From: Staphylothermus sp.
GTDB taxonomy: Archaea > Thermoproteota > Thermoprotei_A > Sulfolobales > Desulfurococcaceae
DNA: 36,086 bases
Direction of reading: 5' to 3'
Assembly: GCA_021157925.1 (NCBI GenBank)
Contig: JAGGVR010000076.1
Location: forward strand, 1-36,086
In this document: one piece after another, positions 1 to 36,086 of the stretch
Position numbering within the stretch: the stretch's first letter is position 1
Layout: each line of letters begins with the position of its first letter
Position numbers and translations under genes: made by a program
The notes under the pieces: model-generated
What the model was told of the DNA's origin: nothing
Database searches by the model: none
The model's input: the letters and a program-made list of their open reading frames with translations, nothing else

Positions 1-398
1 ATAATGGTTTTTTCCTTAGCACTTATGTAGAGTAGATAAGCAATTATGCCTAAGAAAAACAATACGGATACAAGGAAGTGTAGTTTACCATATATTTCGT
101 CATATACTCCGATCAATATAAGCATAAAACCAGTATAAGTAAGAATAATGGTTCTTCCCTTATCATACAAGACCATGTACTTTATGCCCAAGATACTTAT
201 CAGGTAACCACCAATAACAAGTCCTAGATTAAAAATGGGGGCTACACTACTTTTAGTGGCATGCCCTAGATCGCTTAACGCATTGTACCATATGTTAAAC
301 CATGGTGACATAATTATTGATATCAATATCATTAGTAGTGGTAAGCAAATACTCATAATTACTAATACAGGTAAAGTTTTCACATTCCCACCATACAT
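1..398 (-). CDS. DUF998-family integral membrane protein, partial (C-terminus outside window)
   Basis: An open frame runs on the minus strand from an ATG at 398 down to base 1 without a stop, giving about 132 residues. The translation starts MYGGNVKTLP and consists mostly of hydrophobic segments. Near residue 40 it has the stretch NALSDLGHATKSSVAP, which resembles the 'N.lSdLG' signature of the DUF998 membrane family, followed by further predicted helices and a short charged loop (YDKGR). The function of DUF998 proteins is unknown. The gene is divergent from trmO; about 66 bases separate the two starts and must hold both promoters. The family call rests on the NALSDLG motif and the helix pattern only. 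Confidence 0.7.
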   Translation of the reverse strand, partial: MYGGNVKTLPVLVIMSICLPLLMILISIIMSPWFNIWYNALSDLGHATKSSVAPIFNLGLVIGGYLISILGIKYMVLYDKGRTIILTYTGFMLILIGVYDEIYGKLHFLVSVLFFLGIIAYLLYISAKEKTI

Positions 399-464
399 AG
401 TTATATTCTCCTCGAAACTTAAGAAAATAACATAGTAGCCGCTAAAACTTAGGTGTGATTATCT

Positions 465-977
465 ATGAATGCTTCTTCTATTATATTAAAACCGATAGGT
501 ATTATTCATACGTCTGCATCAATAGAAGAAATTAAAAACAGCTACTTCGGCGTAAAGGGCACTATTGAAGTATTTCCTGAATATGAAGAAGGTCTAGATG
601 GTATAGAGGGGTTTTCCCACATAATAATAATTGCTTATTTACATAAAGTAACTGATGAACAACGACGTGTCTTAAAAGTAAGGCATAGAAGACTTGCTAG
701 ATTTGGAATTAGAATTGATGATTTGCCTGAAGTCGGTGTTTTCTGTACAGATTCTCCCCATAGGCCTAATCCTATAGCTTTGTCCATTGTAGAGCTTCTT
801 GGACGTGAGGGTAGGTTCTTGAAAGTAAAAGGACTAGATTTATTCGATGGTACGCCAGTGCTAGATATTAAGGCATATACACCTGATAGATGTATTTCAG
901 AGCCACGTACTCCCTGGTGGCAGAAGGAACTAGAGAGAAGAGTAATGGAGAAGTTCGGGGAGGTTAAATGGGTTTAA
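465..977 (+). CDS. trmO: tRNA N6-methyl-threonylcarbamoyladenosine methyltransferase (TsaA/TrmO family)
   Basis: This is a 170-residue protein of the TsaA/YaeB family. Family members methylate t6A37 to m6t6A37 in certain tRNAs using S-adenosylmethionine. The family signatures are clear: PIGIIHTSA at the N-terminus, the GLDGIEGFSHIIII stretch, the conserved TDSPHRPNPIALS loop around residue 100, and LDLFDGTPVLDIKAYTP near residue 125. The length is normal for the short archaeal form without a long C-terminal extension. An AGGTG ribosome-binding site lies about 9 bases before the ATG. nmd3 follows after 12 bases, so the two are probably co-transcribed, linking tRNA modification with ribosome biogenesis. 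The substrate tRNA in this organism is inferred from the family. Confidence 0.9.
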   Translation: MNASSIILKPIGIIHTSASIEEIKNSYFGVKGTIEVFPEYEEGLDGIEGFSHIIIIAYLHKVTDEQRRVLKVRHRRLARFGIRIDDLPEVGVFCTDSPHRPNPIALSIVELLGREGRFLKVKGLDLFDGTPVLDIKAYTPDRCISEPRTPWWQKELERRVMEKFGEVKWV

Positions 978-989
978 ACAGGTGTAGAT

Positions 990-1715
990 ATGACTAGGTT
1001 CTGTATATATTGTGGTAGAGAAGACTCGCCTGATAATCCTGTAATCAATGGTGTTTGTCTAGAGTGTAGGATTAAACGTGGAGAAATAGTTATTCTTGAA
1101 AAGAATGAGTTATGGATAGAGTTTTGTAAAGTATGTGGATCTGTGAAAATAGGCTATAAATGGATCGAGACTAGAGGATTTGCCGATGCTATTAATCATA
1201 TTGTTGAAAACATTGTACCAGTCATAACTAAGCCAGGGCCAGGGGTTAGTAATATACATGTTGACTCATATGAGTTGGTAACATCTGCTTCTTGGAGAAC
1301 AGTTATTCGAGTTTATTTCAAGGGATTATATGGCTCAAAAGAATTCAAAGTTCCAAAGGACGTAGTGGTATATTTAAAACCAACTAAGTGTCCTAGATGT
1401 AAAATGATTGAAAGTGGTGAGTTCGAAGCAGTTTTACAGATCAGGGATGTTAATAAGAGAGAATTAGAGAAGTATTTAGAAAAATTGTTTTCAAGAGATA
1501 AGAGATTAGTAAGGGATCTTGTCGATTACATTGAATCTAGTAATGGTGTTGACATTTATTTCTATAATCATGGTGCAGCGAGGAAACTTGCTAGAAGACT
1601 TTCATCTATAATGGGTCTCGAATACAAGGAAAACTATGAGGTTGCGGGTATGAGGAGCGGTAAGCAGAGAGCACGATTATATATTAGTTTAAAGCCGTCA
1701 GCCGAATCCCATTGA
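990..1715 (+). CDS. nmd3: Archaeal NMD3-like ribosome biogenesis protein
   Basis: The 241-residue protein opens with a pair of CxxC zinc knuckles (CIYCG near residue 5 and CLEC near residue 23). A third CxxC follows at FCKVCGS near residue 47, and a fourth at CPRCKM near residue 135. This is the zinc-ribbon arrangement of the NMD3 N-terminal domain. Eukaryotic NMD3 is the adaptor that exports the 60S subunit; archaeal versions lack the export region and are thought to act in large-subunit maturation or binding. The second half alternates charged helices and strands, as in the family. It lies 12 bases after trmO in the same direction. The cysteine layout and length support the call; the archaeal role is inferred. 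Confidence 0.87.
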   Translation: MTRFCIYCGREDSPDNPVINGVCLECRIKRGEIVILEKNELWIEFCKVCGSVKIGYKWIETRGFADAINHIVENIVPVITKPGPGVSNIHVDSYELVTSASWRTVIRVYFKGLYGSKEFKVPKDVVVYLKPTKCPRCKMIESGEFEAVLQIRDVNKRELEKYLEKLFSRDKRLVRDLVDYIESSNGVDIYFYNHGAARKLARRLSSIMGLEYKENYEVAGMRSGKQRARLYISLKPSAESH

Positions 1716-1774
1716 TCTGTAATTAATCTTAGATTATATAAGGGCATTAGTGGGAATAATAGAATGGTGGAATC

Positions 1775-2335
1775 ATGGCAAAGTCTATCGATGATGCCGA
1801 TTTAAAACTGATCAGAGAACTGTCTAAGGATGGTAGGGTAAGTATATCGAGGCTAGCGGAGAAAACTGGTTTAAGCTATACAGCTGTTAGAAAACGTATT
1901 CTAAGACTAATGGAAAGAGGCTACCTTGGCATAAAACCTGTAATTTCATCAAAACTCGTGGGAAACGTAGGCGCCTTTATTAAGATCAAGACAAGTAATC
2001 CCGATAAAATAGCAAATATATTAGCTAAATGCAACAGGGTTTTAGGATTATTTATTAATCACGAAGGGATTAGTGCAATGTTCTATTCGCGGGACAAGAC
2101 AGAATTATCAGCGATTATTAGCAGAGTCCTGGCCCTTGATGACCATATCGAGGAATACTATATAGAATACGGTAGAATACCCAATACAATGATGATCCCG
2201 ATCAGGAATCCTTATCCAGATTGCTTTGAATGCATGTATTACCAGCTAAAACTATGTAGCGGCTGCCTTCCACAACTACGACTCAAAGGTAACAGGAACA
2301 GGAATTCTAACAGCGGTAATAATAGGGCTCGTTAA
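1775..2335 (+). CDS. Lrp/AsnC-type transcriptional regulator with a cysteine-rich C-terminal tail
   Basis: Residues 1-60 are a typical Lrp winged helix-turn-helix: IDDADLKLIRELSKDGR followed by ISRLAEKTGLSYTAVRKRI. The middle part (about 70-135) has the strand/helix rhythm of a ligand-sensing RAM domain. After it comes a tail with CFEC and CSGC, that is C-x2-C-x7-C-x2-C, which could bind zinc or an Fe-S cluster or act as a redox switch. The last 18 residues are low complexity (N/R/S rich). The gene has its own promoter: a TATA-like sequence at about 1733-1741 and a GGTGG ribosome-binding site before the ATG. Its 3' end overlaps the convergent small gene by 29 bases. A metal- or redox-responsive regulator is an inference; the regulon cannot be read here. 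Confidence 0.82.
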   Translation: MAKSIDDADLKLIRELSKDGRVSISRLAEKTGLSYTAVRKRILRLMERGYLGIKPVISSKLVGNVGAFIKIKTSNPDKIANILAKCNRVLGLFINHEGISAMFYSRDKTELSAIISRVLALDDHIEEYYIEYGRIPNTMMIPIRNPYPDCFECMYYQLKLCSGCLPQLRLKGNRNRNSNSGNNRAR

Positions 2336-2588
2336 GAACTTCATTTAACCATTCGTAAACTACTGGACCAGCAACAAGTTCTCCCAGCTTTAATATATTC
2401 TCAATACTTGGGCATCTCCTCACCTTGTAGATCCTTCTCTTAAACTCTGGGTGTTCATACATCATCATTCTAAGAATCTCTTCTAATAACCTTCTACCAT
2501 CACTATTAACATATCCATTATGAAAATACTGCCTATACCCGATGATTAACTTCTTAAAGAGAAAAACTATGTCTCTTCCCCACTTCAA
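2307..2588 (-). CDS. Small protein of unknown function
   Basis: A 93-residue frame starts at a TTG at 2588 and reads KWGRDIVFLFKKLIIGYRQY. I recognise no family. The protein is helical, basic in its first half, and ends in a cysteine. Its reality is supported by a minus-strand TATA-like sequence (2630-2636), which would place the transcript start near 2607, and by a palindrome lying exactly between the two. The 3' end overlaps the end of the Lrp-type gene by 29 bases in a convergent arrangement. The start codon is weak, so a shorter product is possible. Confidence 0.5.
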   Translation of the reverse strand: MKWGRDIVFLFKKLIIGYRQYFHNGYVNSDGRRLLEEILRMMMYEHPEFKRRIYKVRRCPSIENILKLGELVAGPVVYEWLNEVLNEPYYYRC

Positions 2589-2607
2589 TGATCTCTACCT
2601 ATAGATC

Positions 2608-2624
2608 TAGTGTTTTAAACACTA
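2608..2624. promoter_or_regulatory. 17-bp palindrome in the divergent promoter region of adk and a small gene
   Basis: TAGTGTTT and AAACACTA form perfect 8-bp arms around a single central T. The site lies between the minus-strand TATA-like box (2630-2636) and the predicted transcript start of the small gene near 2607, where a repressor would block initiation. It is about 16 bases from the plus-strand TTATAA (2640-2645) that probably serves adk. An operator is likely from position and symmetry; the binding protein is unknown, but the neighbouring Lrp-type regulator is an obvious candidate. Confidence 0.5.
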
Positions 2625-2688
2625 AATTCTATATACTTCTTATAACCATAGGGATTTAATAAGCAATAGCTCTGAATGGTGAATAATT

Positions 2689-3366
2689 GTGAAGATAGTC
2701 TTAGTAGGGCCTCCTGGAGCTGGTAAGGGTACTTATGCTAGATACTTTAGCAAGAAATATTGTATCCCTCACATAAGTACGGGAGATATATTTAGAGCAG
2801 AAGTTGCTAAGGGAACAGAACTTGGTAGGAAAATAAAAGAAATCCTAGATCGAGGCGAACTCGTTCCCGACGAGATCGTTATTGAGATAGTTAAGAAGAG
2901 ATTATCAGAACCAGATACAGCTAAGGGCTTCATTCTCGACGGTTTTCCAAGAACAATAAATCAGGCAAAAGCACTTGAAAAAATAACAAAGATTGATGCT
3001 GTAATACATATATATATAACCGAGGATGAAGCTGTTAGGAGGTTAAGTAATAGATATATCTGTCCCAAGTGTGGAAGAGTGTATAACTTATTATTTAACC
3101 CGCCTAAAAACGATCTCAAATGTGATGATGATGGAACACCGCTTGTTAGGAGATCCGACGATGAACCCGAGGTTATTAGGAGAAGATATAGAATATACTA
3201 TGAGACATTTCAACCGATCATAGATTATTATAAAGAGAAGAAACTATTGATTGAAATCGATAACACTATGGGTAGTGATAAAGGCATTCCATTATTAGAA
3301 AAGATATTGATTGAGAAAGGTATACTTAAGATCAAGCCTTGTAATCCAAATGTGAGTATAAAGTGA
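2689..3366 (+). CDS. adk: Adenylate kinase, long form with zinc-binding LID
   Basis: It catalyses ATP + AMP to 2 ADP in the cytosol. The P-loop GPPGAGKGT is at residues 7-15, the AMP-binding stretch HISTGDIFRAEV follows, and GFILDGFPRT is in the middle. The LID domain contains CPKC and then KCDDDG, a C-x2-C...C-x2-D set like the zinc site of Gram-positive adenylate kinases. The LID arginines (VRRSDDEPEVIRRR) are present. The 225 residues match the long monomeric type, not the short trimeric AdkA of many archaea. The start is GTG, with GGTGA at 2678-2682 and a 6-base spacer. Transcription probably comes from TTATAA at 2640-2645. Confidence 0.95.
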   Translation: MKIVLVGPPGAGKGTYARYFSKKYCIPHISTGDIFRAEVAKGTELGRKIKEILDRGELVPDEIVIEIVKKRLSEPDTAKGFILDGFPRTINQAKALEKITKIDAVIHIYITEDEAVRRLSNRYICPKCGRVYNLLFNPPKNDLKCDDDGTPLVRRSDDEPEVIRRRYRIYYETFQPIIDYYKEKKLLIEIDNTMGSDKGIPLLEKILIEKGILKIKPCNPNVSIK

Positions 3367-3460
3367 CATCTTCCAAGGTTTTTTGTAATTAAAACCTATA
3401 TTTTCTCCTAATAACAATTAACAATACTATAGTATCAAGCTAGTATTATTGGAGTTATTT

Positions 3461-4813
3461 ATGATCGATATCATTGTTAGAAGTAGGAGAGACGCGAACG
3501 CAGTAAAAGCTATGTTGGAGAAATTCTATCCTGAATGGGATTTGAGAGTATATACTCTACATGGGAAGAGAAGTTTTGACCAAGTGGTTGAAGAGTTAGA
3601 AAACATATTGAGCAACGATAGATTCTATGTCTTTATGCTTGCTAGAGAAGATGCTGAACTAGCTGAAAAGCTTGAAAAGAATCTACCATTCAATGTTGCA
3701 GTACAATTAATTCCTCGCTCAAAGATAAGAAACACTCGAATAGAGCATTTATCACAACTATTCGATATAGCTAGGTCGAAATTTAGACTAGCAGCTGGGT
3801 GGCTTCATGATTCTAAATCATACGTATTTGCTCTGAGAAGAGGAATACGGCTAGAAAAATATGAGTTTAATCCAGCATATGATGTTTTCCTAGGAATAGG
3901 TGAGGGATTCAAATGGGTTTTAGAAAAAATCCTTTTGGGAAAAATATGTTCAACACCCCTATTTATGAGACGCTTCGGCGGCGAACACTATGTGTATTGT
4001 GGATATAGATTAACTGCTCTTCTCAACATACCTGATCATGGTATTAATCCTAGAGGAGAATTAATATGTAGTGATTGTATAGAAGAGGTATCTACTGATA
4101 ATTTGTTAAAGGCAAATAAGGATGTAATTAATTCATATGCTTATATTTCTAAGAAGTATCTTGAGAAATACAAGAAGTGGGCTGATACGGTAATTGTTCC
4201 ATGGAGCGGTGGGAAAGACAGTACAGTTGCTCTATTACTTGCTCTAGAGGTTTTTTCCAAGAAGAAGATAAGAGTAATCTATGTTGATACAGGAGCAGAT
4301 TTCCCAATAACGAAAAAATACATAGAGAATGTTTCTAGAAAACTAGGCATTAATGTAATAAAAACATATGCTGGGATAGACACGCTCATTTTAAAGGGTA
4401 AGAAGGGATTCCCTACACATGATGATAGATGGTGTACAGGTAAGAAAATCGAAGCGCTAGAAAACAAGATCAAAGAAGTGATGAACGGTAATACCCTAGT
4501 AATTACAGGTGATAGGGATGCTGAATCAGAGAGAAGAAGTACTCGTCCAGTTTCTAGGATAAGAGACAAGGATTTCATCATAGTGTCACCTATAAAGGTT
4601 TGGGGAGGTACACATGTGCAGCTTTATATATTATCAAAGGGTTTAAACCTAAACCCATTGTATGAAGCAGGATTTTATAGAATAGGATGTTATATATGTC
4701 CTGCTCTTAGGAGCTGGGAACTTTACATAATGCTTCATAATAAACATATTTATAATGAATTGAAGAATTATGAGTTATTTAAGATGTTTCTCGCTAGGAG
4801 AACACATATTTGA
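3461..4813 (+). CDS. PAPS reductase-family PP-loop protein with N-terminal extension and zinc-binding cysteines
   Basis: The C-terminal half is a PP-loop ATP-pyrophosphatase of the phosphoadenosine-phosphosulfate reductase family (COG0175): VPWSGGKDSTVALLL, then VIYVDTGADFP, HDDRWCTGKKIEA and GDRDAESERRSTRP. The first 150 residues resemble nothing I know. Next come cysteines at KICSTP, YVYCGY and LICSDCIEE, likely a zinc ribbon. Near the end IGCYICPALRSWEL supplies another CxxC. Archaeal proteins of this layout are annotated as PAPS reductases, but a role in tRNA thiolation or other sulfur transfer is equally possible. I chose ATG 3461, not the TTG at 3449, because GGAG at 3451-3454 lies 6 bases ahead of it. 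It is convergent with ttuA, 5 bases away. Confidence 0.83.
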   Translation: MIDIIVRSRRDANAVKAMLEKFYPEWDLRVYTLHGKRSFDQVVEELENILSNDRFYVFMLAREDAELAEKLEKNLPFNVAVQLIPRSKIRNTRIEHLSQLFDIARSKFRLAAGWLHDSKSYVFALRRGIRLEKYEFNPAYDVFLGIGEGFKWVLEKILLGKICSTPLFMRRFGGEHYVYCGYRLTALLNIPDHGINPRGELICSDCIEEVSTDNLLKANKDVINSYAYISKKYLEKYKKWADTVIVPWSGGKDSTVALLLALEVFSKKKIRVIYVDTGADFPITKKYIENVSRKLGINVIKTYAGIDTLILKGKKGFPTHDDRWCTGKKIEALENKIKEVMNGNTLVITGDRDAESERRSTRPVSRIRDKDFIIVSPIKVWGGTHVQLYILSKGLNLNPLYEAGFYRIGCYICPALRSWELYIMLHNKHIYNELKNYELFKMFLARRTHI

Positions 4814-4818
4814 AGATC

Positions 4819-5790
4819 TTATTTTAGTTCCTTAATAAGGCTCTTGATATATTCTCTCGTTTTATACCCCATAGGTTCTCCAAGCAGTTTCTCAGTTAAT
4901 TTACAATAACTACACTTCTCGCCACTTGATGCTAATCCGCAGATCCTGCATTTCAAGAAACTAGTCTTGGGTCTCGGGTATTTGTCAATGTTTTTTATGA
5001 ATCTCCTAATGAGTCCTATTGTTATTCCTGGAAAACCTTCTTCTACTTCCTTTATTTTTTGTTTTAATACATTGTCTAGTGTTGTTGGTTTATAGTATGG
5101 GCATTTTTCTTGCATATATGGTAGCTTCATAAATTCGGCATATTTTCTTATTTCCTCTTCATATGTTTCGTAAAGGGGTTTAATCCGTGCTGCTACTATG
5201 TCTTTATAGGATTCATTATATGGTTGTAACTTCCAGATCCCGGTTAGGTTTTGGGCGAAGAATTCCTTAAGAATAAAGGTTGCTATATCGTCTAAATTAT
5301 GCCCAGTAGCTAGTGCTGTTGCCTTGAGCTCTATTGCTGTGGCGTTGAATAAGTATCTTTTGATAATACCGCATATACTGCATGGTGGTCTTTTAAGTTT
5401 CTTTGCTATTTCTGAGATTGTATAGCCAAGGATCTTTTTAAGTTCCAATATTATAATGGGTAAACCTAGTTGCTTAGTATAAGATTCGACAAGGGTTCTT
5501 GAGGATTTACTGTATTCTCCTATACCTAAATCTATATGTAGAACATAGAGATCATAGTTTATCGTCTTCCTAATCTCTGAGAGTAGTTGTAGTAATGTAA
5601 TGCTGTCTTTGCCGCCAGATACGGCGACTAATATTTTGTCTCCAGGTTTTATTAAGTTGTATCTTTTTATGGTTCTCAGTACTTTTCTCTGAATAAATTC
5701 TATGAAGTGTTCTTTGCAGAGAGTAAGCCTAGCATATGGTATTGTTACCTCTCCTCTTCTACTACAGTATTTACATTTCATGTTTCTCAT
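4819..5790 (-). CDS. ttuA: tRNA 2-thiolation enzyme of the TtuA/Ncs6 family
   Basis: The 323-residue protein has the complete family layout. An N-terminal zinc finger (CKYCSRRGEV, then LCKEHF) precedes the PP-loop VAVSGGKDSITLL near residue 55. The central PCSICGIIKRYLFN carries catalytic cysteines that bind a 4Fe-4S cluster in characterised members, and ATGHNLDDIATF follows. A C-terminal zinc finger is seen in CRICGLASSGEKCSYC. These enzymes activate a tRNA uridine with ATP and insert sulfur, at U54 in thermophiles (TtuA) or at wobble U34 (Ncs6/CTU1). Which position is modified cannot be told from sequence alone. The start lies 3 bases after the DUF2797 gene, so the two probably share a transcript. 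Confidence 0.88.
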   Translation of the reverse strand: MRNMKCKYCSRRGEVTIPYARLTLCKEHFIEFIQRKVLRTIKRYNLIKPGDKILVAVSGGKDSITLLQLLSEIRKTINYDLYVLHIDLGIGEYSKSSRTLVESYTKQLGLPIIILELKKILGYTISEIAKKLKRPPCSICGIIKRYLFNATAIELKATALATGHNLDDIATFILKEFFAQNLTGIWKLQPYNESYKDIVAARIKPLYETYEEEIRKYAEFMKLPYMQEKCPYYKPTTLDNVLKQKIKEVEEGFPGITIGLIRRFIKNIDKYPRPKTSFLKCRICGLASSGEKCSYCKLTEKLLGEPMGYKTREYIKSLIKELK

Positions 5791-5793
5791 CCA

Positions 5794-6732
5794 TTACTGT
5801 ATGTGTTTTATTGATGATGTATGTAGTAGTGAATTCGCTTTAACTATGTATTGTTCATTAGTGTTGGGTTCAGATAATAATAGGTAGCCGGCATAATAAT
5901 CGGTTATCAGCAATGGTTTTCCAGCTAATTGTTCAGGGGTTTTCTCTTTAGCTCTTATATAGTATGCTAGCTCAGTTAAAGGCTCTATTCTGAATATAGT
6001 GTTTTCGATGGGTTCTCTCAGATTAATAATTTTTGTTATTTTTTCTTTCATTTTTTCTAGTTTTAATAATGAAGGGGGTATAGGTGATTGAATTACTTCC
6101 TTAAGTTTCCTCCTAGGTTTCTCCGTTAATCCTTCTAGTTTTCCTGTCTTTATCTCTATGTCTCTTGCTTTCACAGCACTCTTAGTAGTATATAACACAG
6201 TAGCTACAATATGTGGTTGTTCACCTATTCTCTCGTATAATCTCCATTTCCTAGTTGTTCCTACCTTGAACTTGTTCGGAGTATATGCGAGTAGGTATAC
6301 CACGTACTCAAGCTTATTTTTTAGCTTCTCATCAAGTAACCAACAATTTCTAAGACTTTCAAGACCGGACGTACTAAAACACTTCGTATATATCGCTCTA
6401 AGACTATCCTTGTGTTTCGTACAGTATCCTGTTTCTGTTATAGCTTCTCTAATACAATATTCCCTTGTTAGGGGATTGTCTTTTTTATCTAGGGGACCGT
6501 TATGCCAATGACAATACTCAGTATAGGATTTAAGAATCATTATCTTATCGTTACTAGACAATATAGTTAAATTACTTGTTCCTTCTTCTTGTACAATGAT
6601 TCCGTGGAAAAGCAGCTTATATTTTATTATTTCTTTTCTAGATTCTTTTCCTAGAAATAAGTCTAAACCAGTAGTGCCGATATATTCTTTTGAATAGAAT
6701 CTTGCTTCTATAAAACATAGTCGTGGTATCAT
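5794..6732 (-). CDS. DUF2797 family protein
   Basis: This is a 312-residue protein whose central part, VVYLLAYTPNKFKVGTTR with later ERIGEQPH and KARDIEIKTG, matches the DUF2797 family. The pattern is loosely reminiscent of GIY-YIG folds, but I do not claim nuclease activity. The N-terminal half has three Cys/His groups (EYCHWHNGPLD, REYCIREA, GYCTKHKD) that look like a metal site. Biochemical function is unknown. It is the first gene of a probable two-gene operon with ttuA, so a link to tRNA thiolation or sulfur chemistry is a reasonable guess from context only. It is divergent from deoC, with a 100-base AT-rich promoter region between. Confidence 0.8.
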   Translation of the reverse strand: MIPRLCFIEARFYSKEYIGTTGLDLFLGKESRKEIIKYKLLFHGIIVQEEGTSNLTILSSNDKIMILKSYTEYCHWHNGPLDKKDNPLTREYCIREAITETGYCTKHKDSLRAIYTKCFSTSGLESLRNCWLLDEKLKNKLEYVVYLLAYTPNKFKVGTTRKWRLYERIGEQPHIVATVLYTTKSAVKARDIEIKTGKLEGLTEKPRRKLKEVIQSPIPPSLLKLEKMKEKITKIINLREPIENTIFRIEPLTELAYYIRAKEKTPEQLAGKPLLITDYYAGYLLLSEPNTNEQYIVKANSLLHTSSIKHIQ

Positions 6733-6833
6733 TTTTATCCCATTAATTAATTGCTCATGTATTTATTTCATAATTTATAGAGTATGAATAATATAGTTTT
6801 GAATAGAGATAAATGTATCTAAGGTGAATGCTT

Positions 6834-7541
6834 ATGAGCCTCGTAGATATACTTGATAAATATAGTGTAAGTGGCCTAGCTAAGATGATTGATCACACTA
6901 TTCTTAAGCCTACAGCTGATTATTCCGTTCTAGAAAAATATATAGAAGATTACAAGAAATATGGATTTGCTGTATTAATGGTATCTCCATCTCTCTTGAG
7001 CAAAGTTAGAGAAATTGCTGGTAATACTATTAGATTAGCTACTGTTGTTGGCTTCCCATTAGGCTCTACTTTCACAGAGGCTAAGGTATTAGAGACTAAG
7101 ATCGCTGTCGAGAACGGTGCTGAGGAAATAGATATGGTTATGAACATTAATTTGTTCAAGAGTAGAGAATACATGAAAGTATTAAATGATATGAAAGCTG
7201 TTGTTGAAGAGGCAAAGAGATCAGGGGCAAAAGTTGTTAAGGTAATTATTGAAACGGGACTGCTTAGTGATGAGGAGAAAGTTAAAGCTGTTGAGCTAGT
7301 GGTTAAGAGCGGAGCAGATTATGTGAAAACAAGCACAGGATTCATAGCTGGAGGAGCAACTATTCACGATGTAGCACTTCTCCGTAGATCAGCTAAGAAC
7401 AGAGTTAAAGTGAAAGCTGCTGGCGGAATTAGGCATGCTTTAGACACATTAGCTATGATAGAAGCGGGGGCTTCGAGAATAGGGACTAGTACTGGTGACA
7501 AAATAATGGAGGAGTTTATTAAGCTGAAAGAATCGATCTAG
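6834..7541 (+). CDS. deoC: Deoxyribose-phosphate aldolase
   Basis: DeoC cleaves 2-deoxyribose 5-phosphate to glyceraldehyde 3-phosphate and acetaldehyde in deoxynucleoside breakdown. Signatures run the whole length: MIDHTILKPTA, TVVGFPLGS, GAEEIDMVMNI, KVIIETGLL with its conserved lysine, and YVKTSTGF with the Schiff-base lysine. GGIRHALDTLAMIEAGASRIGTS closes the phosphate-binding end. The length of about 235 residues is normal for archaeal DeoC. I place the start at ATG 6834, since GGTG at 6823-6826 is 7 bases ahead of it; the ATG at 6828 lies too close to that site. It appears to be transcribed alone. Confidence 0.95.
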   Translation: MSLVDILDKYSVSGLAKMIDHTILKPTADYSVLEKYIEDYKKYGFAVLMVSPSLLSKVREIAGNTIRLATVVGFPLGSTFTEAKVLETKIAVENGAEEIDMVMNINLFKSREYMKVLNDMKAVVEEAKRSGAKVVKVIIETGLLSDEEKVKAVELVVKSGADYVKTSTGFIAGGATIHDVALLRRSAKNRVKVKAAGGIRHALDTLAMIEAGASRIGTSTGDKIMEEFIKLKESI

Positions 7542-7625
7542 GTATGATAGGAATAAGTTTAATAATATGCAAGAGTATTTTTTGCATTGACCATATTTAA
7601 TAAATTGATATGGTGAATACTTGGA

Positions 7626-8774
7626 TTGAATAAAGCCTGTTCAGTAATATTTCTCTCCTTATTACTAATTCTAGGATCATTATATAGTAGTATAGTTCAT
7701 GCTGTTAACAGTAGCGATTATTATATTAAGTACTCGCTAGAAATGAGTATTTATAATCCGTCCATGAATATGAAATACGAACTCAAAGCACTTCTAACGA
7801 CAAAGCTATCCCTACTAGAAAATAATACAGTCAAATACACAGTATTTATTGAAAGAATCGAATCAAAGGAAATACGAGGAAACCAGACAAGCACTTCAAC
7901 CACAACACCGTTTAATGAGAACGATTCAAACTTCACTATCAACATACACTATGATTATGAACAGTTATACGAGACAGGATTTTCTAACGGCGGTGTCCTT
8001 TATCCCATATTAGGAACTAATCTCTATAACACAGCGTTATTTACTAAATTTTATAATATGAGTTACCAAGGAATAGAAAGATACAAAGATGCACCGGTCC
8101 ATGTTTTCAAGTACAAGCTAGAATATACAATACCTTATATAATCTATAATTTAACAATATTGTCTGAAGGCGAATACTATATAGACACAGTATTCTTACA
8201 GCCACTCTACTATCGTTCAGAATCGGTTCTGAGCAATGGAAACATAAATATTACATTATCCCTTCTCCTCGAGACTATAGAAACTAACTTACCACAGAAC
8301 GGAGTATATGGTTATGAAAAAACTGAAAACATAGAATTATTAGCAGGCGGTCTCCCTAACGCGAATATCTTGGTAAATGGAAATAAAGGAAGTAGTATGA
8401 TCAATATAACTAACATGGGCACAGAACCTGGCTACTTAATAATAATGTATAAGAGTAGCGCGAAAACTCTCGCAACTACGCCAATAATACCCCAGGAAAA
8501 ATATAGAGTAATCTATCTAGCTCCTGCTGATACCAAAAACATTGATCTAGGAATAATACTGGACAAAGACATATCGTTAAAAACGAGTACTATATCTATA
8601 GTCTCTAACAATGTAAACTGGCTTGAGATCGGAGGATTAGCGATCATAGCAGTAGCAATTGTGTCGATCACATATGCTTATTACAAGAAAAAATCCAACA
8701 TTAATACAAATAAAAATGTAGAAGAACACCTCCAAGAAGAAACAAGTGTTAATGAAAACAATACAGCTTACTAA
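7626..8774 (+). CDS. Secreted, C-terminally membrane-anchored protein of unknown function
   Basis: The 382 residues begin with a signal peptide (hydrophobic SVIFLSLLLILGSLYSSIVHA). A roughly 300-residue extracellular part follows, rich in Asn, Thr, Ser and Tyr, with many N-x-S/T sites. One C-terminal membrane helix (LEIGGLAIIAVAIVSITYAYY) precedes KKK and a charged cytoplasmic tail of about 25 residues. This is a common layout for archaeal surface proteins; I do not recognise a domain. The start is TTG 7626 with GGTG at 7612-7615. A short inverted repeat (ACCATAT 7590-7596, ATATGGT 7608-7614) spans the promoter and the ribosome-binding site. Confidence 0.75.
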   Translation: MNKACSVIFLSLLLILGSLYSSIVHAVNSSDYYIKYSLEMSIYNPSMNMKYELKALLTTKLSLLENNTVKYTVFIERIESKEIRGNQTSTSTTTPFNENDSNFTINIHYDYEQLYETGFSNGGVLYPILGTNLYNTALFTKFYNMSYQGIERYKDAPVHVFKYKLEYTIPYIIYNLTILSEGEYYIDTVFLQPLYYRSESVLSNGNINITLSLLLETIETNLPQNGVYGYEKTENIELLAGGLPNANILVNGNKGSSMINITNMGTEPGYLIIMYKSSAKTLATTPIIPQEKYRVIYLAPADTKNIDLGIILDKDISLKTSTISIVSNNVNWLEIGGLAIIAVAIVSITYAYYKKKSNINTNKNVEEHLQEETSVNENNTAY

Positions 8775-8862
8775 ATAATTTTTAACCCATTCGTCAACAA
8801 TGTTTTCTTTTATTAAGTCTCATTATATAAAATTATCTTGTAGAAAAGGGTGGTAAAAACAT

Positions 8863-9075
8863 ATGTCAAAGAATAAAGACTACCCTGAAGTAACGAAACT
8901 TTTAGACGAAGCGATCAATATTATTGATAAAATTTCGTCTTTCATATCAAGGATCGAACCAAACAAGAAGGTTGAAAGAGGTATTTTATTCCAATTGTAT
9001 CAGAACACTGTTTTACTTAGGGAGAAAATTGTCGAAGCTAGGATGAAATCTTTATCCATGAATGCTAAAGAATAA
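8863..9075 (+). CDS. Small helical protein of unknown function
   Basis: The 70-residue protein is mostly amphipathic helix (PEVTKLLDEAINIIDKISSF, then KVERGILFQLYQNTVLLREK), suggesting a two-helix or oligomeric bundle. There is no known domain. A TATA-like sequence (about 8823-8831) and a GGGTGG ribosome-binding site before the ATG support expression. It is not close enough to its neighbours to be clearly in an operon. Confidence 0.6.
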   Translation: MSKNKDYPEVTKLLDEAINIIDKISSFISRIEPNKKVERGILFQLYQNTVLLREKIVEARMKSLSMNAKE

Positions 9076-9141
9076 TATTACATCATTTAACGATCTAGAC
9101 TCTCATTCTTTATTCCTAGGAAATAATTTTGTTGTTTAAGT

Positions 9142-9165
9142 TTTTATGCCAAAAGTTGCATAAAA
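9142..9165. promoter_or_regulatory. Inverted repeat at the promoter of a small gene
   Basis: TTTTATGC (9142-9149) and GCATAAAA (9158-9165) are perfect 8-bp arms with an 8-bp spacer. They lie directly upstream of the start at 9170 and just after an AT-rich TTTAAG that may be the TATA box. Position and symmetry suggest an operator; a hairpin at the transcript's 5' end is less likely because transcription would start inside it. Confidence 0.4.
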
Positions 9166-9169
9166 GGAA

Positions 9170-9451
9170 ATGGGTATTAAAATGCCGGAGAGATATGTGA
9201 TCGTAAAGATCTCAGATAATACTCCTAGAAGGATAAAATATAGACTATTAAAATTGTTACAAGGCACAACAGTTACAATTAATAATAGGAGATATAGGTC
9301 TAGGGGATTGGTTGATAAATACAATGGTATAAAACTTTGTCCGAGAACGTATCTTATTCCCTTTGATAAGGTTGAGTCTTTTCTTAAAGAAGTATCTTTA
9401 AAAGGGTTCGATAAGTATCTAGAGACAATTACTACTTGTATATTCTCATAA
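9170..9451 (+). CDS. Small basic protein of unknown function
   Basis: The 93-residue protein has a strand-rich N-terminus (ERYVIVKISDNTPRRIKY) and is strongly basic in the middle. Two cysteines are far apart, at residues of KLCPRT and TTCIFS. No family is recognised. An internal ATG at 9182 (PERYVIVK) is an equally good start. The thioredoxin-like gene follows after 25 bases in the same direction, so they may be co-transcribed. Confidence 0.6.
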   Translation: MGIKMPERYVIVKISDNTPRRIKYRLLKLLQGTTVTINNRRYRSRGLVDKYNGIKLCPRTYLIPFDKVESFLKEVSLKGFDKYLETITTCIFS

Positions 9452-9476
9452 TCCTTATATTATAGGTGATAACATA

Positions 9477-10019
9477 ATGGAGGATAAAGAACTACTTGAC
9501 CTATTAGAAAAAATAGCTACTAGAATCATTAAGCAGAGGAGTAATAAAATGGAGGAGGAATCGGTTAAGAGAATAGAGGTAGATATGGTAGGTGTTGATT
9601 CTCCTCATGGAATATATATCTATGATCCTAGTAAGGATAAATGGGTACTTGTCCGCACAAAAGGGGAATACTTCAAACCCGATAAGGACGGTTACTATGT
9701 CATTTATTTCGATAATACAAGATGTCCGGCTTGTAGAATATATGATCTAGCATGGTATCCATATGTTAAACTAATAGGTTCCGGGCTAGAAAACACGTAT
9801 TTTGTCGTAATCTTATGTGATTGGTTCGCTAGAGAATGTAAGTCCGAAGCCGCAAAGAAGAGCTTCGAGCATTACGATATACATGCATCACCAACGACGC
9901 TCTTGATCTATGTAGAAAACGGTGAAATCAAAGACATAGAGAAGATCGAGGGATCTAAACCATTAGACAAGTTAGCTGAAATCATAGACAAGTTTATTAA
10001 GAAACATAAAAAATCTTGA
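9477..10019 (+). CDS. Thioredoxin-fold protein with CPAC motif
   Basis: The protein has 180 residues. The thioredoxin fold starts near residue 75: YYVIYFDNTRCPACRIYDLA contains the redox pair CxxC, followed by YFVVILCDWF. The cis-proline loop ASPTTLLIYVENGEI and a final helix complete the fold. The first 70 residues are a helical and strand extension, unusual for a simple thioredoxin. No signal peptide is visible, so it should act in the cytosol as a disulfide reductase or oxidase; the partner is unknown. The start is well supported by GGTGAT six bases before the ATG. It is convergent with moaB, 10 bases apart. Confidence 0.82.
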   Translation: MEDKELLDLLEKIATRIIKQRSNKMEEESVKRIEVDMVGVDSPHGIYIYDPSKDKWVLVRTKGEYFKPDKDGYYVIYFDNTRCPACRIYDLAWYPYVKLIGSGLENTYFVVILCDWFARECKSEAAKKSFEHYDIHASPTTLLIYVENGEIKDIEKIEGSKPLDKLAEIIDKFIKKHKKS

Positions 10020-10029
10020 ATAAAGCATC

Positions 10030-10530
10030 TTACTTATGTGATATTTTATGTTCCCCCTCAAATCTCTTAGCTTCTTCATACAAATGATCAATTATTTCAA
10101 TAATTATTTTTAATCCGAGTTTAACAGCATTAACTGAACCAGGTAAAACTATTGCAATTCTTCCATCGGGTAATATGTATAGCTCGGATCTGGAGATTAT
10201 TCCTCTGAACCCTATTTCTTTGTATGATAAGTATCTAAATAATTCTCCAAATCCAGGAATTTTCCTCCAAGCTAGAGCTTCTATAGTATCGATAGTTATG
10301 TCTCTAGGACTAGGCCCTGTTCCTCCTATGAACAATAGTATACCTGATTTTGCTGTTCTAATTACTTTTACAATCTCCTTAGCACTGTTTGGAATTATTA
10401 TTTTCTCAATGATTGTATAACCATTTTCTTCGAGAGTATTCTTTGCTATTTCTCCGCTTACATCTTTCTTTAATCCTTTATAGACTGAATCGCTAACAAC
10501 TACTATGGTAAAATTAGGTTTGTTTGTCAC
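10030..10530 (-). CDS. moaB: Molybdenum/tungsten cofactor biosynthesis protein MoaB (molybdopterin adenylyltransferase family)
   Basis: The 166-residue MogA/MoaB-fold protein shows the GGTGPSPRDITIDTIEALA loop typical of the family near residue 65. VVVSDSVYKG is at the N-terminus and ALPGS-like IVLPGSVNAVKLGL near the end. It adenylylates molybdopterin before metal insertion; in hyperthermophilic archaea the metal is often tungsten for ferredoxin-dependent aldehyde oxidoreductases. The start is GTG, and its GTGA overlaps the stop of the preceding cytidylyltransferase gene by four bases. It therefore appears to be the last gene of the di-myo-inositol phosphate operon. That placement is odd, because no biochemical link is known. 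Confidence 0.88.
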   Translation of the reverse strand: MTNKPNFTIVVVSDSVYKGLKKDVSGEIAKNTLEENGYTIIEKIIIPNSAKEIVKVIRTAKSGILLFIGGTGPSPRDITIDTIEALAWRKIPGFGELFRYLSYKEIGFRGIISRSELYILPDGRIAIVLPGSVNAVKLGLKIIIEIIDHLYEEAKRFEGEHKISHK

Positions 10531-11318
10531 AATTTCTTCACCTGCGTATACCTCGAAGAATTAATTAGTTTTTCATACTTTATAATTATGTTTCTCATTT
10601 CTTTTCTAAGTAGTATCTCTAAATCATCAAATGTGTCAAGGTCTTTCCAAATATATTGTTTAGTAAAGGGTTGTACATATGCTAATATATTCTTATTACC
10701 AATTATATCTGATAGTTTAATTGGTTCTTCTTCATTAAACAATCTTATGAACTTGTATGGATTCTTTATGAGAAAGAGACCTGTATCTATATAATTATAT
10801 TTAGTTAATTGTTTCCCTATCTCAATAACTATGTATTTGTCATTGGCTTGTATTTTTGTTGCTTCATTTATATCTACAAGCATCGGCTGTGGATCCCCTA
10901 ATACTATTATGTCTCCATCATATGTACACTTTAATAATTCTGAAGGCATGTCGGGATCAAATATGTGATCAGATACTGAGAGAAAAACTGGATCATTCTT
11001 AGAGTATTTGATCAAATGCTTTAAACCTATTATCATAGTGTTTCCATTGAAGCTGTTAGGATATGGATTAAAGGTTATCTCGTACACGTATCCTAATAGT
11101 TTGCTATGGTATTTTAGGACCTTGTCAATTTTATCCATTATTACCGGATTTGTTACTATAAGGAAGAATTCTACTCCAATATTCCATAGCCCGGTTATGG
11201 GATATAGGAATAGTTCTATAGAATTTATCCTAATGAATTGCTTTGCTACAACTCCTAATATATGGTTTATTCGTGTACCAATGCCGGCGGTTAAGATTAT
11301 TGCGTATTTTTTCTTCAT
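10527..11318 (-). CDS. CTP:inositol-1-phosphate cytidylyltransferase (probable)
   Basis: This 263-residue sugar-nucleotidyltransferase-fold protein opens with AIILTAGIGTRINHILGVVAK, a variant of the nucleotide-binding LAAGxGTR...PK motif. It has VFLSVSDHIFDPDM for the metal-binding aspartate and DTGLFLIKN later. The SDHIFDP stretch and the neighbours identify it as the enzyme making CDP-inositol from CTP and inositol 1-phosphate. This is the first committed step to di-myo-inositol 1,1'-phosphate. In many hyperthermophiles the activity is the N-terminal half of a fusion with the membrane phosphotransferase; here it is a separate gene 4 bases after that partner. The substrate is inferred from the operon. 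Confidence 0.82.
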   Translation of the reverse strand: MKKKYAIILTAGIGTRINHILGVVAKQFIRINSIELFLYPITGLWNIGVEFFLIVTNPVIMDKIDKVLKYHSKLLGYVYEITFNPYPNSFNGNTMIIGLKHLIKYSKNDPVFLSVSDHIFDPDMPSELLKCTYDGDIIVLGDPQPMLVDINEATKIQANDKYIVIEIGKQLTKYNYIDTGLFLIKNPYKFIRLFNEEEPIKLSDIIGNKNILAYVQPFTKQYIWKDLDTFDDLEILLRKEMRNIIIKYEKLINSSRYTQVKKL

Positions 11319-11322
11319 AGTT

Positions 11323-12000
11323 TCACCAATAGATCTTTTTATGTAGAACGGTAAATGTTCTTATGAGTACATATATTAGTTGTAATAATGTTAATACGGT
11401 GACAATTAAAATTGATATTATCATGTTAATTGGGAGGACTATGAACGATATTGCTAGAAGAAATAGTCTAAGATCCCTTCCAATATACATTCTTGGTTTA
11501 AGCAATTGTATTTTTATGCCTAGGCTTGCCTCTCCTCTTGCATGAATATAACTTACCATGAGAGAGGAAAACAGTAATAGTTCTGCTAGTATTATGATAT
11601 ATAATGGTTCTATGAAATAATTGTTTTTGAGCACTAGTATCGTATAGGAAATTATGATTAATGCATCAACTATTCTATCCATTACCGAGTCTAAGAATGC
11701 ACCTTCTCTGCTTGTTCTATTGGTTATTCTTGCGTATTCTCCATCGACTCCGTCTATTATGCTTGTTAATTGTATCAATAATCCACCTATTATGGGAGAA
11801 TAATAGGCTATTATTGAGGATATTATTCCAATTATCGTGGTTATTAATGTAATCGAATTCGGTGATACTGATATGTTCCTATTTATTAAAAAACATGTTA
11901 TTCTTATCGATATCTTTCTATTAATGTATCGCGAGATAATACCATCTGTCTCTTTGACAAGAGCTCTATAGGCATCTCTCGGATTACATATACCTCTCAT
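11323..12000 (-). CDS. CDP-alcohol phosphatidyltransferase, probable di-myo-inositol-phosphate phosphate synthase
   Basis: An integral membrane protein with the CDP-alcohol phosphotransferase signature DGVDGEYARITNRTSREGAFLDSVMDR, which fits D-G-x2-A-R-x8-G-x3-D-x3-D. Several hydrophobic helices surround it. It would join CDP-inositol to inositol 1-phosphate, giving phosphorylated di-myo-inositol phosphate that a phosphatase then finishes. I place the start at ATG 12000, whose ATGA overlaps the ino1 stop and suggests translational coupling. An ATG at 12018 would add six residues (MAWDKR) and overlap ino1 by 22 bases. The short cytosolic N-terminus shows that the cytidylyltransferase domain is not fused. 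Confidence 0.84.
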   Translation of the reverse strand: MRGICNPRDAYRALVKETDGIISRYINRKISIRITCFLINRNISVSPNSITLITTIIGIISSIIAYYSPIIGGLLIQLTSIIDGVDGEYARITNRTSREGAFLDSVMDRIVDALIIISYTILVLKNNYFIEPLYIIILAELLLFSSLMVSYIHARGEASLGIKIQLLKPRMYIGRDLRLFLLAISFIVLPINMIISILIVTVLTLLQLIYVLIRTFTVLHKKIYW

Positions 12001-13133
12001 CCTTTTATCCCAAGCCATTCAAGTAGTTTATCATATGCTTTTGTCTTTGCTATTGACTTTGCTTCTTTGGGTCCTGGGTTTTTCATGTAAAATGCATTAA
12101 TAGGATATATTGTGCCGTATTCTTTTTTATCTAAAGCTATTTTTGCAAGCCTTACAAGGTCTACTAGCAATCCTGCAAGTGCTGGGCTATCATTTATTCT
12201 TGCCACTACATATAATTCGTCTTTGAAATTATTAAAGCTAATATACTCTATGATCATTGCTACGAATTTCTTGTCTCCAAGTGGTGGTAGGTAGCCTGTT
12301 GGTTTAATATAGTTAGGTACATTGTATTCTAGAATATCTTCCACGATACTGCTCTTTGTCTTTTTCTTCATGATGTTTCTCTCGGGCATGTCTAGTGCTA
12401 GGAAATCAGTATTGCCGCCTATATTGAATTGTGCTATCTCTAGTACTCTCCGGTTTCTTTCCCTTAAGTGTTCTAATAGATCAGCTGTTAAAGGCGTTGC
12501 TCCTGTTGCTCCATCATCACCAAATATTATTGCTTTACTCTCTTTATAGAGCTCTACAAAGCCCGGATCATTAGCTATTGGTGTAGGAATAGCATTGATG
12601 AATACCGAGGACTTTGTTTCTCTAGAATATTTTGCTACAGCATATGCGTATGCTTGGCTTGCCGATAATTTTTTGTTCATAAGGGCTTTTTCTATATTTT
12701 CTATAATATATAATTCGTTAGCGGGCTCCGTTGTTATCACATTTATGAATACATCTGGTTTGAGAGCTTTCCATTCATTTACTAGTTCATTTATTGCATT
12801 CAATAGTCCCTTTTCTTCTTCAAGTCCCTCAACTTTAAATGGTAATCCCTTCATGCTTCCAAGATGGATACCTTTCTTAACGACTATGTCTTTTAATTGA
12901 CTCGGTATGTTTGAATTTTCAAATACTTCTTTTGCTATATCATATAGTGTTTTACCTATCTTCTTAGTATCAACGTCATAAGATCCAACTATTTCCAATT
13001 CATCGTATTTTACGGGGATCTTATCACTCAATGGCACTCCATAATCTGGTATTTCTCCGTTCTTGAGTTTTTCAAGTCCTACAGCGAAATGTGTTGCGAC
13101 TAAACCTTGTCCGAATATAATTATTCTTACCAC
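11997..13133 (-). CDS. ino1: Inositol-1-phosphate synthase
   Basis: It converts glucose 6-phosphate to inositol 1-phosphate with NAD+. The 378 residues contain an N-terminal dinucleotide-binding loop (IIIFGQGLVATHFAVGLEKL), GEIPDYGVPLSDKI and EIVGSYDVDTKKIG. The active-site region reads GDDGATGATPLTADLLEHL with QFNIGGNTDFLAL. The conserved lysine-rich end includes KPTGYLPPLGDKKF, SFNNFKDEL, INDSPALAGLLVDLVRL and NAFYMKNPGP. The GDDGATGATP form matches the archaeal type known from Archaeoglobus, as I recall it. The start is GTG 13133, with a near-perfect AGAGGTGATC ribosome-binding site at 13139-13148. It is the first gene of the operon, with its TATA box at 13209-13217. Confidence 0.93.
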   Translation of the reverse strand: MVRIIIFGQGLVATHFAVGLEKLKNGEIPDYGVPLSDKIPVKYDELEIVGSYDVDTKKIGKTLYDIAKEVFENSNIPSQLKDIVVKKGIHLGSMKGLPFKVEGLEEEKGLLNAINELVNEWKALKPDVFINVITTEPANELYIIENIEKALMNKKLSASQAYAYAVAKYSRETKSSVFINAIPTPIANDPGFVELYKESKAIIFGDDGATGATPLTADLLEHLRERNRRVLEIAQFNIGGNTDFLALDMPERNIMKKKTKSSIVEDILEYNVPNYIKPTGYLPPLGDKKFVAMIIEYISFNNFKDELYVVARINDSPALAGLLVDLVRLAKIALDKKEYGTIYPINAFYMKNPGPKEAKSIAKTKAYDKLLEWLGIKG

Positions 13134-13179
13134 TTAGGATCACCTCTGGATATGTTCTTATGTAGCGATCAATTATGAG

Positions 13180-13217
13180 AAGCCGGGTTGGGGATCTATA
13201 ATATCATCTAAATATAA
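13180..13217 (-). promoter_or_regulatory. Promoter of the di-myo-inositol phosphate operon with GC-rich operator candidate
   Basis: On the minus strand TTATATTTA (13217-13209) is a good TATA box about 80 bases before the ino1 start, so transcription should begin near 13187. Exactly there, 13180-13193 reads AAGCCGGGTTGGGG on the plus strand. The same 14 bases occur on the minus strand at the start of the padR gene (13597-13584). The first ten bases are nearly palindromic (AAGCCGGGTT against AACCCGGCTT). In such AT-rich surroundings this is a strong operator candidate. Confidence 0.6.
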
Positions 13218-13268
13218 CGCACATACCATGAAATTGTAAATATGGAGTAGTTGAACGTATATGATCTA

Positions 13269-13589
13269 TTATTTGAGTTTTTGAAAGATATTTTCTAATA
13301 GTTTTATTCCTTCGCGGTATGCTTCTAATCCCTTATCAGTTAATCTGTACAGTGTCTCGTTGTCTCTCGTGATTTTTTCTAGCAATCCCTCTCTAGTCAT
13401 TCTATATATTACTCCATAGACAGTTATTGAGCGTGTTTTTATCCCGAACTTTGTTCTTAGTAGTTTTCTTGCATCATAGGCTTTGATTTCTTTGTATTCA
13501 ATTAATATTTTTATAATGTAGATCCATAGGTTTTCTATTGTAAGTTTCCTTTTTAGCCTAGTTAGAGCTTTAAGTTCTTTATCCCCCAA
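13269..13589 (-). CDS. PadR-family transcriptional regulator
   Basis: The 106-residue winged-helix protein has the PadR pattern. IENLWIYIIKILIEYKEIKAYDARKLLRTKFG forms the first helices, TRSITVYGVIYRMTREGLLEKI the recognition helix and start of the wing, and NETLYRLTDKGLEAYREGIK the wing end and dimerisation helix. The start is a TTG at 13589, about 8 bases after the predicted transcript start, so translation is nearly leaderless. It lies directly upstream of ino1 in the same direction, 135 bases apart, and each gene has its own TATA box. A 14-bp motif shared by the two promoters suggests that it regulates itself and the inositol-phosphate operon; this is inferred. Confidence 0.85.
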   Translation of the reverse strand: MGDKELKALTRLKRKLTIENLWIYIIKILIEYKEIKAYDARKLLRTKFGIKTRSITVYGVIYRMTREGLLEKITRDNETLYRLTDKGLEAYREGIKLLENIFQKLK

Positions 13590-13657
13590 CCCGGCTTACC
13601 AATCCTTATTTTTCACAAAATATATTTTTGATAAAAAATATTTTTCGCAAAAAATAT
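13584..13657 (-). promoter_or_regulatory. padR promoter with shared GC-rich motif and two AT-rich direct repeats
   Basis: AAGCCGGGTTGGGG lies at 13597-13584 on the minus strand, overlapping the predicted transcript start and the TTG start codon. Upstream is a TATA box, AAAATATATTTT (13617-13628). Two 19-bp direct repeats, TATTTTTCACAAAATATAT (13607-13625) and TATTTTTCGCAAAAAATAT (13639-13657) on the plus strand, match at 17 of 19 positions and are 32 bases apart, about three helical turns. The first covers the TATA box. Autoregulatory operators are likely. Confidence 0.5.
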
Positions 13658-13676
13658 TGAAACAATAACATGGATT

Positions 13677-14987
13677 TTATGGAACAATTCTTGTCCTATC
13701 TCTTACAAATATTATTGCTTCTCTAATGTTTTCTAAGTTTAGCATTTTCATCATTAATCTCTCAATACCTAGTCCGAAACCTCCATGTGGTGGCATACTG
13801 TATTTAAAAGCTTCGAGGTAGAACTCGAAATTCTCTGGATTAAGCCCTTTGTCTTTCATAGCCTCAATTAGTTTATAGTATCTGTGTTCCCTCTGTCCAC
13901 CACTTGCTATTTCTAAGCCTTTATAGTCTAGATCGAATTTCCTGGTATGGTAACCATCTTCTTCTCTCATATAGTAGAATCCTGTTGCTTTCCATGGAAA
14001 ACCTACTATGAAATAGATCTTGTAGCCTTTCTCAGCCATGATCTCTCCAAGCTTTTTTTCGGCGGCGTCGGTGAGGTCTTCTCCTTCGGGTATTTCTATT
14101 CCCTCGGATCTAAGCATATCTACTGCTTCTTCAAATTTTATTCTCTTAAATGGGTGTGTCAGCCTTTCTATTTCTATTCCTAAAACTTCTTGTTCTTCTA
14201 CATAGTTTTCTCTTAAGTAGTCTGTTATGTAACATACTAGTTCTTCAAGAGTTTTCATAACATCTTCTACTCCATTAATAAAGCCTTGCTCAGCATCTAT
14301 TCCCCACGACTCGTTCAGGTGTCGCGTAGTATTGAATTTCTCTGCTCTGAAGTAGGGCGTTATTTCGAAAACTCTAGGCAAACCAGTCATCAAGATCTGT
14401 TTGTAAAGCTGAGGGCTTTGGCTGAGATAAGCTTCTTGCTCAAAATACTTTACTGGAAACAGTGTTGCTCCTCCCTCAGCTCCTGTAGCCACGATTTTCG
14501 GTGTATGTACTTCAATGAATCCTTTATCAATGAAATATTTCCTAGCAGCTTCGATTATACCAGCTCTTATTCTGAATATAGCTTTTTCCACGGGATTCCT
14601 TAATAACAAATATCTGTACTTGATCCTGGTATCTAAGAGTGTTGGTACTTTGCCAACGGTGTCTACTGGGAGAGGCTTTAGTGGCTCACTATATATAACT
14701 ATTGATTTAGCAATATATTCTACTCCTCTCTTACTCCTCTGGACTGGGGAAACTTCTCCTTCAAAACAAAGAGCAGTTCCAATATCGAGTTTTCGTGCTT
14801 TTTCATATAATTCTGGTTCGCGGTCTTTCTTTAACACTATAACGCTTGGCTTAACGCTGGTATCCCCACTTATTTCGATAATTACTACTTTACCAACCAC
14901 CTTTTTCCTGATAATCCATCCACATATTCTCAAAACGCCATACCCCGAAAACCAGTTGGCATTATCTATTACGCTAGAATAAACCAT
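13677..14987 (-). CDS. aspS: Aspartyl-tRNA synthetase, archaeal type
   Basis: A class II synthetase that charges tRNA with aspartate. The N-terminal 100 residues are an OB-fold anticodon-binding domain (GYGVLRICGWIIRKK). The catalytic core has GFIEVHTPKIVATGAEGGA, YLSQSPQLYKQ, motif 2 EITPYFRAEKFNTTRHLNE, FDLDYKGLEIASGGQREH and motif 3 GGFGLGIERLMM. The ending FVRDRTRIVP resembles the usual PRDRxRLTP of archaeal AspRS. The 436 residues match the archaeal form lacking the bacterial insertion. Whether it also charges tRNA-Asn cannot be read here. A TATA-like AATATTTATATAA (14994-15006) is unusually close to the ATG, so the true start may lie further in, for example at TTG 14933. Confidence 0.92.
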   Translation of the reverse strand: MVYSSVIDNANWFSGYGVLRICGWIIRKKVVGKVVIIEISGDTSVKPSVIVLKKDREPELYEKARKLDIGTALCFEGEVSPVQRSKRGVEYIAKSIVIYSEPLKPLPVDTVGKVPTLLDTRIKYRYLLLRNPVEKAIFRIRAGIIEAARKYFIDKGFIEVHTPKIVATGAEGGATLFPVKYFEQEAYLSQSPQLYKQILMTGLPRVFEITPYFRAEKFNTTRHLNESWGIDAEQGFINGVEDVMKTLEELVCYITDYLRENYVEEQEVLGIEIERLTHPFKRIKFEEAVDMLRSEGIEIPEGEDLTDAAEKKLGEIMAEKGYKIYFIVGFPWKATGFYYMREEDGYHTRKFDLDYKGLEIASGGQREHRYYKLIEAMKDKGLNPENFEFYLEAFKYSMPPHGGFGLGIERLMMKMLNLENIREAIIFVRDRTRIVP

Positions 14988-15010
14988 GTATATTATATAA
15001 ATATTGTCAA

Positions 15011-15132
15011 TACAATTTTCTCAAAATACGAGGCAATAATCTAAGATTTAATTACATAAAATCTGTACATAATTAAATATTTTTATAAAGTGTTCCTGAT
15101 CTTGAATATTTTTAAATTTTGAGAAAACTGTA
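15011..15132. promoter_or_regulatory. Divergent promoter region with a 17-bp element repeated in inverted orientation
   Basis: TACAATTTTCTCAAAAT (15011-15027) and ATTTTGAGAAAACTGTA (15116-15132) are inverted copies matching at 16 of 17 positions. Each lies just upstream of a TATA-like box: AATATTTATATAA for aspS on the minus strand (14994-15006), about 5 bases away, and AAATATTTAAG (15142-15152) for the structured RNA on the plus strand, about 9 bases away. Matched placement ahead of both divergent promoters suggests a shared activator or upstream element. The remainder of this AT-rich spacer shows nothing else I can name. Confidence 0.5.
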
Positions 15133-15141
15133 TACTTACTA

Positions 15142-15152
15142 AAATATTTAAG
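15142..15152 (+). promoter_or_regulatory. TATA box of the structured RNA / rpl35ae transcript
   Basis: AAATATTTAAG is preceded by CTAA and lies about 26 bases before the first G of GGCTAACCGCCC at 15176, the expected distance for an archaeal transcript start. The sharp switch from about 20% to over 65% GC at 15176-15182 agrees with the RNA beginning there. Confidence 0.55.
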
Positions 15153-15175
15153 GACGAAAAAATAAATATATTATA

Positions 15176-15346
15176 GGCTAACCGCCCACGCCCCCGGGTC
15201 CCGGGCCCCCGGGCAAAATGATGTTTTGGCTAAGTTGTGCTTAGCCAAACAGAGAGCCCGGGGATACTCCACCTGGGGGCGCCCTCTCCGATGGGAGAGG
15301 GTGGAGCTAGTGGTGGAGTTGCCTGGGCCACTGGCTCCGTGGGCGG
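15176..15346 (+). ncRNA. GC-rich structured RNA domain upstream of rpl35ae, class unknown
   Basis: The island is far richer in GC than anything else in the window, as structured RNAs of hyperthermophiles are. Stems I can pair: P1 closes the domain, CCGCCCACG (15182-15190) with CGTGGGCGG (15338-15346). An 8-bp stem CCCCGGGC (15207-15214) with GCCCGGGG (15256-15263) encloses a hairpin TTTGGCTAAG/CTTAGCCAAA (15225-15234, 15240-15249). A hairpin CCCTCTCC-GATG-GGAGAGGG is at 15282-15301. A 10-bp stem with one G-U pair joins 15304-15313 and 15328-15337. The loop of the last can pair six bases with ACTCCA at 15266-15271, a possible tertiary contact. I see none of the conserved cores of RNase P RNA, SRP RNA, tRNA or 5S rRNA. 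It may be a free RNA, but its position and the next element suggest a cis-acting leader. Confidence 0.65.
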
Positions 15347-15347
15347 G

Positions 15348-15393
15348 CTAGGGCTTCTCCTGAGAGATCACTACAAGTCCTAGACGGTGATCT
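15348..15393 (+). promoter_or_regulatory. Pseudoknot-capable element hiding the rpl35ae ribosome-binding site
   Basis: One base after the P1 stem of the RNA domain, CTAGGGCTT (15348-15356) can pair with AAGTCCTAG (15375-15383): nine pairs with one G-U. AGATCAC (15365-15371) can pair with GTGATCT (15387-15393), seven perfect pairs that include the ribosome-binding site GGTGATC (15386-15392) of rpl35ae. The order of strands (A5', B5', A3', B3') is that of an H-type pseudoknot; alternatively the two stems exclude each other. Either way a structural switch could open or close translation. Confidence 0.55.
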
Positions 15394-15395
15394 TG

Positions 15396-15656
15396 ATGAA
15401 GGTATTGAAAGGAGTAATAATAGGATATAGGAGAGGTCCTAGGAGCCAATATAATAGACAAGTTCTTATCAAAGTTAAAGAAGAGCATCCTCTGGGCTCA
15501 TTATGTGGTGCTAAGATATGGGTAATTGATAAGTATGGTAACAAGTATTGGGGCAAGATCACGAGGCTTCATAGCAAAAGAGGCATATATAGAGCTTTAT
15601 TTTACAAATCCATACCTGGACAGTTAATAAATAGTACTGTCCATATAGTGAAGTAA
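15396..15656 (+). CDS. rpl35ae: Large-subunit ribosomal protein L35Ae
   Basis: The roughly 86-residue protein matches eukaryotic/archaeal eL33 (L35Ae), a small beta-barrel protein of the large subunit. It starts KVLKGVIIGYRRGPRSQYNR, has GSLCGAKIWVIDKYGNKYWGKI in the middle (the usual 'G..v.W.....k...GkI') and RLHSKRGIYRALFYKSIPGQ near the end, then finishes with a strand (STVHIVK). The start is ATG 15396 with GGTGATC at 15386-15392. The family's N-terminus begins at the same place, so the GTG at 15387 is unlikely. The ribosome-binding site can be buried in an RNA stem (see 15348-15393), suggesting translational control. Confidence 0.93.
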   Translation: MKVLKGVIIGYRRGPRSQYNRQVLIKVKEEHPLGSLCGAKIWVIDKYGNKYWGKITRLHSKRGIYRALFYKSIPGQLINSTVHIVK

Positions 15657-15725
15657 GCTACTTTATAAACCCCTACAATATTTATTCTGGAAAACACAAT
15701 AGTTTTTACGCGGTGTTCCTAAAAT

Positions 15726-16526
15726 TTGCCACGTAGAAAAATTACTAGGGGAAAACATGCATCAATACTTGATTTCTTAAGTATTTCATCCTCTAATAAA
15801 AATAAGGATCTTGACAAAACTCAGGAAAAAGAAGAAACAATTGCCTCAAATGAAGATATTAATAAAGTAAAAGAGAAACTAGAAGAAAGTGGTACTAATA
15901 AGTCTGAGGAAAATCTTAAAGAAAAGGCTGGATCAGCTAAGGAATCTATTGATGAAGATATAAGTGATTTATTAAGCATTCTAGGTAAAAGAAAAACTAT
16001 TAATAAGTCTCTCATGGAAACAACAAGTTCATCTACAGAGCAAGTTCCCATTAGTGAAATAGCTAATGAAAATAGTGATCTTTCAACCAAGAGCATTGCA
16101 GAAATCGATGTCGGTAAACTCGAGCTACCAACGGGTGAAATACTCGATAAGATTCTATGGGAAGGATTGAGTAAGGATAATGTAGTATGTGACTCTACGG
16201 GTAAATGTACTGATGGTATTAGTGTTGGGGAAATTTATAATGATCAATATGGGTTTAGGAGACAGCGTGGATATGTAAATACTACGAGGCTTCCAGTATA
16301 TACTGATTGGATTGTAGAGGAGGGGCTTGTTAAGAAAATATTGCCACGTGCATATGGTTTGAAGACAAATAGAGGTGCAGTAGCACTTATCCCTGAAGAC
16401 TTCTTATGTGAGTTACAAGCACGTTATGGTGTCGTACTTCTTAATTACGATAGATGTACTAAGTATAATTCTGTATTAGGATATGCTCAAGCTAAAACAT
16501 CGAGACGTTCTAGAAAGAAGAAGTAG
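15726..16526 (+). CDS. Unknown protein with disordered N-terminus and conserved-looking C-terminal domain
   Basis: 266 residues starting at TTG 15726, 69 bases after rpl35ae in the same direction. The first 130 residues are charged and rich in Lys, Glu, Ser and Asn, probably disordered or coiled (LDKTQEKEETIASNEDINK). The last 130 form a compact domain with VVCDSTGKC, FRRQRGYVNTTRLPVYTDWI and FLCELQARYGVVLLNYDRC. Its four or five cysteines could form disulfides or bind metal. It ends in a very basic tail (SRRSRKKK), suggesting nucleic-acid binding. I do not recognise a family. Context beside a ribosomal protein hints at a translation or RNA role, no more. Confidence 0.65.
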   Translation: MPRRKITRGKHASILDFLSISSSNKNKDLDKTQEKEETIASNEDINKVKEKLEESGTNKSEENLKEKAGSAKESIDEDISDLLSILGKRKTINKSLMETTSSSTEQVPISEIANENSDLSTKSIAEIDVGKLELPTGEILDKILWEGLSKDNVVCDSTGKCTDGISVGEIYNDQYGFRRQRGYVNTTRLPVYTDWIVEEGLVKKILPRAYGLKTNRGAVALIPEDFLCELQARYGVVLLNYDRCTKYNSVLGYAQAKTSRRSRKKK

Positions 16527-16567
16527 GAATAGAAAAATATTGAATAAAATTTTACTGAAACGATTCT

Positions 16568-16924
16568 TTACTGTTCTGGTGGTCTGTAATATGTTTTTGG
16601 CATACCAATATCGCTCATTAGTCTGGGTGTTCTCCTCCTACGCCTCCTCCTAGTTCTTCTAGGCTTCCATTCCATGTCAGGGGTTCCTAGGCTTCCGTCA
16701 GGGAACTCTACGAGTGCTCCTAGTGCTAATAGGTGATTAACAGCTTTTCTAAGCCTATCCTCTCCTGCAATTCCACTGAATTCTCGTATTAGTTCATCAA
16801 AATACATTGGTCGGCCTTTTTCCTTGATTGTTTCTAGCACCATGTCTGGTAGTTCTTCGTCTCTAGGTGCTAGAGCTACAACTACTTCTTGGTCTTCATA
16901 TACAACTTTTCTAGTTTTGGGCAT
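16568..16924 (-). CDS. Small winged-helix protein with an arginine-rich tail
   Basis: About 118 residues from ATG 16924, chosen because AAGGTGA (16931-16937) is a good ribosome-binding site 6 bases ahead; a GTG at 16933 lies inside that site. Residues 25-80 look like a winged helix: LPDMVLETIKEKGRPMYFDELIREF, then RLRKAVNHLLALGALVEFPDGSLG. The tail contains RRTRRRRRRRTPR, which should bind nucleic acid strongly. No exact family is recognised. Its minus-strand TATA box (16977-16985) is flanked by a perfect 10-bp inverted repeat. It is divergent from iorA and may regulate that promoter, itself, or both; this is inferred from position. Confidence 0.7.
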   Translation of the reverse strand: MPKTRKVVYEDQEVVVALAPRDEELPDMVLETIKEKGRPMYFDELIREFSGIAGEDRLRKAVNHLLALGALVEFPDGSLGTPDMEWKPRRTRRRRRRRTPRLMSDIGMPKTYYRPPEQ

Positions 16925-16963
16925 TTTTCTCACCTTTGGGTAAACAGTTTTCTCAATATATAT

Positions 16964-17008
16964 AGTGGGATTGATAGTATATAAACTCTATGCTGAAACA
17001 ATCCCACT
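16964..17008. promoter_or_regulatory. Inverted repeat bracketing the promoter of the winged-helix gene
   Basis: AGTGGGATTG (16964-16973) and CAATCCCACT (16999-17008) are perfect 10-bp arms separated by 25 bases. The spacer contains GTATATAAA (16977-16985), which on the minus strand reads as a TATA box placing the transcript start near 16955, about 30 bases before ATG 16924. Arms 35 bases apart, flanking a TATA box, are a good layout for a dimeric or looping repressor. Confidence 0.55.
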
Positions 17009-17020
17009 CGAATAGATGGT

Positions 17021-17067
17021 GAACGATCAATATATTTACATACCTATATGGAACGATCTATAAATAC
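17021..17067 (+). promoter_or_regulatory. iorA promoter with direct repeats of GAACGATC
   Basis: GAACGATC occurs at 17021-17028 and 17051-17058, 30 bases (about three turns) apart. Similar bases follow each copy (CAATATATTTACAT after the first, TATAAATACAT after the second). The second copy abuts the TATA box CTATAAATAC (17058-17067), which predicts transcription from about 17088. The repeats are likely operators for the peptide-catabolic iorAB operon. Confidence 0.5.
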
Positions 17068-17106
17068 ATGCATTTTATTAATGTTAAATATGTGTAAATT
17101 AAAGAA

Positions 17107-19065
17107 ATGGTATATAATCTTTCTGTTTGGAGGGGATTGAATATTCCACGAACAGATGTTTTAGCCCCCAAGGGCTCCAAAGTCCTTCTTATGGGTAATG
17201 AAGCAATAGCAAGGGGAGCATTAGAAGCCGGTATATGCTTCGCTTCAGCATATCCAGGAACACCCTCTACTGAAATAGTTGAAACACTAGCAACTGTTGC
17301 TAAGGATGCAGGAATATATGTGGAGTGGAGTACTAATGAGAAAGTGGCTTTCGAAGCAGCTTATGCAGCAGCTATTAGTCATGTAAAAAGCCTAACAGCG
17401 ATGAAACACGTAGGTGTTAATGTAGCAGCAGATATATTGATGAGTGCTGGCTATGCTGGAACAAATGCTGGCTTTGTAATAGTCTCAGCAGATGATCCCG
17501 GACAACATAGTAGTCAAAATGAACAGGATAATCGATGGTACGGATTGCTATCTCATATCCCTGTAGTAGAGCCTAGTAGTCCGAGAGAAGCCTATATGTT
17601 AATTAAAGAAGCATATAAGCTAAGCGAAAAATACAAACAGCCAGTAATATTCAGATCAACAACGAGAATCAGTCACACAAGACAATCAATACTTCTTGAA
17701 GAAGATATTCCTGTTGAAAAGACTTGTAAGGGAAAATTCGAGAGAACCATTGAAAGATGGGTATTAATACCAGCTCATGGAAAAAAGCTAAAGAAACGAA
17801 TGATGACTGTATGGAAAAATATTATGGAGAATGAAGGACACCCGCCATTTGTCGAAATAATAAATCCTGGAAACAAAAAGGTAATAATCGCTGATGGAAT
17901 AGCGTATGCTCACGTGGCTGAAGCACTAGAGCTAATGGATAAGAAAAATGAATACACAATAGTAAAGATCAATTTGCCCGTCCCATTACCTTATAAGCCT
18001 ATTGTAGAAGCATTAAAAGATGCTGAAAAAGCATTAGTAGTTGAAGAACTAGATCCAGTAATAGAGACACAGGTTAAGAAAATATTATTCGAAAATGGGG
18101 TATCAGTAGAACTTCACGGTAAAGACTTAGTACCTGAGAACGGTGAATTAGATCTTGACATAGTTTATAGGAGTATATCAAAGTTCGATATAGGAACTGA
18201 ATCTGTGCCTTGGAAACCGCTCGAGCCATTAAGACTTGAACCACCTATTCCGCCAAGACCACCAGTAATGTGTCCTGGCTGTCCTCATAGGAACTCATTC
18301 TATATAGTGAAGGTAGCTGCTAACAAAGCAAGGCTTAAGAGCCCAATATTTACGGGAGACATAGGATGCTATACACTGGGTTATCAAAAACCATTTGAGA
18401 CACAAATGACTAGCTTCGAGATGGGCGGTAGTATCGGCGTAGCACACGGATTAAGTAAAGTCATGGATGAACCAGTAGTGGCAGTAATTGGTGACTCCAC
18501 ATTCTATCATGCAGGAATACCTCCATCAATAAACATAGTCTATAACAAGGGTAAAAGCATGGTCTTGATCCTAGATAACTATTATACAGCAATGACTGGT
18601 CACCAACCACATCCTGGAACAGGAACGACTGCAATGGGAGAAGAAACATATCGTGTGCCAATGGAGGATGTAATGAAGTCAATAGGCTACGAGACATATG
18701 TGATTAATCCAATGAATGTTAAAGAATCTATAAATAAAGTAGTAGAAGCCTTTGAGAAATATAAAGAAGGAAAACCAGTAGCTATAGTCTCTAGGATGAA
18801 ATGTGCATTACAAGCACTGCGTGATGCGCGTAGAAAAGGTATTAAGTTACCCGTATACACCATTCTCAAAGACAAATGTACGGGTTGTATGGTGTGTGTA
18901 AACCTATTAGCATGTCCAGCAATAGTTGTGCCTAAAGGAGCGAAGAAACCAGTAATCATTCATGATCTCTGCGCAGGTTGTGGACTATGTGCACAAGTAT
19001 GTCCATTTAACGCTATTGTTCTTAAGGAAAAAGGAGACCCGAACTGGTTAGAAGCATGGTACTAG
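17107..19065 (+). CDS. iorA: Indolepyruvate ferredoxin oxidoreductase, alpha subunit
   Basis: IorA with IorB oxidatively decarboxylates aryl pyruvates made from Trp, Phe and Tyr to acyl-CoA, passing electrons to ferredoxin. The 652 residues contain the pyrimidine-binding half (GNEAIARGALEAGICFASAYPGTPSTE), the linking domain, and MCPGCPHRNSFY. The thiamine-diphosphate-binding region reads GDIGCYTLGYQ and VAVIGDSTFYHAGIP. A C-terminal ferredoxin domain holds two 4Fe-4S motifs: CTGCMVCVNLLACPA (C-x2-C-x2-C-x4-C) and CAGCGLCAQVCPFNA. The first cluster has the modified spacing known for IorA. The start is ATG 17107; a TTG at 17137 is too close to its GGAGGGG to be likely. iorB follows 16 bases later. 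Confidence 0.96.
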   Translation: MVYNLSVWRGLNIPRTDVLAPKGSKVLLMGNEAIARGALEAGICFASAYPGTPSTEIVETLATVAKDAGIYVEWSTNEKVAFEAAYAAAISHVKSLTAMKHVGVNVAADILMSAGYAGTNAGFVIVSADDPGQHSSQNEQDNRWYGLLSHIPVVEPSSPREAYMLIKEAYKLSEKYKQPVIFRSTTRISHTRQSILLEEDIPVEKTCKGKFERTIERWVLIPAHGKKLKKRMMTVWKNIMENEGHPPFVEIINPGNKKVIIADGIAYAHVAEALELMDKKNEYTIVKINLPVPLPYKPIVEALKDAEKALVVEELDPVIETQVKKILFENGVSVELHGKDLVPENGELDLDIVYRSISKFDIGTESVPWKPLEPLRLEPPIPPRPPVMCPGCPHRNSFYIVKVAANKARLKSPIFTGDIGCYTLGYQKPFETQMTSFEMGGSIGVAHGLSKVMDEPVVAVIGDSTFYHAGIPPSINIVYNKGKSMVLILDNYYTAMTGHQPHPGTGTTAMGEETYRVPMEDVMKSIGYETYVINPMNVKESINKVVEAFEKYKEGKPVAIVSRMKCALQALRDARRKGIKLPVYTILKDKCTGCMVCVNLLACPAIVVPKGAKKPVIIHDLCAGCGLCAQVCPFNAIVLKEKGDPNWLEAWY

Positions 19066-19081
19066 ATGGAGGTGAGCATGT

Positions 19082-19678
19082 ATGGCTAGGAGATACAATA
19101 TAGTCTTAGCAGGAGTAGGTGGTCAAGGACTATTAACCCTGGGAAGAGTACTTGGAAATGCTGCTATCTTAGCAGGTGAAGATGTAACAATAGCTGAAAC
19201 ACATGGATTATCTCAGAGAGGTGGAAGCCTAATAGTACAGGTAAGGATCGGAAAAGGAGAATCACCAATGATCCCGAAGGGAGCTGCAGATCTCTTAATA
19301 GGATTAGAGGCTCTCGAGACAGCGAGACAAATAATATATGCAAACCAGTCTACAAGAATAGTGATGAATAAGTTCCTCTGGCCGCCTCCATTAGCAGATT
19401 ACCCTGACATAGATAATATAATCAACGAAATAAGATCTAGGAATATTAGACTATACTTGGTTGATGCTAATAAGATCTCGGAAGAAATAGTCGGGACAAT
19501 AATATCTGCTAATATGGCTATTTTAGGATACGCATACGCCGTTGATGAAGGGTTACAGGAAAAGATAAGTTATGAACATTTAGAAAAAGCATTAGAAAAA
19601 ATATTCAAAGGCAAAGTATTAGAACTTAACAAGAAAGTCTTAAGAAAAGGCTATGAGGAGGGATTAAAACACAAGTAA
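19082..19678 (+). CDS. iorB: Indolepyruvate ferredoxin oxidoreductase, beta subunit
   Basis: The 198-residue partner of IorA has the gamma-type fold of 2-oxoacid oxidoreductases. The N-terminus NIVLAGVGGQGLLTLGRVLG contains the glycine-rich CoA/TPP-proximal loop. AETHGLSQRGGSLIVQVRIG is the family's second signature, and ADLLIGLEALETAR follows. A GGAGGTGAG ribosome-binding site at 19068-19076 directly follows the iorA stop, so the two subunits are made from one transcript. T-rich sequence (TTTTTTCTCG) just after the stop could end transcription. Together they make this organism able to use aromatic amino acids. Confidence 0.95.
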   Translation: MARRYNIVLAGVGGQGLLTLGRVLGNAAILAGEDVTIAETHGLSQRGGSLIVQVRIGKGESPMIPKGAADLLIGLEALETARQIIYANQSTRIVMNKFLWPPPLADYPDIDNIINEIRSRNIRLYLVDANKISEEIVGTIISANMAILGYAYAVDEGLQEKISYEHLEKALEKIFKGKVLELNKKVLRKGYEEGLKHK

Positions 19679-19696
19679 TTTTTTCTCGCATTATTA

Positions 19697-20200
19697 TTAA
19701 TAATCGATTGGCTCGTACATGAATAGAATATGTGTTGGTTTACAAGCTATATTCTCGAAAGAAACGAGTGGATCACGAAAAACTAGTTTTATACAACCAG
19801 CAAGGTTTCTTATACGAGTTTTTTCGGCTAAAATAAGCTTCTTCGCCCTGATTTCATCTATTAATCCATGGCTAATTATTCCCTTAATGGTTTCAACTTC
19901 ATGAATGATTACGGGATACCGTTTTCCATGAACTATGAGTTCTAGTGTTTTCAGGCTTGTAATTGATAAAGGTCCACTTGTTGGTATTAGCACTGTGTTT
20001 TTTGAGATCATGCTATATATTCTACCATTACCCATTATTAATATATTTTCACACATAACTAGTTTTTTCACAGTAATGTAGCCAAAAACTATTAGAGATC
20101 TACATTTTATTATATCGCTCTTCAAAGCACCTATAATTAGAAGCTCTTCGTCCTCTACATGTTCTTTAGTCAGAACACCTTTAATGATCTTATACGTCAA
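19697..20200 (-). CDS. Unknown protein rich in beta strands
   Basis: The 167-residue protein starts at TTG 20200, with GAGGATC ahead of it as a plausible ribosome-binding site. It shows a regular succession of short hydrophobic strands (LLIIGALKSD, SLIVFGYITV, NILIMGNGRI, TVLIPTSGPL, LKTLELIVHG). This suggests a solenoid or beta-helix, somewhat like bactofilin-type proteins, but I would not claim homology. There is no signal peptide. Three widely spaced cysteines are present. It is convergent with iorB and divergent from the Fe-S HhH gene. Confidence 0.6.
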   Translation of the reverse strand: MTYKIIKGVLTKEHVEDEELLIIGALKSDIIKCRSLIVFGYITVKKLVMCENILIMGNGRIYSMISKNTVLIPTSGPLSITSLKTLELIVHGKRYPVIIHEVETIKGIISHGLIDEIRAKKLILAEKTRIRNLAGCIKLVFRDPLVSFENIACKPTHILFMYEPIDY

Positions 20201-20309
20201 CTTTGATCCTCAGTATGCTTGATTAAATCCTTTGAATCATATTTAATTGTTTAGTTAAATGTTATAGCTTACCTAGGTTTTATAATATATTTGTCTGGGT
20301 GCATACAAT

Positions 20310-21263
20310 ATGGAGGTCATAGGTATTGATACGAGGGTTGTTGAGAGAGTTGCTAGGATTATGGATAAACTAAGTGATAAGCTTATGGAGTTAAATGTTT
20401 ATGATAAACGATTTTATCCACCAGTAAATGAGCCTCGAGAAAATGTTCTCAGATACTTTATAGTAATGGTTGCTATGGATCATAGACTAAGTAGGCCAGG
20501 TAAAAAGTACTATGCTTGTATAGATAATGAATGCTATAGTGGAGCAGACCTTCTTTATCGACTGGGCATGATCAAGTATGAAGAAGATCCTGATTTCTTT
20601 TCACCATCAAGATTGGCAAGTATAACTATTGACGAAGTAAAGTCTTGGTTAAGTATTGGAGAAGCTGAACCTCCAGATCCTGTCATAAGGGCATATTTAT
20701 TAAGAGACTTAGGGTTTAAACTCCTAAAATTATATGATGGGAAAGTCTTAAATATCATTGAGCAAAGCCATGAACTGCTCCGTGGAAGTATAGAGAAACC
20801 AGGTCTATTTGATCATTTAAGAGTATTTAGAGCATATGAGGACCCTGTAGAGAAAAAATCCATTCTATTGGCAAAATTCCTTATTGCTAGACAATTATTT
20901 AAGCCAAGAGATTTCCTTGATGTTCCTATTGATAATCACTTAGCTAGGATTGCTTATAGGCTTGGCCTAGTTATGGTTTCAGGCAAGTTATGGGATAAGA
21001 TCAGAGGAGGTATTGAGGTTAGCAGGGAAGAAGACATATTGTTACGCATGATTATTAGGAGAGCATATAGAATGCTTGCGGAAAAATCCCATATAAGCCC
21101 TGGCAAAATAGATGATCACTTCTGGTTAATGGGTAAGAAAATATGTTTAAGGGACGAACCCCCGAAATGTGATGAATGTTTATTTAGACAGGTATGTCTT
21201 GCAAGAAAGAATAAGAATTTCATGGTAGCAGAGCATAAACACTATGATACATGGTATTATTGA
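20310..21263 (+). CDS. Fe-S containing HhH/DNA-glycosylase-superfamily-like protein
   Basis: The 317-residue, mainly helical protein ends in SPGKIDDHFWLMGKKICLRDEPPKCDECLFRQVC. A D...G helix end is followed by C-x7-C-x2-C-x5-C. This resembles the 4Fe-4S loop of endonuclease III and MutY-type glycosylases (C-x6-C-x2-C-x5-C), which also follows a helix with conserved Asp and Gly. The N-terminal half (FYPPVNEPRENVLRYFIVMVAMDHRLS, DFFSPSRLASITIDEVKSWL) reminds me more of the queuosine-salvage glycosidase family (DUF2419/Qng1), itself HhH-derived. The HhH catalytic Lys cannot be located with confidence. A nucleoside or DNA N-glycosidase is the best guess. The next gene begins 3 bases after its stop. 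Confidence 0.6.
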   Translation: MEVIGIDTRVVERVARIMDKLSDKLMELNVYDKRFYPPVNEPRENVLRYFIVMVAMDHRLSRPGKKYYACIDNECYSGADLLYRLGMIKYEEDPDFFSPSRLASITIDEVKSWLSIGEAEPPDPVIRAYLLRDLGFKLLKLYDGKVLNIIEQSHELLRGSIEKPGLFDHLRVFRAYEDPVEKKSILLAKFLIARQLFKPRDFLDVPIDNHLARIAYRLGLVMVSGKLWDKIRGGIEVSREEDILLRMIIRRAYRMLAEKSHISPGKIDDHFWLMGKKICLRDEPPKCDECLFRQVCLARKNKNFMVAEHKHYDTWYY

Positions 21264-21266
21264 ATT

Positions 21267-21632
21267 ATGGGTGTTGGAGAAGTGTCCGTTGAAAATAACA
21301 AGCCTACCTTAAGAGATATTCTTAGATTAGGTAAGCTCGAAAGACTTGTCATGGATTATTTCTTAAAACACATTAGTGCAGGTGAAATCATAGCTATTAT
21401 TGAACTTAGAGAAGAAATAAAACGACTAAGAGATCCTGAGCTTGTTCCAGAGTTTGACGATGTTATTATCGAGTTAGAAATAGGTAAAGCAATAAATAAG
21501 CTACTAAGAGAGGGATTCATAGAATATCGTAGTGGTTGCTATAACTTAGCTAAGCACCTCAGAGAAGAGCTCAAGAAGAAGCTTGGAGACCTTAAACCAG
21601 GCTTCTCTAAAAACATAGAAGAGCTAGTCTAA
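21267..21632 (+). CDS. Unknown small protein, possible winged helix, linked to the Fe-S HhH gene
   Basis: 121 residues from ATG 21267, three bases after the preceding stop, so clearly in the same operon. It is helical and charged. The stretch IELEIGKAINKLLREGFIEYRSGCYNLAKHLREEL looks like the end of a winged helix (recognition helix, then a beta wing with GCYNL). No family is recognised. A partner or regulator of the upstream HhH protein is plausible from the tight linkage. Confidence 0.65.
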   Translation: MGVGEVSVENNKPTLRDILRLGKLERLVMDYFLKHISAGEIIAIIELREEIKRLRDPELVPEFDDVIIELEIGKAINKLLREGFIEYRSGCYNLAKHLREELKKKLGDLKPGFSKNIEELV

Positions 21633-21637
21633 GTGTA

Positions 21638-22507
21638 TTATATCTTTGGCTTTACTCCTATGAAGCCCTCGATATCACCTCTATAATAGACTGGGTAGAA
21701 ACCAGCTTTCCTAAGTCTTTCACTTATACCTTTCAATATACTTGGTACACCATGTCTTCTGGGCTCCCCGGTATAATGATATATTATTCCACCTGGTTTA
21801 AGAACTCTGTAAAACTCCCTGTATAGCTCATAACTGTATAAATTCCCCGTAGATTTTGAGAATCTGGGAGGATCATGAATTATCCTATCTATGGACGAGT
21901 CCTCAAATTCTCTTATGGTATTACATATATCGTCATGTATAATGGTTATTCTGTTATCTGATAAACCATGGCTCCAAGGATTGTGCTCAGCAATCCATAT
22001 TATGTTCTCATCTACCTCAACAGTATATACTTTTGAAGCACCTCTTAGAACAGAATGGATTGCAGTGTAGCCTAAACCCATGCAAGTATCTAGTACAATG
22101 TCTCCTCTTCTTATCTTTGCAGCAATGGTTTTCCTCCTCGAGTCGCTCCATGGATCTATACCTTTGATCTTATGCATATGTATCCCATTTATCTCAACAG
22201 TAGGAGCTTTATCAAGACCTATTGCTTTTAATTTATAAAATCCACTAGTAGTTCTTCTCGTTATCTCATAGAATACGTCGTTATTCTTATAGTATATTAC
22301 TCTATCGTTCTCCTTCAGAACGATCACATCGAGAAATATTTCTTCATCATCAACTATAACTCTATTGTTTTCAACACAAACACTTTTCCACGTTATACCT
22401 ATATCAAGTGTTGTTGTAAAACATCCTCTCTTTGACCATAAGAGATCTAAAAGATATTTTGTGAACCAATATCCTTTTACAGGTTTAAACTCATAGTGAT
22501 TAAGCAT
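21638..22507 (-). CDS. Predicted archaeal SAM-dependent methyltransferase (COG2521 type)
   Basis: The 289-residue protein has a class I methyltransferase fold in its second half: GDIVLDTCMGLGYTAIHSVLRG is motif I, KVYTVEVDENIIWIAEHNP motif II, and IDRIIHDPPRFSKSTG motif IV, ending in the strand pair LKPGGIIYHYTG. HDPPRF instead of NPPY is typical of the archaeal COG2521 group. The N-terminal 110 residues are a separate strand-rich domain. The target (RNA or protein) is unknown. It starts 14 bases after the NikR-like gene and may be the last gene of the metal-uptake transcript, although a functional link is not evident. Confidence 0.85.
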   Translation of the reverse strand: MLNHYEFKPVKGYWFTKYLLDLLWSKRGCFTTTLDIGITWKSVCVENNRVIVDDEEIFLDVIVLKENDRVIYYKNNDVFYEITRRTTSGFYKLKAIGLDKAPTVEINGIHMHKIKGIDPWSDSRRKTIAAKIRRGDIVLDTCMGLGYTAIHSVLRGASKVYTVEVDENIIWIAEHNPWSHGLSDNRITIIHDDICNTIREFEDSSIDRIIHDPPRFSKSTGNLYSYELYREFYRVLKPGGIIYHYTGEPRRHGVPSILKGISERLRKAGFYPVYYRGDIEGFIGVKPKI

Positions 22508-22521
22508 TGTACTGCCCTGTT

Positions 22522-22908
22522 CTATGCTTGGTGAGTGATAGGGATATATCTTACTTCTTTTCCTTCTTTTCTTAGATCTGAATCTAATTTTCTGATTTCT
22601 TCGCTTGGTCCCTTAATTATGTATACTTCAACGCAATTATTATCTATATGACTATGAAGATAACCTTGTACAATGTCTTTGTATTTCTCTATGAGATTGA
22701 CCGATTTCCCAATTTTTCCCGATGAGAAAGCAATTAGAACGCCTTTACAGATATGTGGCTCCATATAATGGAGATGTGCGTGGACATATGGTTTTAATGC
22801 GGCAACAACTATTCTTGATCTATCGCAGTTTAAACATTTTGAGAGCTCATCTAATTCTTCGGCAAGCTCGATAGGTATTGATACACCGAATCTTTTCTTC
22901 TTACTCAT
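22522..22908 (-). CDS. NikR-like metal-responsive regulator with altered metal site
   Basis: Residues 1-45 are a ribbon-helix-helix DNA-binding domain (KKRFGVSIPIELAEELDELSK, then RSRIVVAALKPYV). Residues 50-128 are the ACT-like metal-binding domain of NikR. The nickel ligands of E. coli NikR are His76, His87, His89 and Cys95. Here His85, His87 and Cys92 (LHSHIDNNC) correspond to the last three, but the cysteine is one residue closer than usual and Glu74 stands where His76 should be. The metal may therefore be zinc, manganese or another ion. Its ATG overlaps the stop of the permease gene by 4 bases, so it is made with the transporter it presumably controls. Confidence 0.85.
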   Translation of the reverse strand: MSKKKRFGVSIPIELAEELDELSKCLNCDRSRIVVAALKPYVHAHLHYMEPHICKGVLIAFSSGKIGKSVNLIEKYKDIVQGYLHSHIDNNCVEVYIIKGPSEEIRKLDSDLRKEGKEVRYIPITHQA

Positions 22909-23768
22909 TTTCTTTTCCCTGCCAAGCTTATAATATAGAATAGTAAGAGTATTAAACCTGTAAGTCCTGATGGCGAAATGTTTAGCATTACTCCTAGATG
23001 CAAGCCTAGAAGAGCAGAAGTTATTGCTGAAATAATGCTGATATACAGTGCTTCGCGTGCACTCTTAGCCGAAATCACCGCTATACTTGAAGGAAGTAGT
23101 ACGAGTATGTGTTCTAGAATATAGCCCACGATCCTTAGCATAGCAATAGATACTAGACCTAGAACTGTAAATACTATAGCATCATATACCTCTATTCTTA
23201 AGCCGCTAAGCATAGCGGATTCTCTATCTATACCTAATGATAATTGTTCACGATACGTAAGATATACTATGATAAACACAGTGATCGCTAAAATAGCTGA
23301 AAGAATTGCTTGTTCTATACTTGATAACAAGGGATCGCCCATTATTAAAGCTGTCAAGTCATATTCGACAGGAAAATACGTTAATACATAATATGCTGCT
23401 ATTACACTTCCAGATGCTGTAAATCCTACAAATACTGCCGTTGCTATATCGCTATTGACTCCTTTGTAGATACTATATCCAACGATATAAACTAATGCAA
23501 TCCCTATTATTATTGAGTAAACTAAGCTACTTCCAATCCCGAGTAATCGAGTAAGTGGGATAGATAAAGTAACAGCAAATAATGCAGCATGAGGCGTAGC
23601 ACCTGCTAAGAAGTAAAGTTTTCTCATACTAACTAAGCTACTTAAACTCCCAAAAGCGATTGCTGCCGACAATATCACTGTTATCCATACTGGATTATAC
23701 CTATTGCATAAAACTAATGCATAACTAACCAGCAACAATATAAGCAATACTAGTTGAACGCGCTTCAT
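22905..23768 (-). CDS. Metal ABC transporter permease (ABC-3 family)
   Basis: The 287-residue protein is almost all hydrophobic, with seven or eight predicted helices. It has the ABC-3 (ZnuB/TroC/MntB) pattern: LAGATPHAALFAV near residue 55, GDPLLSS in the middle, and DRESAMLSGLRIEVYDAIVFTVLGLVSIAMLRIVGYIL, the cytoplasmic loop that contacts the ATPase. It forms the channel for zinc, manganese or iron uptake. It overlaps both neighbours by 4 bases (binding protein upstream, NikR-like gene downstream). The cognate ATPase is encoded divergently at 24896. Confidence 0.92.
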   Translation of the reverse strand: MKRVQLVLLILLLVSYALVLCNRYNPVWITVILSAAIAFGSLSSLVSMRKLYFLAGATPHAALFAVTLSIPLTRLLGIGSSLVYSIIIGIALVYIVGYSIYKGVNSDIATAVFVGFTASGSVIAAYYVLTYFPVEYDLTALIMGDPLLSSIEQAILSAILAITVFIIVYLTYREQLSLGIDRESAMLSGLRIEVYDAIVFTVLGLVSIAMLRIVGYILEHILVLLPSSIAVISAKSAREALYISIISAITSALLGLHLGVMLNISPSGLTGLILLLFYIISLAGKRK

Positions 23769-24793
23769 ATTTTCCTCCCTCCTAGAATATATATTATTGA
23801 TATGAACAGTGTGATCGCGAGAACAAGTAATACGAGATCAATATAAGAGAACTTATTCAAATACATATACCTACTACTAGTGTTTTCTTTAATATAATTT
23901 GTTTGATTAGTTGATTTTTCAATTAACCCATGTAATTGGTTAACAATATGTATTTCCTTATCCACGAAGGTAGCATTTACTACTGGTGATGGAACAAATA
24001 TTATTGGTACGTTATATTTATTACATAGATCTAATAATTTCTTTGAAGCTGAGTTTACAACTGGGGATGTAATTATACATGCCCCTATTTGTTTTTCCTG
24101 TAAGTTCTTTTCAATAATGATTAAATCCTGTGGAGATGCTTGAACACCTTGTTCTTTGACTATAAGGTATTTTAAATGGATACCGAGCCATTCAACGGCA
24201 TATTGGATAAATGGGAGATCTGCTACTGCGGTAATATTGGTTATCGAAGTATTTGTTAGTAATAATGCTTCTTCTTGGAAAACAGTATAGAGTTTTTCCC
24301 TATACTCATTCCTACATGAGGGATTAAGTTTTTCAAGTTTCTTCTCAACATAGCTTAAGAATTTCATGTAATTGAATGGATCATATATTGGCATGTGATA
24401 ATTTGTTTTCTGAGTAACAGGATTATTGAATAAAGTTATTCCAGGTATTTTTGGGACTTCTATAAGAGTTCCTTTTATGACTCCTTTTTGATAGAGTTGT
24501 CTTATATTGATTTCGAAAGATGTGTGTCCCGTTGATATGATCAAATCTGCTTTGCTTAACAATAATATGTCCTCTGGTCTCAAAGAATATGTGTGAGGGT
24601 CTACGCCTTGGGGAACAAGTGATACTACTCTATCATTTGAACAAGTAATTAGTTTTATATCTTTTACCAAATTAGGAAATGTGGTAACTATTAATAGTCC
24701 ATCGTTATTATTGTCTTGTATACTGTTAGATATTGTTGTGCCTAGAGGCGTTACAATAAATAAAACTACTAAAAATAAAGCAATTATTCTCAA
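23765..24793 (-). CDS. Metal ABC transporter substrate-binding protein with C-terminal membrane anchor (ZnuA/TroA family)
   Basis: It has a signal peptide (RIIALFLVVLFIVTPLGTTIS) and a cluster A-9 binding-protein body: VVSLVPQGVDPHTYSLRPEDI supplies the first metal His, ADLIISTGH follows, and the NYHMPIYDP region probably supplies the second. Where ZnuA has a third His, this protein has ADLPFIQYAVEWLG, so one ligand is Asp or missing. A final helix (YIDLVLLVLAITLFISIIYIL) with GGRKI anchors it in the membrane, as archaeal binding proteins often are. I chose TTG 24793 because GGTGAT (24800-24805) is 6 bases ahead; the longer frame from 24826 would put charged residues before the signal. Confidence 0.87.
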   Translation of the reverse strand: MRIIALFLVVLFIVTPLGTTISNSIQDNNNDGLLIVTTFPNLVKDIKLITCSNDRVVSLVPQGVDPHTYSLRPEDILLLSKADLIISTGHTSFEINIRQLYQKGVIKGTLIEVPKIPGITLFNNPVTQKTNYHMPIYDPFNYMKFLSYVEKKLEKLNPSCRNEYREKLYTVFQEEALLLTNTSITNITAVADLPFIQYAVEWLGIHLKYLIVKEQGVQASPQDLIIIEKNLQEKQIGACIITSPVVNSASKKLLDLCNKYNVPIIFVPSPVVNATFVDKEIHIVNQLHGLIEKSTNQTNYIKENTSSRYMYLNKFSYIDLVLLVLAITLFISIIYILGGRKI

Positions 24794-24895
24794 TGCATAA
24801 TCACCGATAGGTCTTTTACCCTGCAATATACATGTATTAAATTGTGCACAGTAATATATTTTTAGTCTATAGAAGTGTGCATAAGGGAAGTCGTC
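24794..24895. promoter_or_regulatory. Divergent promoter of the metal-uptake genes with central palindrome
   Basis: Two TATA-like boxes lie back to back: TATTAAAT (24835-24842) for the minus-strand binding-protein operon and TAATATATTT (24852-24861) for the plus-strand ATPase gene. Exactly between them is the palindrome TGTGCACA (24843-24850). A related TGTGCATA is at 24876-24883, 33 bases on, and a second perfect palindrome, ATACATGTAT (24828-24837), overlaps the first TATA box. The arrangement would allow one NikR-like tetramer to control both directions. Confidence 0.5.
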
Positions 24896-25663
24896 ATGAA
24901 CATCGATGTTAGCGGAATAACAGTTGGTTACGGCAAAGAAATAATTTTGGAAAAACTCAGTTTCAGCTTCGAGGGACCCGGGTTAATACAAATTTTAGGA
25001 CCAAATGGTGCTGGAAAATCAACTCTACTAAAAACTATTATTGGATTAATCAAACCAATTGATGGACACATAGTTATTAATAATGAAGATGTTACAGGGG
25101 ATCCTAGAAGAGCTGGAAGATATATAGGATATGTTCCACAGGTAACTAGTATTCAGGAAACGTATTATCCAGTGACCTTAAAAGAACTTGTAGAGTGCTG
25201 TTATTTGTTAAAGAAGAAATGGCCTAGACTATATATTAGTAAGGATGAAGAGAAAATAATAAAAGATGCATTATTATTCGTTGGTTTACCGAGAAGCGTT
25301 TGGAATAAGTGTTTCTGGGACTTATCTGGAGGTCAGAAACAGAGAGGCTACATTGCTAGAGCACTAGTATCAAATCCAGATATACTATTGATGGATGAGC
25401 CCTTTTCAAACATTGATCCAAATGGCAAAATGGACTTAGCTGAAAGAATTAGTAGATTGTCTAAGAGGAAACTAATAATAGTTACGAGCCATGATCCAAT
25501 GCTTCTTCTCAAATATACCAATAAGATACTTTTACTCAATAGACGAATATACATATATGGTGATCCACATGAAGTATTGAGTAAAGAAGTAGCCGAGAAA
25601 ATATACGGAAAAGCCCTTATCGAAGTCAAAGAACACTTGCATATAATAGACTCACATTTCTAA
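24896..25663 (+). CDS. Metal ABC transporter ATP-binding protein (ZnuC type)
   Basis: The roughly 255-residue ATPase of the zinc/manganese transporter class energises uptake through the permease at 22905. Walker A is GPNGAGKST, the Q-loop lies in GYVPQVTSI, the ABC signature is LSGGQKQR, Walker B is ILLMDEPF with the catalytic Glu, and the switch His is in IIVTSHDP. The start at ATG 24896 (NIDVSGITVGYG) fits the family; a GTG at 24875 would precede the predicted transcript start. It is divergent from the other transporter genes but shares their promoter region. Confidence 0.93.
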   Translation: MNIDVSGITVGYGKEIILEKLSFSFEGPGLIQILGPNGAGKSTLLKTIIGLIKPIDGHIVINNEDVTGDPRRAGRYIGYVPQVTSIQETYYPVTLKELVECCYLLKKKWPRLYISKDEEKIIKDALLFVGLPRSVWNKCFWDLSGGQKQRGYIARALVSNPDILLMDEPFSNIDPNGKMDLAERISRLSKRKLIIVTSHDPMLLLKYTNKILLLNRRIYIYGDPHEVLSKEVAEKIYGKALIEVKEHLHIIDSHF

Positions 25664-25693
25664 TGATATTCTTGATTATTTTATTTCACTTTT

Positions 25694-26809
25694 TCAGTAG
25701 CTTAAGACATAGACATTTCCAAATTTTCCAAGATCTATTTTATCTCCTGGTAATCCATCAACTGGTATTATTCTAGCAGATAATGGTTTTTGTTTTAACC
25801 TCCATACACTATATGTATCCAGAAGAAACTGTCTAAGATGATTCTGCTCTGCAGGCACAACGATCATGTCAGGGCCTACGACGCAAGTCGAAGTGTATAA
25901 TAATAGATCTCTAGCTCTTATTTTCTGATATTTTCCAGCATCTATTAATAATGCATCTTCAGCATATGGTAGCATTACCTCATTATACCCTATGGCATAG
26001 CCTATTCTCTTAGTAAGTTCCTGGATCATATCATTTATGAGGTAGACTCCATAGTTAAAACCTGGTTTACCAAGCTCATAGCCAAGAGCTTCTATAAGAG
26101 CTACAACGCTTTTCTCCATCCATGGAGAAATACTATAATCTATACCAAAACGATATTTGCCAAGACCCAAATGCCTTATGTCATTTATTGTTTTTCTAAA
26201 CATGTTCTCCAATTTCTCTATCGTATACGTTAATGACTCTGTTTCTTCCAATATGTTTTTTACAATGTTAGGATATAGAAATGAAAATCCTATACCAAGT
26301 TCCCCGCTACTGGTTGAGTCAGGGAAATACGGAGTTTCTAGAGGAGTATGGTGATACGATATTGATATTTGAGTAGCGTATACGGGGTTTTCTTCAGCTA
26401 TTTTATGTATTAAGCGAGATATAGTGTAAGAATATTCTTGTGGATTTCGAGATATTCCGTAAATTGAGAAGTAGTATCCTCTGCTGACAATATCTAGGGC
26501 GAGATCATAATCTATATGAGTAATGTCTATTCCGCCTACTGAGAGCAAAACAGAATCGGGTATATCGATTCTGTCAAGAAGTCTTTTTATTAAAAGAACA
26601 GGGAGTCTAGGAAGGCTAATTCTTGTAGTGAATACATCATATCCTAATTCTTTAAGTTTCTTTTCCACTAGTAATAATATGCCTTGAGCCATTTTCAACG
26701 ATTCTACTACTTCTTCGAGATCAAATGTTGTAGGCTTGTACGTAAACACTGTTACAGATCTTATTACGGGTTTGTGCAATAAAAATTCACCATATTTTAT
26801 ATTCAACAA
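25694..26809 (-). CDS. DUF711 (UPF0210-like) family protein
   Basis: The 371-residue protein matches DUF711. Its N-terminus reads KPVIRSVTVFTYKPTT, the middle has GELGIGFSFLYPNIV and YRFGIDYSISPWME, and near the end ARDLLLYTSTCVVGPDMIVVP corresponds to the family's 'eLlLYsavcg.glDtV..P'. Relatives form compact homodimers with a radical-enzyme-like barrel, and their reaction is unknown. Archaeal copies are usually shorter than the bacterial ones (about 450 residues), as here. It is convergent with the ABC ATPase and divergent from the unknown four-gene cluster. Confidence 0.82.
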   Translation of the reverse strand: MLNIKYGEFLLHKPVIRSVTVFTYKPTTFDLEEVVESLKMAQGILLLVEKKLKELGYDVFTTRISLPRLPVLLIKRLLDRIDIPDSVLLSVGGIDITHIDYDLALDIVSRGYYFSIYGISRNPQEYSYTISRLIHKIAEENPVYATQISISYHHTPLETPYFPDSTSSGELGIGFSFLYPNIVKNILEETESLTYTIEKLENMFRKTINDIRHLGLGKYRFGIDYSISPWMEKSVVALIEALGYELGKPGFNYGVYLINDMIQELTKRIGYAIGYNEVMLPYAEDALLIDAGKYQKIRARDLLLYTSTCVVGPDMIVVPAEQNHLRQFLLDTYSVWRLKQKPLSARIIPVDGLPGDKIDLGKFGNVYVLSY

Positions 26810-26861
26810 AATCTGTATTTATATTATGATTTCTGTATGAGATTATATTTGAAATGTATCG

Positions 26862-27458
26862 ATGATACATAAGTTTCAAGGATTACTAAGTTATTGGGTG
26901 GTCGATGTCTTGTTAATAAAAATAATTAGGGGAACAATATTCCTTCATGATACGTATATCTTTGCTAGCATATTTTCATCCTCAATAATAAAGGAAATAC
27001 CATATATGTATTCACCCTTAACCATTACTTCTAAAAAGAATAGATTATACGCTATCGATATTTTGCTAAAAATGGTAAAAGAAGACACGGAGCTTTCAAA
27101 ATTTCTGGATGAGAAATTCTATGAAAGAATCGACCGTTTGAAGAAGAACGAGACTCATCCATTAATAATTACTGAGTTTTTAAGAAATCTTAAAATTTCA
27201 CCTAGGCTTGAATATTTGTTTAGATCATTTAGTAGAGAACTTGTTAAATGGCTTGAACAAAACAACTTATTATGGATCATTCCATACAAGAACATAATAG
27301 CTACTAGAGTATACAGAGAGAAAGACATAGGCGTCCTTGAGATAAGTTATTATTCATACTTATCTAATATGACACGGTTCTTCAGGATGAGATATGACGA
27401 AGAAATATATGAGTTAATCAACGAACTATGCTTATTCAATGGAAATAATAGGTGTTGA
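26862..27458 (+). CDS. Unknown protein, first gene of a four-gene cluster
   Basis: 198 residues, no known family. The N-terminal 50 residues are hydrophobic (LLSYWVVDVLLIKIIRGTIFL); the rest is charged and helical (SKFLDEKFYERIDRLKK, FLRNLKISPRLEYLFR). The ATG at 26862 lies upstream of the transcript start predicted by the TATA-like ATTATATTT (26842-26850), so translation may instead begin at TTG 26910, after GGTGGTC (26897-26903). The next gene starts 2 bases after its stop. Confidence 0.6.
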   Translation: MIHKFQGLLSYWVVDVLLIKIIRGTIFLHDTYIFASIFSSSIIKEIPYMYSPLTITSKKNRLYAIDILLKMVKEDTELSKFLDEKFYERIDRLKKNETHPLIITEFLRNLKISPRLEYLFRSFSRELVKWLEQNNLLWIIPYKNIIATRVYREKDIGVLEISYYSYLSNMTRFFRMRYDEEIYELINELCLFNGNNRC

Positions 27459-27460
27459 TA

Positions 27461-28660
27461 ATGTCAAGCTTATTTGAAACAGACTACACGAAGGGTAAAT
27501 ATAATGTAAATGATTTAGCTCTAATGTTTCGTAATATAAGGCATGGAAGCATCAGTATTCATGATGTTAAACATATAATCAGTACACCTGAGTTTTCTAA
27601 AAGACTTTTAGAGTTATCATTAAGGTATCCAAGAAAACTCTATGAACTATATAGATATAATATGGACTTAATTCAGAAATATCCGTTATTTATTAAATCA
27701 TTCATCATTACAGCTATGGGTGCTGAAATAAGACTTAGTGATGAATTTATTCGAAATCTACTATTAAAAACTCTGATCTCACCACATCACTTCATATCGT
27801 TATATAATCCACTTGTCTTAACATATTCAGCATTAAATCATAGTACCTTATTTAAAACAACCATACTTAGCCCTTTAGTTGAAAAACTTGTTATTTATGA
27901 GGCTAATCCAAACACTTATAAGATCTTATTGTACAGGGATGTATTAATAGTAATAGGTATTCTTAGCTATTATACTGATATAATCCCTCTCCTATATCAA
28001 GAATTCGAGCATTCATGGATTATCGACTATATAGAGAACAAGAATGTCAAAATCTTAGATACTACGAAAATTAAAGTGCTTGAGTCGTATATTCGTGTTT
28101 TAAAAGGTTTAATGGAAACAATAAGGTATACAATATCTTCACTTGAAAAAATAGAGGATTTCGAGACACGTATAGAGGAGTGTCACAGCGAAAAGATCGT
28201 GTATGAAATCCTTAAATTATATATTGATCTAATTTGGAAAAGCTCAATTAAGAATTTAGAAGTATTGAAAAAATACTTGATCGGTTTAATAGGTTTAAGT
28301 TATGATGAACTGTTTTCTACGATTAAAACCATATTAAGTAAGATCTTGGTGGAATCAATTAATGGTGAAAAAGCAATATATAACCTATTAACATACCTAT
28401 TAGAAACAGCTCTCTTCGACGAAACCATCTCGGAGACTATATCTGGGAGGAAATACTCGAATATTAATATTGAGGACTACGACGTGATCATAAAGTATAT
28501 TGATGAAATAAATGAAGCAATAATAAGTCGCATGAAAGAACGATTTACTAATCCATTAATCAAGATAAATATTGATAAGGAACCTTATAGAACATTAGTG
28601 AAAAGGATAAAGGAGAGGATTAATCACAGGTATTTATCATGGATAGAAATAAACAAGTAA
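27461..28660 (+). CDS. Large all-helical protein of unknown function
   Basis: About 400 residues from ATG 27461, with GGTG (27451-27454) 6 bases ahead. No catalytic motif is visible. It is a succession of amphipathic helices resembling helical-repeat (HEAT/TPR-like) scaffolds, with no repeat that I can define. It contains two cysteine-poor halves joined by a charged region (SSLEKIEDFETRIEECHSEK). It overlaps the following gene by 22 bases and follows the previous by 2, so the products are probably made in fixed ratio and may form a complex. Confidence 0.65.
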   Translation: MSSLFETDYTKGKYNVNDLALMFRNIRHGSISIHDVKHIISTPEFSKRLLELSLRYPRKLYELYRYNMDLIQKYPLFIKSFIITAMGAEIRLSDEFIRNLLLKTLISPHHFISLYNPLVLTYSALNHSTLFKTTILSPLVEKLVIYEANPNTYKILLYRDVLIVIGILSYYTDIIPLLYQEFEHSWIIDYIENKNVKILDTTKIKVLESYIRVLKGLMETIRYTISSLEKIEDFETRIEECHSEKIVYEILKLYIDLIWKSSIKNLEVLKKYLIGLIGLSYDELFSTIKTILSKILVESINGEKAIYNLLTYLLETALFDETISETISGRKYSNINIEDYDVIIKYIDEINEAIISRMKERFTNPLIKINIDKEPYRTLVKRIKERINHRYLSWIEINK

Positions 28661-28926
28661 TTAAATTAAAGATCTTGGGAAGACCATCATATAATAAATG
28701 GACTCTACATCAATGGGTTCTCGAAATAAAAGACATATTGGAAAATGAATATGGTATTCACTTAGAGATCGAAGTAGTCGATACTATTGATGAAGAACCA
28801 ATACTCATGATCGAAGACAATATTGTATTAGAAGGTTTACCTGGAGAAGAAGGTTACTTGATCGAGATCATTAAACATAATCTAGACAAATTATTAGTAA
28901 AAGAAAAGAATAAAGCTAGAGAATAA
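28639..28926 (+). CDS. Small protein, possible degenerate thioredoxin/glutaredoxin-like fold
   Basis: The 95 residues follow a beta-alpha-beta...beta-beta-alpha rhythm: IKLKILGRPSYNKWTLHQWVLEIKDIL, then HLEIEVVDTIDEEPILMIEDNIVLEGLPGEEGYLIEIIKHNL. The pattern 'strand, loop, helix, strand, P-x-hydrophobic strand, hairpin, helix' is that of small thioredoxin-like proteins. The loop that would carry CxxC reads PSYNKW without cysteines, so a redox role is excluded and a binding role is more likely. Homology is a guess from pattern. The ATG overlaps the previous gene by 22 bases. Confidence 0.6.
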   Translation: MDRNKQVIKLKILGRPSYNKWTLHQWVLEIKDILENEYGIHLEIEVVDTIDEEPILMIEDNIVLEGLPGEEGYLIEIIKHNLDKLLVKEKNKARE

Positions 28927-28960
28927 TTCTATCATCTCATGGTAACGGGGTTGTATTTTA

Positions 28961-29809
28961 ATGATGAATAACATCAAATTAGTAGAAGGATATCCACTTT
29001 ACTATAATGGAGTAATATACCTAGTAAAGGGGTATCAACATCCACAAGACAAAATCATAGCTTACCCCAGATATACGCTCTTAGAACATAGAAAATTATA
29101 TAAATACGAGATGAACAAGCATGTCTCTTATGTTTACTGGGACTGTATAAAACAAATCGTCCCAGTCATTGACGGATCACATGCTTACTCGTTTTATACT
29201 TTTTTCAATAAACACATACCATATACTAGTCAAATGGTCAAAGAAGTAATATCTCGGCTTTTAGGGGTAAATGACTTATTTATTACTGGTTCTTCACTAG
29301 TTTTTTCAAAATATAATGATATTGATATTGTTATTCTTGGTGTAGACACCGAGTTAATTAATAGGGTTCAATCACTTATTTCGCGAAAAATTATTAGAAG
29401 AGCTCCGAAGTCTTGCCTGATAAGGGAATATCTGCTAAAACATAATAAGGATACAGATCTCATGACGTATTTGTATTTAAAAAAAGACACGATTAGTCAT
29501 ATTGTAGTTAATAAGATATATGTTAATATCAAGTATGTTTCGTATTCTAATGGGTTTAACCAATGTGTAGATCCTGTTGAAGATAGGAAATTGTTCAAGG
29601 GAAGAATACAAGTTATCGATTATATAAATAAGCATGTTTTGCCTACTAGATACATTGCACGAATAGGGAATAAGAAGATCTTAATGGAGACTTTTAGAGA
29701 AATGTACTCAGAGATTCCTTTAGGAGAATACTATGTTAAAGGATATATTGAGTATAGGAAAACTGGCGAAGTATTAGTCCCAGATCATGGTTACATATTC
29801 AAGTTATAA
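28961..29809 (+). CDS. Predicted nucleotidyltransferase (COG2413-like)
   Basis: 282 residues. The N-terminal stretch EGYPLYYNGVIYLVKGYQHPQDKIIAYPRY matches the archaeal COG2413 group, whose members start with a similar '..vKGy.HPpdriiAYpRY'. The nucleotidyltransferase core is at about residue 110: FITGSSLVFSKYNDIDIVILG, a G-S...D-x-D motif with two metal-binding aspartates, lacking the usual second glycine. The C-terminal half is basic and strand-rich. The substrate is unknown; candidates are RNA ends, proteins or small molecules. It lies 34 bases after the preceding gene, in the same direction, and is probably the last gene of the cluster. Confidence 0.72.
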   Translation: MMNNIKLVEGYPLYYNGVIYLVKGYQHPQDKIIAYPRYTLLEHRKLYKYEMNKHVSYVYWDCIKQIVPVIDGSHAYSFYTFFNKHIPYTSQMVKEVISRLLGVNDLFITGSSLVFSKYNDIDIVILGVDTELINRVQSLISRKIIRRAPKSCLIREYLLKHNKDTDLMTYLYLKKDTISHIVVNKIYVNIKYVSYSNGFNQCVDPVEDRKLFKGRIQVIDYINKHVLPTRYIARIGNKKILMETFREMYSEIPLGEYYVKGYIEYRKTGEVLVPDHGYIFKL

Positions 29810-29887
29810 TAATTTACTATTGGTCAGTGATCTTTTTTATCCCCCTGGTTATAAAATTAATAATGTATGAGTTCTCTTGGTGATAAA

Positions 29888-30796
29888 ATGCTGGGTCTTA
29901 TAGAGATCTTGTTGGTTGTTATTGTCGTTGTTATTGTAGTTGTTGTATTAGGATTAATCGGTCTAGCATACATTGCTGCTGCTAAATTGTTGAAGCCGCC
30001 TAGACGTATTTATAAATGGACTCCTAAAGACCTAGGCTATGATTTTGAGGAATTAATTATTAAGAGTAATGGAGTCGACCTCCATGGCTGGTTTATCGAT
30101 AGGGGAAGTAATGTAACAATATTGGCTATTCATGGGTATACAAGTAGTAAATGGGACGAGACATATATGAAGCCAGTAATCAATATATTGGCTGAGAACG
30201 GTTTTAATGTAGCGGCTTTTGATTTTAGAGCCCATGGACGTAGTGGAGGCGAGATAACTACTCTCGGTTACTTGGAGACTCAGGACTATAAAAACATAAT
30301 ATCATGGTTAAAACAGAACAAACCCGAGAAAGCGGAGAAAATAGGATTAATAGGTTATTCTATGGGTGGTGCAGTAACTATAATGTTGACAGCATTGGAT
30401 GATAGAATAGATTTTGCTATTGCTGATAGTCCTTATATTGACATTGTCTCTTCTGGTAAAAGATGGATCATGCGGATGAAGGGAATTATTAGAAGTATCT
30501 TGTTAGCTGTTTATCCTCTAATAGTGTTCTTTGCTGCCAAGAAAGCTGGTATTAACGTTGATGATTTAAAATTATACAAATATGCTGATAAAATTAAGAA
30601 GCCATTATTTATAATCGCAGGTAAAAACGATGATTTAGTCAGCATAGATGAGATCAAAAAATTCTATGAATTAGTCTCTAAACATAACGAGCATGTAGAT
30701 ATCTGGATAACAGATTCCCAGCACGTACGGGCTATACAAGATTATCCGAAAGAGTACGAGGAGAAAATAATAAGTTTCTATAAGAGGCGGCTATAA
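29888..30796 (+). CDS. Membrane-anchored alpha/beta hydrolase
   Basis: The roughly 302-residue protein has an N-terminal membrane helix (EILLVVIVVVIVVVVLGLIGLAYIA) followed by an alpha/beta-hydrolase domain. The oxyanion region is TILAIHGYTSSKWDE, the nucleophile elbow IGLIGYSMGGAVTI (Ser), the acid probably in IIAGKNDDLVS, and the catalytic His in TDSQHVRAIQDYP. AAFDFRAHGRSGG is typical of the esterase/peptidase group. I prefer ATG 29888, with GGTGAT at 29879-29884, to the ATG at 29867, which lies upstream of the transcript start predicted by TTATAAA (29849-29855). Its stop shares one base with the start of the MFS gene. Confidence 0.85.
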   Translation: MLGLIEILLVVIVVVIVVVVLGLIGLAYIAAAKLLKPPRRIYKWTPKDLGYDFEELIIKSNGVDLHGWFIDRGSNVTILAIHGYTSSKWDETYMKPVINILAENGFNVAAFDFRAHGRSGGEITTLGYLETQDYKNIISWLKQNKPEKAEKIGLIGYSMGGAVTIMLTALDDRIDFAIADSPYIDIVSSGKRWIMRMKGIIRSILLAVYPLIVFFAAKKAGINVDDLKLYKYADKIKKPLFIIAGKNDDLVSIDEIKKFYELVSKHNEHVDIWITDSQHVRAIQDYPKEYEEKIISFYKRRL

Positions 30797-32082
30797 TGAG
30801 TGAGAAGGTACGTGTCGGCCCTATTTTAATAACTCTGGCATTATTGGTTCTATCCTATTTTGCTGGAGACTATATGTTAGCAGCTGTAATAAGGCCTATG
30901 TGGGAAGAAGGCATTATACCTGGTGGAGTTGAGAACTGGAGAGTATATGCTGGCCTGCTTAAGACTATACCTGGTATTATTGGGTTAGCCCTGACATTTG
31001 CATGGGGTGTTCTTGCAGATAAACTTGGTAGACCAAGGTTATTGTTCATATTATCGCTTTTAATGGGATTATCACTAGCATTAGTGGGATTTGCTGTTAA
31101 TTATATCTACCTACTATTAATTCTAATAATCTTCGGCATAGCCAAGATCGGGATAGGTCCTGTTATCTATGCCTTTATACCGGATGTGGTGCCGCCGGAG
31201 AAGAGAGGTGTTGGTTATGCAGCATACTATGCTCCAAGTGTTTTAGGATTTGTTGTTGGTATGATAATCGGAGGTATATTATTCTATTGGAGAACGGCAT
31301 ATCTGCTAGTAGGATCACTGATCATAGTATTTGGAGTGCCTTTATACTTGCTCTCAAAGGGAATAACGATAGGATATTCTGAAAAGGTAGTAGAGCATGT
31401 AAAGTATAGTTTGAAAGATGCATTGAAAGCAGGGCTAAACACTACTACATTAATCATGATAATTCAGATAATTCCGTGGGCTATACCATGGGGTTTCATA
31501 ACATTGTATGCAGTAGATTATATTCAAACAAGATGGGGATTGAGTAAAGAGTTTGCAAGCGGAATACTTGCTATAGCGGCTCTTTCGATTGCATTGGGAC
31601 ATGTTATTGGGGGCAAATTAAGTGATAGCATGGTTAAGAAGGGTGATTATAGTGGTAGGGCTAAAGTGTCGATTATTGGTGTATCTATTGGTTTCTTGGG
31701 AATGTTTGGCATGTTTGTTTATCCATACCCGTATGGCTCTACGGAATTCTTGGCATTACTACCGCCAGTACTATTAGCACTTAGTGGATTGTTGTTTACA
31801 ACCTTCGCTTATCCAAATATTAGTAGTGTTATAAGTGATTGTGTAAAACCAGAGTATAGAGGCACTATATTCGCGATCTATAATATTCTCAACACTAGTG
31901 GATGGGCGATAGGCCCGTTCCTTTATGGATTATTGGTAGAATATTTTATATCAAGTGGTATAGGTGAGAAGACAGCATTAATGTATTCTGCATTGATCCT
32001 AGAGTCTCTCTGGCTTATCAGTTTAGTATCATGGATAATAGTGATGAAAACATATCCAAGAGATAGAGTTGTATCCGAATAA
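30796..32082 (+). CDS. Major facilitator superfamily transporter
   Basis: The 428 residues have twelve predicted membrane helices in two halves. MFS motif A is clear in the first cytoplasmic loop (WGVLADKLGRPRLLF) and echoed in the second half (GGKLSDSMVKKGDYSGRAK). The fourth-helix region has PDVVPPEKRGVGYAAYYAP, as in sugar or metabolite permeases. The substrate cannot be read. Translation is coupled to the upstream hydrolase (TAATG, one-base overlap), which suggests that the hydrolase makes or processes the transported compound. It is convergent with glpK, 9 bases apart. Confidence 0.9.
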   Translation: MSEKVRVGPILITLALLVLSYFAGDYMLAAVIRPMWEEGIIPGGVENWRVYAGLLKTIPGIIGLALTFAWGVLADKLGRPRLLFILSLLMGLSLALVGFAVNYIYLLLILIIFGIAKIGIGPVIYAFIPDVVPPEKRGVGYAAYYAPSVLGFVVGMIIGGILFYWRTAYLLVGSLIIVFGVPLYLLSKGITIGYSEKVVEHVKYSLKDALKAGLNTTTLIMIIQIIPWAIPWGFITLYAVDYIQTRWGLSKEFASGILAIAALSIALGHVIGGKLSDSMVKKGDYSGRAKVSIIGVSIGFLGMFGMFVYPYPYGSTEFLALLPPVLLALSGLLFTTFAYPNISSVISDCVKPEYRGTIFAIYNILNTSGWAIGPFLYGLLVEYFISSGIGEKTALMYSALILESLWLISLVSWIIVMKTYPRDRVVSE

Positions 32083-32091
32083 AAGAACTTT

Positions 32092-33669
32092 TTATTTCTC
32101 TATTATACTACTAGGAGGTAATTCACCTACCTCCTCTAACCATTTCATTGCTCTTTTAATAGCTATTTTCCATCCGTGATAAAGTTTTTCTCTTTTCTCA
32201 TAACTCCACTTTGGCTCATAAACTTTGTCTATTTTCCATAGACTTCTTAATTCTCTCGGGTCTTTCCATATCCCGGATCCTATACCTGCTGCAAAAGCTG
32301 CTCCAAGGCTGGTTGTTTCTATATTGGCTGGTCTTATTATTGGAATTCCTAAGATATTTGCTTGTAACTGCATTAGGTAACTATTTCTTGTTACTCCACC
32401 ATCGACTCTTAGTTCTTTTATAGAGATCCCTGTTTCTTCTTGCATAGTTTCTATAATATCTCTTACCTGATAAGCTATTGATTCTAGAACAGCGTGTACA
32501 ATGTGTTCTTTTCGAGTATATCTAGTTAATCCTATGATTAATCCCCTAGCTGAAACATCCCAATATGGCGCGAATAACCCACTGAATGCAGGGACGAAAT
32601 AGATGCCGCCAGAACCTGCTGGATAAGCTTTTTTGGCTAATTCCTCTGTTTGCGAAGGTGATTTGATCAATTCTAAGTTTTCAATAAGCCATTGGATAGC
32701 TGCTCCGGCAATAGCTATAGAACCTTCTAATGCGTATACTGGCTTTTGTTTTTCAAAAACATATCCTATTGTAGTTAGTAATCCTTTCTTTGAATATTTT
32801 ATTTCATCTCCAATATTTAGTAATATGAATGCACCAGTACCATAAGTTGATTTTACTTGTCCCTTGTTAAAGCATGTTTGACCAACAAGAGCTGCCTGTT
32901 GATCACCTAAGTCTCCATGAATGGGTATTTTTGTGCCGAGTATTTCGGGATTAGTGTATCCGTATGGTTTTCTTGTGCTTGAATAAACTATTTTTGGTAA
33001 AATATCTTCTGGTATGTTCAATATATCTAGTATTTCTCTAGACCATTTTAATTGCTTAATATCAAAGAGCATTGTACGTGATGCATTACTATAATCAATT
33101 ACATGTGCTCCTCCCCTTTCTGGAGTGATGTTATCACGTGTTTTTTCAGTTAATTTCCAAATGATCCAAGTATCTATAGTGCCGAACAATAATCGTCTTT
33201 CCTCAAGACACTTCTTTGCCTCTGGAATATGTGTAATAATCCATTTGATCTTTGTAGCTGAGAAATATGTTGAAATAATAAGTCCTGTGATTTCATGAAT
33301 TCTCTCATAGTGGCCTTTTTCAATTAGTTGTTTACATAAATAATCTGTTCTAGTATCTTGCCAAACTATGGCATTATACACTGGTTTACCTGTGTCTTTA
33401 TCCCATAGGATTGTGGTTTCTCTCTGATTAGTTATACCTATTGATACTATATTGTTCTTATCTATACCTGTTACGCTTATTACCTCTTTGATCACAGTTA
33501 TTGTATTGTTCCATATTTCTAAAGGATCGTGTTCTACCCATCCGGGTTTGGGATATATTTGTTTGTGTTTCTTGTACTTATACCCGATAATATTTGCTTC
33601 ATTATCATAGACAACTGCACGTGTACCAGTTGTCCCTTGATCGATTACAAGAATGTATTCTTTCTTCAA
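32092..33669 (-). CDS. glpK: Glycerol kinase
   Basis: It phosphorylates glycerol to sn-glycerol 3-phosphate, here presumably for catabolism because archaeal lipids use the 1-phosphate isomer. FGGY-family signatures include VIDQGTTGTRAVVYD (phosphate 1), IGITNQRETTILWDKDTGKPVYNAIVWQDTRT, the GGAHVIDYSNASRTMLFDI region, THGDLGDQQAAL-like HGDLGDQQAALVG, FVPAFSGLFAPYWD, and RVDGGVTRNSYLMQLQANIL. At 525 residues it is some 25 longer than usual. The start is TTG 33669, with GGTGGAG shortly upstream. Confidence 0.94.
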   Translation of the reverse strand: MKKEYILVIDQGTTGTRAVVYDNEANIIGYKYKKHKQIYPKPGWVEHDPLEIWNNTITVIKEVISVTGIDKNNIVSIGITNQRETTILWDKDTGKPVYNAIVWQDTRTDYLCKQLIEKGHYERIHEITGLIISTYFSATKIKWIITHIPEAKKCLEERRLLFGTIDTWIIWKLTEKTRDNITPERGGAHVIDYSNASRTMLFDIKQLKWSREILDILNIPEDILPKIVYSSTRKPYGYTNPEILGTKIPIHGDLGDQQAALVGQTCFNKGQVKSTYGTGAFILLNIGDEIKYSKKGLLTTIGYVFEKQKPVYALEGSIAIAGAAIQWLIENLELIKSPSQTEELAKKAYPAGSGGIYFVPAFSGLFAPYWDVSARGLIIGLTRYTRKEHIVHAVLESIAYQVRDIIETMQEETGISIKELRVDGGVTRNSYLMQLQANILGIPIIRPANIETTSLGAAFAAGIGSGIWKDPRELRSLWKIDKVYEPKWSYEKREKLYHGWKIAIKRAMKWLEEVGELPPSSIIEK

Positions 33670-33905
33670 ACGGTCTCCACCAAGAAATATTGTTATTTTA
33701 CCTGGGTATTAGAACTTGATCCTTCTATATCTTTTATGATAGTTGTAACATAGTTTAATAAATCATTAAATGTACTAGATCTCTTAAAAAAGTAATGATT
33801 ACCATAATAGTAGTTTTTAAAGAATATATTTTATTGAATAATTTAAAATGTCTAATAGCATAATTATAATATGCAATAGTTAAAAACAAAATATAGGTGT
33901 AGATC

Positions 33906-34220
33906 ATGTCCCAGGAAGTAAAAATTGTTCGTATAAGACTTGTTGGTAGAAGATGGAAAACAACATTCATAGAGGAGCTGGCAAAAACTATTAGAGAGTT
34001 CTTTAGCGAAGATGTCCGAGTAAGGCTAAATAGTTTCTTAACACCAGATACGAGATTCCCTATAACTGACTTTGACGTCTTCAAAGAAGCTCCCGAAACA
34101 GAGTTAGAGAAATTAAAGAAACAAGTTGAGGAATTGTTGGAGAAGCATGGTTATAGTGCTAGGAGATTATTAACTGTAAAAACAGTAATCACAAGAATGG
34201 TTCCTGAAGAGGGTCAGTAA
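33906..34220 (+). CDS. Small conserved-looking protein of unknown function
   Basis: 104 residues, no family recognised. The pattern is strand-helix-strand (VKIVRIRLVGRRWKTTFIEELAKTIREFF, then DVRVRLNSFLTP), a coiled-coil-like helix (TELEKLKKQVEELLEKHG) and a final strand (RRLLTVKTVITRMV). It is strongly charged and well adapted in codon use. The start has AGGTG nearby and a TATA-like AATTATAATAT (33859-33869). It is convergent with the aminotransferase, 9 bases apart. Confidence 0.7.
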   Translation: MSQEVKIVRIRLVGRRWKTTFIEELAKTIREFFSEDVRVRLNSFLTPDTRFPITDFDVFKEAPETELEKLKKQVEELLEKHGYSARRLLTVKTVITRMVPEEGQ

Positions 34221-34229
34221 ATTAAAAAA

Positions 34230-35453
34230 TTATTTTTTACTTAATAATTCTTCTACTGCCTCTTTAAATCTCTTAGCTCCCTCTATAATTGATTCCTTAT
34301 TGGTTGCAAAACTGAATCTTACATAGTCTTTACCTGCTTTATCCGGAAAAGCTGTTCCTGGAAGAATTATTAAGTGGTGGTGATCTATTATATAATCTAC
34401 GAACTGGTCAACGTTCATGTTTATTTCTTCTAGTAGTTTATCTATTCTTGGGAACAAGTAGTATGCTCCTTTGCTCCTCCATGCTTCTACTCCCCTTACT
34501 TTGCTTATCTCGTTATACAAGATGTTTCTCATCTCGGTGTATCTCTTGCTAAGTGCTTTAACCCATTCCCATGTCTCGGGGTCTTTGAGTGCTGTTATTG
34601 CTGCTTTTTGTGCAAAACTTACTGGGCATCCCCACATGCTGACAGCAAGTTTTGATAATATGTTTGCTACTTCTTTTCTGACTACTACGTATCCTAGACG
34701 CCATCCTGTCATAGAGAATGTTTTTGAGAAACCATTAGTGTATATTAAGTAGTCTCTCCAATCAGTATAGGAGATCAGGGATTTGAATTCTCCTTCATAT
34801 ACGAAGTTATCATATATTTCATCAGCTAGTATCATTATCTTGTGTTCTCTCGCGATCTCGAATAATTTATCTAGTTCTTTTGGTGTAAAGAGTGCCCCGC
34901 TCGGATTATGAGGATTGTTTATAACGATCATTTTTGATTTTGGCGTGATCGCTTCTTCTATCTTCTCTATGTCAAGTTCGAATCCTTTGTCTTTTCCCAT
35001 AAATTTTAGAGGAACATATACTGGTTTAGCATTAAGGATCTTGGCTCCTTCAGGATAAGCTGGATAGCTTGGTTCTGGAACAATTATTTCATCTCCAGGT
35101 TCAAGATAAGCTGCTAATGCTAGAAATATTGCGCCCTTAGTTCCTGGTGTTACAACTACTTCTTCCCATTTAACGTCTGCACCATATCTTTCATTTAGGT
35201 AATCCGCTATTGCTTGCCTCAGATCCGGTATTCCAGCGGTTTCAGTATAAGCTGTAAACTTTTTTTCCTCTAACCAATAAACAGCAGAATCAATCACGTT
35301 TTCCGGAGTAGGTACATCTGGTTGTCCTATACTGAGATTAACTACTTTATATCCTTTTGCAGCGAGTTCTCTTCCTCGTGCAATAAATGCAAAACCGCCT
35401 TCGCCTTTGAGAAAGGGTATAATACTTCTGTATTTAAGGGTTGGAGAAGTCAT
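34230..35453 (-). CDS. Class I/II aminotransferase (aspartate/alanine type)
   Basis: This 407-residue fold-type I PLP enzyme transfers amino groups between amino acids and 2-oxoacids. It shows VVNLSIGQPDVPTPENV at the N-terminus, VVTPGTKGAIFLALAAYLEPGDEIIVPEPSYPAY, the substrate-facing INNPHNPSGALF, ADEIYDNFVYEG with the cofactor Asp, and GFSKTFSMTGWRLGYVV with the Schiff-base Lys. VRFSFATNKE near the end carries the carboxylate-binding Arg. Substrate preference (Asp, Ala or aromatic) cannot be fixed by sequence reading; a role feeding 2-oxoacids to IorAB is possible. The ATG at 35453 has GGTG 7 bases ahead. Confidence 0.9.
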   Translation of the reverse strand: MTSPTLKYRSIIPFLKGEGGFAFIARGRELAAKGYKVVNLSIGQPDVPTPENVIDSAVYWLEEKKFTAYTETAGIPDLRQAIADYLNERYGADVKWEEVVVTPGTKGAIFLALAAYLEPGDEIIVPEPSYPAYPEGAKILNAKPVYVPLKFMGKDKGFELDIEKIEEAITPKSKMIVINNPHNPSGALFTPKELDKLFEIAREHKIMILADEIYDNFVYEGEFKSLISYTDWRDYLIYTNGFSKTFSMTGWRLGYVVVRKEVANILSKLAVSMWGCPVSFAQKAAITALKDPETWEWVKALSKRYTEMRNILYNEISKVRGVEAWRSKGAYYLFPRIDKLLEEINMNVDQFVDYIIDHHHLIILPGTAFPDKAGKDYVRFSFATNKESIIEGAKRFKEAVEELLSKK

Positions 35454-35598
35454 TTACTTGCACCATGTATTCGTGGTAGTGGTTAGGTGACAATATTGTA
35501 TTAAATAGTTTTAAAATATAAATGTTTACAAAAATATTCAACTGTCGATAATAATTGAGAGTTATTAAGAATTAAGTAGCAATTTTGTTTTGAATAAT

Positions 35599-36004
35599 AT
35601 GTTTAAGACAATTATAAGTGTAGCAATTGCTAGCGTATTATTTATACCTGCAATGTATTATGGTTACAAGCATCTTTTTATCATAGCAGTGTTTTTTCGA
35701 CTGGCTACCCTTACCTACTAGTAGGATGAAGATCAGAGGTAATAGTGATCCTATTGACAAAAAAGCTGGTACATTGCATGGAGTCGTGACTATTATAGCA
35801 TATATTATTGGTATTATATGGTTAGTAATTGATCGCATCGGCTTTATTGGTCTGGGCTATTTGCTCCTAGTCATATGGTTCCAAGCTGTCATGCTCGGCT
35901 CATACACCATTATTGTTAAGTTATTAATGATTAAAAATAGCTTTCAAAACCTTATTCTTCGAGAGCTTTTAGGATCTTTTCTACCATTGTTTTTAGCTCT
36001 TTAA
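35599..36004 (+). pseudogene. Small membrane protein split across two frames at a run of six T
   Basis: From ATG 35599 a frame encodes FKTIISVAIASVLFIPAMYY and more hydrophobic residues but ends at 35719-35721. The frame one base further on (35687-36004) continues with FFDWLPLPTSRMKIRGNSDPIDK and then two or three membrane helices (VVTIIAYIIGIIWLVI, GYLLLVIWFQAVML). Dropping one T from TTTTTT (35692-35697) joins them into about 135 residues with a helical first segment and a soluble loop. This could be a real frameshift, a sequencing error, or programmed slippage. The second frame alone from ATG 35726 would be 92 residues. Its last 53 bases overlap the convergent coiled-coil gene, so the 3' end may be wrong too. 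Confidence 0.4.
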
Positions 36005-36086
36005 TATCATTTTCTAATTCATTGATCTTTGTCTCTATTTCTTTTAGTGATTTCATGTGTTCTGATTTGCTAATGAACGAGGTTGA
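35952..36086 (-). CDS. C-terminal coiled coil of a gene continuing beyond the window (partial)
   Basis: A minus-strand frame is open from the window edge to a TAA at 35954-35952, giving 44 residues that end KTMVEKILKALEE. The stretch EIETKINELENDIKELKTMV has hydrophobic residues at heptad positions and dense Glu/Lys, so it is a parallel coiled coil. Such tails are found on archaeal regulators and structural proteins; the rest of the gene is needed to identify it. The frame has the composition of real coding sequence, more so than the membrane frame it overlaps. Confidence 0.6.
   Translation of the reverse strand, partial: STSFISKSEHMKSLKEIETKINELENDIKELKTMVEKILKALEE

Follow-up and report, generated by a model that had tools for sequence, protein, structure and literature searches.

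What is the island of high GC content that lies in an AT-rich stretch of a Staphylothermus genome, just upstream of a ribosomal protein gene? A sequence-only reading had marked positions 15176-15346 as a structured RNA of no recognised class, and had proposed that it most likely serves as the sensor in a leader of the gene that follows. The plus strand at 15176-15350 contains 66% GC, against 34.9% for the window, by which we mean the whole 36,086-nt stretch of DNA that was analysed. The best 171-base stretch in the island reaches 67% and the next best elsewhere in the window 50% (z 6.7), and the island is the sole GC-rich stretch of its kind in the window. It had thus been located correctly, whereas its extent needs slight correction, the RNA running to 15350. 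The minimum free energy of 15176-15350 is -120.6 kcal/mol, compared with -85.7 +/- 5.1 in dinucleotide shuffles (z -6.9; 0 of 200 shuffles as good). Scanning the plus strand in 175-base stretches at 100-base steps gave -98.9 at the RNA site and -52.0 at the best other site. The antisense strand also folds, less well than the plus strand.

Covariance-model searches with Rfam 15, a check that the sequence-only reading had proposed, returned no match at the gathering cut-off anywhere in the window, and hence no known housekeeping RNA at the island. Permissive scans of the window and 12 homologues gave only chance-level, mutually inconsistent matches within the RNA; those to mir-512 and HgcG follow GC-rich hairpins, lie far below cut-off and were rejected. 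Archaeal RNase P and SRP RNAs resemble the present RNA in being stable, GC-rich, structured molecules with paired ends and K-turns, but they occur elsewhere in genomes that also carry it. RNase P RNA (RF00373) has its own copy at G000:C80:526-873, and SRP RNA (RF01857) is located elsewhere in G002, G016, G024, G005, G006 and G018; neither matches the RNA locus. SRP RNA was not found in the G000 assembly, which is 87% complete, and a tRNA search of the window was empty. A bulge-helix-bulge splice site at the terminal helix was rejected on reading, there being no outer helix in several genomes. The hgc and ssc RNAs of Pyrococcus, whose function is mostly unknown, likewise come to notice as GC islands in AT-rich genomes. 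The present RNA comes from another lineage and has no significant match in Rfam to members of that series, of which sscA is named in PMC3124441. A search of the open-access literature found no description of it. The RNA is a new class, set apart from every curated family, from the housekeeping RNAs and from RNAs described in open-access work, and the claim that it belongs to no recognised class is borne out by this and by the strong covariation described below.

The RNA is single copy, and in the window's family (Staphylothermus, Thermosphaera and Thermogladius relatives) 26 of 40 genomes, belonging to 13 of the 16 genera, carry a homologue. A nucleotide search of relatives recovered G002 at 97% identity and G016 and G024 at 82%; we take G024 and G016 to be Staphylothermus marinus F1 and S. 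hellenicus, and G019 to be Thermosphaera aggregans. Covariance models built in three rounds detect the RNA in 22 of the 40 family genomes at E < 1e-6. Reading upstream of aspS, the aspartyl-tRNA synthetase gene beside the RNA, added the short Thermogladius-like forms G010, G021 and G029, whose model scores are weak (E 0.0002-0.046), along with G036, where a partial copy stands at the end of a contig. The named records that surround this aspS gene belong to metagenome-assembled genomes of Desulfurococcales, Thermosphaera, Thermogladius and Staphylothermus. Another 4 of the 40 genomes could not be judged, their assemblies lacking the locus or breaking within it. Two genera, with 8 and 2 genomes, possess aspS, but those neighbouring regions that were read hold no RNA, and the models gave no match elsewhere; the lineage taken together therefore appears able to do without the RNA, unless it has moved or diverged in these two genera. 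Outside the family, searches at the level of the order (197 genomes), the class (229) and the phylum (398), in overlapping sets and with strict filters that could miss distant relatives, turned up no convincing match; a single 21-bit match, in G043 (E 0.04), is not convincing.

Comparison of these homologues, collected by covariance model and synteny, gives an architecture in which the two ends of the RNA (15176-15350, plus strand) pair with each other and three arms, P2, P3 and P4, meet at a tight four-way junction. We segmented 22 members by hand, verified them against their DNA and counted pairs helix by helix. The outermost helix, P0 (GGCY/GGCY), pairs GGCU at 15176-15179 with GGCU at 15346-15349 (86 of 88 standard pairs in the 22 members). 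It is followed by a three-base purine-rich bulge, AAC at 15180-15182 and RAN in most relatives, that separates it from P1 in the curated members. P1 joins 15183-15189 to 15339-15345 (148 of 149 standard pairs, with double changes), and it lies within the 9-bp stem CCGCCCACG/CGTGGGCGG at 15182-15190/15338-15346 that had been pointed out as closing the whole domain and is found exactly as claimed. The termini GGCYRA and GGCYA are conserved, the latter comprising the 3′ strand of P0 and a conserved A (15346-15350) and probably forming the 3′ end of the RNA. The P2 arm starts with P2a, 15190-15199 paired to 15271-15280 (201 of 201 standard pairs; double changes at 10 of 10 model pairs), and continues beyond an internal loop, J2, into P2b, 15207-15214 paired to 15256-15263, in which 98.8% of cells are paired and which adopts the same fold in isolated arms. 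P2b is capped by a K-turn-like GA/GA internal loop and the apical hairpin P2c (15215-15255). The P3 hairpin (15281-15302) shows double changes at 6 of 8 pairs and is missing from Desulfurococcus-like, Thermosphaera-like and Thermogladius-like members. P4 pairs 15303-15313 with 15328-15338 (188 of 188 standard pairs; double changes at 7 of 8 model pairs). At least five stems had been predicted, and more than five are found (P0/P1, P2a, P2b, P2c, P3 and P4).

The curated helices are 98-100% paired in the 22 members, and the sequences of P2a and P4 vary freely. Because these helices were picked as helices, such percentages are not evidence in themselves; the evidence is that all four Watson-Crick types exchange at the same pair. 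In a model-based alignment of 16 sequences, double changes occur at 36 of 51 pairs, 95.9% of cells are paired compared with 70.8% after shuffling, and the covariation score is 0.638 against 0.185 +/- 0.014 in shuffles, falling to 0.108-0.138 when partners are slid by one base; this alignment was fitted to the structure and is biased towards it, but the effect far exceeds the bias expected. The compensatory changes that the sequence-only reading had suggested looking for in related genomes are thus present. They are also visible at short range: within the Thermosphaera-like genus a C-G pair of P2a is exchanged for U-A, and each of the three differences inside the RNA between the window and its nearest relative, G002, keeps pairing. 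Member lengths (for example 165, 168, 169, 170, 174 and 175 bases, within an overall range of 120-180) differ by non-multiples of three, so that this is not a coding region. Counted on the plus strand, the helices of the 22 members include 46 G-U pairs but not one A-C pair, indicating that the structured molecule is the plus-strand transcript; this count and the poorer folding of the antisense strand rule out the latter as the RNA. From these comparisons the existence and fold of the RNA are near certain, and since its shape is kept pair by pair while the letters change, it almost certainly performs some job in the cell.

The loop of P4 forms a double pseudoknot with the internal loop of P2. 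L4 (UGGAGUUGCCUGGG, 15314-15327) docks onto both strands of J2: its 5′ half pairs with the 3′ strand AUACUCC (15264-15270) together with the first base of the 3′ strand of P2a, forming PK2 (partner 15314-15319), and its 3′ half pairs with the 5′ strand CCCGGGC (15200-15206), forming PK1 (partner 15321-15327). When J2 strands were reassigned among 12 representative genomes, 0 of 50000 permutations reached the own-genome score for PK1 and 1 of 50000 did so for PK2. The pairings differ widely between members, with PK1 appearing, for example, as CCAGGU/ACCUGG, CCAGAC/GUCUGG, CCAGAU/AUCUGG, ACCCGG/CCGGGU and UCCCCGC/GCGGGGG, and PK2 as ACUCCA/UGGAGU, GGCCCA/UGGGCC, ACCAC/GUGGU and GCCCCC/GGGGGC. 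PK2 is shrunk to 3-5 pairs in Thermosphaera-like members. In Thermogladius-like members, where the J2 strands and the P4 loop are short, both contacts are missing, the joint loss that is expected if J2 and L4 depend on each other. A possible contact of ACTCCA with TGGAGT (15266-15271/15314-15319) had been noticed in the sequence; it is matched exactly, is real and represents one half of the double pseudoknot. P2a (10 bp) and P4 (11 bp in the window) would each extend about one helical turn from the junction, and since L4 pairs at once with both J2 strands, its docking would clamp the neighbouring helices P2 and P4 parallel, side by side.

The P2 arm invites comparison with a known class of RNA. 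By reading, most full-length members show UGA and GA on the opposing strands of the K-turn-like loop above P2b, next to the apical stem, with bulges of 3-7 bases; the motif is imperfect in G003, G009 and G017 and missing in Desulfurococcus-like members. Archaeal H/ACA hairpins run in the order lower stem, two-stranded pocket, upper stem and K-turn, and P2 resembles them in the order of its parts, with P2a as lower stem, J2 as pocket, P2b as an 8-bp upper stem and, in most full-length members, the K-turn-like loop above it. The RNA could accordingly be read as a derived H/ACA-type guide whose guide hairpin is P2 and whose L4 occupies the pocket, either as target or as plug. The pairing of L4 with the two pocket strands is what a target would show, three Desulfurococcus-like members have AAA after P2a, and both this RNA and the archaeal H/ACA family HgcG (RF00064) are GC-rich hyperthermophile RNAs. 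Yet the present RNA mostly lacks an ANA box, P3 following P2a directly in the members that have it, and it has a four-way junction with P3 and P4. Its pocket is filled in cis by a covarying loop, with pocket strands that change along with L4 and are not matched to a fixed rRNA. HgcG, the nearest H/ACA family by score, reaches 14.9-15.5 bits against a cut-off of 77. The residues left between PK2 and PK1 are U, GAU, AAU, GA, A, CG, G and others, with U in some members but GA or other in G017 and G030; we rejected L4 as a target because the unpaired residue is not always U. A derived guide RNA is, on balance, an unlikely description of this molecule.

The surroundings of the RNA bear on whether it acts on a neighbouring gene. 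A BRE/TATA-like element, AAAATATTTAAGG, lies at 15141-15153 on the plus strand, with a counterpart at near-fixed spacing in relatives. A TATA-like hexamer (TATAAG, TTTAAG, TTTAAA, TAATAA or similar) stands 29-36 bases upstream of the first base of the RNA in 19 of 20 tabulated genomes, and in the remaining one the spacing is ambiguous, 29 or 39. The RNA thus appears to have its own conserved promoter, in agreement with the TATA box previously assigned to it. From the position of the element and the usual archaeal spacing, transcription would start within about 10 bases of 15176, a few bases upstream.

The gene for a non-discriminating aspartyl-tRNA synthetase, aspS (13677-14987, minus strand; NF003483, E 3e-161), is the constant synteny partner, adjoining the RNA wherever the locus is complete. 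It is divergent from the RNA in most members, about 60-340 bp away. As its sole constant neighbour, aspS could be what the RNA regulates, for example by sensing AspRS or the tRNA pool and feeding back on aspS expression. However, the RNA is encoded on the opposite strand and outside the aspS coding region, G012 has it on the opposite flank, downstream of aspS, and two genera carry the same aspS with no RNA found, which makes such a regulator decidedly improbable. The divergent AspRS is itself a family-specific version, with 67-95% identity among near-full-length copies within the family, whereas 78 genomes sampled from other families of the order contain no match at E <= 1e-110; most family members also encode a second class II synthetase, about 40% identical to it. 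In one genus without the RNA, a tRNA-Met gene sits beside aspS instead (L143, L145, L147, L166, L167, L169 and L171), and in several of its members this gene, missed by ARAGORN, appears to be interrupted by GC-rich inserts. A tRNA-Met gene also follows the RNA gene in the Desulfurococcus-like G022 (L141 3124-3198), and a tRNA gene occurs in the RNA neighbourhood of G030.

Downstream the order is variable. The ribosomal protein gene rpl35ae (15396-15656, plus strand; PF01247, synteny) follows the RNA in 4 genomes only, those of the window, G002, G016 and G024. The proposal that the RNA is a riboswitch-like or protein-sensing 5′ leader controlling rpl35ae can draw on its ending 46 bases before the start codon with no apparent TATA box between, and on a small hairpin, present in G002 too, that covers the Shine-Dalgarno sequence; in the window, the RNA also shares with ribosomal protein leaders a structured fold ahead of a ribosomal protein gene. 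In contrast to such leaders and to riboswitches, it has its own promoter and no fixed downstream gene. An uncharacterised gene comes after the RNA in seven genomes, and in G004, G005, G009 and G011, which represent four genera, a gene of about 900 codons runs convergently towards it. In G005 rpl35ae lies 1 Mb from the RNA, and several near-complete genomes with the RNA gave no L35ae match. This variable synteny, with rpl35ae undetected or distant, excludes a leader for rpl35ae as the conserved function; the sequence-only reading fails on this point, and we regard control of that gene by the RNA as very improbable. In the window's genome and in Staphylothermus, rpl35ae would simply have come to lie just downstream and may share the transcript of the RNA, read-through being likely in the window's genome since the gene starts 46 bases past the RNA; it is probably a neighbour by position with no part in the function of the RNA. 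Directly before its ATG at 15396 stands the hairpin AGATCAC/GTGATCT (15365-15393), which covers the Shine-Dalgarno sequence GGTGATCT, is kept in G002 and could possibly serve translational control of rpl35ae in this genus, separately from the RNA. Farther downstream, 15726-16526 encodes a conserved 266-aa protein that has no Pfam or NCBIfam match and whose gene often lies downstream of the RNA (cluster c1, 14 loci).

As improbable as the leader is a catalytic RNA, self-cleaving or of another kind, that the double pseudoknot would hold in shape. The compact pseudoknotted fold and the conserved terminal GGCYRA and GGCYA might speak for it, but there are almost no conserved unpaired bases from which to form an active site, and the paired conserved ends suggest a stable RNA.

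Because gene order varies downstream but not towards aspS, because a convergent gene follows in four genera and because the promoter is conserved, we conclude that this is a stand-alone gene; as far as comparative analysis reaches, both its fold and its independence of a downstream gene are demonstrated. L7Ae binds the K-turns of many archaeal noncoding RNAs (PMC5539422), and the K-turn-like loop above P2b is a putative site for it here. The reading that we favour, and think probable, is a stand-alone structured RNA, transcribed from its own TATA promoter, that would be stable and would work in trans, giving an RNA-protein particle its rigid scaffold and holding L7Ae at that loop. Judging only from its neighbours, we would guess at a role in translation or RNA maturation.

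To our knowledge, well-supported RNA families of Crenarchaeota beyond the universal set of rRNA, tRNA, RNase P, SRP and guide RNAs are few. More speculatively, the RNA may represent a new class of archaeal RNA-protein particle, built on an RNA that binds L7Ae and has an H/ACA-like arm, the pocket of which is occupied in cis by another loop of the molecule. It could be a guide RNA converted into a self-locked scaffold or switch, or a particle with a function new to any organism; we hold this possibility with little confidence. The RNA is single copy, its fold is established by covariation down to two pseudoknots and it occurs in cultivated organisms (Staphylothermus marinus and Thermosphaera aggregans), so that its expression, partners and structure are directly testable, and a loop that docks onto the two strands of an internal loop at once offers a clear target for structural work. 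It may also reveal what the GC-rich RNAs of hyperthermophiles do beyond the known machinery.

Follow-up and report, generated by a model that had tools for sequence, protein, structure and literature searches.

The 36,086-nucleotide stretch of Staphylothermus DNA analyzed here (the window) appears to hold two evolutionarily separate neighbors: a structured noncoding RNA (ncRNA), which comparisons between genomes identify as a new RNA family, and the start of the ribosomal protein gene rpl35ae, which lies in a predicted hairpin. In the reading that we tentatively prefer, one that falls a little short of probable, the ncRNA is a free-standing gene and the hairpin would occlude the ribosome-binding site (RBS) of rpl35ae, damping or conditioning translation initiation on a co-transcribed mRNA.

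Results

The ncRNA spans positions 15176 to 15350 of the forward strand, on which all of the window features below lie, as delimited by covariance models and covariation. It is ~175 nt long and is modeled as a three-way junction, composed of P1 (15176-15178/15347-15349 and 15182-15189/15339-15346), P2 (15190-15199/15271-15280 and above), P3 (15281-15289/15294-15302) and P4 (15303-15313/15328-15338). Rfam searches at gathering and at relaxed thresholds gave no family match for it, and no description was found in the literature searched. A first covariance model, built from five homologues, detected the RNA in 13 genomes of the archaeal family, and a second, built from those 13, in 17 of 40 family genomes belonging to 11 genera, two complete genomes among them, the two weakest matches scoring 44 and 33 bits. 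Searches of samples from the order and the class found none outside the family. In the alignment of 13 sequences, which was fitted to the model and as such favors structure, 95.2% of the cells at 64 pairs are paired and 40 pairs have changed on both sides; none of 500 shuffles reached these values (means, 75.5% and 27 pairs), and the margin is large. Sliding the structures by 1 to 3 columns left 12 to 15 two-sided pairs. By this comparative evidence, the ncRNA represents a new structured RNA family of one archaeal family (Desulfurococcales-type archaea). One homologue, in genus g2 (locus L083, 1501 to 1646, reverse strand), is shortened to 146 nt and scores 44 bits; it lies behind aspS on the same strand and is not divergent from it.

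The alignments also reveal a conserved, covarying pseudoknot inside the ncRNA, formed by the P2 internal-loop strand ACUCCA (15266-15271) and the P4 loop UGGAGU (15314-15319). The partners are the same in g1, the genus of the window, and in g3; they read CCCCC/GGGGG in g7, GGCCCA/UGGGCC in g8 and ACCAC/GUGGU in g9. When partners were permuted, the own partners of six clades came out on top of 720 arrangements, and for ten clade representatives 0 of 20,000 permutations reached the own-partner total, figures that are somewhat flattering, with the loops taken literally and their boundaries set by eye. Four homologues added after the pairing rule was fixed also pair, two of them with 7 bp.

The P2 arm contains a kink-turn (k-turn) candidate (15217-15253; AAU-GA at 15217-15221 with GA at 15252-15253), seen by eye in most homologues, which is possibly an L7Ae site. 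An L7Ae-binding ribonucleoprotein (RNP) would be the likeliest kind of RNA here. A C/D or H/ACA guide was rejected, a convincing box pair or an ACA at a conserved position being absent by eye. The ncRNA resembles k-turn ncRNAs of hyperthermophilic archaea (Pyrococcus sRkB, PMC3124441; HgcG, RF00064) in being GC-rich in an AT-rich host and in its candidate k-turn. Its identity as HgcG itself is unsupported: the match scored 14.9 bits against a cutoff of 77, and 7 of 13 genomes tested have HgcG-like candidates at other sites. These sub-threshold candidates (L053 to L059, 24 to 48 bits against the same cutoff, including L056 at 165 to 344 of contig C51 in the source genome of the window) are possibly divergent HgcG. 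RNase P RNA (RF00373) and SRP RNA (RF01857) share with the ncRNA that they are conserved, structured archaeal RNAs, and they bind L7Ae. Both were dismissed as its identity, since their family models have no match in the window and copies reside at other loci (RNase P RNA in G000, the source genome, and in G020 and G065; SRP RNA in G020 and G065). No SRP RNA was found in G000, which is an incomplete, fragmented metagenome-assembled genome (MAG) of 158 contigs.

Upstream of the ncRNA, a TATA-like element (TATTTAAGG, 15145-15153) was assigned by eye ~27 nt before the RNA start and is probably its promoter and, in g1, that of rpl35ae as well. A comparable AT-rich box at similar spacing (~27 nt before P1) occurs in the homologues whose upstream DNA was compared. 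Relative to L002, a related MAG that provides the second sequence of g1, positions 15136-15175 carry 1 substitution in 40, versus 31 in 140 for the remaining intergenic region. A scan for sigma-70 promoters and terminators was set aside because it does not apply to archaea.

We examined the genes around the ncRNA. aspS adjoins it in 15 of the 16 loci with that flank (exception, L080). A gene for a 266-amino-acid protein (15726-16526 in the window) comes after it in g7, g8, g10 and genome G186, and rpl35ae intervenes between the two only in g1 and g3. No L35Ae was detectable in those genomes of g7, g8 and g10 that carry the RNA and are nearly complete, and in genome G135 rpl35ae lies ~1 Mb from the ncRNA. 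The location beside aspS, the RNA's own TATA-like box and the absence or distance of rpl35ae in most cases argue that the ncRNA is a gene in its own right, with no special tie to rpl35ae, and not an aptamer of that gene. The initial annotation had proposed a sensor followed by an expression platform. A riboswitch sensor would be expected consistently upstream of the gene that it regulates; this RNA adjoins aspS in 11 genera, mostly with no rpl35ae behind it, and that layout is not supported.

Two side observations concern these neighbors. The 266-amino-acid protein has no Pfam match above the cutoff; it is kept behind the ncRNA in several genera with 38 to 46% identity over much of its length, and with 86% identity within g1. 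L35Ae (eL33) is patchy, in that the Pfam model finds it in 6 of 40 family genomes and many near-complete genomes have no detectable copy.

In the window, rpl35ae (15396-15656; L35Ae/eL33, 86 amino acids) was identified as such by PF01247 (E value, 7e-12), in agreement with the earlier assignment. Its ATG, at 15396, follows by 3 nt the Shine-Dalgarno (SD) site GGTGATC (15386-15392), which is identical in L002. Judged by the length preceding RRGPR, the start agrees with that in g3; a GTG at 15387 was discarded as the start codon since the ATG at 15396 lines up with the g3 start. In g1, rpl35ae begins 46 bases behind the ncRNA. No TATA-like element was found in the linker between them in this genus, so rpl35ae most likely rides on the ncRNA transcript.

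The initial annotation had reported two stems around this start, interleaved as an H-type pseudoknot that contains the SD site, and both are present in the sequence. Stem A (15348-15356/15375-15383) has 9 bp, including one G-U. Stem B pairs the SD with an anti-SD strand (core, 15365-15371/15387-15393, 7 Watson-Crick bp) and grows to 9 bp through two flanking G-U pairs (15364-15372/15386-15394). Stem A had been placed one base beyond the RNA domain; in the covariation-supported model, 15348-15349 pair with 15176-15177 in P1. The combined stacking energy of the two stems (-31.4 kcal/mol) was matched by 3 of 10,000 dinucleotide shuffles, by 1 of 10,000 in which the SD was left unshuffled, by 1 of 1,202 51-nt segments across the 36 kb and by 0 of 36 other gene leaders. 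Stem strength of this rarity shows that the interleaved pairing is beyond chance.

The 5′ arm of stem A has a longer partner, missing from the initial annotation. Linker positions 15348-15362 can pair with coding positions 15428-15442, the codons around YRRGPR, in a 15-bp helix (helix H) that encloses stem B together with the SD and the start codon. A helix of this strength was reached by 10 of 10,000 linker shuffles, and its 3′ arm is constrained by protein coding. Between 37 and 85°C, the predicted probability of helix H is 0.97 to 1.0 in the window and 0.94 to 1.0 in L002. Stem A has a predicted probability of ~0 in the nested ensemble because helix H occupies its 5′ arm. Helix H is thus dominant over stem A in the predictions. 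The pseudoknot form, which would need both stems favored over their competitors, loses one of them to this helix.

Staphylothermus and its relatives grow at ~85 to 92°C. The predicted probability of stem B is 0.52 (window) and 0.99 (L002) at 37°C and 0.07 and 0.15 at 85°C. At the higher temperature each of the two stems is unstable by prediction, with stem B largely open and the SD largely free of pairing, so that occlusion in vivo may be slight. The folding program handles nested structures only, and the energy of the A/B pseudoknot was estimated apart from it; the rough values, which use the 37°C penalty, are -20.9 kcal/mol for 37°C and +2.7 kcal/mol for 85°C. Its third loop would have only 2 to 3 nt to span the 9-bp stem. 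The reported pseudoknot is, by these predictions, a minor alternative fold at most.

Between the window and L002, differences number 5 of 48 positions in the linker, 3 of 172 in the RNA and 24 of 261 in the coding sequence. L002 keeps 8 of 9 stem A pairs (one terminal pair is broken), 9 of 9 stem B pairs, with a G-U turned into G-C, and 15 of 15 helix H pairs. Across stems A and B, this two-sequence comparison yields three pairing-compatible changes, one broken pair and zero double changes; the linker is known from these two sequences only, and so small a number of compatible changes cannot prove selection. Linker divergence is 10%, versus 22% for upstream intergenic DNA, a difference that is not significant (P = 0.09; 0.23 in a comparison with a second neutral proxy).

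Neither stem is present in g3, represented by two genomes that both retain the RNA and rpl35ae. This outcome had been named beforehand as one that would refute the switch. SD sequestration is thus not kept along with the supposed sensor. The g3 linker contains a TATA-like box (TTTAAATA/TCTAAATA) centered ~27 nt before the rpl35ae ATG. An unrelated 12-bp helix covers GGAGG and AUG there, with two consistent changes between the two species; rpl35ae of g3 may be leaderless, in which case this hairpin would be absent from its mRNA.

The folding z-scores of the start region are -3.05 for the window, -3.86 for L002, -1.94 for L004 and -1.59 for L005, the two g3 loci, with one set of bounds; other bounds give -3.09 for L004 and -1.65 for L005. 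Start regions of 35 other window genes served as controls (mean z, 0.04; lowest, -1.84). Both genera with rpl35ae behind the RNA, g1 and g3, have the start inside a hairpin, and the hairpin sequences differ. rpl35ae starts with no RNA upstream are mostly unstructured, with z mostly near 0, and a structured start as an order-wide trait was rejected on this ground. The start in L026 (family f3) is an exception, strongly structured at z = -3.55. An association between position behind the RNA and a structured start is a lead only, drawn from predicted folds in two genera with many regions compared. Of the initial proposal, the placement of the g1 RBS and start in significant RNA structure holds up; its pseudoknot form and riboswitch layout do not.

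Discussion

We propose, with some reserve, that a free-standing ncRNA and an rpl35ae start hairpin are adjacent but separate in evolution. Comparison shows the ncRNA to be its own gene beside aspS with a promoter-like box, and in g1 rpl35ae would most likely be translated from transcripts that continue past it. The linker would pair with the YRRGPR codons in helix H, inside which the GAUCAC strand would pair with the SD in stem B. The hairpin may thereby occlude the RBS and damp or condition initiation on the messages that a strong ncRNA promoter would supply.

The main rival, itself a serious possibility and the less likely of the two, is that the pairings have no function and are a lineage-specific coincidence, only the ncRNA being real. 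They would build on an SD for which GAUCAC-like strings are always complements and on codons that are fixed regardless. Coincidence is also consistent with the loss of the stems in g3, with a comparison of just two sequences in which one stem A pair is broken, with the instability of the pairings at 85°C and with a linker divergence not significantly under neutral proxies. It accounts poorly for how rare such pairing is among shuffles and among all the other leaders in the window, for z-scores between -3 and -4 in the two MAGs and for the separate start hairpin of g3.

An improbable alternative is that the linker structure acts on the 3′ end of the ncRNA, marking or protecting it for processing or insulation, since co-transcription would make it necessary to sever the RNA from rpl35ae. 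Helix H and stem A do start at the 3′ base of P1, and g1 lacks a T-rich stretch between the RNA and rpl35ae, where most relatives have AT-rich spacers. Against this role, no bulge-helix-bulge motif was seen (by eye only), and the RNA of other genera does without such a linker element.

We consider very unlikely the H-type pseudoknot switch of the initial annotation, in which the upstream RNA would be a sensor of a ligand, of temperature or of a ribosomal protein that gates the RBS of rpl35ae. Its stems pair beyond chance and are mostly kept in L002, and helix H and stem A have a strand in common and could alternate. RBS occlusion also has a precedent in archaea, the translational self-repression of L7Ae via an RBS-occluding k-turn in the l7ae 5′ UTR, Staphylothermus marinus being among the species tested (PMC5539422, PMC6298567), which tempers the earlier remark that translational control would be rare in archaea. 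What weighs against the switch is that the RNA is not tied to rpl35ae, that g3 lacks the stems, that stem A is not predicted to form, that the pseudoknot estimate is positive at 85°C and that its third loop is so short. No ligand-sensing step is indicated. Similarly unlikely is that an ncRNA shared among these archaea was recruited as a cis-regulator, as an L7Ae-bound RNP whose assembly would be coupled to rpl35ae translation in g1 and g3 only, the linker switching between helix H and a stem A that joins stem B in the pseudoknot.

Translational riboswitches of the preQ1 type have a pseudoknot over the SD. The rpl35ae leader is similar in that its SD belongs to the 3′ strand of what could be an H-type pseudoknot; unlike them, it has no gene-tied aptamer, its pseudoknot is not conserved and a stronger nested helix competes. 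What it shares with L7Ae autoregulation is a leader structure, here a predicted one, that occludes the RBS of an archaeal ribosomal protein gene. The l7ae leader is a short k-turn over the RBS that folds only upon L7Ae binding (PMC5539422, PMC6298567), whereas the k-turn candidate here belongs to a separate ncRNA ~130 nt upstream and the rpl35ae RBS pairs with the linker. By eye, no k-turn strand pair was found around 15386-15398.

If the reading of two separate neighbors with an occluding start hairpin is true, the rpl35ae leader would add another archaeal ribosomal protein gene with an occluded start. The analysis also exposes an unannotated RNA family, ~175 nt long, with a three-way junction, a covarying pseudoknot and a candidate k-turn, at a nearly fixed site beside aspS in 11 genera, and this family is open to direct testing in culture.
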